A DNA stretch of 64,000 bases, taken from assembly GCA_019044685.2 (NCBI GenBank), contig JAGTXX020000002.1, positions 434,001 to 498,000 on the forward strand, in the 5' to 3' direction. Below the pieces are notes generated by a model. The model saw only the letters and a list, made by a program, of their open reading frames with translations, did not search any database and was not told where the DNA came from. Position numbers and translations under genes: made by a program. How positions within the stretch are numbered: the stretch's first letter is position 1; each line of letters begins with the position of its first letter. Below are positions 1 through 64,000 of the stretch, piece after piece. The stretch is from Nannochloris sp. 'desiccata' (Eukaryota > Chlorophyta > Trebouxiophyceae > Chlorellales > Chlorellaceae).

Positions 1-221
1 ATTACGATTTCCAATACTAAAATTTAAATCAGGTACTCAAATATCTAACGCTCATGTTTTTCTCCATTTTTGTTTCGAGAAATGATATACCAACTTGAAG
101 TTTGCGTTTGTCTGTTTATGCCACGCGTGGCCACGGCTCATTAATCCTTCTTGTACCGACGCATAGTTTGCGCTCGACCCTGTAAGGAATTTGCCAAGCA
201 ACAAATAGAGTAGAGATACAT

Positions 222-620
222 TTAATAGCATTCCTCCATGTCTCTAACCTTGACTCCTTGCAAATGAGAGAATGCGCCCTCAAACAAACCGCTCCCACTA
301 GCTTCCCTTTCCAAAGGCAACTGAGCAATATGGGAACGGTCTACAAGTCTTGGACTTGAGTCCATATGTGTTAAATAGTCACTGTATTCTACCTCCAAGG
401 TTGCCCAGGGCAATGGCCATTCAACCCGGGTAGTAATATTACTATTGGACAGGGCACTGACAGCGGGGTGGTGTGGTACAAGCGTAGGAAAACTCGGCTT
501 CTGTGGTCGAGCAAGGCCTGCACCACCTTCGCAATGGTTGAGCATGTCTTCGATAGACTCAAGCAATATTAAAAACCCGGTAAAGGTTATTGGAATGGCC
601 AGAGCAAGCTGCCAATTCAT
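222..620 (-). CDS. hypothetical small protein with one N-terminal membrane segment
   Basis: I do not recognise this 133-residue protein. From the Met at 620 it begins MNWQLALAIPITFTGFLIL, a clear hydrophobic segment at about residues 3-21, followed by an acidic stretch, a Pro-rich region and a hydrophilic tail. The open frame continues 22 codons upstream to another Met at 686, but the inner Met places the membrane segment right at the N-terminus, as in the other small anchored proteins of this window. There is no strong coiled coil, so membership of that group is only suggested. It lies tail to tail with nothing on the left and about 300 bases from the 3' end of the aminotransferase gene. It could be a chance frame; the coherent membrane segment is the main argument for it. 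Confidence 0.4.
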   Translation of the reverse strand: MNWQLALAIPITFTGFLILLESIEDMLNHCEGGAGLARPQKPSFPTLVPHHPAVSALSNSNITTRVEWPLPWATLEVEYSDYLTHMDSSPRLVDRSHIAQLPLEREASGSGLFEGAFSHLQGVKVRDMEECY

Positions 621-919
621 TTTTACCGATGCGTGCCTGGCTTGCCAAAAACACGAAATAAGGTTCTGTTTGCTATTGAACAGCAACCTTTCCTTGCTTG
701 TAACGCGGTGCTCTAGAGTTAAAAAGTATATTTAATAATAAGATAGCATTGAATTAGCGCTAGAGGTAGTTTACGTATGTGTTTCTAAAGCGTCTATTGC
801 TCTCCCCATAGCATAGCATGCACAGCACGACGCCCAAAATTTTCTTTTCAAAACAAGAAACCTTTTATTTTTCAAAACAGGTACTCCTAGAGATATTACA
901 TTCTTCCAATGGTTTCCAT

Positions 920-2539
920 TCAAAGCTCAGAGATGGAGTGATCCATGACTTCCAACAGAAAATCCGCGTCTTCCTTTGTAAAACACATAGGAGGCTTAAT
1001 TCTAAAAACGTTCCCATTCAATCCGCCTTTGCCCAGCAACAATCCCAAGTCTTTGGCTTTCTCAAATATTTCTACCGTCTCTTTCTTTGCAGGTTCTTTT
1101 GTCTGTCTATCTTTAACCATTTCAACTCCAATCATAAGCCCTTTTCCACGCACATCTCCAATTATATCATGTTTTTTTTGAAGATTTTTCAACCCCGTCA
1201 TTAAATATTCACCCACTACCGCACTATTGCTTTGCAACTTTTCATCATCAATGGCCTTTAAAACAGCCCTCCCACCAGCAGAACATACAGGATTGCCACC
1301 AAAGGTATTAAAATGTAATCTTTGCGCTAATGTTGCTGCGATCTCGGGGGTTGTTACTACCGCGCCCATTGGCAGCCCGTTTCCAATCCCCTTTGCCAAA
1401 GTGACGATGTCCGGGACTACCCCTTGAGTCTCAAAACCCCAATAATGGGAGCCTGTTCTCCCAAAACCCGTCTGTACTTCATCAGCAATACACACCCCAC
1501 CTGCTTCTCTCGTGATCTCGTACACTTTTGGTAAATATCCGTCAGCTAGCGGTACCGCCCCGCCAACACCTTGAATGGTTTCCGAAATGAAAGCCGCGAC
1601 TTTGCCAGGTGTACATGATAGTATTACATCTTGTACATCTTCTGCATATGCAGATCCATCATTCCCGAATCGACCCCGGTACGGATCTGGATTAAGCACG
1701 TGCCGTACACCAAAACCTTGTGGCACGGGATATTTCCACGTGTGCAACCCTAGAGTACCCATAGTGGCGTCACTGAGACCGTGATAGGCATTCCTCAGAG
1801 CGAGAATGTCGTAATTTCCGGTGTAGAGTCTCGCCAACAGAAGAGCCATATCGTTTGCTTCGGAACCAGAATTGACAAAATAAGCAACTTTTAAGTTGCC
1901 CGGCATACGATCAGTGAGCTCTTTTGCATACAGAGCGATTTGGTCGTTGAGGTAGATAGTAGTGGTGTGTTGAAGGCGGGCGGATTGGGCGGTGATAGCA
2001 GCAGTGACGGCAGGGTGGGCGTGGCCGCATGAGACCGTGACAATGCCGGCAAAGGCATCAAGATAACGTCGGCCATGTTCGTCGAATAAATATTGCATAT
2101 GGCCGTCGGTGATCATGACGGGGTTTTTGTAGTAATGGAAGATAGCTGTATCAAGGGAAATGGGGGAGGGGAGGAGGGGTACGCAAGTAAATTAAGTAAA
2201 TAAAAGGATTGAGGCGGGAGCAGCGAGGGATGTGGGGAATGGAGTGTGAACGAGGAGTAAAGTTTTTGAGCTGTATTAGAATGCATTCCGATACTGCTCA
2301 ACTAATACTGTGATTTATTTTGCATCGAATACTAGCAATTCACCTGGGTTAAGGTATTGTTTGCGCAGAGCAAGGATTTCATCTTTGTCAGGGCCAGTAT
2401 ACTTTGGGGGGATAAAATCGCAAGGAGGGAGTTGGGGAGCATTGGCGCTGCTACTAGGAGATGCTTGAGAAGCAAATTCTCGAAGGGAAGCAGCAGCACC
2501 TGGCAGGCAAAAGGCCAGGGCTTTTGATCGTAAAGCCAT
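920..2539 (-). CDS. AGT2: alanine-glyoxylate aminotransferase 2-like, class III PLP enzyme
   Basis: Two exons: 2539-2344 and 2145-920, joined over a 198-base GT-AG intron (2343-2146), giving 473 residues. The splice rebuilds the family block [16 protein letters not shown], which supports the junction strongly. Exon 1 starts [19 protein letters not shown], an Arg/Ala/Ser-rich N-terminus like a mitochondrial presequence, and contains the PPKYTGP motif typical of AGT2. Exon 2 carries the class III core, including [16 protein letters not shown] and the PLP-binding lysine in TLAKGIGNG near residue 314. AGT2 enzymes transfer the amino group of alanine to glyoxylate, in plants linked to photorespiratory or stress metabolism in mitochondria. 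Length is normal for the family. The 2146-2343 intron includes an in-frame stop just after the donor, so the unspliced message would be truncated. Confidence 0.93.
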
Positions 2540-3159
2540 TTAATGTGATCTGACCTTGCCGTGGCTTACCAAGGCCTTGTATGCTGAGGATAAACTATTA
2601 TTAGCTTCAGCAAAATACCGAGAAATTATTTTTGAGGACAAAAGTAAGCTAACAGAAGCCCTCCTATTTTATTCTGTGCCACATCATCTCCTCTTCAAGA
2701 CAAGTTGTCGCCCAGCAGAAGTCTTCTCGCCCTAGCAGCTCTTGATTTTCAGAAAGAATTTACATATATTTTAGAATACACATAAGAGGCATACAGTTCA
2801 AGAAAATCCTCAGGAAATTGCAGGCATATAAAACCATGAATCATGTATATTTTCATTTTTGGAAAACGGTGGCAGCGGGGGACCAGGAAAGCAGTTTCCC
2901 TACTTTTCCCTTGCTGCTTTTTTTTCAAATAAAGGCAACATTTGCAACAAAAATATGAAAAAGTATACCAAAAAGAAGATTAAATGGTAGATAGAAAATA
3001 TGATACACTTAGCTAGAGTCCTTGATTGATTAAAATAAAAAATAAAGAGAAGGGAAAAATATTGCAAAAGAGAGGAGACCCCAACACAAAAACGATCTCA
3101 GTAAACCTTTCTTTTCAAAAGAATAAAAATTCTTCTGCTTCTTCTTCTTTTCTTCTTCT
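2540..3159. other. intergenic: aminotransferase promoter side and ERF gene 3' side
   Basis: About 620 bases, AT-rich. No open frame with convincing content. The right part, next to the ERF stop codon, has T-rich and A-rich runs expected of a 3' untranslated region; the left part should hold the aminotransferase promoter. No repeat stands out. Confidence 0.6.
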
Positions 3160-5604
3160 CTAATCATTTAATAGATCAGTATACCTTCTGCCAACTTTCA
3201 ACCCAGCGGCAGTCCGCGTCCCATACCTCCTCCCTGCACCCTGTTCATCAACCGCACCATGCAAAGACGCTGCATTGGTTGTTATTCCTGCTCTTCTACT
3301 TGCCGCCAGTGAAGCTCTCTCCTCACTCGCTGACGGTGAATTTGAATCTGCGACTCTCATGTGTAATAAAATTTCAGCAATCTCTTCATCCATAGCACCC
3401 ACCATCATCTCATCTTCTTCTTCACCACCACCGCCGCCCATGCTATCTGAGTTATTAGATTCCAATATAGTACCAGTACCAGTCGTATTAAGACCGGAGA
3501 CATCTCCTGCTCCCGTTCCCATTCCACCACTGCCAGTGGTTGTGGTAGCCATCCTAGAACCTCGTCCTAAAGGCGACGTTCCCACCCCCACCCGTCCTCC
3601 GAAATCAGAACACGTTGCAGGCGCTGATCCTATCGGACCCATAGAATGGCCATGGCCATAGGAAAGAGCAGCCTCAGCAGCAGCACCAAGAGCCATAACT
3701 GCAGCGAAGCTTCTATTGGAAGAATTTGGGGCAGAGGTGCCTTCTAAACCATCACCATCACCACCAATCAAACTATTATGATAATCCTTATTACGATAAA
3801 TTTGACCATTGCCCCCATTATGACCGCTACTTGCGTTTCCATTCCCAGGTCCGCCATCAGTTTCAGGCAATACAGGTTCCCCATACATCCGTACCATGTC
3901 CTCCGTTTCCACGTCATTAAAATTCGTAACTGCTGCTGCGCCACGGATCCGTCGAGCAGCTGCGTCATAGGCTAATGCAGCTTCCTCGGCGCTGTCGAAA
4001 GTGCCGAGCCATAATCGAGCGCCACGTGTTGGGTCCCGTATCTCAGCTGCCCATTTACCCCAGGGGCGTTGCCGTACACCTCTATATTTAGCGCTCCCAC
4101 TGGTAGAAGCACGGGCGGACCCCGGGGGTGACGGGCCAGCAAGACCACTAAAACCACTCCCCCCAGCTCCACTGGCTTTGCCTGGGGTACCGGCTCGTTT
4201 TGAAACACCTCCTGAAGCGGGTTTATGGATCATCCTATCAACCGAAGGACTGGTACCCATATGGGGTATTGAGGAAGAAAGTCCAGGAGAAGAACGTTGT
4301 AAAATAGAAGGGGCTGAGGGGCCTAGATAGCTTAATGGAGGGCTAACACCATACGACCCAGCAGCAGATCCTGCCGCACCAGCAGCCACACTTATTGCAC
4401 CGCTGCCTGCGCTGCCAATAGGGATTCCCCCACCTCCTCCTCCTCCTGAAGCTCCACCGCCGCCACCAGTGAGCGGTGCTTGTGGAGGGATCCCATGGAA
4501 GCCACCTAGACGCAATGGAGGTGGTGGTGGTAGCCCACTATGAGTATTTATTAAGCCTCCACCTGGGCTCGTACCAAGAATTGGAGTACCTGAGCCGCTA
4601 CTTCCACCACCGGCACCGCCTGCTGCAGCAGCAGCCAATCGTGCTCGATGCTGCTGAATTAGGTATTGTTGTGCAGCGATTGCACTTGCAGTAGTAGGTA
4701 AAGGGCCTGAACCGCCTTGTCCTGGTGCAGACGTACCTCCAAAGGAGCCTGGGCCAGCGGGAGATGCAGTGGACGCTGGACTGCTGCCTGCAGTAGTAGT
4801 ACCTGGGAAAGGAGGGCGTACATGGAAGCCCATAGGAGGGCTCGGTCCACGTGGCGGGCATGGCGGACCACGTGGAGGCATACCCATCTGTTGAAACTGT
4901 TGTTGTTGTTGATGAAGCCCCGGGCGTGGCGGTGGGATACCTATTGGCTGTGCTCCTCCTGCTGCTCCAGATTGTGGCCAGCCTGGTCCTGCAGGAGCCG
5001 AGTTAGGTAGCCCATACTGTGGGATACCTGGATATCCCGGCATTGGAGGTCGTCCTGGGATGGAGAGAGGCATCGAAGGAGGACGTTGCTGTTGTTGAAA
5101 TTGTTGCGAGAACGAAGGCAACAATCTTGATTGTCCACCGGCACCTCCCTTTTGCTGCGATTGTAGGTGCTGCTGTTGTAAGTGGGGATGTAGATTGTTA
5201 CCACTACTATTACCAGGAGGAGGGGTATTTGTAGCTCCAGTTTGTGCCATCCGTGCCTGCTGCTGCTGCTGTTGTTGTTGTTGATGATGTTGTAAGGCTG
5301 CCGCCATCTCTGAAAAATTAATATTGCCAGTTTGAGGGAAACCCGCTGCTGGTGCTGCTGGAGGGAATCCTTGCGGGTGTGTTGTAACGCCGCCATAAGG
5401 TTTGATATCGTGTTGTGCTGTTGGAGCTAGAGTTGCTCCTGCTACTGCAGCAGGCATTGGGGTAGCAGCAAGATCACCACTAATTCCAAGATCTAAAGAT
5501 GGCTCTGAAGGTAACGTGCTTGCGTGCTGTGTAGATCCGCCTAAAGGTATGCTAAGGGTAGTATTGTCGGCACCATCGACCACCATTTGATTAGCTTCCG
5601 ACAT
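3160..5604 (-). CDS. ERF-type AP2-domain transcription factor, Gln- and Gly-rich
   Basis: One uninterrupted exon of about 814 residues from the Met at 5604 ([11 protein letters not shown]). The frame is open to another Met at 5703, but that extension is hydrophobic and looks like leader translated by chance. A single AP2 domain lies at about 3915-4095 (near residues 504-562), with the diagnostic [19 protein letters not shown] and [17 protein letters not shown] blocks. Ala at domain position 14 and Asp at 19 match the ERF rather than the DREB subgroup. The N-terminal half is a Gln/Pro/Gly-rich low-complexity region with long Gln runs, plausibly an activation region; the C-terminal third is Gly/Ser-rich with an acidic patch. 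It should bind GCC-box-like DNA in the nucleus. The protein is very long for one AP2 domain, which is common in algae. Target genes cannot be inferred. Confidence 0.9.
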
Positions 5605-6525
5605 AGAAGGTTGGTTGTTTTCTGTAAAAAGGAGAGGCAAAAGAACCGGCAAAAAGAGAGAATGAGTGGTCGAAATGAAATTTGAAGAAGGAAAATAGCC
5701 CAATCATGTGGAAGATGAAGTCTATAGTAGATATCGTAGAACAGGAGCGAAAGATAAAATCCAAAAAACAATCAGTAGCTTATCAAGGCCGTCACAAAAT
5801 CTGCTGTCGGGAAAAGTGTAATCAAAAGAATTGAACTGCGCGAAAAAATCTCCGCATCTTCTACAGTTTTTTGGCTTATAACAAGCTCATTCAATGCAAA
5901 AGCGAGGAGATCGGTCACAATGGATCATCTCGCAAACTTTCAAAAAGTTCAAAAGTTCGTAAATCGCTATCCTCCCTCAGATCACGCAATGCCCCAATAA
6001 AAGCTAAAGAAAAGCCCCACCGAAACAAAGAACCTATTTTTGATTCCAATTGATCGACATCAAATTAAATTAAAACAACCCAACTCGAGTCAACTACCAA
6101 ATCGCTGAACCTAATTACCTAATTTCGTCCTCAATATAGCATATGACGTCGGTATTTCTTCGAATTACTCTCGTGCAGTTCTAAGGTAGTTACCGTAGGA
6201 ATCTGGGCTACTCTAATGCTACGAGAAGCAAACAAAGGTCGCTCTGGCGGCCAACTCTCTGAGATCACCAATTTATCACGCAAAACACTCTCGTTCTGCA
6301 CAAAGCTAGAATCAAGGCTTTCAATATCATGCATACATAATGAATTATGGGCCAATCTCCTAGCTTGTCGAAAATAAAGAGACGCAGCAGCCCATTAAGA
6401 AAGATCCTCTCGGAACCTGCACCTGCTCTCATCAGCTCATCAGCCCCGAGTCCTCATTGAGCTGCTCACCAAACAAATTTCATTTTTTTATAATTCTACT
6501 TTCATAGCTCAATTACATAGATACA
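5605..6525. other. intergenic between ERF gene and FAD oxidoreductase gene
   Basis: About 920 bases, containing the ERF gene's 5' leader and promoter and the 3' region of the oxidoreductase. Only short frames occur (5871-6053 plus, 6131-6355 minus), with no recognisable protein features. I see no RNA gene or repeat. Confidence 0.5.
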
Positions 6526-8352
6526 TCACAGTTTACTATTGCTGTTACTGCCCAGCCAACTCGCCACAGCATCCGCGGCGTTCTGCCCACTCAGCCAGGC
6601 CGCTTCAATCGGGGAAACCAACGGCGTTTTTCCACCCACTCCACAACCACTGCCTCCACAAAAGTCTCCACAGGCCGCAAACAACGCAGTCTCGCTGCCT
6701 AGATAGTCCACCTCTAACGGATTCTCTACAAACCCTCGGCCCCACCGTTGAGCATGATAATACACAACCTGTGATCTTAACTCCATCTTGCTTTCTTTAA
6801 TCTCATTCCCCGCAGCGGCTGCAGCCTTCTCTAGTGTTTCTATAAACTCATCTAGAAGCTCTTTTGCCACTGCATCTCGATATTCATGCGTTTGTGGGTT
6901 GTAGGTACCTTTTGTGGTATGTAATGGCCAGGATTTTAGCAACTCCCGGGCTCTCGTAGGTGTGGTAACCGCCACCCAGGTGCTGATACCTCTACCTCCA
7001 TCAGAACCGCCATCAACACCGGTGCTGTTTTCACTCACACCCACTCGACCAGGTTTTGAGCTATTTCTTGCTATCCATTGAAATCCACTTGGAACGGTAC
7101 TTTCACTAGAAACCACACTAGCTCCGTCAAAGGGAATGATCCCTTCGATCGTTGAAACAATGCCGCTTTTTCCTTCTTTCTTCTTTTTTTCAAGGGTAGT
7201 GTTTGCGTTGTTCGTATCAAAAGCAACGAGTAGAGAAAACACAGGTTGATGGTTAATTTTCTGAATTTGCTCTACAGTATGCTCTACCTCCTCATTTATA
7301 TCATCCCCCGTTCCCACAAGCCCACGAGCATACCCCGCGCTATCCGGGAGCATAACCAACGCATCAGCTACAACAACTGCATTGAATTTTCCAAAGGGAG
7401 CTGGAGTGGTTGCTGAAGCGGAGCGTGGCACACCTTCTACCGTCCACAATTTCTCAGTTTTGTTATAAAATAAGCCAGTTACCTTGTGGCCAATTTTTAC
7501 TTTTGAGTCGGTTGGGTGGACTTTAAGAATAGCGGGAGCTGGAATAGCAGGGGGTGTAGTGGTAGCTGCATGTGTAGTTTTGCTGCCACCACTATCAACA
7601 CTATTCATGGTGATGTTCTTAGTCGTAGCCGTCGTCGGAGTTTTTATAGTGGCTGCAAGGTGCTGTGTTATGGCGCCTTGATTAGGAACCCCGACATATA
7701 CAGTACCAGTACGGGATAGTATTCCGCAAAATCCATCAATAATACCAGTATGGTTAACATTACGACTTGGATCGCTAAAATGTGGGGTGAATTTGAGGGT
7801 TCTAGAGTCTAGATACCCAAAACGACCTTGCCACGGGGCGGCAACCCCCGCCTTGACCCACTCTGTCACCTCCATCTCAAATTCGCTTCCAGGCCGAGGA
7901 GCAATAAATTGCGCTCCGTGGTCAAACGCAAGTTCTTCTTTTGAGTCTTCTGTGAGAATACGTGAGCAGGCACGGCCGCCAGGCACGCGTGTGCCCATGT
8001 CAAAGACCGTGGTGGGGATTTCTAATTTTTTTAATTTTGAGGCGGCAGAAAGACCGGCGATACCACCACCGATGACAGCTACGTGGGGTACCACTGGTGG
8101 TGATAATGCCGGAGAAGAAGGTCGTTCATTCTGTCTGCTGGAAACCGAAGAAGCAAAGGCACCCATAGTCAGCAGAGAACGCATCGGCAAGGTGCAGTGA
8201 GTGGCGGTGGTGGTGGCGGGCAAGGATCTGAGCCACACAGGGAAAAGAGGCAGGCCACGATGGTAAAGGGAAGTCAAGCCCCGATTGAGCATGTTCCTGA
8301 TAATTGCATGGGTAGTCTGTGGAGCAAATACAAGTAAAAATAAAAGGTCCAA
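6526..8352 (-). CDS. FAD/NAD(P)-binding oxidoreductase, renalase/COG3380-like
   Basis: Single exon, up to 608 residues. A dinucleotide-binding GGGIAGLSAA motif lies near residue 95, followed by the FAD-family block DMGTRVPGGRACSR and FDHGAQFIAPR. The C-terminus has the second flavin-contact region (FAACGDFCGGSGCGVGG ... PIEAAWLSGQNAADAV). This layout is that of the NAD/FAD-dependent amine-oxidase-like family found in plants and cyanobacteria, whose substrates are mostly unknown. The N-terminal 90 residues are Arg/Ser/Thr-rich and may be an organelle-targeting peptide; the start could be 8352 or the in-frame Met at 8292. Thr/Ser/Ala-rich inserts near residues 230-270 lengthen it compared with relatives. 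It forms a divergent pair with the RRM gene at 8692. Confidence 0.82.
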   Translation of the reverse strand: MDLLFLLVFAPQTTHAIIRNMLNRGLTSLYHRGLPLFPVWLRSLPATTTATHCTLPMRSLLTMGAFASSVSSRQNERPSSPALSPPVVPHVAVIGGGIAGLSAASKLKKLEIPTTVFDMGTRVPGGRACSRILTEDSKEELAFDHGAQFIAPRPGSEFEMEVTEWVKAGVAAPWQGRFGYLDSRTLKFTPHFSDPSRNVNHTGIIDGFCGILSRTGTVYVGVPNQGAITQHLAATIKTPTTATTKNITMNSVDSGGSKTTHAATTTPPAIPAPAILKVHPTDSKVKIGHKVTGLFYNKTEKLWTVEGVPRSASATTPAPFGKFNAVVVADALVMLPDSAGYARGLVGTGDDINEEVEHTVEQIQKINHQPVFSLLVAFDTNNANTTLEKKKKEGKSGIVSTIEGIIPFDGASVVSSESTVPSGFQWIARNSSKPGRVGVSENSTGVDGGSDGGRGISTWVAVTTPTRARELLKSWPLHTTKGTYNPQTHEYRDAVAKELLDEFIETLEKAAAAAGNEIKESKMELRSQVVYYHAQRWGRGFVENPLEVDYLGSETALFAACGDFCGGSGCGVGGKTPLVSPIEAAWLSGQNAADAVASWLGSNSNSKL

Positions 8353-8691
8353 TGTCTTGAAAGTGAATCTGTGAAAATTAAATTAATTCAGGAGATGATT
8401 TCGTCCAAAAAGCAGGTGATTATGGCTCTCGAGACTTTTGATGGGCAGATCGTGTATGCCTGAGTGAGTTAAAATTGCATGTCACTGAAGCATTGCGCGA
8501 TTTAAGAAAAAAAGGGCACATTTGTTTGGGACTGCAACACCAAAACACTTGAGAATGGTTTTCAGCCATGCATGCATTAAGAAATGATTCAACAAGTTGC
8601 AGTGACGTTACGAATAGTGTGAACTATTAAGGCAATAAGTACCACAATATAAAGTGCTGTGTTTCAATTTTTAATTAACAGATTTTGCATA
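8353..8691. promoter_or_regulatory. shared divergent promoter region
   Basis: The 339 bases between the start codons of the minus-strand oxidoreductase and the plus-strand RRM gene must hold both promoters. I see no clear TATA box or operator; the stretch is AT-rich with no repeat. Confidence 0.5.
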
Positions 8692-10200
8692 ATGTCTTTG
8701 TTCGCCAATATCTTCAAGGCTACAGGCAAGACTACTAGCAGCAGCCTTTTCTCAGATAAAAGCAAATTCAAAGCTCCAGATGACGCTGAAATCGTCGCCC
8801 CTATCCACAAAGTTGGCAAAACCACCAAGAGGAAAAGCGGTGGCAGCACAGTAAAAGAGCCAGCTCCTTCCAAGGCTACCAAGAAACTTAAAACAACCAA
8901 AACAGACGTTAAAATAGCAGGAAAAGGTGGTAAGAACTCAAATAATTCAGAAACAGCTCGTAAACAAGCTGAAAAGGCCAAGGGTCTAGCAAGTCCGGCT
9001 CGCCGCCTCGAAACCAACTCAGACTCAGATGAAGATTCTGATGTTAATACTAGCTCTGATATTAGTTCTGATGATGAGTATGGAGAGAAGCTTGCTGTCG
9101 GAGTAAATCCAAGCAATAACAAATCGAAAACTTCTTCTTCTGATGAGGAAGAGGAGGAGGAAGAGGCGGAGGAAGAAGAAAACAAAAAAGAACAGGTTGT
9201 TCCTGGTGGAAAGCATGATATTAACGATCCTAAAGTACTTGTACGGACAATTTTTGTCGGAAACATACCTGCCAGCGCTAAAAAGAAAGCGTTGACTTCT
9301 TTATTCCAAACATATGGCACCATTGAATCTGTCCGTCTCAGATCAGTCCCTCTAAAAAAAGATGTGATTCTGCCTCGGAAAGCGGCAGTTGCCTCGGGAG
9401 CTGTCGACCCTACCCGCGGCTCTGCACATGCATATATTATCTATACTGATAAAGAATCAGCGCAAAACGCGGTGAAAAAACAAAATATGAAAGAATGGCT
9501 TGGGCAACATTTACGAGTGGACATTGCAGCGACAGCAAGCAAAAAATCCACAACAGGGGGCGATAAAGCAGAAAAATCAGCAGACGTAAAATACGACCCT
9601 ACACGATCTGTATTTATCGGTAATTTGCATTTAGAAGCAACAGATGAGGAGTTGATTCGATTCTTTATTCACGGTGTCGGTGCCGGTGGTGAAAATGAAT
9701 TGGAAGCCGTGAGGATCGTTCGAGATGCACACACTTCCATAGGGAAAGGGATTGCCTATGCACTGTTTAAAACCCCTGCTGGGAGGAGAGCGGCGTTGGG
9801 TTTGAATGGTAGAAAATTGAGGGAAAGACCATTACGGATTACAAGTATTAAGAGTGGTGGCGGCGGTGGTGGTGGTGCTCATCGTGGTGGTGTTAGTGCT
9901 GGAGGTAGAGGAGGGGAAGGAGGGAAGTTTAAAACTGAGAGAGCAGTAGCTCCATGGCAAGGTGTCACAGCCACACAAAGTGGACGCAGCAGAGGTCCAG
10001 CAGGAGGAAAGTCGTTGACTGCCAAATTTGGCGGTAAAGGCGGTGGGGGCGGCGGTAAATCCATCACTCGTAAAGGCGGGAAGAGACCTTCAGTCATGGC
10101 GAGAAAGCAGAAGCAATTGGGACTCCCTGTGACTGCGGGGGTGAAGAATAAACATAGAGCGAGTATGGGTGGGAGTGGCAACAGTCCAGCTAGAAATTAA
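8692..10200 (+). CDS. nucleolar RRM protein, RBM34/Nop12-like
   Basis: Single exon, 502 residues from the Met at 8692 (MSLFANIFK); an in-frame Met at 8659 is less likely. The N-terminal 180 residues are Lys-rich with a long acidic tract, a typical nucleolar feature. Two RRMs follow: RRM1 from about residue 183 (TIFVGNIP) and RRM2 from about 303 (SVFIGNLHLEATDEEL). RRM1 has the inserted loop with RSVPLKKDVILPRKAA found in RBM34/Nop12, which separates this family from general RRM proteins. The C-terminus is Gly/Lys/Arg-rich. In yeast Nop12 acts in pre-25S rRNA processing, so a role in large-subunit ribosome assembly in the nucleolus is inferred. It is divergent from the FAD oxidoreductase gene. 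Confidence 0.85.
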   Translation: MSLFANIFKATGKTTSSSLFSDKSKFKAPDDAEIVAPIHKVGKTTKRKSGGSTVKEPAPSKATKKLKTTKTDVKIAGKGGKNSNNSETARKQAEKAKGLASPARRLETNSDSDEDSDVNTSSDISSDDEYGEKLAVGVNPSNNKSKTSSSDEEEEEEEAEEEENKKEQVVPGGKHDINDPKVLVRTIFVGNIPASAKKKALTSLFQTYGTIESVRLRSVPLKKDVILPRKAAVASGAVDPTRGSAHAYIIYTDKESAQNAVKKQNMKEWLGQHLRVDIAATASKKSTTGGDKAEKSADVKYDPTRSVFIGNLHLEATDEELIRFFIHGVGAGGENELEAVRIVRDAHTSIGKGIAYALFKTPAGRRAALGLNGRKLRERPLRITSIKSGGGGGGGAHRGGVSAGGRGGEGGKFKTERAVAPWQGVTATQSGRSRGPAGGKSLTAKFGGKGGGGGGKSITRKGGKRPSVMARKQKQLGLPVTAGVKNKHRASMGGSGNSPARN

Positions 10201-10436
10201 AAAAATAGAAAAAAGGTCGGAAGATTTGCTTTCAAAGGATTTTAAATTTTAAACCCTAAATTTCAATACTTCAATTTCTTTTTTTCGTCTTCAGAATACA
10301 AACAGTTTTACAGAAGTAGTATGAAAAGTGGTATAACGTAATAGTCAAAGAATCAAGTACAGAAAATAAGGATAAAAAATAAAGTAAGAAAAACTTTTTT
10401 GATTCAAGAAAAGAAAAGAGCAGTACCTCTAATTGT

Positions 10437-10988
10437 TTATTTCTTCTCCGCCCTTTCCACCTGCCCCTTTGTCGTGTTCTCATAACTAAGCCATGCATTC
10501 CAAAACAGCCCAGCAGCGTTTACGTAGAGCACTCTACCAGCTGGTGGGACGTATAAAAAATTGAAAACATTGACAATAGGCCAAAATGCCGTCCCCGTGA
10601 GCAGAGTCGGCGGCGCCGCTTTCATCACTTTTTCTTTGCACTGCGCAAGAGATAAGCCTTCTAGAAGACCCATGTACGTGAAAAACGTAGCGACGTAGAT
10701 GGGGAAGATCGTAACTTGGCCTAGTGCAGTTTTTAACGCAGCTTGTCGCAGAGTAGCGCTTTGCCCTAGAGTTCTATCTAGCCATCGGAACGAGTGATGG
10801 AAGTATGGGCCGTGGAGGGTGAGTCCAACCATACCGAATTGGGCAGTCTGTTTTAAGTTGATTGAGATATCTTGGTTGGCAGATCGAGATCTGATTGCCT
10901 GACAAATGGCGTCTCCAGCGGCCATGACAGACGCACTCGTGAGAGCTGCTTTGAATACTGGTTTCCATCCTAGAGGTAAGGCTGGCAT
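10437..10988 (-). CDS. Mpv17/PMP22 family membrane protein, copy 1
   Basis: Single exon, 183 residues. The Mpv17/PMP22 signature is clear: HGPYFHHSFRWLD, the central FFTYMGLLEGLS, and the conserved C-terminal block TAFWPIVNVFNFLYVPPAGR followed by WNAWLSYEN. Members are four-segment proteins of the inner mitochondrial or peroxisomal membrane, some reported as channels. It lies head to tail with a second copy at 11275-11847, 286 bases away on the same strand, so the pair arose by tandem duplication. The two share most C-terminal motifs but differ at the N-terminus and C-terminal tail. Which membrane it occupies cannot be told from the sequence. Confidence 0.92.
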   Translation of the reverse strand: MPALPLGWKPVFKAALTSASVMAAGDAICQAIRSRSANQDISINLKQTAQFGMVGLTLHGPYFHHSFRWLDRTLGQSATLRQAALKTALGQVTIFPIYVATFFTYMGLLEGLSLAQCKEKVMKAAPPTLLTGTAFWPIVNVFNFLYVPPAGRVLYVNAAGLFWNAWLSYENTTKGQVERAEKK

Positions 10989-11274
10989 TTCTTTATTAGT
11001 AGCGTTTGCAGGTTGGCAACTTGATTAGCGTGCGGTCTATTTAAATATAGTAGTATAGTTAATTTCTAGATCAGTAATGTGATCAACGAGGGAACGCCCT
11101 TGCGTACCACAAGCAAAATGAGTTTCTGTGACAGCGGAAGGTTTCGTTAAATAATTTAACTTTTTAAGCATAGAAAATAATTTAAAGAACATAAAGAGAA
11201 AATATTGCAGGAAAAGAGAGGCTGTGGGGAAAAGTCAAATTCAAGTTGTCATTTAACAAAATAAGTCTTTGTAT

Positions 11275-11847
11275 TTATTCCTTTTTACTACTACTAGTAT
11301 TTCCATTCTTTTCTGTTTCCAAGTGTGCAGCATTCTCTACAGCATTCTCGTAGCTGAGCCATGCATTCCAGAACAATCCTGCAGCGTTTACATAGAGCAC
11401 TCTACCAGCTGGAGGAACATACATGAAATTAATAACAGTGACTGCGGGCCAAAACGCCGTCCCTGTCAGTATCGTCGGTGGCACCGCTGCAATTACTTTC
11501 TCTTTACACTGCTGAAGGGATAAACCTTCTAAAAGACCCACGTACGTGAAGAAGGCAGTGCTGTAGACGGGGAAGAAAGTTACTTGACTGATAGCTGCTA
11601 CTTTTGCAGCGGTAAGAAATGAACGGCTCTGAGCTCCGACACTTTTATCTACCCATCGGAAGGAGCTGTAGACAAGGGGTCCGTGGAGGGTAAATCCAAT
11701 GAGTGCCATACGCAAAGATTCTTTGAGATCAATTTGTATGTCTTGGTTGGCAGTTTTACACCTGATAGCTTGAAACATAGCATCGCCGGCACACATTACA
11801 GATGAACTCGTGAGAGCTGCTTTTAATAAGGGTGGAACCCTTGCCAT
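11275..11847 (-). CDS. Mpv17/PMP22 family membrane protein, copy 2
   Basis: Single exon, 190 residues and a tandem paralogue of the gene at 10437-10988. Shared blocks include LTSSSVMCAGDA near the N-terminus, HGPLVYSSFRWVDK, FFTYVGLLEGLSLQQCKEKV and VPPAGRVLYVNAAGLFWNAW. It differs by a longer Lys/Ser-rich C-terminal tail ending SSSKKE. No intron is present in either copy. The expected role is as for copy 1: a small multi-span organelle membrane protein. Both copies look intact, so neither is an obvious pseudogene. Confidence 0.92.
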   Translation of the reverse strand: MARVPPLLKAALTSSSVMCAGDAMFQAIRCKTANQDIQIDLKESLRMALIGFTLHGPLVYSSFRWVDKSVGAQSRSFLTAAKVAAISQVTFFPVYSTAFFTYVGLLEGLSLQQCKEKVIAAVPPTILTGTAFWPAVTVINFMYVPPAGRVLYVNAAGLFWNAWLSYENAVENAAHLETEKNGNTSSSKKE

Positions 11848-12275
11848 TATTAACTAGTTTAAGTTTAAACTAGAGAATGATTACTGTGATCAATTCAAAA
11901 ATAAAGGTAGGGGTTAAATCGATAGCTAGCCAGGTTTAAATCAGTGATAAAGATTTCATATTGATAGTTTCAAATAATGAAGCAACTTGCTTGCGACGGA
12001 AAGGCTTACTGTAACAACTGCTGCCCTCAAACGGCCTCGTCAGGTTACGCTATCTGTCAAATCATCAAAAGCGACTTTTAAAGTCATAAAAAAAGTGGGC
12101 ATTTCTCTCTCTTTCCCTCAGGGAATCCCTGCTTAAAAGCAAGTACGTGTCCCTCCCTAACCAAAAGAATTTGCCTTACACAACAACAAATGCATGGAAG
12201 AATTCCTTCCGTATCAAATTAAAAAGAAACTAAATCAATCATTTATTTTTCTAACGATACAAGAAATTGCACCGA
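11848..12275. other. intergenic: Mpv17 copy 2 promoter and profilin 3' side
   Basis: 428 bases with no supported gene. It holds the upstream region of the second Mpv17-like gene and the 3' region of profilin. No repeat or RNA gene recognised. Confidence 0.5.
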
Positions 12276-12770
12276 TTAAATTCCTTGATCTTTCAAGTAA
12301 TCCCCAAGAGTTTCAACAGCAATATTACACTCCCCTGGAGTGACGCCTTCCCCATAGATTCCAATCACAATAGCACTGTTAGTCTTCTTTACGGTACAGC
12401 CGCCAGGTCCTTTTTTGCCACGTAATACCTCCCCTGGCTCACCAGCAATCATCATATATTTCTCACCGCCAATGCGGAGTCCATTTTGAGCGATTATAGA
12501 AGCATCGTCGAATCCTGTCATGATAGCAGCGACTTCTTCATCAGAGACTCCGGGGAAGTCTGCGCTTTGGGCCCAAATACCACCATCATGGCCGCAAATG
12601 GCAGAGTGAGCGAGCTGACCACCACCGGAAAGCGGTTGCATTAGCTGATCATCAATGTATGCCTAGAAATGGTTTAATACATGGACAGAAGGGGTTAGGT
12701 TGACTGTAGATAGTCTGAAGAGTTGTATGCAGTGATGTGATGGTGTGTATGGGCTTACCTGCCAACTCAT
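12276..12770 (-). CDS. PRF: profilin
   Basis: Two exons: a 12-base first exon (12770-12759) coding MSWQ and exon 2 (12662-12276), split by a 96-base intron. The joined protein of 132 residues begins MSWQAYIDDQLMQPL, the classical profilin N-terminus, and ends YLKDQGI. The residues around WAQSADFPG and the block GPGGCTVKKTNSAIVIGIY match plant and algal profilins in position and length. Profilin binds monomeric actin and poly-proline ligands and controls filament growth in the cytosol. The gene sits back to back with PEX16, with 284 bases between start codons. Confidence 0.95.
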
Positions 12771-13054
12771 TAGTTCTGTGTTATGATTCGAACTTTTTTG
12801 AATTTGATCAGAAACGAAGGGACCACGCTTTATGCTCGAGCACTTAACCACGTTTAAGAAATGTTATGAAATATCAAGAAACAGTAATGGATCGATTCAA
12901 AAGCTGTTTGTTCTCTAGTATTTTATCATTTTCTCGAGCCCCATCTTTTCTTCAGCAAAAAAAACCAATTTAAGCACTTAGACCTCTACTTTCGCCGCAT
13001 ATGAATGCTTTCTTTCTTTTCATCACATAGTAGACAATATATAAAACCAGCACA

Positions 13055-14665
13055 ATGGACGCGTATCGTCGCTACCGTGGTTGGGTTCGACGAAATGGTT
13101 CGATTCTTGCACTTGCAGAGACAGGTAGGCCTTATTCCCTCTCAAAATATATCGCAAATATTCCATTGACAACATCAATCCCTCAAATCGCCATTACGGA
13201 AGCCTTGGCTTATCTTTATTTCTCTCTTCTTTTTTCATTTCCCCGCTGCCGTTTTCAATTTTCCCCACAGGTCTTTCCACTTTAACATGGCTATTACCTG
13301 ACCGATTCAACGATAATGAGCTGTCTTTAGAAGCTATCCACACATCTATCAACTTGATTTCAGCTCTCCATGATACTATGCTGAATGAACCCAAGCCAGA
13401 GGCTCCAATTGGTGCTTCAGAACTCACTTTTGCACTCAATGCTCTACAACAAGTTCAAGTCTTAGTGGAGTTGTGGGGTTTATATAGTGAAAAGAATGGA
13501 GCAATAGATTCGCATTACGATCCACTAATTGCTGTAGAAGGACTCAAGTACGTAGCAAAAACTCGGAGAATAAACACACTGGTCTTAAACACAACAGATC
13601 TCAGATTATTTTCTTCAATCAGATCATTGGAATAAATCGATGCAGGATTTAACCATCAATTTCTCTTCGTTACATCCTTTGTGCAGATCTATTGTGAGGT
13701 TATCTATCTTACGCACATCTGGATGCCGTATATTATCCAACGGAGGCGCGACCACATTTGATCCAGTTATGATGGGAAGTGCGACTGCTGTTGGCGGTTT
13801 AGGGGGCGGGAGTTTAGGTGGCAGCAGTAAAGAGCCTGGTTCAGAGGCTAAAGCAAGAGAAGTCTTTACCGCATTTGCTGCATTTCGAGATAAACATTGC
13901 TTTGTACCTCCTAGAAAAATCCAACGACAAAACCAGCGAGCACTATCAACAAAAGCAGAGAATGGTTGCGAGGATAAAAATAAAATTCAGCCGCCGCTGT
14001 GGTGGGAAGACGATGAAGAAGAACAAAATGATATGAAATCACCTGCTGCTGGAAGCTTCCCTCCTACAGCTTCATCTTTGGATCAAACTCAATCGCAACA
14101 ACAAGAAGGAGAGTGGTCACAACCACCCGCGAGCGGTCCTCCTAATAGCATGCAAGCTTTGAAAAGTTTAGAATACCAAACTTCTCTCCGGCAAGCGGCA
14201 GCGTATAAACTCATCATCTTGGGTGAGTTACTCCACATATTACGACCCGTCCTCTACGTTGCTGCCCTTCGCCGTTGGGGTAGACGTTCCTGGAAACCAT
14301 GGACTCTCTCCCTTGCCCTTGAACTAGGTAGCAACAGGCTGACGGCTGCAGGGGCTGTTGCTTCTCACAGAGCCGCGGCTGAAGCGGCACGCTCCCCTGC
14401 AGTGGCTGGAACAGCACTTGCTGCTTTATATGGGATGCAGGGGATTCAATGGAGGCGGGAAGAGTTGGATGAGATAACGAGAAGGAAATTACAGCTTATG
14501 TTGGGTCTATTACGAGATCCTTTCTTTAGTAGAGTGACTGGGCCAGCAGTGGAACAGTGGGGAAAGAGATTGGATCGAGTGCCGTTGATTGGTAGGATTA
14601 GTAATAAAGTAGTGGAATTATTGCTTGGAATACAGAAATATTATACATATACCTCTGGATCGTAG
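13055..14665 (+). CDS. PEX16: peroxisomal membrane biogenesis protein PEX16
   Basis: Three exons: 13055-13124, 13271-13547 and 13687-14665, giving 441 residues. Both junctions restore conserved PEX16 text: ALAETG|LSTLTWLLPDRF at the first and AVEGLK|SIVRLSILRTSG at the second. The N-terminus MDAYRRYRGWVRRNG is typical. The middle (about residues 160-240) is a low-complexity insert rich in Gln, Ser and Pro; the C-terminal part SLRQAAAYKLIILGELLHILRP matches the conserved family core. PEX16 is a membrane protein needed to place peroxisomal membrane proteins, acting at the ER and peroxisome. It shares a 284-base divergent promoter with profilin. Confidence 0.92.
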
Positions 14666-14932
14666 TGAGATAACAGTGTATTTTGCATTGCTAGAATGAA
14701 TGTAAGAGAAACTTTCATTTCCAGCTCCGTTTTCAGCTTCCTGCAGAGCCTCCTACAGGCAGAGCGCGAAAAGTTGGCAAAGCGAAAAGATCGGACAAAG
14801 GATGTCGAAGGGCGAGATTTTGAGCTAAATCATCCCGACCGGAAGTATAGGATACCGTGCATTGTGTATATAGCATTTCTAGGTATGGAATTTGCTTTTT
14901 ATTGGCCCAGTTTATAGTATTACTCTCGAGCA

Positions 14933-16115
14933 ATGGGAAGATTATTCGTTGAGTACCTGCCAGAAGGCAGAAAATATGCGTGTAAAGAATGCCTGGCAGG
15001 ATGTTCTGTTGGACATAGTGTCGTTCATTTAGCAGCAGTCAGTGACTTGCTCAGCAAGGTGAGAAACTCATACTATGGCAACCTAAACCTTACATGTTTT
15101 AGAGATTACAAACTGGCATGCACTCTCGCTCTGAGGACTTTAAAACCCCTCCCGAGGTGCATTTTAAGACTCTCAAGGCTATCTAAAATATAGTATAAAC
15201 CTAGATTCATCCTGTTATGTAGCTTTTATCCCCCAATTTTTAAACTTTGCCTTTTTACAACATCCACCAACATCCCCCACCCGCTCCCTCCTCTAATTTT
15301 CAATTCCCCCCTTTTCTAAATGCAATCTACAGAGCTTCCACTCTAGACAAGGTCCTGCCTATCTTTTCACCAACGCAGTCAACGTCACTCTTGGATCCCC
15401 CGAAGAAAGAGATATGACCACCGGCAAGCACATTGTTCGAGATCTTTACTGCATTGCGTGCGGCACAAATCTAGGGTGGCGATACGAATTGGCCCATGAA
15501 GAACGGGAGAAATACAAAGAAGGTAAATATATATTAGAAAGATTACAATTAGTTGACTTGGAAGCAGCTACCAATGGCTACAATACCACTACAACCAGAC
15601 TTTTAGGGCCGCCTTTATCCTCGTCAGCAGCAGTAACAACAGCAACCGTGCTTGGTGGTGCTGGTGCTGGTGCGTCACCTACTGGTGTCATGGCGATAAT
15701 GATGATGCCAGAGAATGGATCCCCGCTCAGTAGCTCTGGAGAGAGGACTCCTTCCAATATGATTGGTGGAGTACTTGTTCCTCCACCGCCACCGCCACCG
15801 CCAACCCGCCTCTTGAATGCTACAGGAGGCAATGGGCTTGGGTTGATTCGACGATCTATTGTAAGTGCTGGAGAGGGAGAAAGAAGAGACGAAGAAGAAA
15901 GAGATGAAGAAATGTATTCTCAACCTGATTCTTTGAATGATGCAGCAGCAATGGAGATCCCAGATTTGAGAGCTCTCTTCTCGAGTTGGGGGCCGACAAC
16001 GGCAACGACAGCATTGGCTGGAGCCGGAGGTGGGGTAGCAGTAGGTGATGCTGTTGTTGGTGTGCCTGCAGCGATAACTGATCCTCCTCCACCCCATTTT
16101 AATATTGATTTATAA
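14933..16115 (+). CDS. Yippee-like zinc-binding protein with long C-terminal extension
   Basis: Exons 14933-15058 and 15333-16115 join in phase 0 to 302 residues. The Yippee domain occupies about residues 1-125: a first CxxC at YACKECLAG, then SFHSRQGPAYLFTNAVNVTLG and RDMTTGKHIVRDLYCIACGTNLGWRYE carrying the second CxxC (written in two parts). The splice restores SK|SFHSRQGPAYLF, as in the family. Yippee proteins are small zinc folds related to the cereblon/MIS18 domain, often linked to protein degradation or cell division. Typical members have about 100-130 residues; here a further 175 residues of Ala/Gly/Pro/Thr-rich sequence with an acidic patch (RRDEEERDEEMY) follow. A missed second intron near 15545 could trim this tail. 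Confidence 0.85.
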
Positions 16116-16254
16116 GTTTCTTACGCTTCAGAAAAAAGAAAAATTTAGTTTTGTTTATAAAATTATTACAAACTTTTTTGGGGGGGGGCGGGGGTTGGTT
16201 TGATTTCTAGATATTCCTCCTGTGTGGGAGTTCGGTAGGCATGTTTCATGGTTT

Positions 16255-16587
16255 CTACCTACGCTGCATTGCTGCTGGCCCCTTTCCCTGCTGTATTTCC
16301 TCTTGTTCTTCTACTATCCGGTTGTACATTCCCCCCTTCTTTTGAAAGAGATGAATATAAGAAAGTGTCGATAGCAAATATTCTCTCGCCCTGTAATTTT
16401 TTTTTTCTCGTTGCCACAATTCTCTAATTTTCCTTTGGATTTCCCAAACTTCCACGTTGATGTTTCTTTTGAATAAGGTATAAACGTCATTATTCCTGCT
16501 ATAATAACAATATTTTATCAAAAAAACGTATGTAATAGTCAAGCAAATAGGGGTCAATAACAAGTACAAGTCAAAAAAAAAATCCAT
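16255..16587 (-). CDS. possible small membrane-anchored helical protein
   Basis: A 110-residue frame, not recognised. It begins with a strongly hydrophobic segment (about residues 6-27, DLYLLLTPICLTITYVFLIK) and continues as a charged, probably helical region containing EIQRKIRELWQREKK. The layout recalls the anchored coiled-coil proteins at 48-63 kb. Against it: the start codon lies only 43 bases from the stop of the RRM gene on the same strand, leaving no room for a promoter, and the segment overlaps T-rich DNA that would look hydrophobic by chance. It may simply be 3' untranslated sequence. Confidence 0.22.
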   Translation of the reverse strand: MDFFFDLYLLLTPICLTITYVFLIKYCYYSRNNDVYTLFKRNINVEVWEIQRKIRELWQREKKNYRAREYLLSTLSYIHLFQKKGGMYNRIVEEQEEIQQGKGPAAMQRR

Positions 16588-16630
16588 TCGCCGGGTTTTC
16601 TTCTTCCCATTTTATTAAAACCCAACGAAA

Positions 16631-17125
16631 TCAATCACCACCACCATTAGCTGCAGCTGCTTCTATAGCTTGCATAGCATCAGGCTGTTCTGCATTTAAT
16701 GCAGCTACCTCTAACTTTCTTCTCTGTTCTTCTTCTAGGACTTCCAACTGCTCGGCTACTTGGTGCTTTTCGTAGTAATCATCAGCATCCGCCCAGACCG
16801 CAGTCGACGCCCATCCCTTATCACCACCTTTAATCTTTGTAGGTTGAGCGAAATTGACGCGTAAGACACGACCATATAGCTCTGCGTTGTTCATGTTATC
16901 TATAGCGTCCTCTGCGTCTTCTGGTGCATCATATTGAATAAAACCAAATCCACGGTGCTTGCCGGTGGCATGATCCATGGGGATATTGACATCCTTGAGA
17001 TCTCCGAATGGAATGAATGCGGCACGCAGAATTGCCTCAGTGACGTTTTCTTCGAGTCCGCCTACATAGAGAGTGGTTTTGGGGTTGGTACCCTTGCCCG
17101 CTAAAGTCACTAATGTGGTGCTCAT
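16631..17125 (-). CDS. RRM protein resembling the N-terminus of cyclophilin E (PPIE)
   Basis: Single exon, 164 residues. One RRM spans about residues 15-95 with RNP2 LYVGGLEE and RNP1 KHRGFGFIQY. The blocks LRAAFIPFGDLKDVNIPMD, DAIDNMNNAELYGR and VNFAQPTKIKGGDKGW are those of the RRM of cyclophilin E (CYP33), a spliceosome- and chromatin-associated protein. The peptidyl-prolyl isomerase domain that follows in animals is absent: after the RRM there is only a VWADADDYYEKH segment and a helical C-terminus. The stop at 16631 is clear and no cyclophilin sequence is visible downstream. A role in RNA binding within the spliceosome is inferred. It is divergent from the coiled-coil gene at 17365. Confidence 0.88.
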   Translation of the reverse strand: MSTTLVTLAGKGTNPKTTLYVGGLEENVTEAILRAAFIPFGDLKDVNIPMDHATGKHRGFGFIQYDAPEDAEDAIDNMNNAELYGRVLRVNFAQPTKIKGGDKGWASTAVWADADDYYEKHQVAEQLEVLEEEQRRKLEVAALNAEQPDAMQAIEAAAANGGGD

Positions 17126-17364
17126 TAAAATTGAATTTTACTCACTATGCACAGATTATAGACAATAATCGCGAGGTTTATGTAGTATTTAATAGTCTAA
17201 ATCAACAATAAAATTCTGAATTGCGAAAGGAACTAGAGAACTAGAGAAATGTAGCGAACTTGAGCTGTTGCAACTTCTTGAAGAAAGAAAATTTTCAGCT
17301 TGATTTTGCTTATTTTAGAACCCCGAGTCGCGTGATCGGGTATTCAAATAAAGCTAGCGATATC

Positions 17365-18538
17365 ATGGATACGGTATGTTTGCCTTAAAGCGCACGATCA
17401 ACACGCAGTCTTGCAATCAATTCACTTGTCATAATGGCTAACTTTGATCAGTCTTTTGCAAATAAAACCTTGTTACTTTTACATGCAGGACGATATTTAT
17501 GGCGATGATCTGCTTGGAGGGGCTGCAGTCTCTCCATCTCAGACCCAGAGGACCCAGCCACAGGAGGCAACAACAACTGATATATCTCAAATGGCACCCG
17601 ACGACCTCAGAGCCGCTTTGCTAGATTGGGAAACTACTTTCCAAGAAGAACGCCAAGACGGCGGAATATTCTCCGGTATCGTAGGAACAATCCAACCATT
17701 CACCGTCCTCAACGAACTACGACGCGCAATCTCCTCTGAGCAACAAGCACGAGCAGAGACGGCAGCGCTCCGGCAACGTCTAGCTGGAGCGGCTGCAGAA
17801 GCGGCAGCACGCGTACAAGAAGACGTCCTATTACGAAAAGAGCTTCTCGCAGCACGTACATCTACAGATCCAAGTGTCCTTCAACTAAGACAATTATTAC
17901 TGGAACCAGCAGTGAATCGAGAATTCAATAGACTGTCTGCGGCCACCGCTGACGCCACCTTGGAAGCAACCGCCTTAAAAAATGACATCCGCTTACTTCA
18001 CGACATTGCCAACAACTCCAGCGGTGGACCCCGTGCATTAACTGCAAAAATAAAGTCTCTAGAAGAGAAATGTGACGCGCTGCAACAGGTAAGTGAAGAA
18101 GGAGAAGCGGCTAAAATTGAACGGGCCTTGGCCATGGCGAAATCTCAACTTGAGGAAATGAGACGTCGTTATGGAGAACTTGAAGACCATACACACTCAT
18201 TAGAAGATGAAATCGAGGCTTTACAAAGAGATTTAGTTAATGCAGAGAGAAGGATAAGTGCCATAAACAGTAGCACTGCCGGTGGTGAAGTTCGAGGTGC
18301 TCCATATTATCACCCAGGACAGCAGCAGCAGCAGCAGCACCCAGGAGGGTGGAGCCGAGGTCCTCCTATGCAACATCAACAACATCCACCACTTCCTCCT
18401 TCTGGTGGTGGGGATCGTGGTGGTGGCGGTGGTGGGGGATATTATAACAGAGGACCACCTCCAGGGCAGCATCACCATCAGCCACAGGGAATGATTGGCG
18501 GTGGTGGTGGTGCAGGAAAGCGTCCTCGTGAATATTAA
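17365..18538 (+). CDS. coiled-coil protein with Gly/Gln/His-rich tail, unknown function
   Basis: Two exons: a 9-base first exon (17365-17373, MDT) and 17489-18538, joined in phase 0 to 352 residues. The start then reads MDTDDIYGDDLLGG. I do not recognise the family. A well-formed segment DDLRAALLDWETTFQEERQDG, then FSGIVGTIQPFTVL, precedes coiled-coil helices at about residues 100-265. The last 80 residues are Gly/Gln/His/Pro-rich and end KRPREY. No membrane segment is seen, so a soluble cytosolic or nuclear protein is likely. It could be longer at the N-terminus if an upstream exon exists, but the strong donor after MDT (GTATGT) and good acceptor support this model. Confidence 0.7.
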
Positions 18539-18761
18539 AAAACAAAAACCAGGCAATAAAGCAGTATTCAAATTCCTTGGTTTTCTTGAGTTTTTGCCTA
18601 GTTTATATTGTTATTAAGGATTTCTATGTATGATAACTGAGCCAGTGTTACAATTCAAACAGCGAAATGAATAGACACATTCTAAAATACAAATTATCCT
18701 GATACTTCCTTTAAATTATTATCAAGAAGATATGATAAAAGAATATTTTTTTTCCCGCCTT

Positions 18762-20039
18762 CTAGGCTTCTCTTTGCAACACAACAACCATTCTATAGGC
18801 ATCTTCTCCATCTAAAGGACAATTTTCATCTAAATTCCCATATACGGCCTTCACCACCCATTTCCCAGACGCTCTCGCTAGTAAATCAATCTCCTGTAAA
18901 GAAAAGTGCCGCTGGGGCACCACCGATACATCGCTTGATGCCAACTCTCCCTCTTTAGAAAACAACGACAATCCGACTGTTCTTTGTAAAATCTGAGTCG
19001 CAGGATCGAAATCATCACCCTCACGACCATATTCTACTAAAACACGACGCATACCATCGCTAATTTTACTACTTTTATCGATACTAGTACGGCTTTCGCT
19101 TTCTTGTTCGTCCTTATCACTTTCTTCCTTGTCGTCAAAGAATTCTTCTTCTTTTCCTTGAATTTCAGCTGCAGCTTGCTGTTCGGGGTCCATTTCATCT
19201 CCATGTTGGAAACTACTACTCCGCTTCTCCGCAAACTCCACGTCGCCATCTTCTGAAACTTCCCAACAATCCACAAAATCTAATGGATCAAGGAAACTTC
19301 CTCCAAAAAGTTCACCAGGGTGTGAAAGTTCTAAAATTAAAATTCCACCGGGACGTACCACTTCAGCAATATTTTTAAAACATGCTAAAGCAGCACCGTT
19401 GGTTAAACAATGGCTTAACGTTCCCAACATAATAGCCGCTGCGTCTACGAGACCCGCATTATCGTCAGTCATCAATGAAGAGATGCCTCCAGGCGAGGTC
19501 ATATCACCTTGAATGAATTTTATTTTATCTGAATTTAGATTTGCCTGCTGTGCCTGATGTGCTGCGTAGGCAAGCATTTCTTTGGAAAGATCAAGGCCAA
19601 TGCAGGTGGCTCCAGTGGCTTGAGAGAGGAGAATAGAGTGGCGGGCGGGACCGCAGCCGACTTCTAAAAAGCGGGACAGAGGGCCGGAGCTGTGGGTCTG
19701 GTATGCGGCAAGGAGGAAAGCGACCTCAGACTCAAAATCACGAAAAGAAAAGGCAATGTCGTATACTTCCGGGGCAGCGTATGAGTTGCATGTAGTTGAA
19801 GAAGAAGAGCGAGAAGGAGAAGACCAGAAAGGAGCAGCGGGAAAGGCCGCTAGTGATGATGTTCTCAAAGCATTACTTCTAAGATGGGAAATAATTGGGG
19901 GTTTTAGAGATGATCGTGATGATAAATTGTGTATTGGTAGTCTTGTGTGCATTTGGCACGAGTGCATTTGATGTATTTTAGAAGAGAGACGAGTCATCAC
20001 TTTTTGCGATACAATTGACATGCGATAAGAGAGCATCAA
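18762..20039 (-). CDS. class I SAM-dependent methyltransferase with acidic insert
   Basis: Single exon, up to 425 residues. Motif I is FLEVGCGPARHSILL, followed by IGLDLSKEMLAYAA (acidic SAM-ribose contact), IQGDMTSPGG, and post-motif VVRPGGILILELSHPGEL. The N-terminal 90 residues are rich in Ser, Arg and His and could be an organelle-targeting peptide; several Met codons near the start make the exact start uncertain. An acidic Glu/Asp/Ser-rich insert of about 60 residues interrupts the C-terminal half. The substrate cannot be assigned; the family methylates small molecules, lipids or proteins. It is divergent from MFAP1, 357 bases away. Confidence 0.82.
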   Translation of the reverse strand: MMLSYRMSIVSQKVMTRLSSKIHQMHSCQMHTRLPIHNLSSRSSLKPPIISHLRSNALRTSSLAAFPAAPFWSSPSRSSSSTTCNSYAAPEVYDIAFSFRDFESEVAFLLAAYQTHSSGPLSRFLEVGCGPARHSILLSQATGATCIGLDLSKEMLAYAAHQAQQANLNSDKIKFIQGDMTSPGGISSLMTDDNAGLVDAAAIMLGTLSHCLTNGAALACFKNIAEVVRPGGILILELSHPGELFGGSFLDPLDFVDCWEVSEDGDVEFAEKRSSSFQHGDEMDPEQQAAAEIQGKEEEFFDDKEESDKDEQESESRTSIDKSSKISDGMRRVLVEYGREGDDFDPATQILQRTVGLSLFSKEGELASSDVSVVPQRHFSLQEIDLLARASGKWVVKAVYGNLDENCPLDGEDAYRMVVVLQREA

Positions 20040-20396
20040 TCCCGCGCAGGGGCTGTGAGTGCAATATTAAATAGTCTGATTTTTTTGATATACGATTTAT
20101 TGAGATTTTATATCGGAATGTGCAGATAAATGACTGCAAGATGGGCCTCGTCCAAAAATAGAAATGAAAATACAAGTGCAGTTTTTGCCAATTTCTTTGC
20201 GTTTTAATTATTTCTCAAGAATTTATGGGTTTATTCAAGTCCACTAGAACGCTCTAAAGTTCCTCAAAGCAGTGAATGACTCATTTTTAGCTATTTAATT
20301 TTAAAGATTCACTCGTTTGTCCACCTTTAAGCTCATTCCAAGGCCTCCAAGCCTACTAAAATTCAGTGGAATCGATACTTAAGCACGTAAACAAAA
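20040..20396. promoter_or_regulatory. shared divergent promoter region
   Basis: The 357 bases between the methyltransferase and MFAP1 start codons hold both upstream regions. AT-rich; no distinct motif identified. Confidence 0.45.
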
Positions 20397-21911
20397 ATGT
20401 CAGGCGCTGCAGCTGGCCGCAGTGCTGGAGCTCAAGGTGACAAAGGCCGCATTGAAGCCACCAAAGTAAAACGCTATAGACCTGGCCAAGTGCCCGAATG
20501 GATGAAAACAGAAAACGAAGACGCAGATACAATACCATTAGCTCGCAAACCGACAGATAAGAAGCAGGCTGAAGAACATGATCATGGTGTAGCTACTCGC
20601 AGAACTGGAATTGCCGCTCCGGTAATTGTGAAAAAAACTGATGACCCTCGATTAGCACGACTCGCTGCAACTGGACCCGTAGACCGTACTGCAGCACTAC
20701 GTGAACGCCATAGACACCTTGAGGAAGAGGAAGAAGAAAAAGAAGAAGTGGGAAAGATTGCTGCACCTCAGATTGTTCGACGCAGAGAGCGGCCGCCGAG
20801 TAGCAGTGACGAAGAAGACGAAGAAAACGAAGCAAAAGAGGAAGAAACAGGCACGAAACCAAGTCTACCTAGACAAGCAGAAGCGAAGGATGATGCTGCA
20901 TCAGACGAAGAAGAAGAAGAAGAAGGGGCTATTGCAGCTCGTAGAGCAGCATTAAAAGCTCGTTTACAAGAAGAAGAAAGAGCTGCTGCTGCCGCTGCTG
21001 CTGGAAAGCTAGAAAATGGGGAAGGGATCGATGAGGAAGAAAGCTCAGAATATGAAACTGATAGCGAAGAAGACGATTCTGATGACGAAATGAACCATTT
21101 CGGTGGCCATAGACCTCTAGCGAAACCAGTGTTCGTGCCCCGAACTAATAGAGAGACGCTTGCAGAGCGTACCGCTTGGGAACTAGAAGCTGAGGAAGAA
21201 GCTGAACGACAACGTCTCCGATTAGAACAGCGAAAACTTGAAACAAAAGAGCTTCTTGCCGCGCGTTTAGCTGAGGAGGAAGCGCAGGAAGCTGCGGCGG
21301 CAGCTGGCCCTAAGGGCGCTGAAGATATTTTGACCGATGACGAGGCGGTTGACCAAAATGAAGAATACCAATTATGGAGAAATAGAGAAATGCAGAGAAT
21401 TGGAAGAGACAAAGAAGAAAGAGAACGTGAACTACGTGATGCTGATGAGAAAGAACGATGGAAAGCGCTTTCGGAGGAAGAAAGAATCGCCTATTTACAA
21501 GCACACCCGAAAAATATGAATACTGGGGATGGTATTGGTGGTGACGCTGGTGAAAAGAATAGGAAAAAATATGGATTTTTACAAAGGTATTATCATCGTG
21601 GTGCGTTTTTCCAGACCGAAGCAACATGGAAACATGACGAAACTGCCCCTTTAGCTGGCGTTGCCACAGAAAGAGACTTTTCTGCCCCAACAGGAGAGGA
21701 TGTGTTTAGAAAGGAAAGTTTGCCCGAGGTAATGCAAGTGAAAAATTTTGGGCGCCGGGGTCGATCAAAATGGACTCATTTGGCGGCAGAAGATACGACG
21801 GATTTGAATGCGATGCCATGGGCGCAAAATCCTGCAGTGAGGAAGAAAGCAGAAGCGAGGATGGCCGGGACAGAACAAGTATTTACAAAGCCGAAAAATA
21901 CAAAAACTTAA
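20397..21911 (+). CDS. MFAP1: MFAP1-like spliceosomal protein
   Basis: Single exon, 504 residues. The N-terminal KVKRYRPGQVPEWM, the long charged Glu/Arg/Lys-rich middle and the C-terminal blocks YGFLQRYYHRGAFF, ERDFSAPTGEDVF and PEVMQVKNFGRRGRSKWTHL identify MFAP1, which in spite of its name is a nuclear component of the spliceosomal B complex. Length fits the family. Several Glu-rich repeats (EEEEEKEE, EEDEENE) make the opposite strand appear open, but those frames are shadows. With PQBP1 and the PPIE-like RRM protein it is one of three splicing-related genes here, though they are not adjacent. Confidence 0.95.
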   Translation: MSGAAAGRSAGAQGDKGRIEATKVKRYRPGQVPEWMKTENEDADTIPLARKPTDKKQAEEHDHGVATRRTGIAAPVIVKKTDDPRLARLAATGPVDRTAALRERHRHLEEEEEEKEEVGKIAAPQIVRRRERPPSSSDEEDEENEAKEEETGTKPSLPRQAEAKDDAASDEEEEEEGAIAARRAALKARLQEEERAAAAAAAGKLENGEGIDEEESSEYETDSEEDDSDDEMNHFGGHRPLAKPVFVPRTNRETLAERTAWELEAEEEAERQRLRLEQRKLETKELLAARLAEEEAQEAAAAAGPKGAEDILTDDEAVDQNEEYQLWRNREMQRIGRDKEERERELRDADEKERWKALSEEERIAYLQAHPKNMNTGDGIGGDAGEKNRKKYGFLQRYYHRGAFFQTEATWKHDETAPLAGVATERDFSAPTGEDVFRKESLPEVMQVKNFGRRGRSKWTHLAAEDTTDLNAMPWAQNPAVRKKAEARMAGTEQVFTKPKNTKT

Positions 21912-22042
21912 GTGCGATTTTTTTTCCAGGCATGGCATGGCAGTAAGGAGTTTGTGTTTACCAAATGATGTTGTTTATTATTGTCTTTAACTGACGTTGT
22001 GTGTTATTTAGTTAACTTTGTAAGAAAATTTCCATCTTATGC

Positions 22043-23243
22043 TCATGTTGTATCAAGGTCAAAGTCAGCAGAGTTTAAAGAAAGAAGAGGAGAGCTACCA
22101 TCGCTTCCATTTCCACCTTTATCTGTTTGTCTATGTAGTGCTATGTGTTCTTCACTTCCCTTGTCATTGAATAGACGAACGTCCATAAAAGCATCAGCTT
22201 CATCCTCGCCCTCCCACTTGAAACGCTGTTGCTGTTGTTGGTTTAGCTGTTGCTGTTGCTGTGGTTGTTGATATTCATCTAGATTATAATATTCACTTGG
22301 TGAAGGTAGCGATAAAGATGGGGAGATAGGGAAAGACCAAGCAAGAGTTCCACCTCGTTCTCTTGCTGCCTCTGCTGGCTGTGTCTCTGCAGCAGCAGGG
22401 ACTCCCTGAGGGAGGTGAGGATTCAAGTTGTTGCCGATGAGTTTCTGGGTTAAAAACTGAGCCATGTTCTTCCAACCTTCTCTTTCGACTTGATTTCTGC
22501 GAGGATAAAGAAGAACAAAGAGGAAGAGGTCAAGATTAGTAAAGGTGATAAAGAAAAGAAAGAGGGGTGAGAAAAAGAAGCTTTGCTTACTCTTCGAAGT
22601 TGTTGCTGTGAAGAGCCAGAGCAACTTTTCTCAAACTTGCTCTTAAAACAGCGTGGTATGTATCCAGATCAGCTTCTTTCAGTTCTCTCTCTATATCTAA
22701 GTCGTTCATAATATTTTCCCGGGTTTTAGGGTCTTCTAATGCTTCATCGGCGAAGCCAGGAGAGCCCTTCGAGGCCTTCTGAGGCTGCTGGTCAATACCA
22801 TTTTCAGGAAGGGAAGCTTGTTTCTGAAAAACAAATTCTGGAGGGTCTTCCTCAAAAGGCAAAGCGTTAAGATATTGGTCGTAATCAAGCTCTTCTACAA
22901 CATTCGATTTCGCAGTATTTAGAGGGTGTGTGGGAGCAGATGTATCAGGTCTTGGATTAATGTGAGAGCGAGGTGGCGGATGAAGAGCTCTGTGTTGCGT
23001 GCAAGGTTTTCTTGCTGGCGCTGAACTAGTAGGTCTATCAGCTGGGATATATTTGTTTCTGCGGATATTGCCGCCTGAAGCTGATTTGCTGCTGCGGGTG
23101 CCGCGTACCAACGAGTGAACTGCAGATAAAACTCGTTTGTGCAGACCTGGAGATTTTCTCTGGCGAGCACTCGCTTGGCCTCCAGCTGCTAGCGCAGGAG
23201 AGCTGACGTCACTATTAGCGCGATTTCCTGCCTTCTCTGGCAT
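22043..23243 (-). CDS. conserved-looking protein of unknown function, Gln-rich C-terminus
   Basis: Exons 23243-22591 and 22496-22043 over a 94-base intron; the join reads NNFEE|NQVEREGWKNMAQF and gives 368 residues. I do not recognise it. The first 110 residues are basic and Ser/Pro-rich. A well-ordered helical part follows, with DLDIERELKEADLDTYHAVL then RASLRKVALALHS, spanning the splice site. The C-terminus has Gln runs and a short acidic segment EGEDEADAFMDVRLF. No membrane segment or known domain is visible. The strong donor and acceptor and the smooth helix across the junction support it as a real gene. Confidence 0.68.
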
Positions 23244-23649
23244 GTGTAAATTCTAAAATATAAGTTGAATAGCGAGAGTGGGCAGGTTTCGCGAAAAGAA
23301 GAGCTCTTTGGCACCAAGCTATCAGCTATTTTCAAAGAATATTTTTCTTCAGAAAGGCAGAGAAAACTCGCAGCGTGGTTGCTCTCTTACAACAATAGCC
23401 CCTCCCTAAAGAAATATACAAAATAATCTTTAGAAAATGTATTTAAAAATGCAGGCTGAACACATTAAATCACGCTAACTTCAATTTTCCAGCAAAATTC
23501 TTTGACCTTGCGCCTCGAGCTGTTCCTACAAAACAAAGCTTATAGATGCTTACAGAAGCTACATCAGACAAATATACGCAGAAACAGCACTTTTCAAAAA
23601 TGCAAGGCAACAACTATGCATACGTTACTACTAGTCTTTACTAGAATCT
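23244..23649. other. intergenic: upstream of unknown gene and 3' of VHS-GAT gene
   Basis: 406 bases without a supported gene; no repeat or RNA gene recognised. Confidence 0.5.
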
Positions 23650-26199
23650 CTACCTCCCACTGGCTAAAGCATCAAATGCATCAAAGGCACTCAAAGCACT
23701 CGCAGCAGGAGCTGTTCCTGTTTCTGCTGTAGCTACTGGAGCAGCTGTCACTTCAGGACGAGGCGAAAAAGATCCTCCTCCATTTCCATTTCCTTCTGCA
23801 CTGTTGATTCCAGCACCTATTTTAGGAGTGCTGCCTCTTCTCATAGGAGAGCCTTTTGGAGGAGGAGGCGCTTCTTCTTTTTGAGGCTTCAAAACAACAA
23901 GATCCTTGAAACTATCTGCAACAGGGGGTTGTCCTGGCATTTGATTTGTTCCATACATTCCTGGAGTAGCAGCACCGAAGCCTTGGTGATGTTGAGGGGT
24001 AGGAACAAAAGGGGAGGGGCCACCAAAGCCACCAGCTCCCGCAGCTCCAGGAGCACCAGTTGAAGGAAATTGCTGCGCTGAGTAGTGTTGTTGCTGTTGG
24101 TGGTGATATGGCACTGCTCCTGCAGTAGGTAAAGGAGCGTGGAACGCTTGATACGCAGAAGAAGAACCCAACATCTCAGTGCCCTTGCTGGCAGGACCGG
24201 GAGCATGACCAGCACCAAAGTCCGCACCACCTCCAGCTGCAGCAGGAGCTGTATATGGGCCTGGCGTAGGTACAAATCCAGCTGCTGTAGGATCGTGTCC
24301 AGGGATTACTAATGAAGGAGGGCGGTTGAAAGCACTTGCAGCAGGGCGAGAATTGGCATCGGCAGGACCCGGAGCGGCAGCAGCAAAGGGGTTTCCGGAA
24401 GGACGAGAAGAAAGGGCCGGAGGTCCAGATACAGCTGCACTTGGTGTAGGGACGGTAGTAGCATTAGCAGTGGTGGTAGTAGTAGTAGCAGCAGAAGGTG
24501 AAGGCGGAGGGACGGAGACTGTGCTTGGTTCTCTGGATAAGCTTAATTGTGAAAAGGCATCGTCACTTAGGAAAGGATTTAACTTTGGCTTTGACTTTTC
24601 ACCACCACCCGCTGCCGAAGGAGATGCCACAGGGCTAGATACTTTAGGAGAAGGCTCCTTTACTGTAGAATCTTTAGTCGAAGAAGAAGGAATCGGTGCC
24701 TCTGCACTCCCGCCACCACCACCGCCACCACTGTTACCAGCTGCAAAGGGGTTGTTCATAGGAGGTGGTACCATAGGTGCAGGTGGGAGGAAAGGATCAG
24801 CTGCTTTTGACCCAGGTTCAGCCGCAGGGGTCCAATCTAAATCTAATAAATCCATTAAATTAGCAGGAGCAGCTGGGGCAGTTGTAGTTGCGGCATTGGC
24901 GGCGGCCGGAGACGACACGGTGGCTGCTGCGGTAGAGGCAGCAGCAGCAGCAGCTGCAGCAGCCCCTGCTGTTGCTGCTCCTGCACCTGGCCCCACAACT
25001 ACTGGTGGAGCCCTTCTACCATCAGCTACTTCCATCAGTGCCAATCTTCTATCCAACGCTCTCTGTGCATCATCATTCACTTCAATCGCAGCAGCAACAA
25101 CCCCTTCATCACTATTACCAGAGCCAAGCAACCCAGCTACCCTCTCTTTAATAGCCTCACACGCGCCAACTACTTCCACACAATATTCTTCTTTTACTGC
25201 AGCATAGTTTGCTTCCTTCTCAGCTCCGTCCAGGACTTCGTTCAGCAAAGCAATAGAACCACGAGCAGTTTCCAAATCAGACTGAAGCTCGGGTGTAGAC
25301 CGGCCAGGACGGAGAAGATTCGGACCGAGGTTTACGGCACCTCTCCCGCCGCCGCCGTGACCATTCTCTTGGTGCCCTTGTTGGTGCGGAGAGGGACGAT
25401 GTCTGTGACGAGCATTCCCAGGATGATGTGGACTCCCTGCGCCTCCTCCTCCTCCTAATACACCTCCAAGCCCTGCAGCTCCGGGGCTAGCAACTCCACC
25501 AGCAGCAGCGGCGGCGGGCGAAGGCGGTGAAAGACCAGGGTACGGCTGAAAGACTTGATCAGTCGGTGCTCCTCGAGGTCCAAATGGCAACCCCCTTTGT
25601 TTTAATCTATTGAACAACGCAGAATACGCAGGGATGTTGATTTCATACGCCCATTCTTGAATCAATGCGAGGACCAGTCGTTGTATTTCTGTGGCGCACC
25701 AGATTGATCGATCAGCCATTCGGGCGAGTTCACCAGTGAAAAGATCGCTTCTGGCCAGCTCGTTATGGAAGGTCTCTCCACAAGCTCGCATACAGTTTTC
25801 GAGGAGTTGTAAAGCGACGTATTGCACACGCTGGTTCCGCGTGCGTAGGCGGAGACAAATTCGTTTACAGGCCTTATTTGCTGCATAGGTGGGGTCGACA
25901 GCGCCATTGATTGTGCTGACGACATCCATATTTTGTGCCAAGTTGGGTGCTGAGAGGTATTCGCTGGTAGCGCGGTCGATAGCTTGGTATAATCGAGGTT
26001 TGATTGCCTTAGCTCCGGCCGGAAGCCGGGAGAAGAGACCCTGTAGAGAAAATTGATAGGAAAAAAGAATAAATTGTGAGATCCGATTAAGAGATTGAAA
26101 ATTTCGAATGGAAAAGATGATAACCTTAACCAGTATGTAGACATTAATGAAACATAAAACGCTAAATGAAGACAGTGAAGGGAGTAGAATACGCACCAT
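23650..26199 (-). CDS. VHS-GAT ubiquitin-sorting adaptor, TOM1-like
   Basis: Most likely a one-codon first exon (ATG at 26199-26197, followed by GTGCGT) and exon 2 from 26040, over a 156-base intron, giving 797 residues starting MGLFSRLPAG. Without this splice the N-terminus is an implausible hydrophobic stretch encoded by the intron. A VHS domain covers about residues 15-160 (DRATSEYLSAPN, ANKACKRICLRLRTRNQRVQ, LLENCMRACGETFHNEL). A GAT domain lies near 250-340 (PELQSDLETARGSIALLNEVL). The rest is Pro/Ala/Gly-rich. Plants lack an early ESCRT-0 and use such TOM1-like proteins as ubiquitin receptors that send membrane cargo to multivesicular bodies; the same role is inferred. A longer first exon upstream cannot be excluded. 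Confidence 0.86.
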   Translation of the reverse strand: MVRILLPSLSSFSVLCFINVYILVKVIIFSIRNFQSLNRISQFILFSYQFSLQGLFSRLPAGAKAIKPRLYQAIDRATSEYLSAPNLAQNMDVVSTINGAVDPTYAANKACKRICLRLRTRNQRVQYVALQLLENCMRACGETFHNELARSDLFTGELARMADRSIWCATEIQRLVLALIQEWAYEINIPAYSALFNRLKQRGLPFGPRGAPTDQVFQPYPGLSPPSPAAAAAGGVASPGAAGLGGVLGGGGGAGSPHHPGNARHRHRPSPHQQGHQENGHGGGGRGAVNLGPNLLRPGRSTPELQSDLETARGSIALLNEVLDGAEKEANYAAVKEEYCVEVVGACEAIKERVAGLLGSGNSDEGVVAAAIEVNDDAQRALDRRLALMEVADGRRAPPVVVGPGAGAATAGAAAAAAAAASTAAATVSSPAAANAATTTAPAAPANLMDLLDLDWTPAAEPGSKAADPFLPPAPMVPPPMNNPFAAGNSGGGGGGGSAEAPIPSSSTKDSTVKEPSPKVSSPVASPSAAGGGEKSKPKLNPFLSDDAFSQLSLSREPSTVSVPPPSPSAATTTTTTANATTVPTPSAAVSGPPALSSRPSGNPFAAAAPGPADANSRPAASAFNRPPSLVIPGHDPTAAGFVPTPGPYTAPAAAGGGADFGAGHAPGPASKGTEMLGSSSAYQAFHAPLPTAGAVPYHHQQQQHYSAQQFPSTGAPGAAGAGGFGGPSPFVPTPQHHQGFGAATPGMYGTNQMPGQPPVADSFKDLVVLKPQKEEAPPPPKGSPMRRGSTPKIGAGINSAEGNGNGGGSFSPRPEVTAAPVATAETGTAPAASALSAFDAFDALASGR

Positions 26200-26726
26200 A
26201 TTATTTGAGATGCCTACTTAGGTTCTTCTCAGGTGGATGTTCCAAGAGGATCAAGCACCTTTGGGGCGCGAGAGCCGGCTTTTCAGTATATATTGTAAGT
26301 TTTAGGGAACCCATCTGTCATCCAAGGCGTTTTCTCCGCACGCGTGATGCCCCCTTCGTTCCTGCTTTGCTGGAAGCAACTCGAAAATTTGAGTTCAGCT
26401 GTTGCACAAAATTCTGGAATTAATGCTATTTTCTTAAATCTGTTACTTCTCCAAGTTGTATACTTAACATCGTAGAGGGTGCTTGCGGAATTGCGGGTTT
26501 TATCATTATTAAAAATATAGTTTGCCTGCTAGTCGAAATTTTATTCAAAGATGGACTTTGCCACAGGAAATACGTTGCCCCGGCATCATAAATCAATTAC
26601 TAGAAAGACAAAAATTTCTACCGAAGGTCCGACAGTTCTTCTTAACGCGAATTAGCACCCTGACTCGAATGCAGCAAATCCTCAACAACAAAAACAACAA
26701 AACAATAATCGTTCCACAATACCTTA
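26200..26726. promoter_or_regulatory. divergent upstream region of VHS-GAT and anchored coiled-coil genes
   Basis: 527 bases between the two start codons. A plus-strand open frame from 26522 runs into the coiled-coil gene in another frame and has no supporting features. No distinct motif or repeat. Confidence 0.4.
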
Positions 26727-27352
26727 ATGTACCTTCCATCTGCAGACAAAGAAAATCAAGAGAATCATCTCAAATCAAAAACATCTTCAGGGGGAGGTGG
26801 CGTCCCTCTTGGTGGAGTAGTCGTTGCAGGTGCATTAACCGTCGGTGCCGGCATTGTAAAATTAGTTCAACGCCACCTGGTCCTCTCCTCTCAACTGGAA
26901 ACAACTCAAAGCGAGCTTCGACATACCACCAGTCAACTTAGCGAACTCTCTGATCAGCTGGATTACACAAAAGAGGAGCTCACGCAAGCTCAAAGTGAAT
27001 TAGAAACTTCAGTGACGATGCTGGAGCAAAGGACCAAGGAGCTTGCAGAGGAGCGATTTGCCTTGGAGGCTGCCCGAGGAGAGCTTGGATTAACACAGTC
27101 AAGGATTGGAATGATCGAGAGAGAATTAAAATCCACGAAAAGGCGAGCAAAACGAATTGAGTATTCATTTATTTATCTGAATAAAAGTAAAATCCAAAAT
27201 GGAATAATCAACGCTCCTGTTCTTTCTCTCTCTCTTTTTCTATTTGCAGGAACTTGTCTTCGTATGAGAGTTTATTGGATAAGGCACGTATGGATTTAAA
27301 TGGAGCGCGCTCAAATACTGAAGGAAGCCCTGGAGGATTCTGGGCGGCCTAG
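26727..27352 (+). CDS. N-anchored coiled-coil protein (family member)
   Basis: Exons 26727-27160 and 27250-27352 over an 89-base intron, giving 178 residues. A Ser/Gly-rich N-terminus leads into a Gly/Ala/Val-rich membrane segment at about residues 26-46 (VPLGGVVVAGALTVGAGIVK), then a near-continuous coiled coil (residues 50-145) with heptad-like SQLETTQSELRHTTSQLSEL. Exon 2 adds RI|ENLSSYESLLDKARMDL and ends GGFWAA. The layout matches the minus-strand cluster at 48-56 kb and the gene at 62059, although here the intron follows the coiled coil (phase 2) rather than the anchor. Function unknown; an organelle-membrane scaffold or tether is a guess from shape alone. Confidence 0.68.
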
Positions 27353-28027
27353 CTTATTTGCAAAAAGAAAAGGCTACCACGTTTGACTTGCCGGTGAGAT
27401 ACCGACAGGACAAAAATTGAATTTAGTGTTAATTTTAGCGTTATCATCGAAAATTTTAGCTGTACTAGTGAAATTTTGTCAAGTAGAATAGTCTATATTT
27501 ACGTAAACTTTGTTTAAATTTGTATAAGGTGTTGAAAGAAGTGGGTAAATTAGCGAGCTCAGGTGCATGTAGAAGTGCAGCAGAGGCCGTTGATGGGGCG
27601 CAGCACTTTCAGAGACGAGCGCTTCTTGTAATCGAAAGAGAATAGAGCTGAAGACTTTATGGTTGGTGCTACTGCGCAACAGAGATGCTGACATTAATTT
27701 AAGTAGTAGAAGCTTTATTCTACACCTCTTTCAGACAAGTAGTATACCAGTAGCTGGGGAGATCTGATACCATCCAGGGTAGAAAGATCGCCCGGCAAAA
27801 GCGGCAAGACGGGCCGCTTTTGCCTTTTTGGCAGAACACCACTTGTACTGTAAGTCATTATAAGACGGTTTTTATTGGCCGGAATTATAACCTAACATAA
27901 AGCTATCTTTCTGTAACGCATTCTGCTGCGCAGCTGTGCCTATAAGGTTGGATTTACAATCATTAAAAATTTACGTTCTATTTACGCTATTATGTTTTGT
28001 TAATATTTCAGCCATAACGCCCCTGCT
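27353..28027. other. intergenic with a strong hairpin
   Basis: 675 bases between the anchored coiled-coil gene and the SBP-box gene. No protein gene is supported. The only structured element seen is the 12-pair inverted repeat at 27794-27824. Confidence 0.5.
27794..27824. repeat. perfect 12-bp inverted repeat, 7-base loop
   Basis: GGCAAAAGCGGC (27794-27805) and its exact reverse complement GCCGCTTTTGCC (27813-27824) flank a 7-base loop, followed by TTTTT. The RNA would form a stable hairpin. It is in an intergenic region of a eukaryote, so a bacterial-type terminator is unlikely; part of a small RNA or a DNA cruciform are alternatives. Confidence 0.75.
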
Positions 28028-29241
28028 ATGGAACCCCAGAGTATTGATAAAATGGATGAGCTGATTCTTGCGTCGTTACAAGAGCTCTGCATGCCGCCGG
28101 GCAGCACCTCATGCAATACTTTTCCAAAGCAGCCAGCTCTAAAAAGAACTTATAAGAAGCATGGGAGTGCATCAACTAAGAGAGCCTCCTGCCAAGTTGC
28201 TGGTTGTGAGCATACCCTTGTTACTGCTTATGCAAAGGTAAAAATATTCTCGCATAGATCATGAATTCGAGATTTTGAAGCTGTTTTTTGACCTGTTCAG
28301 TATGAAACCCCTGCTAAAATATCGATATTGTATCTCTGTAGAAGTATAGAGTGTGCAACGTGCACGTAAAGAGTCCTCAGGTCCATATTCACGATGACGT
28401 TCAGCGATTTTGTCAGAAGGCAAGAATAACTTGTACCTGCAACATTTTTAAATTAATACAGCAGCCCGTCTTCACTCTCTGCTCTTGAATTTTATTGATA
28501 TTTCAATTCCTATATGATTCCTCTTTTTTGCAGTGCTCCCGCTTCCATCCTGTAGCTGAATTCGATGGGTACCGCAGAACATGCCGAATTCGGCTTGCCC
28601 AGCACAACACTAGGCGCCGTTTAATTCGTGCCATGCAGCGCGCTGATAGAGAATCTTCCCCCGCCCATTCTTCAGGAGAAGAGGTTAAAGTGCGAATTGT
28701 GTATCCCCCTAGAACGCACCAGCAGGTGCCTCATGACCAGCAGCAAACGCTCCTTGCCGCTGCTCCCCAACAATCTCCACCCCCCCAACTGCCCTCCCGC
28801 CCTGCTGCTGGCGCTAGTGATATGCATACAGCTCTATTAGAAGTAGTGCTTGCTAGATTACAAGGATCTGATGCTGATGCTCTTGGTGGTGCGGTTGATG
28901 ACCCCTCAAGGCAGCCAGCAGAGTACAATCCTTATTCCTCTTTCTCAGTCCCCCCCACGGCACCTTCTTCTGCAATTCCGGCTGTATATAGACCTCCTTC
29001 TCTTTCCCTTGGTCCTGCTATTTCTTTTCCCCAGTACCATCAGAATCAACTGCTGCAGCAGGTCCCGCTCCCATCTGGCGGCGAGGCGGAGGCGGAGGCT
29101 ATGCTCAACAGCGTGGACCCTCAGCAATTAGTCCACATGTTGCAATTAATCATTTCTTTGCAGCAAATGGGATGTACTTTAGATCAATTAGAGCATCCTG
29201 AGGTATTGCCTCTAATGATATCGCTTTTACAAACAGTCTGA
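28028..29241 (+). CDS. SBP-box transcription factor
   Basis: Exons 28028-28237, 28342-28419 and 28534-29241 give 331 residues. The SBP domain (about residues 54-130) is assembled from all three exons: CQVAGCEHTLVTAYAK | KYRVCNVHVKSPQVHIHDD and VQRFCQK | CSRFHPVAEFDGYRRTCRI, then RLAQHNTRRR. It has the eight Cys/His ligands of the two zinc sites and the basic C-terminal nuclear-localisation part. The second intron starts with GC rather than GT (AAG|GCAAGA) and ends in AG. The C-terminal half is Pro/Gln/Ser-rich. SBP proteins bind GTAC-core DNA; in algae they include copper-response and developmental regulators. The copper role cannot be judged here. This family is confined to the green lineage and is a main clue to the host. 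Confidence 0.93.
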
Positions 29242-29282
29242 ATGATTAATTAAGAGATCTAACAATACTAGCAATAATAATA

Positions 29283-29310
29283 AAAAGAGAAGCCGGGTTT
29301 TTTCTCTTTT
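29283..29310. repeat. 9-bp inverted repeat after the SBP-box gene
   Basis: AAAAGAGAA (29283-29291) and TTCTCTTTT (29302-29310) can pair across a 10-base loop containing GCCGGG. It lies about 40 bases after the SBP stop codon, so it would sit in the 3' end of that message or just past it. Confidence 0.5.
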
Positions 29311-29793
29311 CCTTCTTCCTTTTTTTCAATTTTCTTCTAATAACTAAGCGTTAATTGGCAGCACCGAGGAGTTGTCGCTATGTTTGCGAATGGTAAATGT
29401 CTAATACTACTTCTTTCTGACCAGTTTTATGTCAATGAACCCAGCAGAGAGGTGGGGGGAGTTGTTCCTTTTCCCCCTTTCCACCTGCCACATGCAATAT
29501 ATTTTTACATCACCTTTTCCCTACTTACAGAAATTGTTAACGATGCTGTACGCACGTCGTCTATCTCTCTATTTTCCGCTCTGTATTTCGTCCTTGTTTG
29601 TTTTGCTCCCTTTCGGTTTCTTTTCTTTTTCCCCGCCAAGACGTTGAAAATTTCTGCTATTTTTTTCCAAATCATACTACTTGACTTCCCGTCCCTCGGT
29701 TTTTCAGGCGGGTGTTCCATCTTTCTTTCTCTCGGGTACATTGTGCATCATCACCATCATCATCCGTGTTCAGTCAAGCTTCTCTCTGAGGAT

Positions 29794-29996
29794 ACCATCA
29801 ATACTACTTGTAAAAGACATTCTGTATGGTAAACTGCGCTAAGATTCAACAAATCGAACACACCGGATTTTTAGAGCTTCTCCAGACCTTCCAGTTTACC
29901 AGCAATACGCCTTGTAGAAGACATTCTGCATGGTAAACTGTGCTAAGATTCAACAAATCGAACACAGCGGATTTTCAGAGCTTCTCCAGACCTTCC
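29794..29996. repeat. tandem direct duplication, 104-base period
   Basis: Two copies, 29794-29892 and 29898-29996, align without gaps over 99 bases at an offset of 104, with about nine mismatches. Both contain CTAAGATTCAACAAATCGAA and AGAGCTTCTCCAGACCTTCC. Neither copy has a long open frame. It ends about 135 bases before the malic enzyme start codon. Confidence 0.85.
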
Positions 29997-30133
29997 CCCC
30001 ACCCACCCACCCAAAAAAAATGATTTATGATAAATGGCTTCGACCATACATTGCCCATCTTTTATTGTAATAATCCGTCTTATCAAGCTTTAATTTACTA
30101 TACTACTCCTATCTCTGCGTAAATAACTAAACA

Positions 30134-32325
30134 ATGGCAGAAAAAGAGTCCAACACTATGGAGAGCATTCCAAGCCCAGTTGAGGCCCTAGAGCAGGAGA
30201 AGCTGGATGTAAAGCAAGAGTCACAACAAGAAAAGAAACCTCTGGCCGATACTACCTCCTTCACTTCAGAAAGTGATATCGAGAAGGTTCCACATTCGAA
30301 ATTAGTGGATGTAACAAAGCCGGGCAGGCCAGACCAAACTCGAAGCCGAGAGCTGAGAAAGCTCACAGGCGCTGCTCTACTGAGCAATGCCTGGCTGAAC
30401 CGCGGTACGGGGTTTAACCTTGAGCAACGACGTCAGCTTAAGCTTGAAGGTCTCTTACCTCCAAATTGTGAGACTTTGCAACTCCAGTCTGAACGTGTTC
30501 TCGAGCAACTGGAAGCTAAGAATTTAGTTCCTTTGAATCAATTCAATATTCTAAAAGAGATTTCATCTACCAATCAGACTTTATTCTACAAAGTTTTGAT
30601 AGATAATATTGAGAAATTAGCTCCGGTTGTGTATACACCCACTGTGGGGGAAGCGTGTAAGCGCTTTGACCATATTTACAGAGAACCTTCCGGTATTTAT
30701 CTTAGCGCATTTCACAATAAAGGTCGATTTAGCGAATTATTAAAAAATTGGCCTAGCAAAGCGGTGCAAATTATAGTTGTGACAGATGGAAGCAGAATTT
30801 TAGGTCTAGGAGATTTGGGGACCAATGGAATGGGAATACCCCTTGGCAAAATTTCTCTGTTTGTTGCAGCGGGTGGTTTCCACCCGGAGCACTCGCTGCC
30901 TCTGTGCTTAGATGCTGGAACAAATAATGAAGACCTACTCAAAGATAAATTCTACATGGTGTGTTCATTTCTATATTTGTCACAGAAAATTTTCACTATT
31001 TTTCAATTTTTTAAATTTTGACTCCTATCTTCTTCTTTTTTCACTTGCAGGGTGAGAAGCAGAAGCGATTAGAAGGCGATGCTTATTGGGACGCTATTGA
31101 TGAACTATGCGACGCTGTCAAGTCTCTCTGGCCAGATGCTCTGTTACAGTTTGAAGACTTTGAAACTCAAAAGGCCTTTGAAATTTTGGAGCGTAGGCGC
31201 TGCAGACAACTTTGTTTCAATGATGATATTCAAGGCACAGGTGCAGTAGTCGTAGCTGGGATTATAAATGGCCTCAAAATCCAAAATACCGACCCATCTG
31301 ATGTTAGAATTCTGTTTTTTGGTGCTGGAGCGTCTGCTGTTGGCGTCGCTGAAGCTATTGCTGCTTATCTTGAAACTGAAGCTGGTGTTCCGCGAGAACG
31401 AGCCAGAAAAGCGATTTTTTTAGTCGACTCGAAAGGGCTTGTATATGACAACAGAAGCGATGATCTACCTTCTCATAAGAGGTTATTTGCTAAAACAGAT
31501 AAAGATCTTGAGGAAATTGGTTTTGAAAGCAAGGGTGCCTCCAGCGAGAAAATTCACGAGGCCCTGAAAGACTTGAAATCTGTAGTGGCTGCAGTAAAAC
31601 CTCACGCACTCGTTGGTCTTTCTGCTGCTGGCCCATCTTGGAATAAAGAAGTCGTGAAAGAGATGTGTAAACATGTAGAACGGCCTCTTATTTTTCCTTT
31701 ATCAAATCCTACAGACAAGGCCGAGATCACAGCAGAACAAGCTGTGAAATGGAGTGGTGGAGCTGCGATTTTTGCTGCTGGATCACCATTTGACCCTGTG
31801 AAGCTTCCTTCTTCTTCGAAAAAGAAAGTTTCTTTGTCTTCCTCCTCCTCTTCTTCCTCTTCCTCCTCTAGTAGTGATGAAGGTGAGACGTTTTCTTCTT
31901 CCTCAACCTCTTCCTCTTCTGATAACGAGCAAGAAGACAAGAAGAAGAAGCGAGTGCTGATTCCTGGGCAAGCGAATAACGTCTTCATTTTTCCAGGAGT
32001 TGGTTTTGGCGCCGTCATGTCCAAGGCAAAGTACGTTTCAGACGCTATGTTTACTGCTGCAGCAAAAGCACTTGCAGGAACTGTTTCTGAAGAACAACTG
32101 AAAATGGGCCAGCTCTACCCAAAAATGGCGACTTTGCGTGAAACCTCAGCTGCTGTGGCTGCTGCCGTGGCGAAAGAAGCTTGGGAGAGTGGGATTTCTG
32201 GTTTAGAAGAGGTACCCCAGGAAGATTGGGTGGAGTATATTAAAATGAAAATGTGGTCGCCCGAAGGAGAAAAGGAGCAAGGTGTTCCTGGTGAAATTGA
32301 AAACGTAGCACAATCTGAAGAGTGA
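30134..32325 (+). CDS. malic enzyme with Ser-rich insert in the catalytic domain
   Basis: Exons 30134-30958 and 31051-32325 over a 92-base intron give 699 residues. Family blocks: NLVPLNQFNILKEISSTNQ, VVYTPTVGEACKRF, DGSRILGLGDLGTNGMGIPLG (the malate/cofactor site, shown here as DGSRILGLGDLGTNGMG), FNDDIQGTGAVVVAGI, and the NAD(P)-fold FFGAGASAVGVAEAI. The enzyme oxidatively decarboxylates malate to pyruvate and CO2. Two oddities: an N-terminal extension of about 70 charged residues without a clear transit-peptide character, and an insert of about 48 residues at 31807-31953 made of Lys and long Ser/Asp/Glu runs, between GSPFDPV and PGQANNVFIFPG, a place where relatives have about 8-10 residues. 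The cofactor preference cannot be decided safely. Confidence 0.94.
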
Positions 32326-32525
32326 TGGAGTGCGTAGAGGATTTATGTGACGTCTTTTCAATTAGCAATGTATACAATGGAATTTTCAATGTTTGCTTTC
32401 ATCGTGCTGTGGTGGGAGACGATCACCGTCGCTGGGCAGCGTTCATGCTTTGTTCATTTGCCACCTGCTCAGGTGTCTGAAGCTTTTGTTTTTTTAATAT
32501 CTGTAACTTCAAAATAAACAACCCT

Positions 32526-33668
32526 ATGTCGGGCGTGGGGAGAGGGCGTGGGGCTGTGATGCCTGCCTGGATGAAGGCAAAAGCATTAGATCAAAATCCT
32601 GCTCCTGGATCGGGTAAGAATAAAGTGTTGAAATTGAAGTCCCTTGTCTTTGAAAATTTGTTTTAATATACTCCTTCATTTCTAATTGCAGCAGCACCTG
32701 AGGAGGCTGCATCAGCTGTCCCACAAGCGGAAAAAACATCAGTAATTGGGTATGTTTTTATTTATATTTATTGATCTAAGCGCAAGCATATATAATTATA
32801 GTTTTCCCGGACAGTGTTCTAACTAGTGTCGATGTTTTGCCTCAGCTCTAAGCGCGCTTTTTATGCGGACGATAGTAATGATGCGGCTACTGCCGCAGCT
32901 GCCGCTCACGGACCCGCTCTACCACCAGGATGGCATGAATCCTTTGACCCTCAGTACCAGAGAAACTACTATTATAACTATTCGACAGGAGAAAGAACAT
33001 GGACAAAGCCCGAATGGAAGCCAAATGCTGCCCCTATTCCCGCTGCCGCAGCGGCAGCGGCGTTGCCAGCTTCTGCCCGGTGGGAGAAAGCTATAGATCT
33101 ACGAGGTAAACCTTATTATTACAATCACGCGACGAAAGAATCATCTTGGACTTTGCCAGAAGGAGCTGCTTTACTTGAGGAGGCCATTGCTGCCGCAGCT
33201 CCAGCCACCGCAGCTCCTGCTAAGAAACAGAGAGAAGAAGAGCCGGAAGAAGGAGAAGTCGCCTTTACTGCTGCTAAAGATAATGGATCATCACAGGCAA
33301 CTCAAATAGCTGAGAAATCACTCGAAACAAATGCGATCGCAATAAAGAAAGACCAAGGAGAGGAACAACAGTTGCCGTCTGGGTGGGCTCAAGCAGTAGA
33401 TCCTGGGAGCGGTACAACATATTATTACAATAATATTCTTAATATCACGCAATGGCACCATCCTAGTGCATCTACTGGTGCTGCTGGAAACACCGGTGGT
33501 GTTACCGGTGGTGGTGGTGGTGGCCAAGGTGGCGGTGGAGTGAAACGGCCTCAACCAGCAACTAAAAGAACGAATCAGCCAGCATTAGATCCCATGGACC
33601 CAAGTTCATATTCAGATACACCACGTGGGGGATGGGGAGCCGGGCTAGGGAAAGAAACCGCTATGTAA
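32526..33668 (+). CDS. PQBP1: PQBP1-like splicing protein with three WW-type repeats
   Basis: Exons 32526-32613, 32692-32749 and 32846-33668 give 322 residues beginning MSGVGRGRGAVMPAWM. Three WW or WW-like repeats: LPPGWHESFDPQYQRNYYYN near residue 70, ARWEKAIDLRGKPYYYNHAT near 125, and LPSGWAQAVDPGSGTTYYYN near 230. The C-terminal LDPMDPSSYSDTPRGGW plus GAGL is the motif by which PQBP1 binds the U5 snRNP protein U5-15kD. PQBP1 links WW-ligand proteins to the spliceosome in the nucleus. The animal protein has one WW domain, so the repeat number is expanded. The acceptor of exon 2 is a GCAGCAG doublet, so use of the second AG would drop one Ala. The repeats are separated by Ala-rich linkers. 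Confidence 0.9.
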
Positions 33669-33810
33669 CGAAAACTTACAGTTGACCTTTTTTATTTTTG
33701 TAACTTCCACCAGCCGCATAAATAAAGTCGATTACAATATTACATTTTTTATACAGATTTACAGCGAGAGAGTAGTAATAAACAATATATAAATACATAA
33801 AAATAGCAAA

Positions 33811-34917
33811 TTAATCTGTGATTTCTATTCTTTCCTTCCAATTTCTCTTCGGATTGACCCAAACTGTCTCAACTCGCCACGTGCCCTCCTCCTCCGTTGC
33901 GCCTTCACCACCACCGCCACGACCACGACGATTTGCGCTTATATTACGTGTATCTCTCGCTTTCAAAAGGCTGTTTTTCCGCGGTCTAGAGAGTGCAATA
34001 GCAGCGTCACATGCAGCAGGTAATGCGAAACTATCTAATTTTCTCGGTGCTGCCCATGCTGGTCGCTTTCTTCTTTTAAACTCCCCAATTGAAACCGTTC
34101 GACAGGCAACAGCGACAGGAGATGCACTAATTAAACGAGTCGTAATTAAGGGGCTACTACTCCTGCTCTCTTTCCCCAGGTATTCGAGTACTTGTACATA
34201 ATCAGTGTCATCGGAAATACAGGCTATGATTACAATCTCCGCCCCCGTCTCTTTTTGTTTCATTAAATTCTCGCTTACTATTAAATCACAGCTGCGAGTA
34301 GATACCGTCGTTTCTGGTGGTGGTGAGATTATTTTCTTGTTTGCTTGCTGGGCATATTCCAGCATCGCGCTTTTCATCGCGAAATCCACACTCTGCTTTC
34401 TTTCTGTCGTGAGGATGAGGGTGCCGCCAAGGACATCTTCAACTGCTTGACGGAGGTCTAACGAGGAGGAGGAGGAGGAGGAAGTAGTTTCAGAAGAAAG
34501 AAAAGATGTGGCGTTTTCTGTATTTAGAGGTGAGAATTTCTGCAGGGTAGTGGGATTTGCAAAAACTGTCAACTGCAGCTGCGGTGGGGGCGGTGGTAAT
34601 TCTTGCAGAGAAGGAGAGGCAAGTTGAGATATGAGGTCAAGTAGAGCACAATTAATGGCGTGAACTATGACCGGAATGTCTTCTACTTGGGTTGGTTGTA
34701 AGTTGTCTAGATCCCAGAAGATATGGCAACGTGAAGAGGAAGCTTGTGGCGTCACAGATCTCTTTGGCGTTGAGAGTTGTTGTTGATGATGAGAATGAGA
34801 ATGATGTAGAGGTGAAAGCGCGTGATTGAAATGCCGATGTAAAAGAGGTTGGTATGGAGCTTTGCGAGGTTCTAGCACGGGTTCGGGGAGTAGGACACGC
34901 GAAGATAATGGCCTCAT
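33811..34917 (-). CDS. NYN-domain (PIN-like) ribonuclease candidate, probably organellar
   Basis: Single exon, 368 residues. The N-terminus MRPLSSRVLLPEPVLEPRK is basic and could target an organelle. From about residue 65 a NYN domain follows: HIFWDLDNLQPT with the first catalytic Asp, QSVDFAMKSAMLEYA with the second, and ISDDTDYVQVLEYLG with the third and fourth acids. These spaced acidic residues define metal-dependent PIN/NYN RNases such as the limkain/MARF1 group. The C-terminus is basic, with RPRKNSLLKARDTR and a Gly/Glu-rich segment. RNA cleavage in an organelle is inferred from fold and presequence-like start, not shown. It is divergent from DCC1 (291 bases). Confidence 0.8.
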   Translation of the reverse strand: MRPLSSRVLLPEPVLEPRKAPYQPLLHRHFNHALSPLHHSHSHHQQQLSTPKRSVTPQASSSRCHIFWDLDNLQPTQVEDIPVIVHAINCALLDLISQLASPSLQELPPPPPQLQLTVFANPTTLQKFSPLNTENATSFLSSETTSSSSSSSLDLRQAVEDVLGGTLILTTERKQSVDFAMKSAMLEYAQQANKKIISPPPETTVSTRSCDLIVSENLMKQKETGAEIVIIACISDDTDYVQVLEYLGKESRSSSPLITTRLISASPVAVACRTVSIGEFKRRKRPAWAAPRKLDSFALPAACDAAIALSRPRKNSLLKARDTRNISANRRGRGGGGEGATEEEGTWRVETVWVNPKRNWKERIEITD

Positions 34918-35208
34918 TTGGATATTTTAATGTGAATTGATCTGGCTTCAAATGGTTAATCTCATCGCTAAAAATATATCAGGTGGTGCGTTGGATTGTT
35001 TTCATACTATCAATAACTGGGTAATTTGGTTCTGCATTGTTTAAAGGCCAAATCACTTCCAGAAATTGAAAGAAACTATGCCATTCAATGATACCTAAAA
35101 TTCTTTTCATCTCCGGCGGCAAACAAAAGTTTGTTGGAATTCAATTCAAGTAAGAGGGCAGCCTCAAATTTTAACCGTCATTTTTCTTTGCATAGAAACT
35201 AGATCAAT

Positions 35209-36707
35209 ATGTCGCTACATCTGGCCAAAGGCAAGCCTAGAACGCTTGCTTATGGAACTGAATTAAGAACTGATTTGAAATTGCTGGAGGTATCTGAAGA
35301 CCTTTTACAAGAACTCCAAGAGTCTGGGTAAGGATATGTGTACTGTATCGTATTTGATGTTACCATAGCTTGCAAGCTGTACACAAGTATCAAACTTTGC
35401 TCCAATATTTTCTCATCTTGATCACATTTTCAAATTTGAATATTTCATAATTATAATATATATTTTTCAGGCTCTGTTTCAAAGGTGGATTAAACGAAGA
35501 AGCAGTGATGTGCTCATCCAAACAAACATTCGCAGTCAAACAAGTAGAAACAACCAACCTCGTCCTCATGGTGAACCCAGATCAAAACGCCGCCCCCACG
35601 CCCTCCGCCCCTTCCCCACAAGCAGCCCCTACCCCTCCAGGCCATCTCGCAGGACTTGCCACACAAGCAGAAATCCACGCAGAAGCATCAAATCAACCTC
35701 CAGTCACCGTTTCTGCTATTGTGAAATCTCACTTTGAGCTAGTGCAAGTCGCACCAAGGCTTCACGCTCTAGATGCTGCGTTGCAAGATCGACCGATAGG
35801 CAGCCTTGAGGAAGAAGAAGAAGGAGGAAACCCCGATGCAGCAGAGCCTATGGATACTCACATAAATACTGACCGACTGGATAACAACACTTGTAGTTCT
35901 AATAATGATAGCCAGAGTTTGGGAAAGACTTGGGACGAGCTTCTCTCTTTAGTTCAGGCGAGCTCAAACGAGTTAGCTGCTGCATTGACCGAGAGAAATG
36001 CCGTCTGTATCGATGGCAAATGGCGAGGAATCGACCCAATCCATTTAGGAACACTTTTGGAATTGATATTACTAACTGCAGTGGAGAAAGGGTGGTCGTT
36101 AGATGCTATTCCTGCTGTCGAGGCAGGAGAGGTGCTGGCTCCACATGGCTTCTCGCCCGAGTTGACGGAGCATTGCTTGAAAATATTTAGTAAACCGGTT
36201 TTACCTGTTGGTGGTAGTAATAGTCAGGAGGAGGATAGTAATAAGGATGATATGAATGAGAATTATGAAAATGGTAGTAAAGAAGTCTTAGGGGTGTATG
36301 CTGTGCGTGCTGACGCCGTGTGTCGCCATTTCGGCTTGAAATTATTTCGAGAAAAGCAACGTTGGGAGGATGTCAATGAATTTGAAGCAACCTGGCGTGC
36401 GTCTGTCCCTGAAGGTATGATACCTAGCTTTGATTTACTGAGAGGAGAAGCTCTCGTAGATAACGAAGCTGGTCCGACTGGGCAGCTGGGAGTGCAACTG
36501 CTGCGTGTGCACGAGTTGCCTCGAAAGGCTTCTGAAAGATTTAAATTTTTATTTTCTGTTCGACCCAGGTGGGAATTGCCTGCTTTAGATCCGTATATTC
36601 AAGGGTTGGCTGGGCCTGGGGAGACGACTGAAGCACTGTTGTTGAAATTTGCAAGGGCTAGTCAACAGAAACCAACTGACCCAGTGACGTATTCTTCAAG
36701 ATTTTAG
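35209..36707 (+). CDS. DCC1: sister chromatid cohesion protein DCC1
   Basis: Exons 35209-35327 and 35471-36707 over a 143-base intron give 451 residues. The splice yields ELQESG|LCFKGGLNEEAVMC, followed by the family block KQVETTNLVLMV. The C-terminal region with FRLKLF-like text (CRHFGLKLFREKQRWEDVNEF) is cut here to CRHFGLKLFREKQRW; it and the VPEGMIPSFDLLRGEALVD winged-helix part match DCC1. DCC1 joins CTF8 and CTF18 in the alternative clamp loader that loads PCNA and supports cohesion in S phase. An Ala/Pro/Glu-rich insert near residues 65-160 makes it longer than usual. Confidence 0.88.
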
Positions 36708-37050
36708 ATAGAGAAGCAACTTTATTTTATCTTTAGAAAAACATAGTATTGTAAGAACATTGGCTTATAGAAGAAGCTAAGGCAGCGATTGTTTCAGAAG
36801 GGAGAAATCAGACCCAACAGCAGGCAGGCAGTGCCAGTTTTGCAGTGAAGCGGTGGGGTTGACTTTTTATTTGGTCAAACCCTGAGTATTTATTTATTTA
36901 TGACGCTTATAAAGTATTGAATGTTGACATTTTCTCCTTTATGACATACGTTTGATAATTACATCTTTATATCATACCATATTAAAAAGACTATTCCACT
37001 CCCGTTGGAGTGAAACAAGTTGCGACGGAGTAAAAACCACAGAAAGAACA
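36708..37050. promoter_or_regulatory. upstream region with an inverted TTGAC pair
   Basis: 343 bases between DCC1 and a small membrane-protein gene. It contains GGTTGAC (36858-36864) facing GTCAAACC (36873-36880), an imperfect inverted repeat with W-box-like TTGAC cores, about 170 bases before the next start codon. Confidence 0.4.
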
Positions 37051-37329
37051 ATGCCTGCTATGCTGGGTGCCTATCGCAACCGCGATGAGTGGCTATCTCA
37101 CATAATCACTATTGTAGCTGTCCAGGTTGTAGGCATGCATGTCAATAAATTGCTTCAAGGGGTTCCAGGTGGACTCCTTGGAGCTGCTCGCAGGGCTACC
37201 GCTGCCGCTGCTGCCGCTCGAGAGAGGAGAGAAAGTAGTAGCAGAAGCGAGTACTATTATAGTGCAAATGGTGAAGAAGCAGTGATAGAGAGAGGCGATA
37301 CTACAACAGTAATTATACCTAGGGATTAG
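37051..37329 (+). CDS. small single-span membrane protein, unknown
   Basis: A 92-residue protein from the Met at 37051 (MPAMLGAYRNRDEWLSHIIT); the frame is open further upstream to 36952 but with no likeness to a protein. Residues 15-30 (LSHIITIVAVQVVGMHV) form a hydrophobic segment followed by a Gly/Ala/Arg-rich region and a hydrophilic tail ending VIIPRD. I do not recognise it. No coiled coil. It and the next gene at 37749 are both small, N-terminally anchored and preceded by GTCAA/TTGAC motifs, which hints at shared control with the 48-63 kb genes. Confidence 0.55.
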   Translation: MPAMLGAYRNRDEWLSHIITIVAVQVVGMHVNKLLQGVPGGLLGAARRATAAAAAARERRESSSRSEYYYSANGEEAVIERGDTTTVIIPRD

Positions 37330-37748
37330 ATAGATAGTTGGTAGGAGATAAGTCGATTGCCAGTTGTTGCCCAGAGGAAGATTTAGAATTAGAATGCCAT
37401 CGTCTTCTTAGTTCCTAGCTATTTACTTCATAGATTGTAATGATCTGACATGATCAATCATAAAATTCATGTAATAATTCATAAAAAGAAGCATTGAAGT
37501 ATACAGTTCCTTCCTTTAGAGCGCCTTCATTGCCGTCTCGACGGTCAACCAAATTTTGAAAAGTCATATTTTGACTTTTGAAGTTAAAATCAGTTAAAAC
37601 CCTTCAGTCCCCCTTTCAAACTTACATTCAAATTACATATTATTCGTGAGTTCTTACATAACTATTGATTTATTCTATAGAATATAGATATCTGTCGAAA
37701 CAGAACTGAAAACTCTCACCAAATACATAAAGTTTATCAAAACTTCAA
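37330..37748. promoter_or_regulatory. upstream region with GTCAA/TTGAC motifs
   Basis: 419 bases. GGTCAACC at 37543-37550 and TTTTGACTTTT around 37569-37579 are W-box-like and lie about 170-205 bases before the start codon at 37749. Otherwise AT-rich with no gene. Confidence 0.4.
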
Positions 37749-38300
37749 ATGGAGGGCCCGACCCTTCAACAAGACGCTGCTCTTGTCCTCGGTTTCCTCA
37801 CCTCTGTCATCACCGTTACAGGTTTATGGGCCATTTTCACCCCTCCTCTGGCCAACGCCTACCAAAAAATGGCTAAAAATATCTACTCCCTTCTCCCTGA
37901 TATCGGTGTGGTCGATGAGGATAACGGCCACGACACCTCGAGAACAATCTTACCTTTAACTAAGAAAACCTCTACTACTACCCCTGGTGCAGCTGTAAAT
38001 ACAGCTGCTTCTGAAGATATTAAGAGAACCAAGATTGTCTCCGCTATCAATGGACCCTCCAGTGCTACGACCCCTCCTCCCCCGAAGACTACCACCACTA
38101 CTTCTCCTGGAAATGGTACCGTTACCGCTAGTAGCAGCGTGACTCAAGGTCGCCCCTCTCCTGCTAGTACCAGTACTCTTGCTAATGGAAATAGCAGCGG
38201 AACTCAAATTCGACATTTTAGGAGGAAAAGCAGCACCTCAACTGCGGTTGCTGCTCGTACGAGCCCTAAGCCTCCTGGGCAGCCTGCTACCAGCGCTTGA
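37749..38300 (+). CDS. single-span membrane protein with Thr/Ser/Pro-rich tail, unknown
   Basis: 183 residues in one exon. Residues 10-31 (AALVLGFLTSVITVTGLWAI) form a membrane segment after a short acidic N-terminus. A helical stretch NAYQKMAKNIYSLLPDIGVV follows, then about 120 residues of Thr/Ser/Pro/Ala-rich low complexity with scattered basic residues. I recognise no family. The short N-terminus before the anchor and the position after W-box-like DNA resemble the anchored proteins further right, but there is no coiled coil and no intron. The tail suggests a disordered, perhaps modified region. Confidence 0.6.
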   Translation: MEGPTLQQDAALVLGFLTSVITVTGLWAIFTPPLANAYQKMAKNIYSLLPDIGVVDEDNGHDTSRTILPLTKKTSTTTPGAAVNTAASEDIKRTKIVSAINGPSSATTPPPPKTTTTTSPGNGTVTASSSVTQGRPSPASTSTLANGNSSGTQIRHFRRKSSTSTAVAARTSPKPPGQPATSA

Positions 38301-39199
38301 AGAGCGGGCAGGGGAGGAGAGAGGAGCTAATTATCGCCTCAATGATGAAGAAAGTATTTATTAGTTGGTTTTTTGATGAAGGTTTTGGTTGTTAATGAAT
38401 GTTGGCATGGGAAAAGAGTAAGTGTAGGAGGGGGAGATTTTAGAATAGTTGTTTAAAGTCCAGCGGCGCCATAGGTTTAAAGTGATCTTGAATTTGAAAA
38501 ATATACTTGCTGCCTTGCAACGAACCACACTTGCTATTTAAACAATGATGTGATAGAGTAGATCGCAATGACAGATGTTATAATATGATGAAATAAAATT
38601 TAAAGTCATTGCTGGCAATTTTTGGAAAGACAATAACGTCTGGGAGGCTGGAGTGTTGAGGGTTGCCATGTAAACTAAACTGTTACATAGTGATCTCTGG
38701 CAACAAAATATCGCGTCATCACTCAGGGTCCAGTAGATCACCCTCTCAGAGTCTACTAGGAGGTATACGAGTCCCATGGCTTCGTAAAAACAAAAAGAAA
38801 AACTGAAGCTAAAAGGAGGCGCCGGCGGAACTCGTCCGGTAAATCGAACCCCTAGGAGCTTCCACCCTTGGACAACTCGCAAATTCCGTAGATAATGTTC
38901 AAAAAAATTCAAAAGTAATTGTATAAGGTCTGTTATCAGTCTTCATTGGATAATGGGACCAGATAGAAATATGTAAATTCATGAAGACCGACGTCGACGT
39001 CGTTGCCATGGTGGTGGCGGGCTGAGTTCTCGGTGCCGCTGTTCATACTTATTGGCAAAACTGCCAACTTTTGTGTCTGGCTGCTGTATAAATTTATTAT
39101 AAATTTATTATAAATTTTAAAGTAGAATATAGTTGCAAATACAGGTTAATTACTATTGAACGTGGCAGGCGCTCGCTCCCAGCTCCCAGGCTCCTGGCG
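38301..39199. other. intergenic, left edge of the accessory island
   Basis: 899 bases with no supported gene. Noted: a palindrome CGACGTCGACGTCG near 38988-39002, and repeated AAATTTATTATA units near 39087-39115. The frame 38538-38912 minus has no protein-like features. Confidence 0.5.
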
Positions 39200-39769
39200 C
39201 TAGCTACATGGTAAAGATGATACAGCCTTTAAAGGCGTGCATCGTTTTTTAGCGGTGCCAGCCGACACAGCGGCGCTGGTGCTTCCACTAGAATCACCAT
39301 CAGTAACGGTATCAACAGAGCTTGCGGGAGCAGCTCTACGCTTGACCTGTTGCGGTTCAGTAGAACAAGGCTCAAGACCCAAATAGAGGGGTGAATGCCA
39401 ATTGCCGTCAGGACCTTCCTGGTCTTCTGTTTCTGCGCACACGTGCAACCTCAGATAGGCAGTGCATGGTGGGAGGTGTTTGTTACTAGTAAAGCCGGAA
39501 CAACGATAAGTGATGTAGCCCTTGACGTCCACATCTGTAGCTTTCGTGGCATCAACTACCTGATATGAGTATTTCCTCACTTCAGGCCGGCAACGATCAC
39601 GGACAAAAGTGAAGTCTCGTTGGAAGAACCCCGATTTCACCAATGCCACCATTATGTACTCACTAAAGATGCTGGTAAAATCTTCTACTCCACATTTCTT
39701 GTCCTTTAAGTAAGCGTCAGCCACTGCCCTAGCTTCCTGCACAAGAGACTGCTTTAGCCGCGGCGGCAT
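39200..39769 (-). CDS. unrecognised 189-residue protein, possibly N-terminally frameshifted
   Basis: One open exon of 189 residues with a balanced, globular-looking composition at about residues 10-120 (VADAYLKDKKCGVEDFTSIF, LVKSGFFQRDFTFVRDRCRP, FTSNKHLPPCTAYLRLHVC) and a Ser/Thr-rich tail. I recognise no family. Directly upstream, in another frame, a 30-codon stretch starting with an ATG at 39818 reads MAPTPKPLSAAQQKRADAAA, a far more natural N-terminus, but meets a stop at 39731-39729. A small shift near 39740-39770 would join the two. Either the start is the internal ATG at 39769, or the gene is recently broken. It stands next to the transposase-like gene in a gene-poor island. Confidence 0.5.
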   Translation of the reverse strand: MPPRLKQSLVQEARAVADAYLKDKKCGVEDFTSIFSEYIMVALVKSGFFQRDFTFVRDRCRPEVRKYSYQVVDATKATDVDVKGYITYRCSGFTSNKHLPPCTAYLRLHVCAETEDQEGPDGNWHSPLYLGLEPCSTEPQQVKRRAAPASSVDTVTDGDSSGSTSAAVSAGTAKKRCTPLKAVSSLPCS

Positions 39770-41177
39770 CAGCTCTCTTCTGCTGAGCAGCAGAAAGGGG
39801 CTTAGGAGTAGGGGCCATTGCAGATGAAAAGGACAGTTGAGATCTAGATTTGAAGAAGTAAACTAATGGGGAAGAGCTTGCGTAGGACTTAGAATAGAGA
39901 AATAAACCTCACATCAATAAGATTACACAAGATAACCAGCTGGAAGCTGTCCAGCTACCCATAAGCTGGTTGCTTCAGAAAGCCACAGCTTTCTTGCCAG
40001 AAAGCTTTCACCTTTCTGTTCCAGCGCACCTTCAATTCCTGAATTCTGCAATCTGCAATAAAATGGCAATTATACAGCAGAATTTCATGTAATTGTTATA
40101 TTACAATATATTTTTAACCCACTCAGATCAAAATAAAATCGCTAGAAGTGTCAAGGACAGGTAAATGCTGCCGCATCATTTTGCGAGGGATCAAGAACAA
40201 ACTTTTGCAAATTACGCCATGAACTCCCGTATAATTATGCACATAACACATTATAATATACAAAAAACTCCATTTATCTCCACAGGTACAGCTGTTAGCT
40301 CTGATTGCCCTTTCTCCTATCAATGGTTGAGAAGAAAGGAAGGTGCGCCGAGTAGAAATGGACTCCGGCCCGGGGAGATGATCAACCTGCCTTGGGAACA
40401 AGTCGGCTAGGAACGACACGTCAGCTTTAGTTTATTTTCCTCAAATTCGGCCACGCACTCCCTCAAAACCTCAATATATATATTGATAAAAGATCCAATA
40501 TGGTTAAAGCAACCCCAAAGAAGGTCTCTTCTCCCATGAAGAAGACCCGGCATCCACTAGGGGAAAAGATGACTTTATGAAATTATAAAGGTCTAGCTTA
40601 GATATTAGATACCCCTCCAAAGCAGCATATAATGCCTTGAAGTAGCTTCTACAATGTATAATAGATGAATTCCATCGAAATACAAGCAATTCAAGCTGTT
40701 TAAGGGCACTTTCATTACAATCAGCTTTTTAAAGGTCCTGCCGGCACCTTTGTAAAAATAAGAACATATAAAGCTACACCTTAAAATCCCATAAATGGCA
40801 AAAAATAAGGATGAGATAATACTACGGACTTTAATGCACATCCTTTGTTCTGTTTTCGACATATTACGTTTTCATTTCCTCTTCTAGAGCATCATACTCC
40901 GTAATTTCCTGCGTTTCAATGTTTCAAAGTTGCGGTGCACTTGTGCACCGCAGCAACAGCTGTAATCTGCAGTCTGTGCAAAACTTGTGCACAAACGCAC
41001 CGACTTACCTTTTCATCACCTCATCTTCACCTGCTTCGGATTCAGTATCAGCTCGATGGATAGTATTCGGCATTATTTTTAGGTATTCAAGTCTTTAATC
41101 TATATATTGTTGCATTATGGATCAAAATGTATCTTAGGAGCAGCTACCATCATAAATATAGAGTAAATACATAAAAC

Positions 41178-41213
41178 CTTTATATTTTATAAAGGCCTTT
41201 ATAAAATATAAAG
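41178..41213. repeat. perfect 36-bp palindrome centred on GGCC
   Basis: The half-site CTTTATATTTTATAAAGG (41178-41195) is followed at once by its exact reverse complement (41196-41213) with no spacer. Its centre ATAAAGGCCTTTAT recurs about 340 bases downstream. Confidence 0.92.
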
Positions 41214-41214
41214 T

Positions 41215-41275
41215 GGGGGCAACTTTCTTTCAACATGGTTTGACCGGGGGCAACTTTCTTTCAACATGGTTTGAC
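41215..41275. repeat. two tandem copies of a 30-base unit
   Basis: Identical copies at 41215-41244 and 41246-41275, one base apart, running from GGGGGCAACTTTC to CATGGTTTGAC. They start one base after the 36-bp palindrome, so the two elements may be one structure. Each unit ends in TTGAC. Confidence 0.92.
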
Positions 41276-41469
41276 TAAAAGAGCAACAGCTGGAATGAGA
41301 AACAGCCATTAGTTCAAATTCTATGAATTAAATTGAGATACTGACCTGATATTCAAAGGACCCACAAAAAGTTGGGTAGAGAAGATATATTATGAGGTCG
41401 TGTTGTACTATTCACTTCTAACTTTCTTTCGTACTTTCTTTCTTTCCACCCCGTACCATGCTGTGTATC

Positions 41470-41505
41470 ATGCTACGCATGCTATGCATGCTATGCATGC
41501 TATGT
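41470..41505. repeat. four tandem 9-base units ATGCTATGC
   Basis: ATGCTACGC, ATGCTATGC, ATGCTATGC, ATGCTATGT in a row; a short minisatellite just upstream of the TATAAAGG cluster. Confidence 0.85.
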
Positions 41506-41515
41506 ACTTGATGGT

Positions 41516-41597
41516 ATAAAGGCCTTTATGTGGTATTTGTAAAGGTCTGTTATAAAGGCCTTTATAAGGCCTTTTTATAAAGGCGTTTATAAAGGCG
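41516..41597. promoter_or_regulatory. cluster of TATAAAGG motifs and GGCC-centred palindromes
   Basis: ATAAAGGCCTTTAT at 41516-41529, TATAAAGGCCTTTATA at 41551-41566, AAGGCCTT at 41566-41573, then TTTATAAAGGCG twice in tandem (41574-41585, 41586-41597). The cluster ends 24 bases before the ATG of the transposase-like gene, so it probably is its core promoter or a binding array for its own product. The same core forms the centre of the palindrome at 41178. Confidence 0.7.
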
Positions 41598-41621
41598 ATT
41601 CTTTCCCCTAGTGATCAGAAG

Positions 41622-42970
41622 ATGCGATCGGACACTGAGTTTGCCAAAGCTCTTGTCGCTGCCATTGAAAGTGACGGAGACATGGACCGGGCAGTTGCAT
41701 ATTTCAAACAGATTTCTGCCCGTCCATTCCCTCACAATATTAAAAAGTTTATTCAAAGAGTTTGGGATCGCTACAAAGATGGAGAAATTAAAATTGCTGC
41801 CCGCGCCACACCTAAGCGAACAAAGTTAATTTCAGACGAGCAGGCACAGCAAGCTTCAGACATGTTTCTGCAAGGTGTGCAAGGACCCTCCGGCTGGCGT
41901 CCTGCAGGCAGCGCTAAACAGGTGAGCACTATGTTTCTTTTGTGTGTGTATGTGTTGCCGTCCAACTCGTCCCAGTGATTTTGCTTTTCAAAACTATTTA
42001 CCTTCCCATTGTTTTGCAGGCATGCATGGAGAATGAAGGACTAAAGGCTATCATCAAAGAAACAGGTTGTAGTCCAACTCAACTCTGGACAAGAGCAAAG
42101 CAGGTCAACCCCAAATTGCAAACGGTCCATATTCCCAAAAACTCTAAAATCAAGCCTACTCTAGTAGGCATTATTACCACCCAAAGGACCAAAGCAGAGG
42201 CTTTGACCCAAGCCGACAAAAATGAGCGCCTCCGTAAAGCTAACAAACATATGCAACGATCTATAAAGGTTCGTATGTGTGATACTTACATTGACGAGGG
42301 CGCTATTATGATCGGCAACATGCCAACTCTCCAGGCTATCACCGAGAAGGGAAAGCGCATGCAGAGTGGTATCCCTCTTCCTCGTGCTATGCAAATGCCA
42401 AGTTCAAAGTTTCCTAAAGAAGCCTGTGGGAAATTACATTTTGTTATCGCTATCCATCCAAATCTCGGTCTCGTTTATCTTGATTTTTTAAGTTCTACTA
42501 CAGACCACCCTATGCATGGGTGTTACAAGAAATCTGATGGACGCAGTTATAAAGGAATTAGTTCTAAAGAGTTCAGTAAAGTAATGAAGGAAATTATGGC
42601 TACATTGAGGACGCTGCAGACGAAACACCCCAAGAATTTTCTTGGAGGTGTCAAAGTTGTTCTGAATAACATGCCCTTTCACTCAGCTGAGATTGAAAAA
42701 CTAGGCAAGCGAGCTCTAGAGATTCCCCCTAAATCACCAGAGTTTCAAAAGCCAGTGACGCGGGTAATACGTGCGATTAAGACTGAATTCTGGAAAAGAT
42801 ATGCTGAGATGCTTAGCAAGCCTGACAATCCTGGCTATATTCCTTTTAAAAGAGCAAAATCGTTGTTGCGAAGAGTTGTTAAAGCTGTGGTGAAGCCAGA
42901 AAATATCGCAAAGGATGTGCATGCAATGCTTCCTATTTACAAAGCGATAGCTGATGCAAAAGGTGGCTAA
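41622..42970 (+). CDS. Tc1/mariner-like transposase relative, apparently catalytically altered
   Basis: Exons 41622-41921 and 42020-42970 over a clean 98-base GT-AG intron give an intact 416-residue protein. The order of parts suggests a Tc1/mariner/IS630-type transposase: N-terminal helical DNA-binding-like region (to about residue 185), then CDTYIDEGAIMIG resembling the first-Asp strand, KVVLNNMPFHS in the place of the usual second-Asp strand (D-N-x-P-x-H), and IPPKSPEFQKPVTRVIRAIK in the place of the SPDLNPIE motif. By this reading the first Asp is kept, the second is Asn and the third acid is missing. An open, spliced gene without a working triad suggests a domesticated protein or a recently decayed copy. 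No terminal inverted repeats were found around it. The family call rests on short motifs. Confidence 0.55.
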
Positions 42971-43269
42971 CTTTCTTTCTTTCTTTTTATCAAAGCATAG
43001 TATAGGAAAGAGTATCAGATCTATCCAACGGACTATCTAGCAGCATTTAACTCCATTTCTAGCTATATAAACAATTAGTTTGTCTTATAATTGAACGTCT
43101 CTTACAATTGAACATTTACGATAGTGTCTTTTTTTATAAAAAGTCACCTGCACCCAAAGGTGAGTGACGTTTTCTTTTTTGTTTTTTGTTGCTCCATAAG
43201 TTCTCAAAAATATCTAATATAGATATAGGTAAATGCAGTTTTTCAGAATATGTAAACATATCTCTATTT

Positions 43270-45442
43270 CTACCTTTCATACGGCGCGATATCATCTCCA
43301 AACAGCTCTTCCAATGCTCGATGCAACCTCTCTATTGGGAAATCTTCTTGCCATGCCTCGGCCAAATAATTTACTGAAGGGAGACTTTCGAGCATTAATC
43401 CAGGTGCTGATACTATAATCGTACTATTATTAGTACCATCGGTAGTCGTATTGCCCGTAGTAGTAGTAGTACTGATGGTGAGACTTGTGTTGTCTTTATT
43501 TGTAGGCCGCATATTACCTGCAATGGTCAATATTTTCTTTAAAGAGTTTTGACCGGCAGCAGCAAGCGCAGCAGAGGTCGTGGCATCTTCTTCTCCTTCT
43601 TCTTCTCCAAAAATTTCTGAGAGGTTAATAGGCGCGGAAGAGTCGTTGTAATTCTTGTTTCCATTCGTGGTATTGGTAGCAGATATTCCTGCTTTCTTCC
43701 CTCCTCGGCCTCGTATGCCCCCGCCAGCAGCGCTCGGAGGTCTAGAAGCATTCCCTACCATCACTGCTTCTGCGTCTGTACGTGACAAATTAGCAATTTT
43801 TGGCTGCACTTTTCCACTTTTCGTTGTAGCAGCAGATGTCTTTCTCTTTCCTGCTCTCTCTTCTTTCTTCCTTACCCCAGCTTTCTTCCCTCCCGCAGCA
43901 GCGGCAGCGGCAGAATTCCATGCCGCACACACGCCGCTCAGATATACACAATATCCACTAGCAGCTAACAACGCACATCTTACTTTCAACGCATTCATTA
44001 ATTTTCTTGCTCCCTTTCTTCCCGAGAGATCCTCTTTTAAAGCCACAACAGCAGGAATAAGATTAGGCAGTAGTAAAGAACGGACAACCCGTGGTCCTTG
44101 AGCTTCTAATCCAACTACCGCACCGTAGCGACTAGGTAAAGAGCTGGTTGGGGAGGTAAGAACAGAGAGCAATTGTCGCTGCACACGTGGAGCAGCATCG
44201 GGATAGGTAGCGCATAACGCAGCAGCTGCGCGTGCAGCTTCTTCTCGTACAGTCCAATGTAACGCATCAGAATCAAGCGACGTATCCCGAGAAGCATCTC
44301 CTCCTTCGTTGTTGGAAATCGTTTTCTTCTTCTTTCTGCCGCCGCCACCATCAGCTGCACCATCATCGCTACCATCGACCTCTTCTGATCTGCTTTCTCC
44401 AACAGAGTGAGCGAGCAGGCATGTTAACACTGCAGGGATAATTTCATGTAAGTACGGCCCTAAATCAAGACATGGGTTATTACCGAGACTAACTGCAGCT
44501 CGTAATAAAAGACTCAAGCGAGGCGCTGAAGCCAAGTACAATCCTGCTTTTTCAGCCAAGTAATGAGCGAAATACGGCGCTAGAGGTTGTAATCCTGCAT
44601 CAGTGCGTAAACTTGCCAACGCAGCAAGGAGTTCCTTGGATGCAGCAGCGGGAGGCGGTGCTGCTGTTTCTAAAGCAGAGACCACTTTATTGTAGTAAAG
44701 GTGAAGCTCTTTAGATACTACGTGCTTTAATGGAGCACGGACTAACGCCCCTTCTTCAAAATTATTTCCATTTGCAGCTGTACCTGTACCTGTACCTGCA
44801 GCGGCAGCGGCTTCTGCCTTGGCACCACCTGCAGTTACAATTTCTGCTGGTACCACAAGGGCAGGTAATGCTTTCCGTGTTGTTTCAGTACGTTGTCTTT
44901 TATCTCTATGGCTTGGGGGAATTAATGGCATGTTTTCAGGAATAGCAGGCTGTTTTCCATTCACTGCCATCCAGTGCACCGTAACACCCGCCTCCCATGG
45001 CAACGGTGGTAACGGTGCCTCTAATATAGTGGATAATGGAACCACGGGGTCTTCAGCATAAACTATATCCGCATGCCCAGCTGCTTTAGTGAACCGGGCA
45101 GGGTCTGAAGAACTGCAAAGACCATAAACAGGTTCTACATTTCTGAGCTTGAAGGCATTGTTTATATCATCTGGGTTTATGTAGGTGCGTTTTGCATGTC
45201 TGGCAAATTTAGATGCTTCCTGAGAAAGTCGATGAAGTTGGAGAGTGAGAGTATCGAAGGGTGATCCAGAATAGACTGCAAGAAAAGGTTGCAATGATTT
45301 TGATCAAGGTTTCTCTTACCTGCACAATTTCGCGGAGCCTGTATTCTACATCTGGAGCTAACGTAGTTGCTGCATCAGGGGTTGGTTTAATGCCTAAACC
45401 TTCAGCTACGACTTGAACAAACGAAGGTTCGATCAAACTCAT
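43270..45442 (-). CDS. TAF6: TFIID subunit TAF6
   Basis: Exons 45442-45320 and 45219-43270 over a 100-base intron give 690 residues. Exon 1 holds the first helices of the histone fold, with LAPDVEYRLREIVQ; the splice continues EASKFARHAKRTYINPDDIN and AFKLRNVEPVYGL, the TAF6 signature. The central region (about 200-440) is the HEAT-repeat TAF6 C domain, e.g. LAPYFAHYLAEKAGLYL, interrupted by an acidic Gly/Lys insert. The C-terminal third is low-complexity with Lys, Ala and Thr runs, ending with EAWQEDFPIERLHRALEELF. TAF6 pairs with TAF9 in TFIID (and SAGA in some species) at core promoters in the nucleus. The start Met at 45442 fits the family N-terminus. Confidence 0.93.
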
Positions 45443-46039
45443 CAAAATTATCCCACTTTTTTAAAAGAGAACAAGCAAAAACTTCTGGTAGAATCTAATT
45501 AAACGATGACATCGTAATAAATCAAGAAGATTAAAATTATCGATCTATTGTTCTGATCACTTAAGGCCTCGACCTCAAAGCAAAACTTGTGTGTTCATGT
45601 CTGCCGGCGCCAGGCGGCAAGCTTGTCTGGTCTGTCCCAAGGTAAATGCATGCATTCTTACAGCCTGCTTAAGAAGAAAGGGGCCATACTCACGAGAAAG
45701 AAGCGGCCGTACTTTATTTGTATCGAAAAGGGGGGTTGAAGAAAATAATAATTAAGACCAAGGCAAAACTGCGTTGAGAGAAAGAGCAAACAAACATCGA
45801 AGAAAAAATTGTTGCGGAAAGGTACAAGCAACGATGTAGAGAAAGAAATAAAGAATTAAAAGAGTATAAGTATTAAGTAGTGGTCACCTAGGTACGGCAA
45901 ATATGCAACGCAAAGGATAGAAAGATGTAATTGTAGAAGGTAATTGATTAATTGATACCTGGGCTGCTTTAGAACTTTCAAATACCAATATGATGTATGT
46001 TCTTCAGAAAATTTTCCGAGCGTTCTTTCCTCAATTTTT
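45443..46039. other. intergenic between TAF6 and the secreted protease
   Basis: 597 bases, AT-rich, no supported gene. GCCGGCGCCAGGCGGC at about 45602-45617 is a GC-rich island with dyad character in otherwise AT-rich DNA. Confidence 0.45.
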
Positions 46040-47227
46040 TTATTTAAAATACCCACTAGTGCACTGATTAGATTTCGTCACTTTCCCTCGCGCAGTCAAC
46101 AACGTGCACATCCCAACACCGCTACTCTCCAAATCCACTTTCTTCCACGTCCATGCTTTGCATGCTGTCATCATCGCACCACCACCACCACCACCGCTCC
46201 TACACATTTCAAGACACTTGTCAAAGGTCTTCGTCTTTTTCGTACTCAATACTGCACCTCCACTATAACATTGGGAGTACCCAGGCATATTTAATCTCAC
46301 TGGAGCACGTGCGCCTCGCAAATTATACATACTCATGGTGTCATCTATCCAAGTTTGCCAATATTTGATATTGACGGGAACATCAATCTCCATTACCGAT
46401 CCACAATCCCCTGCTGGTCCAAACGAAGTGACGCCTACTTGCACCGGTGCTTTTCCACGGTTCGTAATCAAATAAGGACCGCCAGAATCACCACCGCAGG
46501 TAGTTTGCATGGTGTCTGGCGGGACACCTATGCAAAAATGATCATCGTCTAGTTCATAGTCAAAAATAACTTCATGGAGTTGGTCACATTCAGCAGTGGG
46601 CAGAATTTTCCCTGTAGTATACATAAGGTGCGAGGCCATCTTTCCGTTATCCATTTGACCCCATCCTACAACAGTTAATGTCGTTCCCGCTGACATGTTT
46701 GTTGCAGCGCTTGCCAACTGGACCGGTTTAACTGACGATGGGATGGGCTTTGCTAATTTTATTAACCCCACATCTCCAAAACTTGAAGTTTCTGGGGTGT
46801 ATTGCGCCGGAATGAAGAATTCTTCAATCGACCCAGCATCGTATTGATCATCGTATTCCGTAGAGCCGAAATAAATGTGGCTGTTGGTTTTATCTGCAAA
46901 CATGCTGGTCCAGTCATCAAAAATGCAATGCCCTGCGGTGAGGATGACACGTGGGGCAATAACGGTGCCTGTACAGATACCACCGTCGACATCAAAGTAG
47001 ACGACAAAGGGGAATTGGCCGTCGGTAGCTTCTTGGCCATAGGCGATTCGTCCGCCTGATGCTTTGAGGGTTCTCCTGCGGCGGGGGAGGCGGGCGCTGG
47101 AGGAGGAAGAGGCAGATTGGGAAGCTCGTTCTTCGCTGGAGAGCGCTATGTAACTGCCACTATCAGCTGCGCTAACGTGGAAACATGCCAAGAAAGCGAA
47201 GGTTGTGTAAAGTAAGTAAAGGTTCAT
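46040..47227 (-). CDS. secreted trypsin-fold serine protease with PAN/apple-like tail
   Basis: Single exon, 395 residues from the Met at 47227; an in-frame Met ten codons upstream is less likely because the signal peptide MNLYLLYTTFAFLACFHVSA begins here. A Ser-rich propeptide with RLPRRRR precedes the activation site GGR|IAYG. The S1 fold has His100 in LTAGHC, Asp152 in GDVGLIKL and Ser248 in CGGDSGGP, so the triad is complete. The residue six before the active Ser, which sets primary specificity, is Thr rather than the Asp of trypsin, so cleavage after Arg/Lys is unlikely. Residues 320-395 form a Cys-rich region (SQCYSGG, DKCLEMCRS, TACKAWTW, MCTLL, NQCTSG) like a PAN/apple module, usually a carbohydrate or protein binder. 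A decayed copy lies 600 bases upstream. Confidence 0.9.
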   Translation of the reverse strand: MNLYLLYTTFAFLACFHVSAADSGSYIALSSEERASQSASSSSSARLPRRRRTLKASGGRIAYGQEATDGQFPFVVYFDVDGGICTGTVIAPRVILTAGHCIFDDWTSMFADKTNSHIYFGSTEYDDQYDAGSIEEFFIPAQYTPETSSFGDVGLIKLAKPIPSSVKPVQLASAATNMSAGTTLTVVGWGQMDNGKMASHLMYTTGKILPTAECDQLHEVIFDYELDDDHFCIGVPPDTMQTTCGGDSGGPYLITNRGKAPVQVGVTSFGPAGDCGSVMEIDVPVNIKYWQTWIDDTMSMYNLRGARAPVRLNMPGYSQCYSGGAVLSTKKTKTFDKCLEMCRSGGGGGGAMMTACKAWTWKKVDLESSGVGMCTLLTARGKVTKSNQCTSGYFK

Positions 47228-47809
47228 TTCAAAGAAATTGAATTTTGTTGAAATCAAATAGTGAAAACAGGTTTATTGTGAAAACTGCGGTTTCTGTGAT
47301 GATCTGCAGCCAACAATGTAATTATTTCAGACGTCTAGAGTCCTCAGAGGTCAAAGTCTAGGCTATAACGTCGGGTTTTGAAGTTCAAAATGGGTGTGCA
47401 ATCGATTAATTTGCAGAAGCTGCTGCCCCGCGTGCTCGCCCCCTGAGCAGCGGTATGATCCCGCACAGCCCGTGTCAAAATAAATTGAGAGTCAAATTCA
47501 ATGTTTAATCGCTGGAAGTATATTATCTTTTTGAGGATACTTCACCGTGGATCATCGTGACCAGCATTTTGCTCTGAACAGCTGGAGAACTCAGTCCCTT
47601 ACTTTGCATCAACAACATAGAACCAATACGAAGATACAGATAAGGCAACAATAATGAAAAATTAAAAATGCTGAAACTAAGTTTGAATACTCTGAAATGA
47701 AACTTTTTGGAGGCGGTACCGGTGGCGGTGCGGTTGACATTTTTGAAAAATTTGAAAAATATAAAATCTAGAAAGACCCATCAACGCACTCACTAGAGAT
47801 CTTGGACGC
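47228..47809. promoter_or_regulatory. upstream region of the protease gene
   Basis: About 580 bases with no gene. GGTCAAAGTC at 47349-47358 is W-box-like (TTTGACC on the minus strand), about 120 bases before the protease start codon. Confidence 0.35.
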
Positions 47810-48349
47810 ACTCTTATCCCTTCCTTGAAACACAGTTCTTTGCTCTCTTCCTCCACGTTCATGCTGTGCATGCTTTGTTCTTCCTACATACCTCACAGCA
47901 CTTCCCAACTTTTTTCCTTTTCTCCTCTGAAAGCGTCCACTTCACCTCTTTGTCTTCTTCAAGATGCTTCCCTCTTTCCACCACAGCAACCCTCTCATTC
48001 TTCCTCCCATGTTATGTATACTCGGCATATCTTCTACCCACGTGCGCCAATACATGACACTGGTAGACACATTGATATTATCAGTGCCATCACCACATTG
48101 ATGACTTTCTATAGGAAAAAAAGCATTTTTTGCTCCCTGAATTTAATATTGTGAGGGCGGATTCCAGTATACAGAGCCTATATACACCGCTGAATGGGTC
48201 TTATTAATCCATCCATGGCTATCTCTCAAATGTGGAGCAGTTAGAACAACAGAAGAAGTTATCAGGCTGCCAGAGCACATAAAATCTTCACCTTGAGAGA
48301 AAGCAAGCGGTAAATGAGAACTGATCTTTTGTAGCAGGCTGACCCGCAT
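47810..48349 (-). pseudogene. decayed tandem copy of the trypsin-fold protease gene
   Basis: Three pieces match the intact gene in order. (1) 48349-48146: FMCSGSLITSSVVLTAPHLR and NKTHSAVYIGSVYW match the strand before the active His and the following loop; LTAGHC has become LTAPHL. (2) About 48090-48010: NINVSTSVMYWRTWVEDMPS aligns with EIDVPVNIKYWQTWIDD. (3) About 47875-47815: the C-terminal Cys-rich part, where the Trp of CKAWTW is a TGA stop. The stretch carrying the catalytic Asp and Ser is deleted, the frame is broken and no signal peptide is visible. The DNA match around TTCCACGTCCATGCT-like text at 46145 and 47850 is also clear. It is a non-functional duplicate. Confidence 0.82.
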
Positions 48350-48574
48350 GTACTAATATTGATCAATTACAATTTTTAAAATTAATATTGATAGCTTTTG
48401 GTGAAATACATCATTGTGGAACATCTCGGCCCAATCTCTCCGTGCCCCGCGCCTCGGCCCGACTAGTAGGAATCCTACTAGTAGTCCTGCCACTAAATCT
48501 CAAACAAATGACAACCCCACTACGTTTGACCTTACTCCATAGACTACACTACAAACACATGTCTTAGTCTATCA

Positions 48575-49321
48575 TCAAATAAAAAAGTTTAAGATTGACT
48601 TCAGACGGCCTTCGTTTTGAGCCTTACCACCCAGAACAACCGCTGCTCCAGGCACAGCTACTGCTGCTGCGATTGTCGCAGTTTCCCCCCTTTGGCCAGC
48701 TTTTTCTCCAATTACTTCACTTTCGGTTTTCCTGGTCCGCTGGCTTTGAAGACCGGCAGATTTTTCCTGCTCAGCCTTGAGAGCTGCCGTCAGCTGGGCG
48801 ATTTCAGATGTTTGCAAAGCCAACACGCGGTCATGCTCTTTCAAGTTCAACTTCAGACCCACAAGGTCGTTACTAGTTTGAGCCATTTCGGTCTTCAATT
48901 TTTTCTTGTCAGCAGCATACGCCTGGACTTTGGCCTGCTCGGCAGTTAAGGCGGCGTTGAGAGAAATAATCGCTTCTTCCTTTGCTTTGAGTCGTTTCTC
49001 AAGGGAGAATTTTTCCTCTCTGCTTGCAATGAGCAGCTGCAAAAGATACATAGGATCAGGATGCCAAAGATGAGTTCGGCAAGAAAGGTCCGTCAGCAGG
49101 CCACGCCGTCAATTTCAAGGTTCAAGCAACAGGAAAGAGCTAGAGCACTAAAGACAATTGAAAAGCAGCCCTTATTAGAGCTTGGTTGATTATAATAAGC
49201 TTACATTGCGTCTCTTCAACTTTTCGGTCTCGATTTCGTCTTGAAAGGCTTTATTTCCACACAGGAAGCCATAGGCTCCGATACCAGCACCAATTAAAAA
49301 CGCACTGAGTGATTGATCCAT
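48575..49321 (-). CDS. anchored coiled-coil protein, cluster gene 1
   Basis: Exons 49321-49205 (39 codons) and 49036-48575 over a 168-base intron in phase 0; 192 residues. Exon 1 holds the anchor, SLSAFLIGAGIGAYGFLCG, with small residues spaced as in Gly-zipper membrane helices. Exon 2 is a long coiled coil (about residues 42-150; EKRLKAKEEAIISLNAALTA, then KLKTEMAQTSNDLVGLKLNL), followed by a second Ala/Val-rich segment TATIAAAVAVPGAAVVLGG and the tail GRLKSILNFFI. The second segment could be another membrane span, making a helix anchored at both ends. Not recognised as any known family. First of seven same-strand genes of this type. Confidence 0.7.
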
Positions 49322-49744
49322 TCTACTTGGTTAATTACGTCTATTATGGTTTGCAGATATAATTTATTAGATAATATTATGATTCTGTGAGAGATCGGCG
49401 GAGTTTAGCGGTTGAACAGCTCCGAAGGCGGCGGAAAACCGAGGTGGAGACATCACCAAGGAAGAGGAGGGAGAAAATGTGGGCTAAGAAAGTGAAATCC
49501 GCGCTGGTTTCTGAAACCTTACTAACTAGGGTTATAAATCTTACATAGTGTAGAAATCCGTTTATCAATTATGAAGGAATCATTAGCGTGCTGTAAGGGG
49601 GGCAATTATTATGTTAAAGCCACGTAAAAGAAGGGTACTCTGAGATTTGGAGAGAAAAACAAAGTTCCCACTTTGCATGTTGGGGGATCGCAAAGGCTGC
49701 GATTAAGGTTTTAGAAAGGAGCAAAGGCTTCAAGAACCACTCTT
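49322..49744. other. intergenic between cluster genes 1 and 2
   Basis: 423 bases with no supported gene. The minus frame at 49377-49568 has no protein-like character. No W-box-like motif noticed here. Confidence 0.4.
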
Positions 49745-50257
49745 TTAAAAGAATTTAGGTACGCGGCGCTTGCTATCAGCTTTCTTCTCGTCCTGAGAGG
49801 AACTAGAAGCACCAGCAGAAGTAGAAGTAAGAGCGGGAGCGTTACGGGCAGCAAGAGTTTTTGCCATGCGTTCATGTTTAGCCTGTGATTCAAGAAGCTT
49901 CTGGGTCATTTCTTGCAACTGATACCGCAAGTGAGCATTGTCAGCTTCAAGTTCAATTTTTTCTTCTCTTAACTGACGGTTTTCGTCCACAAGCTGTTGA
50001 TTGTGGCTGCTGACCTTGGAAGTTACGGCTTCCCGCTCCTACAAAAGTTAAATAAGAAACAAACTTTGAGTTTTTGAGCAGGATAAGGGCCCTCGATTTG
50101 CCTTTATTTAGATATATATACACCAAAGTACAACATAAAAGATAGCTCTTACCTCGAGGGAGGCTTCAGCTTCCTTGTTGGCGGCCTCTTTCATGACAAC
50201 CCCGAGAGTAAAACCCATAACGGTGCACATCGCACCGCGAATAACAGGAGCAATCAT
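49745..50257 (-). CDS. anchored coiled-coil protein, cluster gene 2
   Basis: Exons 50257-50153 (35 codons) and 50038-49745 over a 114-base intron in phase 0; 132 residues. Exon 1: MIAPVIRGAMCTVMGFTLGV, a Gly-rich membrane segment, then an acidic helix ending KEAEASLE. Exon 2 is a coiled coil (about residues 36-90; QLREEKIELEADNAHLRYQL) followed by a Ser/Ala-rich linker and the tail SKRRVPKFF. Neither module matches a family I know. The tail resembles those of cluster genes 1 and 4 and of the 62059 gene. Upstream DNA contains GACAAAGTCAAAGTCC at 50361-50376. Confidence 0.7.
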
Positions 50258-50500
50258 CCTGTCTAGACGCTAAATATATTAAGTTGTATAATTAATATAA
50301 TTAGTTTTGATATTAATGCTGGGGGTTTTATGGCGGGTTCTATTACACAAGGTTTGAAATGACAAAGTCAAAGTCCAAAAACGGCTGGCTGGGAATTGTA
50401 AAGAAAGGAATAAACAGCACCAGCATTGACCACGCTAAATGGTAATCACTTAAGGTTCAATTTAATATGATCTTGATCTAGAGCGATCTTAGTAAGTCTA

Positions 50501-50794
50501 TTAAATAGAAATATTGGAAAAAGCAAGGTCTCTGGCGTCATTGAGCTGATCTTGAAGCTTTTCCAACTGCTCCTGGAGTCCCCGAGTATTAGACTCTTCC
50601 AAAGCCAAAGCTTGGCTGAGCTCGTATATCTGCTCTTCAAGCTCTTTAATTTCCTTCAAAGCTTCGTTTAATACATTACGTAATTCATACGTCTGCTCAA
50701 GCTTGGAGGCAAGGGCTGGGGAGCGTGCTCCCATGGCAGCAATGCCAATAACCACCGGGAGGAGAATAAGAGGGAGAGCAGGAGGAATCTTCAT
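50501..50794 (-). CDS. anchored coiled-coil protein, cluster gene 3 (single exon)
   Basis: 97 residues without an intron. MKIPPALPLILLPVVIGIAA gives a membrane segment at residues 5-21, followed by a coiled coil from about residue 28 to 88 (LEQTYELRNVLNEALKEIKE, then GLQEQLEKLQDQLNDARDL) and a short end FSNISI. It is the smallest and simplest member, just anchor plus coiled coil, with no aromatic tail. Unknown function. Confidence 0.68.
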   Translation of the reverse strand: MKIPPALPLILLPVVIGIAAMGARSPALASKLEQTYELRNVLNEALKEIKELEEQIYELSQALALEESNTRGLQEQLEKLQDQLNDARDLAFSNISI

Positions 50795-51111
50795 TTCGGC
50801 TTGTTAATACGAGTTGCTCTTTAGTATTAAAGTATATACTTATAATTTATTAAGAAGGAAGGGGGGTAAAAGAGCAGGCTATCGAGGGTGAGCAAGTAGA
50901 GCGTCTGAAGGTTCAAGGTTACAAGTTCGTGGGATTCTCTCCAGGAACAAATTTTACTTTTTACAGCAATTACGTGGCAAATTAGACATGTTACAAGAAT
51001 AAACAGCTCTTTAAGCTGCTAGTCTAAAGACCTTTTAAGTAATGTAGGATAGAAAATGCAGAATGCAGCTTTACATGTGCAGAATAGAGAATGAACCTTG
51101 ATCGCAGCCAT
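50795..51111. other. intergenic between cluster genes 3 and 4
   Basis: 317 bases with no supported gene; no obvious repeat or motif. Confidence 0.4.
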
Positions 51112-51891
51112 CTACCACCATCTGAACAACCTTCTCCTCCTTCTCGTTCTCTCCTGCGCTTGTGGGGCAGGTTGTTGACCTTGAAGTTGAGCAATATAGT
51201 CGATCTCAAGCTCCGCTACAGTAGGCACTGCAGCAGCATTTACTTCGAGATTTTCCGCGACTGGAAGCTCAGCAGCACCTCTTTGAGTGTACCCGGCCAG
51301 TTCCTCTTCCCGGCCTCGTCGAGCCAACTTTTCTAAAAACAGCTCTTTTGTGAGGTACAAAACTTGGAGCTGTTTCTCGGTCAGTGTACGAGTCATGGAG
51401 TCAAGTACCATAGCGCTTTCAGCGAGAGTGATGAGCACTTCGTGGTTGTAGCCGCTGTTGATACTATAGCGAGCAAATTGAATATTGAGTCGGTCACGGG
51501 CTTTAATTGCTTTCTCTATAAGCTCAGGGATAGGTATTTCATCTTCTTCATCGGTAGAAGCTTCATGCTGAGTGTTTTGTAGTGTTGCTTCTTGAGGTTC
51601 CATGTTGTTGGAAGCGCCATCTTCAGCAGATTGGGGTAAAGTAAAATTAAACAAGGCCTGGAGCCAACCAAAAGTTAATTAGCGAGCGAGACTAGTGAGT
51701 GATATTATTGTGATCATTTGACGAGATATTGAGCGCTTTAATGGGCAATATATGTTGATCAGTGATCTTACCAAAAGCTTTGAATAGCTAACGCCTACAA
51801 TGAAGCCCCAATTCTGGAGAAAAGTCTTCTGAGTAGACCGCTGTTCATTTTGAAGCTCGTGGCCCTGTTGGTGTTCCTCTTGAGCCATCAT
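51112..51891 (-). CDS. anchored helical protein, cluster gene 4
   Basis: Exons 51891-51772 (40 codons) and 51657-51112 over a 114-base intron in phase 0; 221 residues. Two Met codons open exon 1 (MMAQEEHQQGHELQNEQRST); a modest hydrophobic segment crosses the splice (WGFIVGVSYSKLL|ALFNF). Exon 2 is acidic and then helical: DEIPIPELIEKAIKARDRLN, VLDSMTRTLTEKQLQVLYLT and ELFLEKLARRGREEEL. The tail is RTRRRRRLFRWW, a basic run ending in two aromatics. Here the anchor follows a hydrophilic N-terminus, unlike genes 1-3. Unknown function. Confidence 0.65.
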
Positions 51892-52095
51892 GATCAATCT
51901 AAAATATCTTTTAAAGATAATAATTGTTACAATTAATTGAAATTCGGACGTATAGAAACTTTTAGGCATTCAGAATAGAACCTAGATATTTGAATTGGTC
52001 AACCAGGTTGAGGCGCCGGAAAATAGATTCTACTCTGAATCTACATGCTGTCCTGCATTTCAAGCCCTTACGCACCACCGCAGACCTGCTCAAAG

Positions 52096-52398
52096 TTACA
52101 GACCCGTATCATAGATTTCTTCATCAGTCATAGTGGCGTATTGCTCCAAGTCAGGAGGGAGAATCCTGAAACTGCTCACCCAGCGAGCAGCGTTCCTCGC
52201 CGCCAGCCTTGCATCAACCAGCTGTCGCCTCAGATCTTGCTCATTCTGGATATTTTGGGTTGCTTCTTCGCTTTCCTGCACTGCTTGTTGATGCTGCTGG
52301 CAAGCTTCGAAAGCACACTTGCCGATAAGGACGGCGCAGGTGCCCGTAAGGAGGGCGAGTTGCATGGTTTGCAGGTGGTGTGCAACGAAACCAAACAT
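52096..52398 (-). CDS. small anchored helical protein, cluster gene 5 (single exon)
   Basis: 100 residues; the start may be the Met at 52398 or the one at 52365 (MQLALLTGTCAVLIGKCAFE), which puts the membrane segment at the very N-terminus. A Gln/Glu-rich helix follows (QQHQQAVQESEEATQNIQNE and QDLRRQLVDARLAARNAARW), then an acidic end TDEEIYDTGL. Not recognised. It lies in series with the other cluster genes on the minus strand, and has the same anchor-then-helix order. Confidence 0.6.
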   Translation of the reverse strand: MFGFVAHHLQTMQLALLTGTCAVLIGKCAFEACQQHQQAVQESEEATQNIQNEQDLRRQLVDARLAARNAARWVSSFRILPPDLEQYATMTDEEIYDTGL

Positions 52399-52804
52399 TG
52401 TGCCAGAGCTGGGAATTTCTTCTTAGAAAATTGCAGTAAGTACACGCTGAGCACTATTTAGATTTATTTTTGAACCTTGAACTCGCAGATCCTTAACACA
52501 GCCTTAACTGCAACCTGGGGAACTCCTTGGAACAGCTCTTGGGAACATTATTAATTCTAGTTAGTTCAAAAGAACTACATACTAAAGTATCTCAATGTAT
52601 TTATTGCACTACAATGCACCTTTAAAGCTTGATAACGGGGAAAACAGAGCCAATAACTGATTCCTATGGTCATTAAAATATGCCAGCTTTCCCGCCACTC
52701 CAGCATCGACAGCAACATAGCTTTACACTTTGAAAGCCACGCATCTTTTTTTCAGGCGGTATTTATCAAGCAGATATGAGTTTATTTATCATTAAGCCTT
52801 TATT
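52399..52804. other. intergenic before the retropepsin relic
   Basis: 406 bases with no supported gene and no recognised motif. Confidence 0.4.
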
Positions 52805-53219
52805 TTAGCGATGTCTTGATCTGAAAATTACGATTCCGCCATTGTGCTCCACAGTGACAAAGTTTTTGCGAAAGTCAATCTTTTGATTTTTTGCATCAAA
52901 CCAGGGATTTCCAAGGAGCAAATCGTAAGAATTATCTCCTGGAATCACGCTAAAGTCGTTAAGAACATCCTGATAAGGTCCATCAGCAAGTCTAACTCTC
53001 TCTTTTATTTTCTCACACCGGTGGCACTCGCCATCTGCCGTGCGGACAATCAGTGCAGTTGAGAGGTCTCTGCTTGGTATGTGTTTCTTTCTTCGAATTG
53101 ACGGTTATGACATTCACTGAAGCTCCTGTACCACGCATGATATTAGCTTTAAAGCATTCCACTCTACCTAGGACCACCATTAGGTATGATGGGGCAGGGT
53201 TAGAAGCAGCAGTCTGCTC
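52805..53219 (-). pseudogene. broken retropepsin-like aspartic protease domain (retroelement relic)
   Basis: Reading the minus strand, one frame gives YLMVVLGRVECFKANIMRGT then GASVNVI, matching the retropepsin start except that the catalytic Asp of D-T-G is Gly. After a +1 frame change near 53050 the other frame gives LADGPYQDVLNDFSVIPGDN, then YDLLLGNPWFDAKNQKIDF, the flap-distal core typical of Ty3/Gypsy-type or DDI1-like proteases (LLGxxWL), up to a stop at 52807-52805. A further in-frame stop lies upstream near 53240. No reverse transcriptase or integrase is seen nearby and no LTRs were noticed. It is a dead fragment of a retrotransposon or of a gene derived from one. Confidence 0.7.
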
Positions 53220-53671
53220 TTTGGCACTGACATCGTCTCATCGACCTCCTTTACTCTTCGCTGCCAATTGCTGGCTACGCTCTTGTTTTTTTATAATTCG
53301 TATTGTTTGCTCTCTTTTCTTCAGTTCACTCATGCTGCTGTTGGTGAGGGTCGAAAGCACTCTCGGCAACAAGGATTAGATAGGTGACTGTAAGGGATTG
53401 TGAGCTGAAAGGTGTTTGCATTAATAACAAACATTATATCCCAGCTGCAAATATAGCTTTAAAGCAGCTATCGTAATATGCTCTGAGCGACGTCTTGATC
53501 GCAAAGCTTGTGCTTCTGCAGAGTCTTACCTGAAACCTTTGAAGACTTCTTGGGACAGCTCTGGGGGGCATTTTGCAAATACAAACTTTACAGATTTGCA
53601 GGTTGTTTTATAATGCACTTAAAGCTCAGAATTTATAAAAGAAAATATAATACAGAAAGGTAGTACTCTTA

Positions 53672-54311
53672 TTATTGTTTATAGTGTTCCATAGGTGCAC
53701 AGCAATGCCAGCTCTTTGGGCCCTGCATAGCCGACAGCTGCATAGCCCTACACTTTGCTTTCCTTGCATTTTTTCGCGTAATTTGCCAATTAATAATATC
53801 GTTGTTAATCTGAATCAACCATGCACCATTGCCAATATCATTCATTCTTTTTAGATCCATGACGCGTTTCTTCATTTGTCCTATCTTCGCTCTGTCAGCC
53901 TCTTTGGCGTGAACACAGCACCGAGGACCAGCAACCCAAGCAGCAAGGAGGAACATGGCGTGCTCTGCTTCTGCCACTAAAATCGTGTCTTTAAGCTTTA
54001 AAATCTCTTTGTGGGTATTGCACCACGTTTCTATGATTCTAAAACTGATTCAGCTTTCTTTTCTTTTCGGTGCTCCACCTGCATCGAGCGAGCGGGAGAC
54101 AGGAGAAAATAGATACCTTGGTTTCGTTACATCGAGCACATGTTTGAAAGTTAAAAATTGTCTAAGTTCTTACATTGATTGAATTAAGTACATCTTTGTG
54201 ATGTTTGCTCTCTACTTTAGAGCGTTGGACGTCCAATAGCCTCACAAGGCCAACACCTGAAGCAGCACCGGCTGCGGCAGCCAAGCCAGCTGCAGCGATT
54301 ATATTTGACAT
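53672..54311 (-). CDS. anchored protein, cluster gene 6
   Basis: Exon 1 is 54311-54174 (46 codons) with the strong donor AAT|GTAAGA. It reads MSNIIAAAGLAAAAGAASGV, an Ala/Gly-rich segment, then RLLDVQRSKVESKHHKDVLN. Exon 2 runs to the stop at 53672; the acceptor is uncertain, 53995 (AAG|CTT) being the best in-frame choice I see, giving 153 residues. Exon 2 contains a second hydrophobic stretch (AMFLLAAWVAG), a basic helix and a Cys-containing end (KSWHCCAPMEHYKQ). No aromatic tail and only weak coiled coil. Because the splice acceptor lacks a good pyrimidine tract, decay of this member is possible. Confidence 0.5.
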
Positions 54312-54583
54312 TTTGACTTAGTTGTGACGATATTTTTACCTTGTCTTACAAGTTTATAAATTAATATAAAGTTAATTTTATAAGGGATAATCCGTTTAGA
54401 TGAGCTCTAAGGTGTGTCCCTTGGGAATATAGCTCCTAGCTTGACCCTTGAATAAAAATTTCAAATTTTGGTGTGCTGGATACCCAGTACGTAATACGGT
54501 GTACTAGTATGTTAAATGCAATAAGGCTTGTTCATTGCTTATATTTCCGTGTAATCCCCCTTCAATTAACCCATGAATGCTGT

Positions 54584-55746
54584 CTACTCAAGGCATGCTC
54601 CAGTTCTTTCTGTAGAGAACGCCTCAACTCCCTGCAGCACCAAAGATCCGGTGCTGCCAGAGGTTCCTGGCGACTCAGAACCACCATGACCGGTACTGCA
54701 GCGCACCCCTCTGGTGATAGCTCCTTTCCTTCCATCCGCCATACTCTGCATCAAATCTTTAATCGCAGTAGAAAACTTCGATTGAAAACTAGAAGACAGC
54801 TTTTCTTGAGCATCACGGACAGACTCAAAAAGAGAATAGCAGGCAGCCACTTCTGCAGAAACTTTGTCTAGTTCAGACTGGGCAGCAGCAGGATGAGCGA
54901 GATCATATGCAGCAACTTGTGCACGCCATGCCAATAAAGCTTGGGAAGAACGTTCAAGACGGGTTAAACCCTGGGATAAGGAGTCAATAACAGTTTGTTG
55001 AGAAGCAGTTTGGCCAGCGTCAATTTCGATCGAATCAATTTTCGCAGTCAACTCCTCCACCTCGGCTTTTAACGCTGCGACTGCAGCAGTAGAAGATGCT
55101 TGGAATTGAATTTTAGAGACGATGAGGTCAGTAACGGTTGTTTTCAGGTCAGCCAGTTCAGTTTGAGTGGCGGTGAGGGTATTTTTGAGAGTAGCAAGTC
55201 TAGTCTGTGGGCCCATAGATTCCTGCGTATTCGGAGTCAAAGATGCCTGCTAAAAGTTTACGTTTCAAGGGAGGAAGGGAGGGAAGCTTAAATTTTTTCA
55301 AATATTTTAATGATGGCGGCATCGATAAAATGGTTTAGCAGCGAGATACGTGTGAAACGAAGAAGCAGTAATATTCTTACCTTGAGAATTGGTTTAAAAG
55401 GAGTAACAGGCGCGGTAATATCAGACTTTAAACCAGTTATCCCCTCCTTTTGCTGTTTTTGGCGTTGCGTTTGACTTTGCTTGCTACGGCGTCTTTTCAC
55501 AAACACCAAAGCTACCAAGGAAAACAATATTACAAGCAAGGAAGCTGCCAGAATCGTCCTTGCAGACTCGTCTGTGGCAACTTTATATGACATATACGTA
55601 TAGACCATACCAAGTTTGTGGATAGAAGCATTTCCCAGCGTTTTTGCGTTAGAATAACGTTTTAAGCACCATTTGGCAACAGTCTTGCGACGATGCAAGC
55701 TGAAAGTAGATTGCAAACGGCGTTGAACACCTTGAAAAATGGCCAT
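54584..55746 (-). CDS. anchored coiled-coil protein with KWC-type N-terminus, cluster gene 7
   Basis: Exons 55746-55381 (122 codons) and 55246-54584 over a 134-base intron in phase 0; 342 residues. The N-terminus is basic and amphipathic, with HRRKTVAKWC (Lys-Trp-Cys at 25-27). One membrane segment lies at about 64-83 (ILAASLLVILFSLVALVFVK), followed by a Lys/Gln-rich stretch. Exon 2 is a coiled coil from residue 125 to about 285 (TLKNTLTATQTELADLKTTV, ALKAEVEELTAKIDSIEID) with a Gly/Ser-rich end. Exon 1 is paralogous to that of the gene at 59414-60091. Upstream DNA (55851-55909) has four GTCAA/TTGAC motifs. Function unknown; the basic start could be a mitochondrial targeting signal. Confidence 0.72.
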
Positions 55747-55846
55747 ATTATTTAGTTAGTAATAAATACAACAGGAATATTTATGTGTGTATTTAAATAA
55801 AGGGCCTACAGCCAAGGGGTGCTCGCATTCTCTTCTCCAAAACTCA

Positions 55847-55910
55847 AAAAGTCAACCTATTTAATATTTTGACTTTTTCATGTTTGACTCATCAGACTGA
55901 AGTTGACCCA
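55847..55910. promoter_or_regulatory. W-box-like cluster upstream of cluster gene 7
   Basis: AGTCAACC, TTTTGACTTT, TTTGACTC and GTTGACCC occur within about 64 bases, 100-160 bases before the start codon. TTGAC with C or T next is the W-box core bound by WRKY proteins in plants; whether this alga uses it so is unknown. Confidence 0.45.
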
Positions 55911-56036
55911 GAGCTAAGATTTACACATTAAATGGTATACAATTTAGTAACAGATGCAGAATATATATCATTGCAAAATAGAATCACAAACAAAGGAATA
56001 GACACCAAATATCAGATAGGTAACACAATAATAAAA

Positions 56037-56957
56037 TCAATCTATTCTAAACACGGCTTCTTTTGTTCTTCTTCCTAAATACTTCACCACATCCCACAGC
56101 ATTTTATGCGGCTTAGGGCTCACAAACAACGCTCTGGCCGTTGCATACACCTTCCCTTCAGGTCCATCTGTCATTGTTGCTTTAAACCACATTTTCCTTC
56201 CTTCTAAACTTTCTAATTCTGCAGAACATAGTACAGTTGCACCAGCAGGGATCTTGTGTTTGTATGCCACTTCTAAAGCTACTGTATAGGCAGGACCCCA
56301 GGAAGTAGCGACATTGCCATCTTTTTTTAAACTGAATAATAATCCACCAAAGGCTTCATCGAAAATCGCAGCAGTAAGGCCGCCATGGACTACTTTCGGA
56401 AAGCCGGCCACTTCTCGACCAAGCGACACCACTGCTTGAAAATTATTAATCTTTGCATTGTAATAGCCATTGATGTCCCGAATGATTCCACGAGATACAA
56501 AGGCACTAAACATATGGTCATCTTCTAGAAAAGGGTGGTCTTGGGCTAGTAGTGTCTCTCTATCGAGGACTTTGATGGTGCCAGGTTGCTCACTGATGCC
56601 TTTTTGCCAAGCGGTGTTATTCGTTTTGCTTTTTGTATCTTCAGCTTGCTGTTGAGATAGCGTAGTGCTAGCGTTATTTCCTAGGAAGAATTTGTTGTAA
56701 GCTAACGATAAACTGCCGCCGATGATGGCTGCAGTAGCAGCAGGGAGGACGAGGGGGGAAGTCCACCAGCCCGCGGAAGATGCGGCAGTGGCACCAGTTT
56801 TAGACGACGTTGAGCCCTGTTGACGCAGTTGTTGGGCATTGCCGCGGCTTTTGTTGAATCTGTTGTCTGGTTTTCTATTGCCTCCTAGACCGCTGCCAAT
56901 GCGAGGGAGAAACTGTGAGCCTCGTGCCACCAATGGACGACCTCCATTGAAGACCAT
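56037..56957 (-). CDS. hotdog-fold thioesterase, THEM4/PaaI-like, membrane-anchored
   Basis: Single exon, 306 residues. The C-terminal two thirds (about residues 150-300) is a hotdog domain: VVHGGLTAAIFDEAFGGLLF with the HGG turn and the catalytic-type Asp, then TVALEVAYKHKIPAGATVL and KVYATARALFV. This is the 4HBT layout of acyl-CoA thioesterases. The N-terminal 60 residues are Arg/Ser/Gly-rich (possible transit peptide), followed by a membrane segment SPLVLPAATAAIIGGSLSLA at about 68-87. Hydrolysis of an acyl-CoA at an organelle membrane is inferred; the acyl group is unknown. It is divergent from VPS26. Confidence 0.85.
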   Translation of the reverse strand: MVFNGGRPLVARGSQFLPRIGSGLGGNRKPDNRFNKSRGNAQQLRQQGSTSSKTGATAASSAGWWTSPLVLPAATAAIIGGSLSLAYNKFFLGNNASTTLSQQQAEDTKSKTNNTAWQKGISEQPGTIKVLDRETLLAQDHPFLEDDHMFSAFVSRGIIRDINGYYNAKINNFQAVVSLGREVAGFPKVVHGGLTAAIFDEAFGGLLFSLKKDGNVATSWGPAYTVALEVAYKHKIPAGATVLCSAELESLEGRKMWFKATMTDGPEGKVYATARALFVSPKPHKMLWDVVKYLGRRTKEAVFRID

Positions 56958-57428
56958 CTTTAAAGGTATAAAACGTGTATGTACGATATTCCGCGTTATA
57001 TATGTTTTCTTGGAGAGTAGTTCTAAATGTTCAATATATTAAAATGGACAATGTGCTATGATTGTTGTTGATTCAACGCTGCTTTGAAATTGAAAAAGAG
57101 AAGAACGTGTTTGAGTGGGTATAAAATGAGAAGCAGAGCAGACCTTGATCATTTAGAAACTAAATAATAGAAATAAATCGAGATTTTGAACTATCCCAAG
57201 CGCGCAGATTAGGCTGTGAAGCCTCGATCATTCGTTTATTTTTGCAAGATTCATTCTGCAAAAATAAACCTTGCTACTTAACGACCTTGCGCAAGCTACA
57301 TCTGAATCCAAATTTTTGCTTTACATAACCGAGCCGTATTCACGCAAAACAATAAACTTTGCGCTGGGAGACCCCACCTCCGCTTCGATTTTGCAAGACT
57401 TTTAGTAAACCCTGTTGAGAACGCCAAA
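56958..57428. promoter_or_regulatory. shared divergent promoter region (thioesterase / VPS26)
   Basis: 471 bases between the two start codons. Contains an inverted repeat TTTTTGCA ... TGCAAAAA (57239-57246 and 57257-57264) that could be a binding dyad. No gene. Confidence 0.4.
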
Positions 57429-58827
57429 ATGGTAAGCGTTGTAAAGCCACAGCAATCGCATGGTATCAGTCTATCTAAATAACCCCATACATTGAACAGA
57501 GGCTTTAGTCTTTCTTCACTGTAACAACATTCTGATCAACAAACACATCGTCTCACTACCGCTTCTCTTTCCTTCTCTGCAGAACAAGCTCTTTGGCAAT
57601 CTCGGTTTAGGCGCTTCATGCACCATTCAACTCGACTTCAAACCTACAACCCAACCAGAAACTAAAGGTGGTCCTTCCCCTCCCAACACCACAACTCAAA
57701 AAACCATCACCGTCACCGATAAAAAAGGCCAAAAGCAATCCATCCCTTGCTTCACCAACAAGGACACCATCACAGGGGAAGTCAAACTGTATCCTACCCC
57801 AGGTAAACGTGTCGATCACCAAGGTATCCGTGTCCAACTCGTCGGTGAAATAGAACTTGTTAGCGAACGTGGCCACCCACATGAGTTCCTCTCTCTCGTT
57901 CGGGATGTTGCTCCACCAGGAGATCTTTTCAGTGCCCAAACGTTCCCTTTTGAATTCCGGTCAGTAGAAATGGAATATGAATCGTATAAAGGAACACAAG
58001 TACGATTACGGTATCTATTACGGGTGACTGTCGTACGTGGCATGGGTCAAACAATCTCAAAAGAATATCCATTTTGGGTCCAAAATCCTACTAGACTAGA
58101 AAATCTGAATTTAGACTCCCAGATGGTCAACAACAATGCGCTCCATACAGCTGTGTCACCTGGATTGCCTGCTCCTGGTCCTCCTATTAAAATGGAAGTG
58201 GGTATAGAAGAATGCCTCCATATAGAATTCGAATACGACAAGGGGACCTATCATTTAAAAGACACCGTTGTGGGCAAAATTTATTTCCTACTCGTAAGAA
58301 TAAAATTGAAACATATGGAGCTGGAGATACGACGTAGAGAGACTGTGGGTGGTGGTAGTACTGCCAAAGTGGAGACTGAGACAGTGGCAAAGTACGAAAT
58401 TATGGATGGCGCTCCTGTACGAGGGGAGGTCATTCCAATACGTTTACACCTAGCTCCGTACGATTTGACCCCGTCGTACCCGAATGTGCACAATAAATAC
58501 GGAGTGAAATATTCGATTAATTTGGTGTTGGTGGATGAAGAGGATAGAAGGTACTTTAAACAACAGGAAATAAATTTGGTGAGATTACCAGATGAAAGTG
58601 CCTGTTCAGACGATGGCGGAGGTGGGGGTGGGGGTGGTACTAGTGGTGGTTCTAGTTCTGGTGGTAATACGAGTGGGCCTCAGAGAGTGATGGCAGAGCC
58701 TGTGTTGACTCCCAGGACAGCAGCAAAGGCGCTGGCAGGGGAAGAAGAGAAGACTCGTGTTGCTGGAGACGTTGTGGTTGAAGAGCAGTTGGCGACCCCG
58801 GAGAAGCAGAAAAAAAATCAGGAGTAA
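57429..58827 (+). CDS. VPS26: retromer subunit VPS26
   Basis: Exon 1 is the ATG alone (57429-57431, followed by GTAAGC); exon 2 is 57583-58827 after a 151-base intron. The 415-residue product begins MNKLFGNLGLGASCTIQLDF. Arrestin-fold blocks of VPS26: GIRVQLVGEIELVSERGHPH, FPFEFRSVEMEYESYKGTQV, LRYLLRVTVVRG and LHIEFEYDKGTYHLKDTVVG, then IPIRLHLAPYDLTPSYPNVH. Without the ATG exon there is no suitable Met before residue 130, so the split start is well supported. VPS26 forms the retromer trimer with VPS35 and VPS29, recycling receptors from endosomes. An insert near residue 22-40 and a Gly/Ser-rich C-terminus make it longer than the usual 300-330 residues. Confidence 0.94.
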
Positions 58828-59413
58828 GAAGAGACACTGAGAGTTCAAGTTCTTGAAGACTTTTACAGTCAAAAATAAAAGGGGCTTTAAAACTGTTGTA
58901 TGCAGAATTTTGAACATATTTTATTCATTTTGTCTTGTAAATTTTAAGCAGTAACTCAGGGTGATATGAAATCAGCTTTCTTTTTTTAAGGAAAAGAACC
59001 CTTTGAAAAGGGGATATAAAAAATAATCCATGACGATTGCTGTGTGGAAGCTATTTTTCATAGAGAGAGGGGAAGAGAGAGAGGCGGGTCAGTAGAAGCC
59101 CTGCGGGTTGTGTTATTTATTATATATTTTTGGGTTGTGTTTTTCGAATTCATGTGTTTGGTGGGAGAGGTTGGTCCGCGATAGAAACGTTATAGATGCG
59201 GGATTCTATTGATGGACGGGTGGAGGTAGAGAGGCGGTGGCGGGCTGGGGTACCGGTGGTGGGGAGGGGGCGAGAGGGCGGGGGAAAAGGCTTTGAGGAA
59301 AGAAGATGACCAAAAGGAGTGGTAAGAATATCTAGCGGAAGATTCAAGCGAAATACTCTTCAAGGAGGGAGGATTGTCATAAGTTTGAGAATAAGAAGTA
59401 GCTTAATAGTAAT
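58828..59413. other. intergenic between VPS26 and a small membrane-protein gene
   Basis: 586 bases. 59205-59300 is strikingly G-rich on the plus strand (runs of GGGG, GGTGGGGAGGGGGCGAG), while the rest is AT-rich. No supported gene; the minus frame 59150-59347 reads through this biased stretch only. Confidence 0.45.
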
Positions 59414-60091
59414 CTAGTTGTTCATGGCACCGCGAGCAGTGGGCTTCTTCTGAGAGCGGGTGACACACCTGGCAGCCACGAAGGCCACAGCTACGATGCC
59501 AGAGAGGACGATCACAGCAGGGTGAGGAGGGCGGAACTTATTACCAACAAAAGCAGTGTTTAATTCGTCATTATCGGTGGTGATAGTCTTAAGCTGCATG
59601 AGTGAAAACAGATGAATTTGAATATTTTTTTCTTATCAATCTAGGAACGAAGGTTTTAATTAAATAACTAAAGCTAGCGACACTTAATACTATATGCATT
59701 GCAACCTTACTTTATTTACAGGCAAGTTGATCTTCTTGGAGGAATTTGTCTGTTTCTTCCTCGCCATGGCTCCGCCAGTATTGGTTGACTGGCGGTTTTT
59801 GCGCCTTTTATTATTGACCATCTGAACTGCCCCGCCCACCATCCAGGAAGTACCGATTGCGAACACGAGCGATACGCCAAATAATCTGAGGTACTCAGAA
59901 TTGGCAAGGGCGTGGCGTAGAACGCTGGCATCGAGGATTAAACGGAGCTTCCCGAGAAGTGTCTTGACAAGCGTCTTGATGGTTTGGTAGCCAGAGATCG
60001 CGTTCTCTTGGCACCACTTACCGATATCCTCACGGCGTTGAGAATTCATGACATTGGACCAAGTCTCTTTGATAACAGTGACGCGTCTCAT
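59414..60091 (-). CDS. two-span membrane protein with KWC-type N-terminus
   Basis: Exons 60091-59711 (127 codons) and 59593-59414 over a 117-base intron in phase 0; 186 residues. The N-terminal part has Arg-Arg at 19-20 and Lys-Trp-Cys at 25-27 in NSQRREDIGKWCQENA, exactly the positions seen in cluster gene 7, so the first exons are paralogous. A membrane segment lies at about 70-92 (LRLFGVSLVFAIGTSWMVGG), then a basic linker; exon 2 adds a second, PPHPAVIVLSGIVAVAFVAA, and a basic end. Here the second exon brings a membrane span instead of a coiled coil. Function unknown. It is divergent from COQ5 (328 bases). Confidence 0.68.
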
Positions 60092-60419
60092 GGTGTTTGA
60101 GTTTAAATTAGCGTTTAATTGCTTTTTAACTGGCTGAGAAGGAAGGAGCAGGGGATTTTCAAGCCCTTGGGATTTCTTCTTATGTTTCGATAGTCCTATG
60201 TTTCGATAGCCCCTTGTGAGATAATTGCTGTTTAAAGTGTATAGCACGCCATTTTGAGGGGTTCTGTCCCAGGTTGTGCTGATATTTCGAGGCAGAGGGG
60301 AGCAAATGTCTACTGTGGCCTGCCGCCGCTCGCCGCAGCGTGGCACAGAACAAAGTTTTCAAATATTTTGTAGACGACTCCATCTCACTTAAATTTAATT
60401 TTTGTTAAAATTCATAAAC
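60092..60419. promoter_or_regulatory. shared divergent promoter region
   Basis: 328 bases between the start codons of the KWC-type membrane-protein gene and COQ5. CCTATGTTTCGATAG-like text occurs twice in a row near 60181-60212 (TATGTTTCGATAG repeated), a short direct repeat of possible regulatory meaning. Confidence 0.45.
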
Positions 60420-61546
60420 ATGGCTTCTATCATTCTGCGGCGCAGAGGACTGTTGGCCTTGGAGCGTGCCGCAAATAAAACTAGTAGCTTACGATGGTTT
60501 AGCGCTGAAGTAAATAAAAATAGTGAGGAGAATTCAGACACTAATACGGATGGCAAGATAGACTTTGGTAAGGCCATAATGTCTACAAGCCTGGTAGAAA
60601 TTCTTCATTCTCTCTGCTACGTAATCAGCAGATATTTCAAGTTAAAATCACATGTCTCCCCAACTTCGCTCTTCTTTTCACAGCTTTGACTCATTTCGCT
60701 TTCTAAACAGGTTTCACTGAGGTCCCTCGTGAAGAGAAGCAGACCCTTGTAGGCCAGGTTTTTAGCAGCGTCGCTCCATCTTACGATGTAATGAACGACC
60801 TCATGAGCGGTGGCCTTCATCGACTTTGGAAAGATAGATTAGTTGAATCCCTAGCCCCATTTCCAGGCATGAAACATCTGGACGTTGCAGGAGGCACTGG
60901 AGACGTCGCCTTTCGAGTGTATAAAACCATTAGAGACGCAGAAAGACTACGAGACGCTGCTTACCGCCTTTCAAAACCACACGCCACCTCCACCACCACC
61001 ACAACAACTACCCCACCTTCTTTTACGCAAGCAGCAGATATAGGATCTGTGGTTGTTTGTGATATCAATGCATCCATGCTTAAAGAAGGTGAACGCAAAG
61101 CAGCAGCACAAGGCATTGATTCTGCCTCTATGCAATTCATCGAGGGCAATGCCGAAGGACTTCCATTTCCAGACGACAGCTTCGATTCATATACCATAGC
61201 CTTTGGAATTCGAAATGTGACCGATCGTATGGCTGCCTTACGTGAAGCACGACGTGTATTACGTCCTGGCGGTCGTTTCCTCTGTTTAGAATTCTCAAAA
61301 GTAGTTCTTCCGGGGCTGCAACAACTTTACGATCTATATTCTTTCAATGTGATCCCCGCCATGGGGCAATTCGTTGCGAATGATTCCGAGAGTTATAGAT
61401 ATTTGGTAGAAAGTATACGGATGTTCCCGGGTCAAACCGAATGGGCGGAGATGATTAGAGATGCAGGGTTTGGTGTAGTGGAGTATGAAAATTTAACTGG
61501 AGGGGTGGTTGCTATTCATTCCGGGATCAATCCTGCCAGCTCGTAG
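60420..61546 (+). CDS. COQ5: ubiquinone biosynthesis C-methyltransferase COQ5
   Basis: Exons 60420-60567 and 60711-61546 over a 143-base intron give 327 residues. The start [20 protein letters not shown] and SLRWFSAE form a good mitochondrial presequence. UbiE/COQ5 motifs: [20 protein letters not shown], motif [60 protein letters not shown], and the C-terminal [12 protein letters not shown]. The enzyme makes the C-methylation of the benzoquinone ring in coenzyme Q synthesis at the inner mitochondrial membrane. The splice rebuilds [13 protein letters not shown] as in relatives. A Thr-rich insert (about residues 120-140) is a local expansion. Confidence 0.95.
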
Positions 61547-62058
61547 TCTCTTAATTTTTTTAAGTAGTAGTCTTAGTTTTACTTGTTATTTTGTGATTTT
61601 AGTTACAGTTTGTGATGTTTCGTTTAGTAATTAAGATGTATTCAAATCTTAGAGAAGAAAAGAAGAGAGACCCCCTCCTTTTATACAATTATAAAGCCGC
61701 ATGCGGAGCGTGGGTTCACATTTTAGTAGTTCTTAAATTTAGCTATCGGTAGTAGTGGTAACAGAGAGGCTTTTCTGTGCTACAAAGGATGGGTGTATAT
61801 GAATATGTGAAAAGGAAAAGAGGAGGGGAGGGGGGAAGGGATTCTCTACCTTGCAGGTGAACTTTTGGCGCTCGGTAGGTCAGTAATATCAAGTGCAATA
61901 GTAATAGCACCAGCTGTATTGTAATAGAAGAATTGTTTTATTAAGTCAAAGACTTGTAGATTGCTGAAATTATTTCACCCTCTAGAAAAGAAGAAGAAAA
62001 ATTCGCAAAAGTGGGGAGCGGAGAGAAATTTTCTCAAAAAACGCTGCCCACCTTTTTT
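61547..62058. other. intergenic, convergent 3' ends
   Basis: 512 bases between the stop codons of COQ5 (plus) and the anchored coiled-coil gene (minus). No gene, no repeat; expected to hold both 3' untranslated regions. Confidence 0.5.
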
Positions 62059-62659
62059 CTAGAAAAGTCTGCCAAAAAGACTCTTCCTCTTGGCATTTTC
62101 TGCATGCAAAGCTGCCAGCTCAGTTTGAGCTGTCTTCAGCTCGGCTTCCAAAGCAGCGAGTTTGGTCTTCAAAACTTTCCGTTCAGACTCGATCTGAGTG
62201 CGGGTCGTCTCGACAGTGGCGTCAGCAGCAGCGCGAGCAGAGACCAAGTCCTCTTTCAAGGTGGCGACCTCAGCGATGAGAATGTCACGGTCTTTTTGGA
62301 TAATGAAGAGCTTGTGCTTCAACTCAGAAGTAGCGTTGGCAGCAGCAATATCCTTCAAAAAAAAAAACAGAAATTGAAAAGAAAGGGAAAAGTTAGTTGA
62401 CTTTTTCAGCGTAACTGAAAAAAACTGACAATTTCGAGGTAATCAACGATTTTCAAGCAATCAGGCGAGAGCAATTGCGTATACATCCAGAAATATTCAC
62501 TATGTATCAGTGACTTACATCTGTCGTGGATTGAGTAGAGGAACTGGCCACAGGAGTAGTAGGTATCTTTGCCTTTTTCTCCAAAGCCTTGCTCTTGGCA
62601 ACGATGATTGCTGCGGTGGCAGCACAGCCGAGCAGAATTGCTTTAACGTAAAATGACAT
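62059..62659 (-). CDS. anchored coiled-coil protein (family member)
   Basis: Exons 62659-62519 (47 codons) and 62352-62059 over a 166-base intron in phase 0; 144 residues. Exon 1: MSFYVKAILLGCAATAAIIV, a membrane segment at residues 4-21, then a Lys-rich and Ser/Thr-rich linker. Exon 2 is almost wholly coiled coil (LKHKLFIIQKDRDILIAEVA, LEAELKTAQTELAALHAEN) and ends KRKSLFGRLF, basic plus aromatic. It has the same exon layout as cluster genes 1 and 2 although it lies 7 kb away beyond several housekeeping genes. Upstream DNA has a dense TTGAC cluster. Function unknown. Confidence 0.72.
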
Positions 62660-63160
62660 GATGAAATTGGTATCAAATGGTTGATAGAAGATTAAATATA
62701 TTAAATTCTGTGAAAGAGAGGAGAATGAAGTTGATTTAAATTATAAAAAAAAGAGTTTGACCAAGGCTTTGACTTTGACCAGTCAACCCTCCCTATTAGA
62801 AACCTAGAAAATATGATTAGAGACATAGCTGCGAGTAATCTTCTAACACCATATGCGTAATTACAGTACTAAAGAATCAATCAATTCAAATCAAGATTTG
62901 TACAACAGGTACAACAAAAATCAAAAAGACAAAAATGAACGCTGTATGAGAAATTCTATTCCCCTCTAAAAGTATCAAAGTACTATTTTACCAATATGAT
63001 AGATACTAATTAAATCTTTCTCTATTACTGTATCTTCTCTTCAGACAAAAAAGTATTTTCAATCTCCTCTACTCGCTACCTCGTCTTCATTCACAAAATG
63101 AGGTGTCTCTCGACCTCCTGGCACTATCGTCAACTTGAGAACTATATGTTCTCTCTAATA
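62660..63160. promoter_or_regulatory. upstream region with W-box-like cluster (62755-62788)
   Basis: 501 bases between the anchored coiled-coil gene and the right-edge gene. GTTTGACC (62755-62762), CTTTGACTTTGACC (62767-62780) and AGTCAACC (62781-62788) give four TTGAC/GTCAA cores in 34 bases, about 100-130 bases upstream of the start codon. No gene in the rest. Confidence 0.45.
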
Positions 63161-64000
63161 TTAGAAATGCAATTTAATTCCAATAATTACACGTGGCTCT
63201 ATTCCTGAAGTTTTCCCCATTGGCACCAACGCCTCCATTGTAGTCGTTGTCCTAGGCCCGCCATCAACAGGCTTCTCTCCAATCCTTTTCGCTTCAAATT
63301 TCATCACATTCACGCCTAGTACATAGCTAGTATCAAGCTTTAAACTATCCCCAGCAAACCTGCTTTTCAGATTTAATTGAGCTGGTGTCTTATTGCCTAC
63401 AGTAGCGGCAACAGAATGCACAGCGCCTTTTCTCAGTTTAGCTCTTGCTGTCATTTTTAATCCTAATTTTGAATGCATTCCCAGTTCTGCTTTGTAGGAG
63501 TTGTCATCTCCGGAGTAGAGTTTGGTGCTGACGCCACCCATACGAGTTAGTGTATCCCAGTGCAGGTCGGTGATGCTGTTGCTACCGAGAGCATTGCTGT
63601 GAACGAGCTTGAAGGCGGGGTTGGGAGCCAAGAACCACTTGTTGTTTGGGACTGCTTGAGAGACAGTCAGTTTGGTGTTGGCGTTGACTGATTTGTCCAG
63701 TTTCATAAAGGTGTTCTGCGAGTGGGAAGAGAGGGAGGGGAGGAAGAGGGATGAGAATTTTGTCTCCTTGTGTGGGACAAGAGCGGGAGAGGTGTGTGAT
63801 CAAGGGCATTGAATTGATCAAAGAACAGAATAACTTAGATGTCGTAATTCTGGTGCGGTTTAAAGACAGAGTTTTTAAATGGAAACATCTCAATAACTTA
63901 CCCTAGCAGGAACGTGATGTTCTAAACTCCAATTATTACCTTCAATCTGGAGTCCTGAGAATCCATTCGGCTGAGTGGTAAATGCACTTCCCTGGAGACA
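63161..64000 (-). CDS. partial gene, possible beta-barrel outer-membrane protein
   Basis: The gene enters from the right edge: partial exon 64000-63902, intron 63901-63716 (186 bases), last exon 63715-63161, all phase 0. The visible 218 residues show alternating hydrophobic and polar residues with frequent Gly and Lys, as in beta strands: SGLQIEGNNWSLEHHVP, NANTKLTVSQAVPNNKWFLA, KLGLKMTARAKLRKGAVHSV, LKLDTSYVLGVNVMKFEAKR, and a C-terminal strand PRVIIGIKLHF ending in Phe, as many barrels do. A plastid or mitochondrial outer-membrane pore (OEP or VDAC type) is a reasonable guess, but I recognise no specific family. The N-terminus is outside the window. Confidence 0.6.

What the first reader, a model, noticed from the sequence alone, without database searches (positions are those of the whole stretch)
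48575..55746. Cluster of seven same-strand small anchored proteins, with anchor and helical modules split by phase-0 introns
Seven consecutive minus-strand genes encode unrecognised proteins of about 97-342 residues with a membrane segment near the N-terminus, followed in most by a coiled coil or long helix. In cluster genes 1, 2, 4, 6 and 7 and in the genes at 59414 and 62059, the intron falls in phase 0 after (in gene 4 within) the anchor region, at codon 35-47 or 122-127. A shared intron phase and position across otherwise dissimilar proteins looks like a modular family: one anchor exon combined with varying second modules. Nothing like this is known to me.
Basis: partly seen in the sequence, partly recalled or inferred. 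Interest (0 to 1): 0.82.

Follow-up and report, generated by a model that had tools for sequence, protein, structure and literature searches.

The report
Lineage-restricted cluster of anchored algal proteins
A green alga carries a run of small, unnamed proteins that look membrane-anchored; two of them share an anchor exon that is joined to different second parts, but the shared intron layout that drew attention also turns up in ordinary genes nearby.

Summary
The window is from Nannochloris sp. 'desiccata', a trebouxiophyte green alga. Genes 5 and 6 are weaker; gene 6 is more likely 61 aa.

Phase 0 is the usual phase of first introns here (39 of 72 others), and four other genes, three recognisable as TAF6, UTP15 and eL30, break in phase 0 at codon 36-42. 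The cluster is still enriched for this layout (about p 0.001, post hoc), but layout alone does not make a family.

(1) The first exons of gene 7 and of 59414 are homologous (hhalign E 1.6e-7), each with four relatives that seem to keep the junction; their second exons are unrelated by BLASTP. (2) Genes 1, 2, 4 and 62059 end in a basic-aromatic tail, kept in relatives of genes 2 and 4.

Best reading: a lineage-restricted set of anchored helical proteins, perhaps tethers. Function is inferred, not shown.

The parts
48575..49321 (-). g1, 192 aa: exon 1 49205-49321 (anchor), exon 2 48575-49036 (helical, ends GRLKSILNFFI); intron 168 nt, phase 0, codon 39
   Evidence: gene finder; splice scores
49745..50257 (-). 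g2, 132 aa: exon 1 50153-50257 (anchor), exon 2 49745-50038 (helical, ends KRRVPKFF); phase 0, codon 35
   Evidence: relative P0005, 72% identical over 54% of g2, keeps the terminal FF
50501..50794 (-). g3, 97 aa, no intron: hydrophobic N-terminus plus helix
   Evidence: no convincing second copy found
51112..51891 (-). g4, 221 aa: exon 1 51772-51891, exon 2 51112-51657; ends RRRRRLFRWW; phase 0, codon 40
   Evidence: NCBI P0001 differs by one residue; relatives P0002 and P0003 keep the tail
52096..52398 (-). g5, 100 aa candidate without intron; weak
   Evidence: not called; 0.7% of 146 non-coding ORFs score as high
52805..53104 (-). weak retropepsin-like fragment (retroelement relic?) interrupting the run; not a member
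   Evidence: Pfam RVP_2 E 0.027, below cut-off; score like non-coding ORFs
54031..54311 (-). g6 candidate, probably 61 aa: exon 1 54174-54311 (anchor), exon 2 54031-54078; phase 0, codon 46
   Evidence: read; scores; not called
54584..55746 (-). g7, 342 aa: exon 1 55381-55746 (KWC motif, hydrophobic segment, basic stretch), exon 2 54584-55246 (helical); phase 0, codon 122
   Evidence: four relatives of exon 1 (P0014-P0017)
59414..60091 (-). g8, 186 aa: exon 1 59711-60091 homologous to g7 exon 1, exon 2 59414-59593 (second hydrophobic segment); phase 0, codon 127
   Evidence: NCBI P0006 identical, P0012 differs in exon 1; four relatives (P0009, P0010, P0011, P0013); hhalign
62059..62659 (-). 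g9, 144 aa: exon 1 62519-62659 (anchor), exon 2 62059-62352 (helical, ends RKSLFGRLF); phase 0, codon 47

Best explanation
This is a lineage-restricted set of small nuclear genes of Nannochloris and near relatives. Most encode a likely membrane anchor near the N-terminus followed by a helical part. Shown: the gene models agree between two methods for g4 and g8, several genes have relatives, and g7 and g8 are diverged paralogues in the anchor exon with no detectable similarity in the second exon. Shown but post hoc: a basic-aromatic C-terminal tail in g1, g2, g4 and g9. Inferred: the proteins sit in one membrane by the N-terminal segment, the helical part oligomerises or acts as a spacer, and the tail binds a second acidic membrane or a partner, so that the set works as tethers or scaffolds, perhaps on an organelle envelope. 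The phase-0 5' introns mostly reflect what first introns look like in this genome; only g7/g8 show a common ancestral intron. Split of confidence: real lineage-restricted genes with one paralogue pair about 0.85; tether or scaffold function about 0.25.
For: Gene finder and NCBI models. Coding scores of g1-g4 and g7-g9 above all 146 background ORFs (the finder was trained on sequence that includes some of them). Relatives seen only in N. desiccata and in records without an organism name. g7/g8 homology against three control profile pairs at 0.3-0.8%. V within one residue of the exon-1 end in 8 of 8 relatives, followed by R or S in 5 of 8, as a phase-0 GTAAG donor would read. Tail in 4 of 7 called cluster genes against 3 of the other 113 (hypergeometric 1.4e-4), kept in P0002 and P0003 (basic, LFR) and P0005 (FF).
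Against: The tail rule was framed after seeing the sequences, and g3, g5, g6, g7 and g8 lack the tail. AlphaFold models have low confidence (mean pLDDT 53 for g4, 46 for g8), so no fold supports a rod or tether. Anchors are a hydropathy call only. No relatives were sought for g1, g3, g5, g6, g9 or for the second exons of g7 and g8. A second public model of g8 (P0012) has a shorter exon 1. The reverse profile search (g8 family against g7) is weak (E 0.068, first non-self hit). The full-length g2 model appeared in no public record found. No RNA or protein data.
Confidence: 0.45

Rival explanations
1. No common function: a chance neighbourhood of unrelated, lineage-restricted membrane proteins, of which two (g7, g8) are duplicates. 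The shared intron layout reflects first introns of this genome.
For: Other first introns 39 of 72 phase 0, fifth decile of position codon 41; 5 of 72 at codon 35-47, four of them phase 0, among them genes I recognise as TAF6, UTP15 and eL30; no convincing alignment among the short anchor exons; profiles of g4 and g2 unrelated; clustering p up to 0.18.
Against: Joint phase and position p about 0.001 and 4 of 6 against 5 of 72 in the codon 35-47 band, both post hoc; shared C-terminal tail in four genes with conservation in two; relatives of g2 and g8, and of g7 and g8, list contigs of equal length.
Confidence: 0.4
2. A full modular family in which one ancestral anchor exon was shuffled by phase-0 introns onto several second modules and then diverged past recognition.
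For: g7/g8 first exons homologous, second exons not, intron apparently at the same place; four other split genes break at codon 35-47 in phase 0, more often than other genes.
Against: No convincing similarity among the short anchor exons; no further copies of anchors found in the genome, with the caveat that such searches also missed g7/g8; the same break in unrelated genes.
Confidence: 0.12
3. Some members are annotation artefacts: g5 and g6, and possibly the end of g7, are not real coding sequence. (Can be true beside the other readings.)
For: g5 and g6 not called; the 61-aa g6 has a borderline score, 2.1% of background as high; retropepsin-like fragment beside them.
Against: Only 0.7% of background ORFs score as high as g5 and none as high as g6 exon 1.
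Confidence: 0.45

Closest known systems
Signal-anchored outer-envelope proteins of chloroplasts and mitochondria (OEP7, Toc64, Tom20 type)
   Same: In g1, g2, g6 and g9 a short N-terminus, one moderately hydrophobic segment, then at least three basic residues in the next 15; rule taken from passages of PMC4010795.
   Different: Sequence relation to them not tested; location unknown; g1 and g2 have more acidic than basic residues in that flank; g7 lies above the 0.4 cut-off on the scale I used.
Polybasic-tail membrane tethers such as yeast Ist2 or STIM (works like, not member)
   Same: Membrane anchor, spacer, basic C-terminal part (starts of the abstracts of PMC12617493 and PMC3814058 seen in the listing; details recalled).
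   Different: No Pfam hit at cut-off in the cluster proteins; the spacer looks helical by a home-made score and low-confidence models, not disordered; the tail is short and basic-aromatic; membrane binding not tested.
Ordinary phase-0 first introns of this compact genome
   Same: Same phase and similar codon in genes that I recognise as TAF6, UTP15 and eL30 (names from recognition, no search).
   Different: g7 and g8 share the intron through homology of the exon before it.

Membership tests
Modular anchor-exon family | anchor exon homologous between members | tested here: inconclusive
   Met for g7/g8; not met among g1, g2, g4, g6, g9. The whole set is not filed as one family.
Modular anchor-exon family | second modules unrelated (g7/g8) | tested here: met
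   g7 against g8 exon 2: best BLASTP E 0.82; no profile comparison was possible.
Modular anchor-exon family | intron at the homologous place and phase in members and relatives (g7/g8) | tested here: met
   V within one residue of the junction in 8 of 8 relatives, VR or VS in 5 of 8; indirect, since only conceptual proteins were seen.
Modular anchor-exon family | intron layout confined to the family | tested here: not met
   39 of 72 other first introns phase 0; four other genes with phase 0 at codon 36-42, although the layout is enriched in the cluster.
Signal-anchored envelope proteins | moderate hydrophobicity of the segment (below 0.4) | tested here: inconclusive
   g1, g2, g4, g5, g6, g8, g9 below, g3 0.41 and g7 0.66 above, on an octanol scale recalled from memory; the passages seen do not say which variant is meant.
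Signal-anchored envelope proteins | three or more basic residues after the segment | tested here: inconclusive
   Met for g1 3, g2 3, g6 4, g7 7, g8 5, g9 5 in the next 15 residues; not met for g3 (2), g4 (0) and g5 (1).
Signal-anchored envelope proteins | located in the envelope | not testable with these tools
   needs tagged proteins
Polybasic-tail tether | C-terminal basic tail that binds a second membrane | tested here: inconclusive
   Sequence part met in g1, g2, g4, g9; binding not testable.
Known Pfam or NCBIfam families | hit at the curated cut-off | tested here: not met
   Pfam: none at cut-off for spliced g1, g2, g3, g5, g7 exon 2, g4 (as P0001), g8, g7 exon 1, g9 and 61-aa g6. One search scanned all 12 members of the g7/g8 exon-1 set but shows no cut-offs (best E 0.00087, in P0016, which one search shows below cut-off). 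NCBIfam: none for g4, g8 and exons or ORFs of g1, g2, g3, g5, g7, g9; g6 not given.

The most novel reading that the evidence does not exclude
A linked set of envelope tethers in the Nannochloris lineage, built by putting a membrane-anchor exon in front of different helical modules through phase-0 introns (g7/g8 the recent enough example) and closed by a shared basic-aromatic tail that grips a second membrane.
Probability: 0.1. Interest if true: 0.6.

Novelty: new member of a known kind. Interest (0 to 1): 0.36.

Why it matters
It gives one small case of an anchor exon paired with different second exons in a compact algal genome, with relatives to date it, and a protein family (g7/g8 exon 1) that has no Pfam model at cut-off. 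If the tether reading held, it would show how new membrane-contact proteins arise in one lineage. As it stands it is mainly a set of lineage-restricted membrane proteins.

Tried and rejected
Second copies of each of the nine proteins in the own genome: none convincing (best hit outside the query's own gene E 0.011, 22% identity, with g9). These searches also failed to link g7 with g8, so they are not proof of absence. Relatives of g4 in viral contigs: 40 stretches matched a pattern, none confirmed. Solved structures: best E 0.78 for the g7/g8 exon-1 family and 0.4 for g4, not significant. AlphaFold for g4 and g8: low confidence, so no fold search was run. The stretch 52450-54070 as a repeated element: only itself found. 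Cyclin-docking RxL motif in the tails: considered from recall; the relative P0003 (RRRRWRLFRG) does not fit it. ER-export FF motif: considered from recall, not tested. The first two gene-finder runs failed and the first complete one fused neighbouring genes because introns cost too little; one search is the version used. Its training set includes called genes over 150 aa, hence some cluster genes.
Full report
Source and gene models. The window is C2:434001-498000 of a 21.55 Mb, 18-contig genome. NCBI proteins identical or nearly identical to g4 and g8 are named Nannochloris sp. 'desiccata', and the size agrees with the 21.6 Mb, 45.0% GC and 9,123 genes listed for N. desiccata UTEX 2526 in passages of PMC12636532. 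I wrote a small gene finder (frame-specific Markov scores, splice-site matrices, Viterbi) and ran it on 264 kb: the window plus 100 kb on either side. It genes and 172 introns; 9,123 genes in 21.6 Mb would give about 112. A direct reading of the sequence gives g6 an intron at 54173-54079 and a 61-aa product. One public model of g8 (P0006) equals mine; another (P0012) leaves exon 1 at codon 84, but four relatives carry on beyond that point.

How unusual is the intron layout? Leaving out the seven called cluster genes, 78 of 166 introns and 39 of 72 first introns are phase 0; the fifth decile of first-intron position is codon 41. Five of the 72 lie at codon 35-47, four of them phase 0: a long secreted-looking protein and genes that I recognise as TAF6, UTP15 and ribosomal eL30. 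So the layout exists elsewhere, but it is commoner in the cluster: 4 of 6 called introns against 5 of 72 (Fisher p 0.0012). All six called introns being phase 0 has p about 0.02, four of six within any 13-codon band p about 0.09, and both together about 0.001 (0.0001 with g6), all chosen after the fact.

How unusual is the clustering? Of 120 genes I marked six as small, with a hydrophobic N-terminus and a good heptad score: those at -2921, 26727, 48575, 49745, 50501 and 62059. Three are adjacent (p 0.009) and four lie within ten genes (p 0.016), but other scan widths give 0.04, 0.07 and 0.18. The scores are home-made and the gene at -2921 is borderline.

Are they one family? No cluster protein finds a convincing second copy in the genome, though the same searches did not link g7 with g8. 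Pairwise alignments against 300 shuffles, 45 pairs per exon, give one strong pair among the first exons, g7 with g8 (z 8.8). The other pairs below p 0.03 are weaker: first exons g2-g4 (z 2.3), g3-g4 (2.9), g6-26727 (3.2); second exons g1-g3 (4.1), g3-g4 (3.5), g9-26727 (3.9), where helix-rich composition and heptad order can mimic homology (for g3, g5 and 26727 the split was my own). With relatives added, the g7-family and g8-family first exons align over 83 columns (hhalign 93.9%, E 1.6e-7), while three control pairs of profiles stay at or below 0.8%. In a search of 5,096 ORFs of the 264 kb the g7 profile picks g8 as its best non-self hit (E 1.3e-5); the reverse is weaker (E 0.068, again the first non-self hit). 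The second exons are unrelated by BLASTP.

Relatives. A profile of the two first exons found 12 proteins, all with E 4.2e-20 or better: three are g8 of N. desiccata or nearly so (P0006, P0007, P0012), one is g7 itself (P0008), four are relatives of g8 at 65-72% (P0009, P0010, P0011, P0013) and four of g7 at 55-64% (P0014-P0017). g4 has two relatives (75% and 56%) and g2 one besides itself (72%). P0009 and P0016 list the same longest-contig length (25,365), and P0005 and P0011 another (77,987); if these are the same contigs, which is inference, g7 with g8 and g2 with g8 are linked in relatives too.

A shared tail. g1, g2, g4 and g9 end in GRLKSILNFFI, KRRVPKFF, RRRRRLFRWW and RKSLFGRLF. Under a loose rule 7 of 120 genes have such an end: these four, a trypsin, a porin-like protein and one long protein. 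Four of the seven called cluster genes gives 1.4e-4, but the rule was made after seeing them. Separate support is that relatives of g4 end in RRRRLFRW and RRRRWRLFRG and the relative of g2 ends in GFGFF with a changed stretch before it.

Mechanism. The anatomy (anchor, helical spacer, basic-aromatic end) fits a tether or scaffold between membranes. Hydrophobicity and basic flanks of g6, g8 and g9 fit the rule for envelope-targeted signal-anchored proteins in PMC4010795 (passages); g7 does not, and the scale used was recalled. Structure predictions were too poor to help. I rate the function at about one in four.

Known families. No cluster protein given to Pfam reached a cut-off, nor did those given to NCBIfam (g6 not given). 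Hits below cut-off are mostly of the coil or single-helix kind.

Literature. Searches for Nannochloris, desiccata and genome, Nannochloris, Picochlorum, nuclear genome and introns, orphan coiled-coil transmembrane proteins of green algae (no paper) and locus-tag and species names (swamped by an unrelated word) listed no paper whose title concerns this cluster. The genome paper cited in PMC12636532 (Sanders et al. 2022) did not appear in the listings and was not read.

Verdict. Seven of the nine genes are well supported as gene models, and the relatives found so far are all from this lineage or unnamed; the intron layout is enriched but not particular to the cluster; the modular idea is right for one pair.

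Noticed in passing
window 48143-48352: Trypsin-like fragment (Pfam Trypsin E 0.0015, below cut-off) next to the intact trypsin gene at 46040-47227, on the same strand: probably a decayed duplicate.
   Followed up: partly
window 52805-53104: Weak retropepsin-like open frame (RVP_2 E 0.027, below cut-off) inside the cluster; the surrounding 1.6 kb found only itself in the genome.
   Followed up: partly
window 26727-27097: Another small gene with a hydrophobic segment near the N-terminus and strong heptad pattern, on the + strand, outside the cluster.
   Followed up: partly
window 10437-11847: Two adjacent minus-strand genes of 183 and 190 aa that look like Mpv17-type duplicates (recognised from sequence, not tested).
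   Followed up: no
window 41622-42970: Predicted 416-aa gene that looks like a Tc1/mariner-type transposase (recognised from sequence, not tested).
   Followed up: no
L040, about 1414 and 4889: Two 377-aa predicted genes on opposite strands with identical hydropathy and heptad scores, so perhaps an inverted recent duplication.
   Followed up: no
window 63161-63706: Porin-like protein ending in a beta-signal-like LHF, without any Pfam hit for the open frame; perhaps an outer-membrane pore (recognised from sequence).
   Followed up: no
P0006 against P0012 (59414 gene): Two public annotations differ in where exon 1 ends (codon 127 against 84), with the same second exon.
   Followed up: partly
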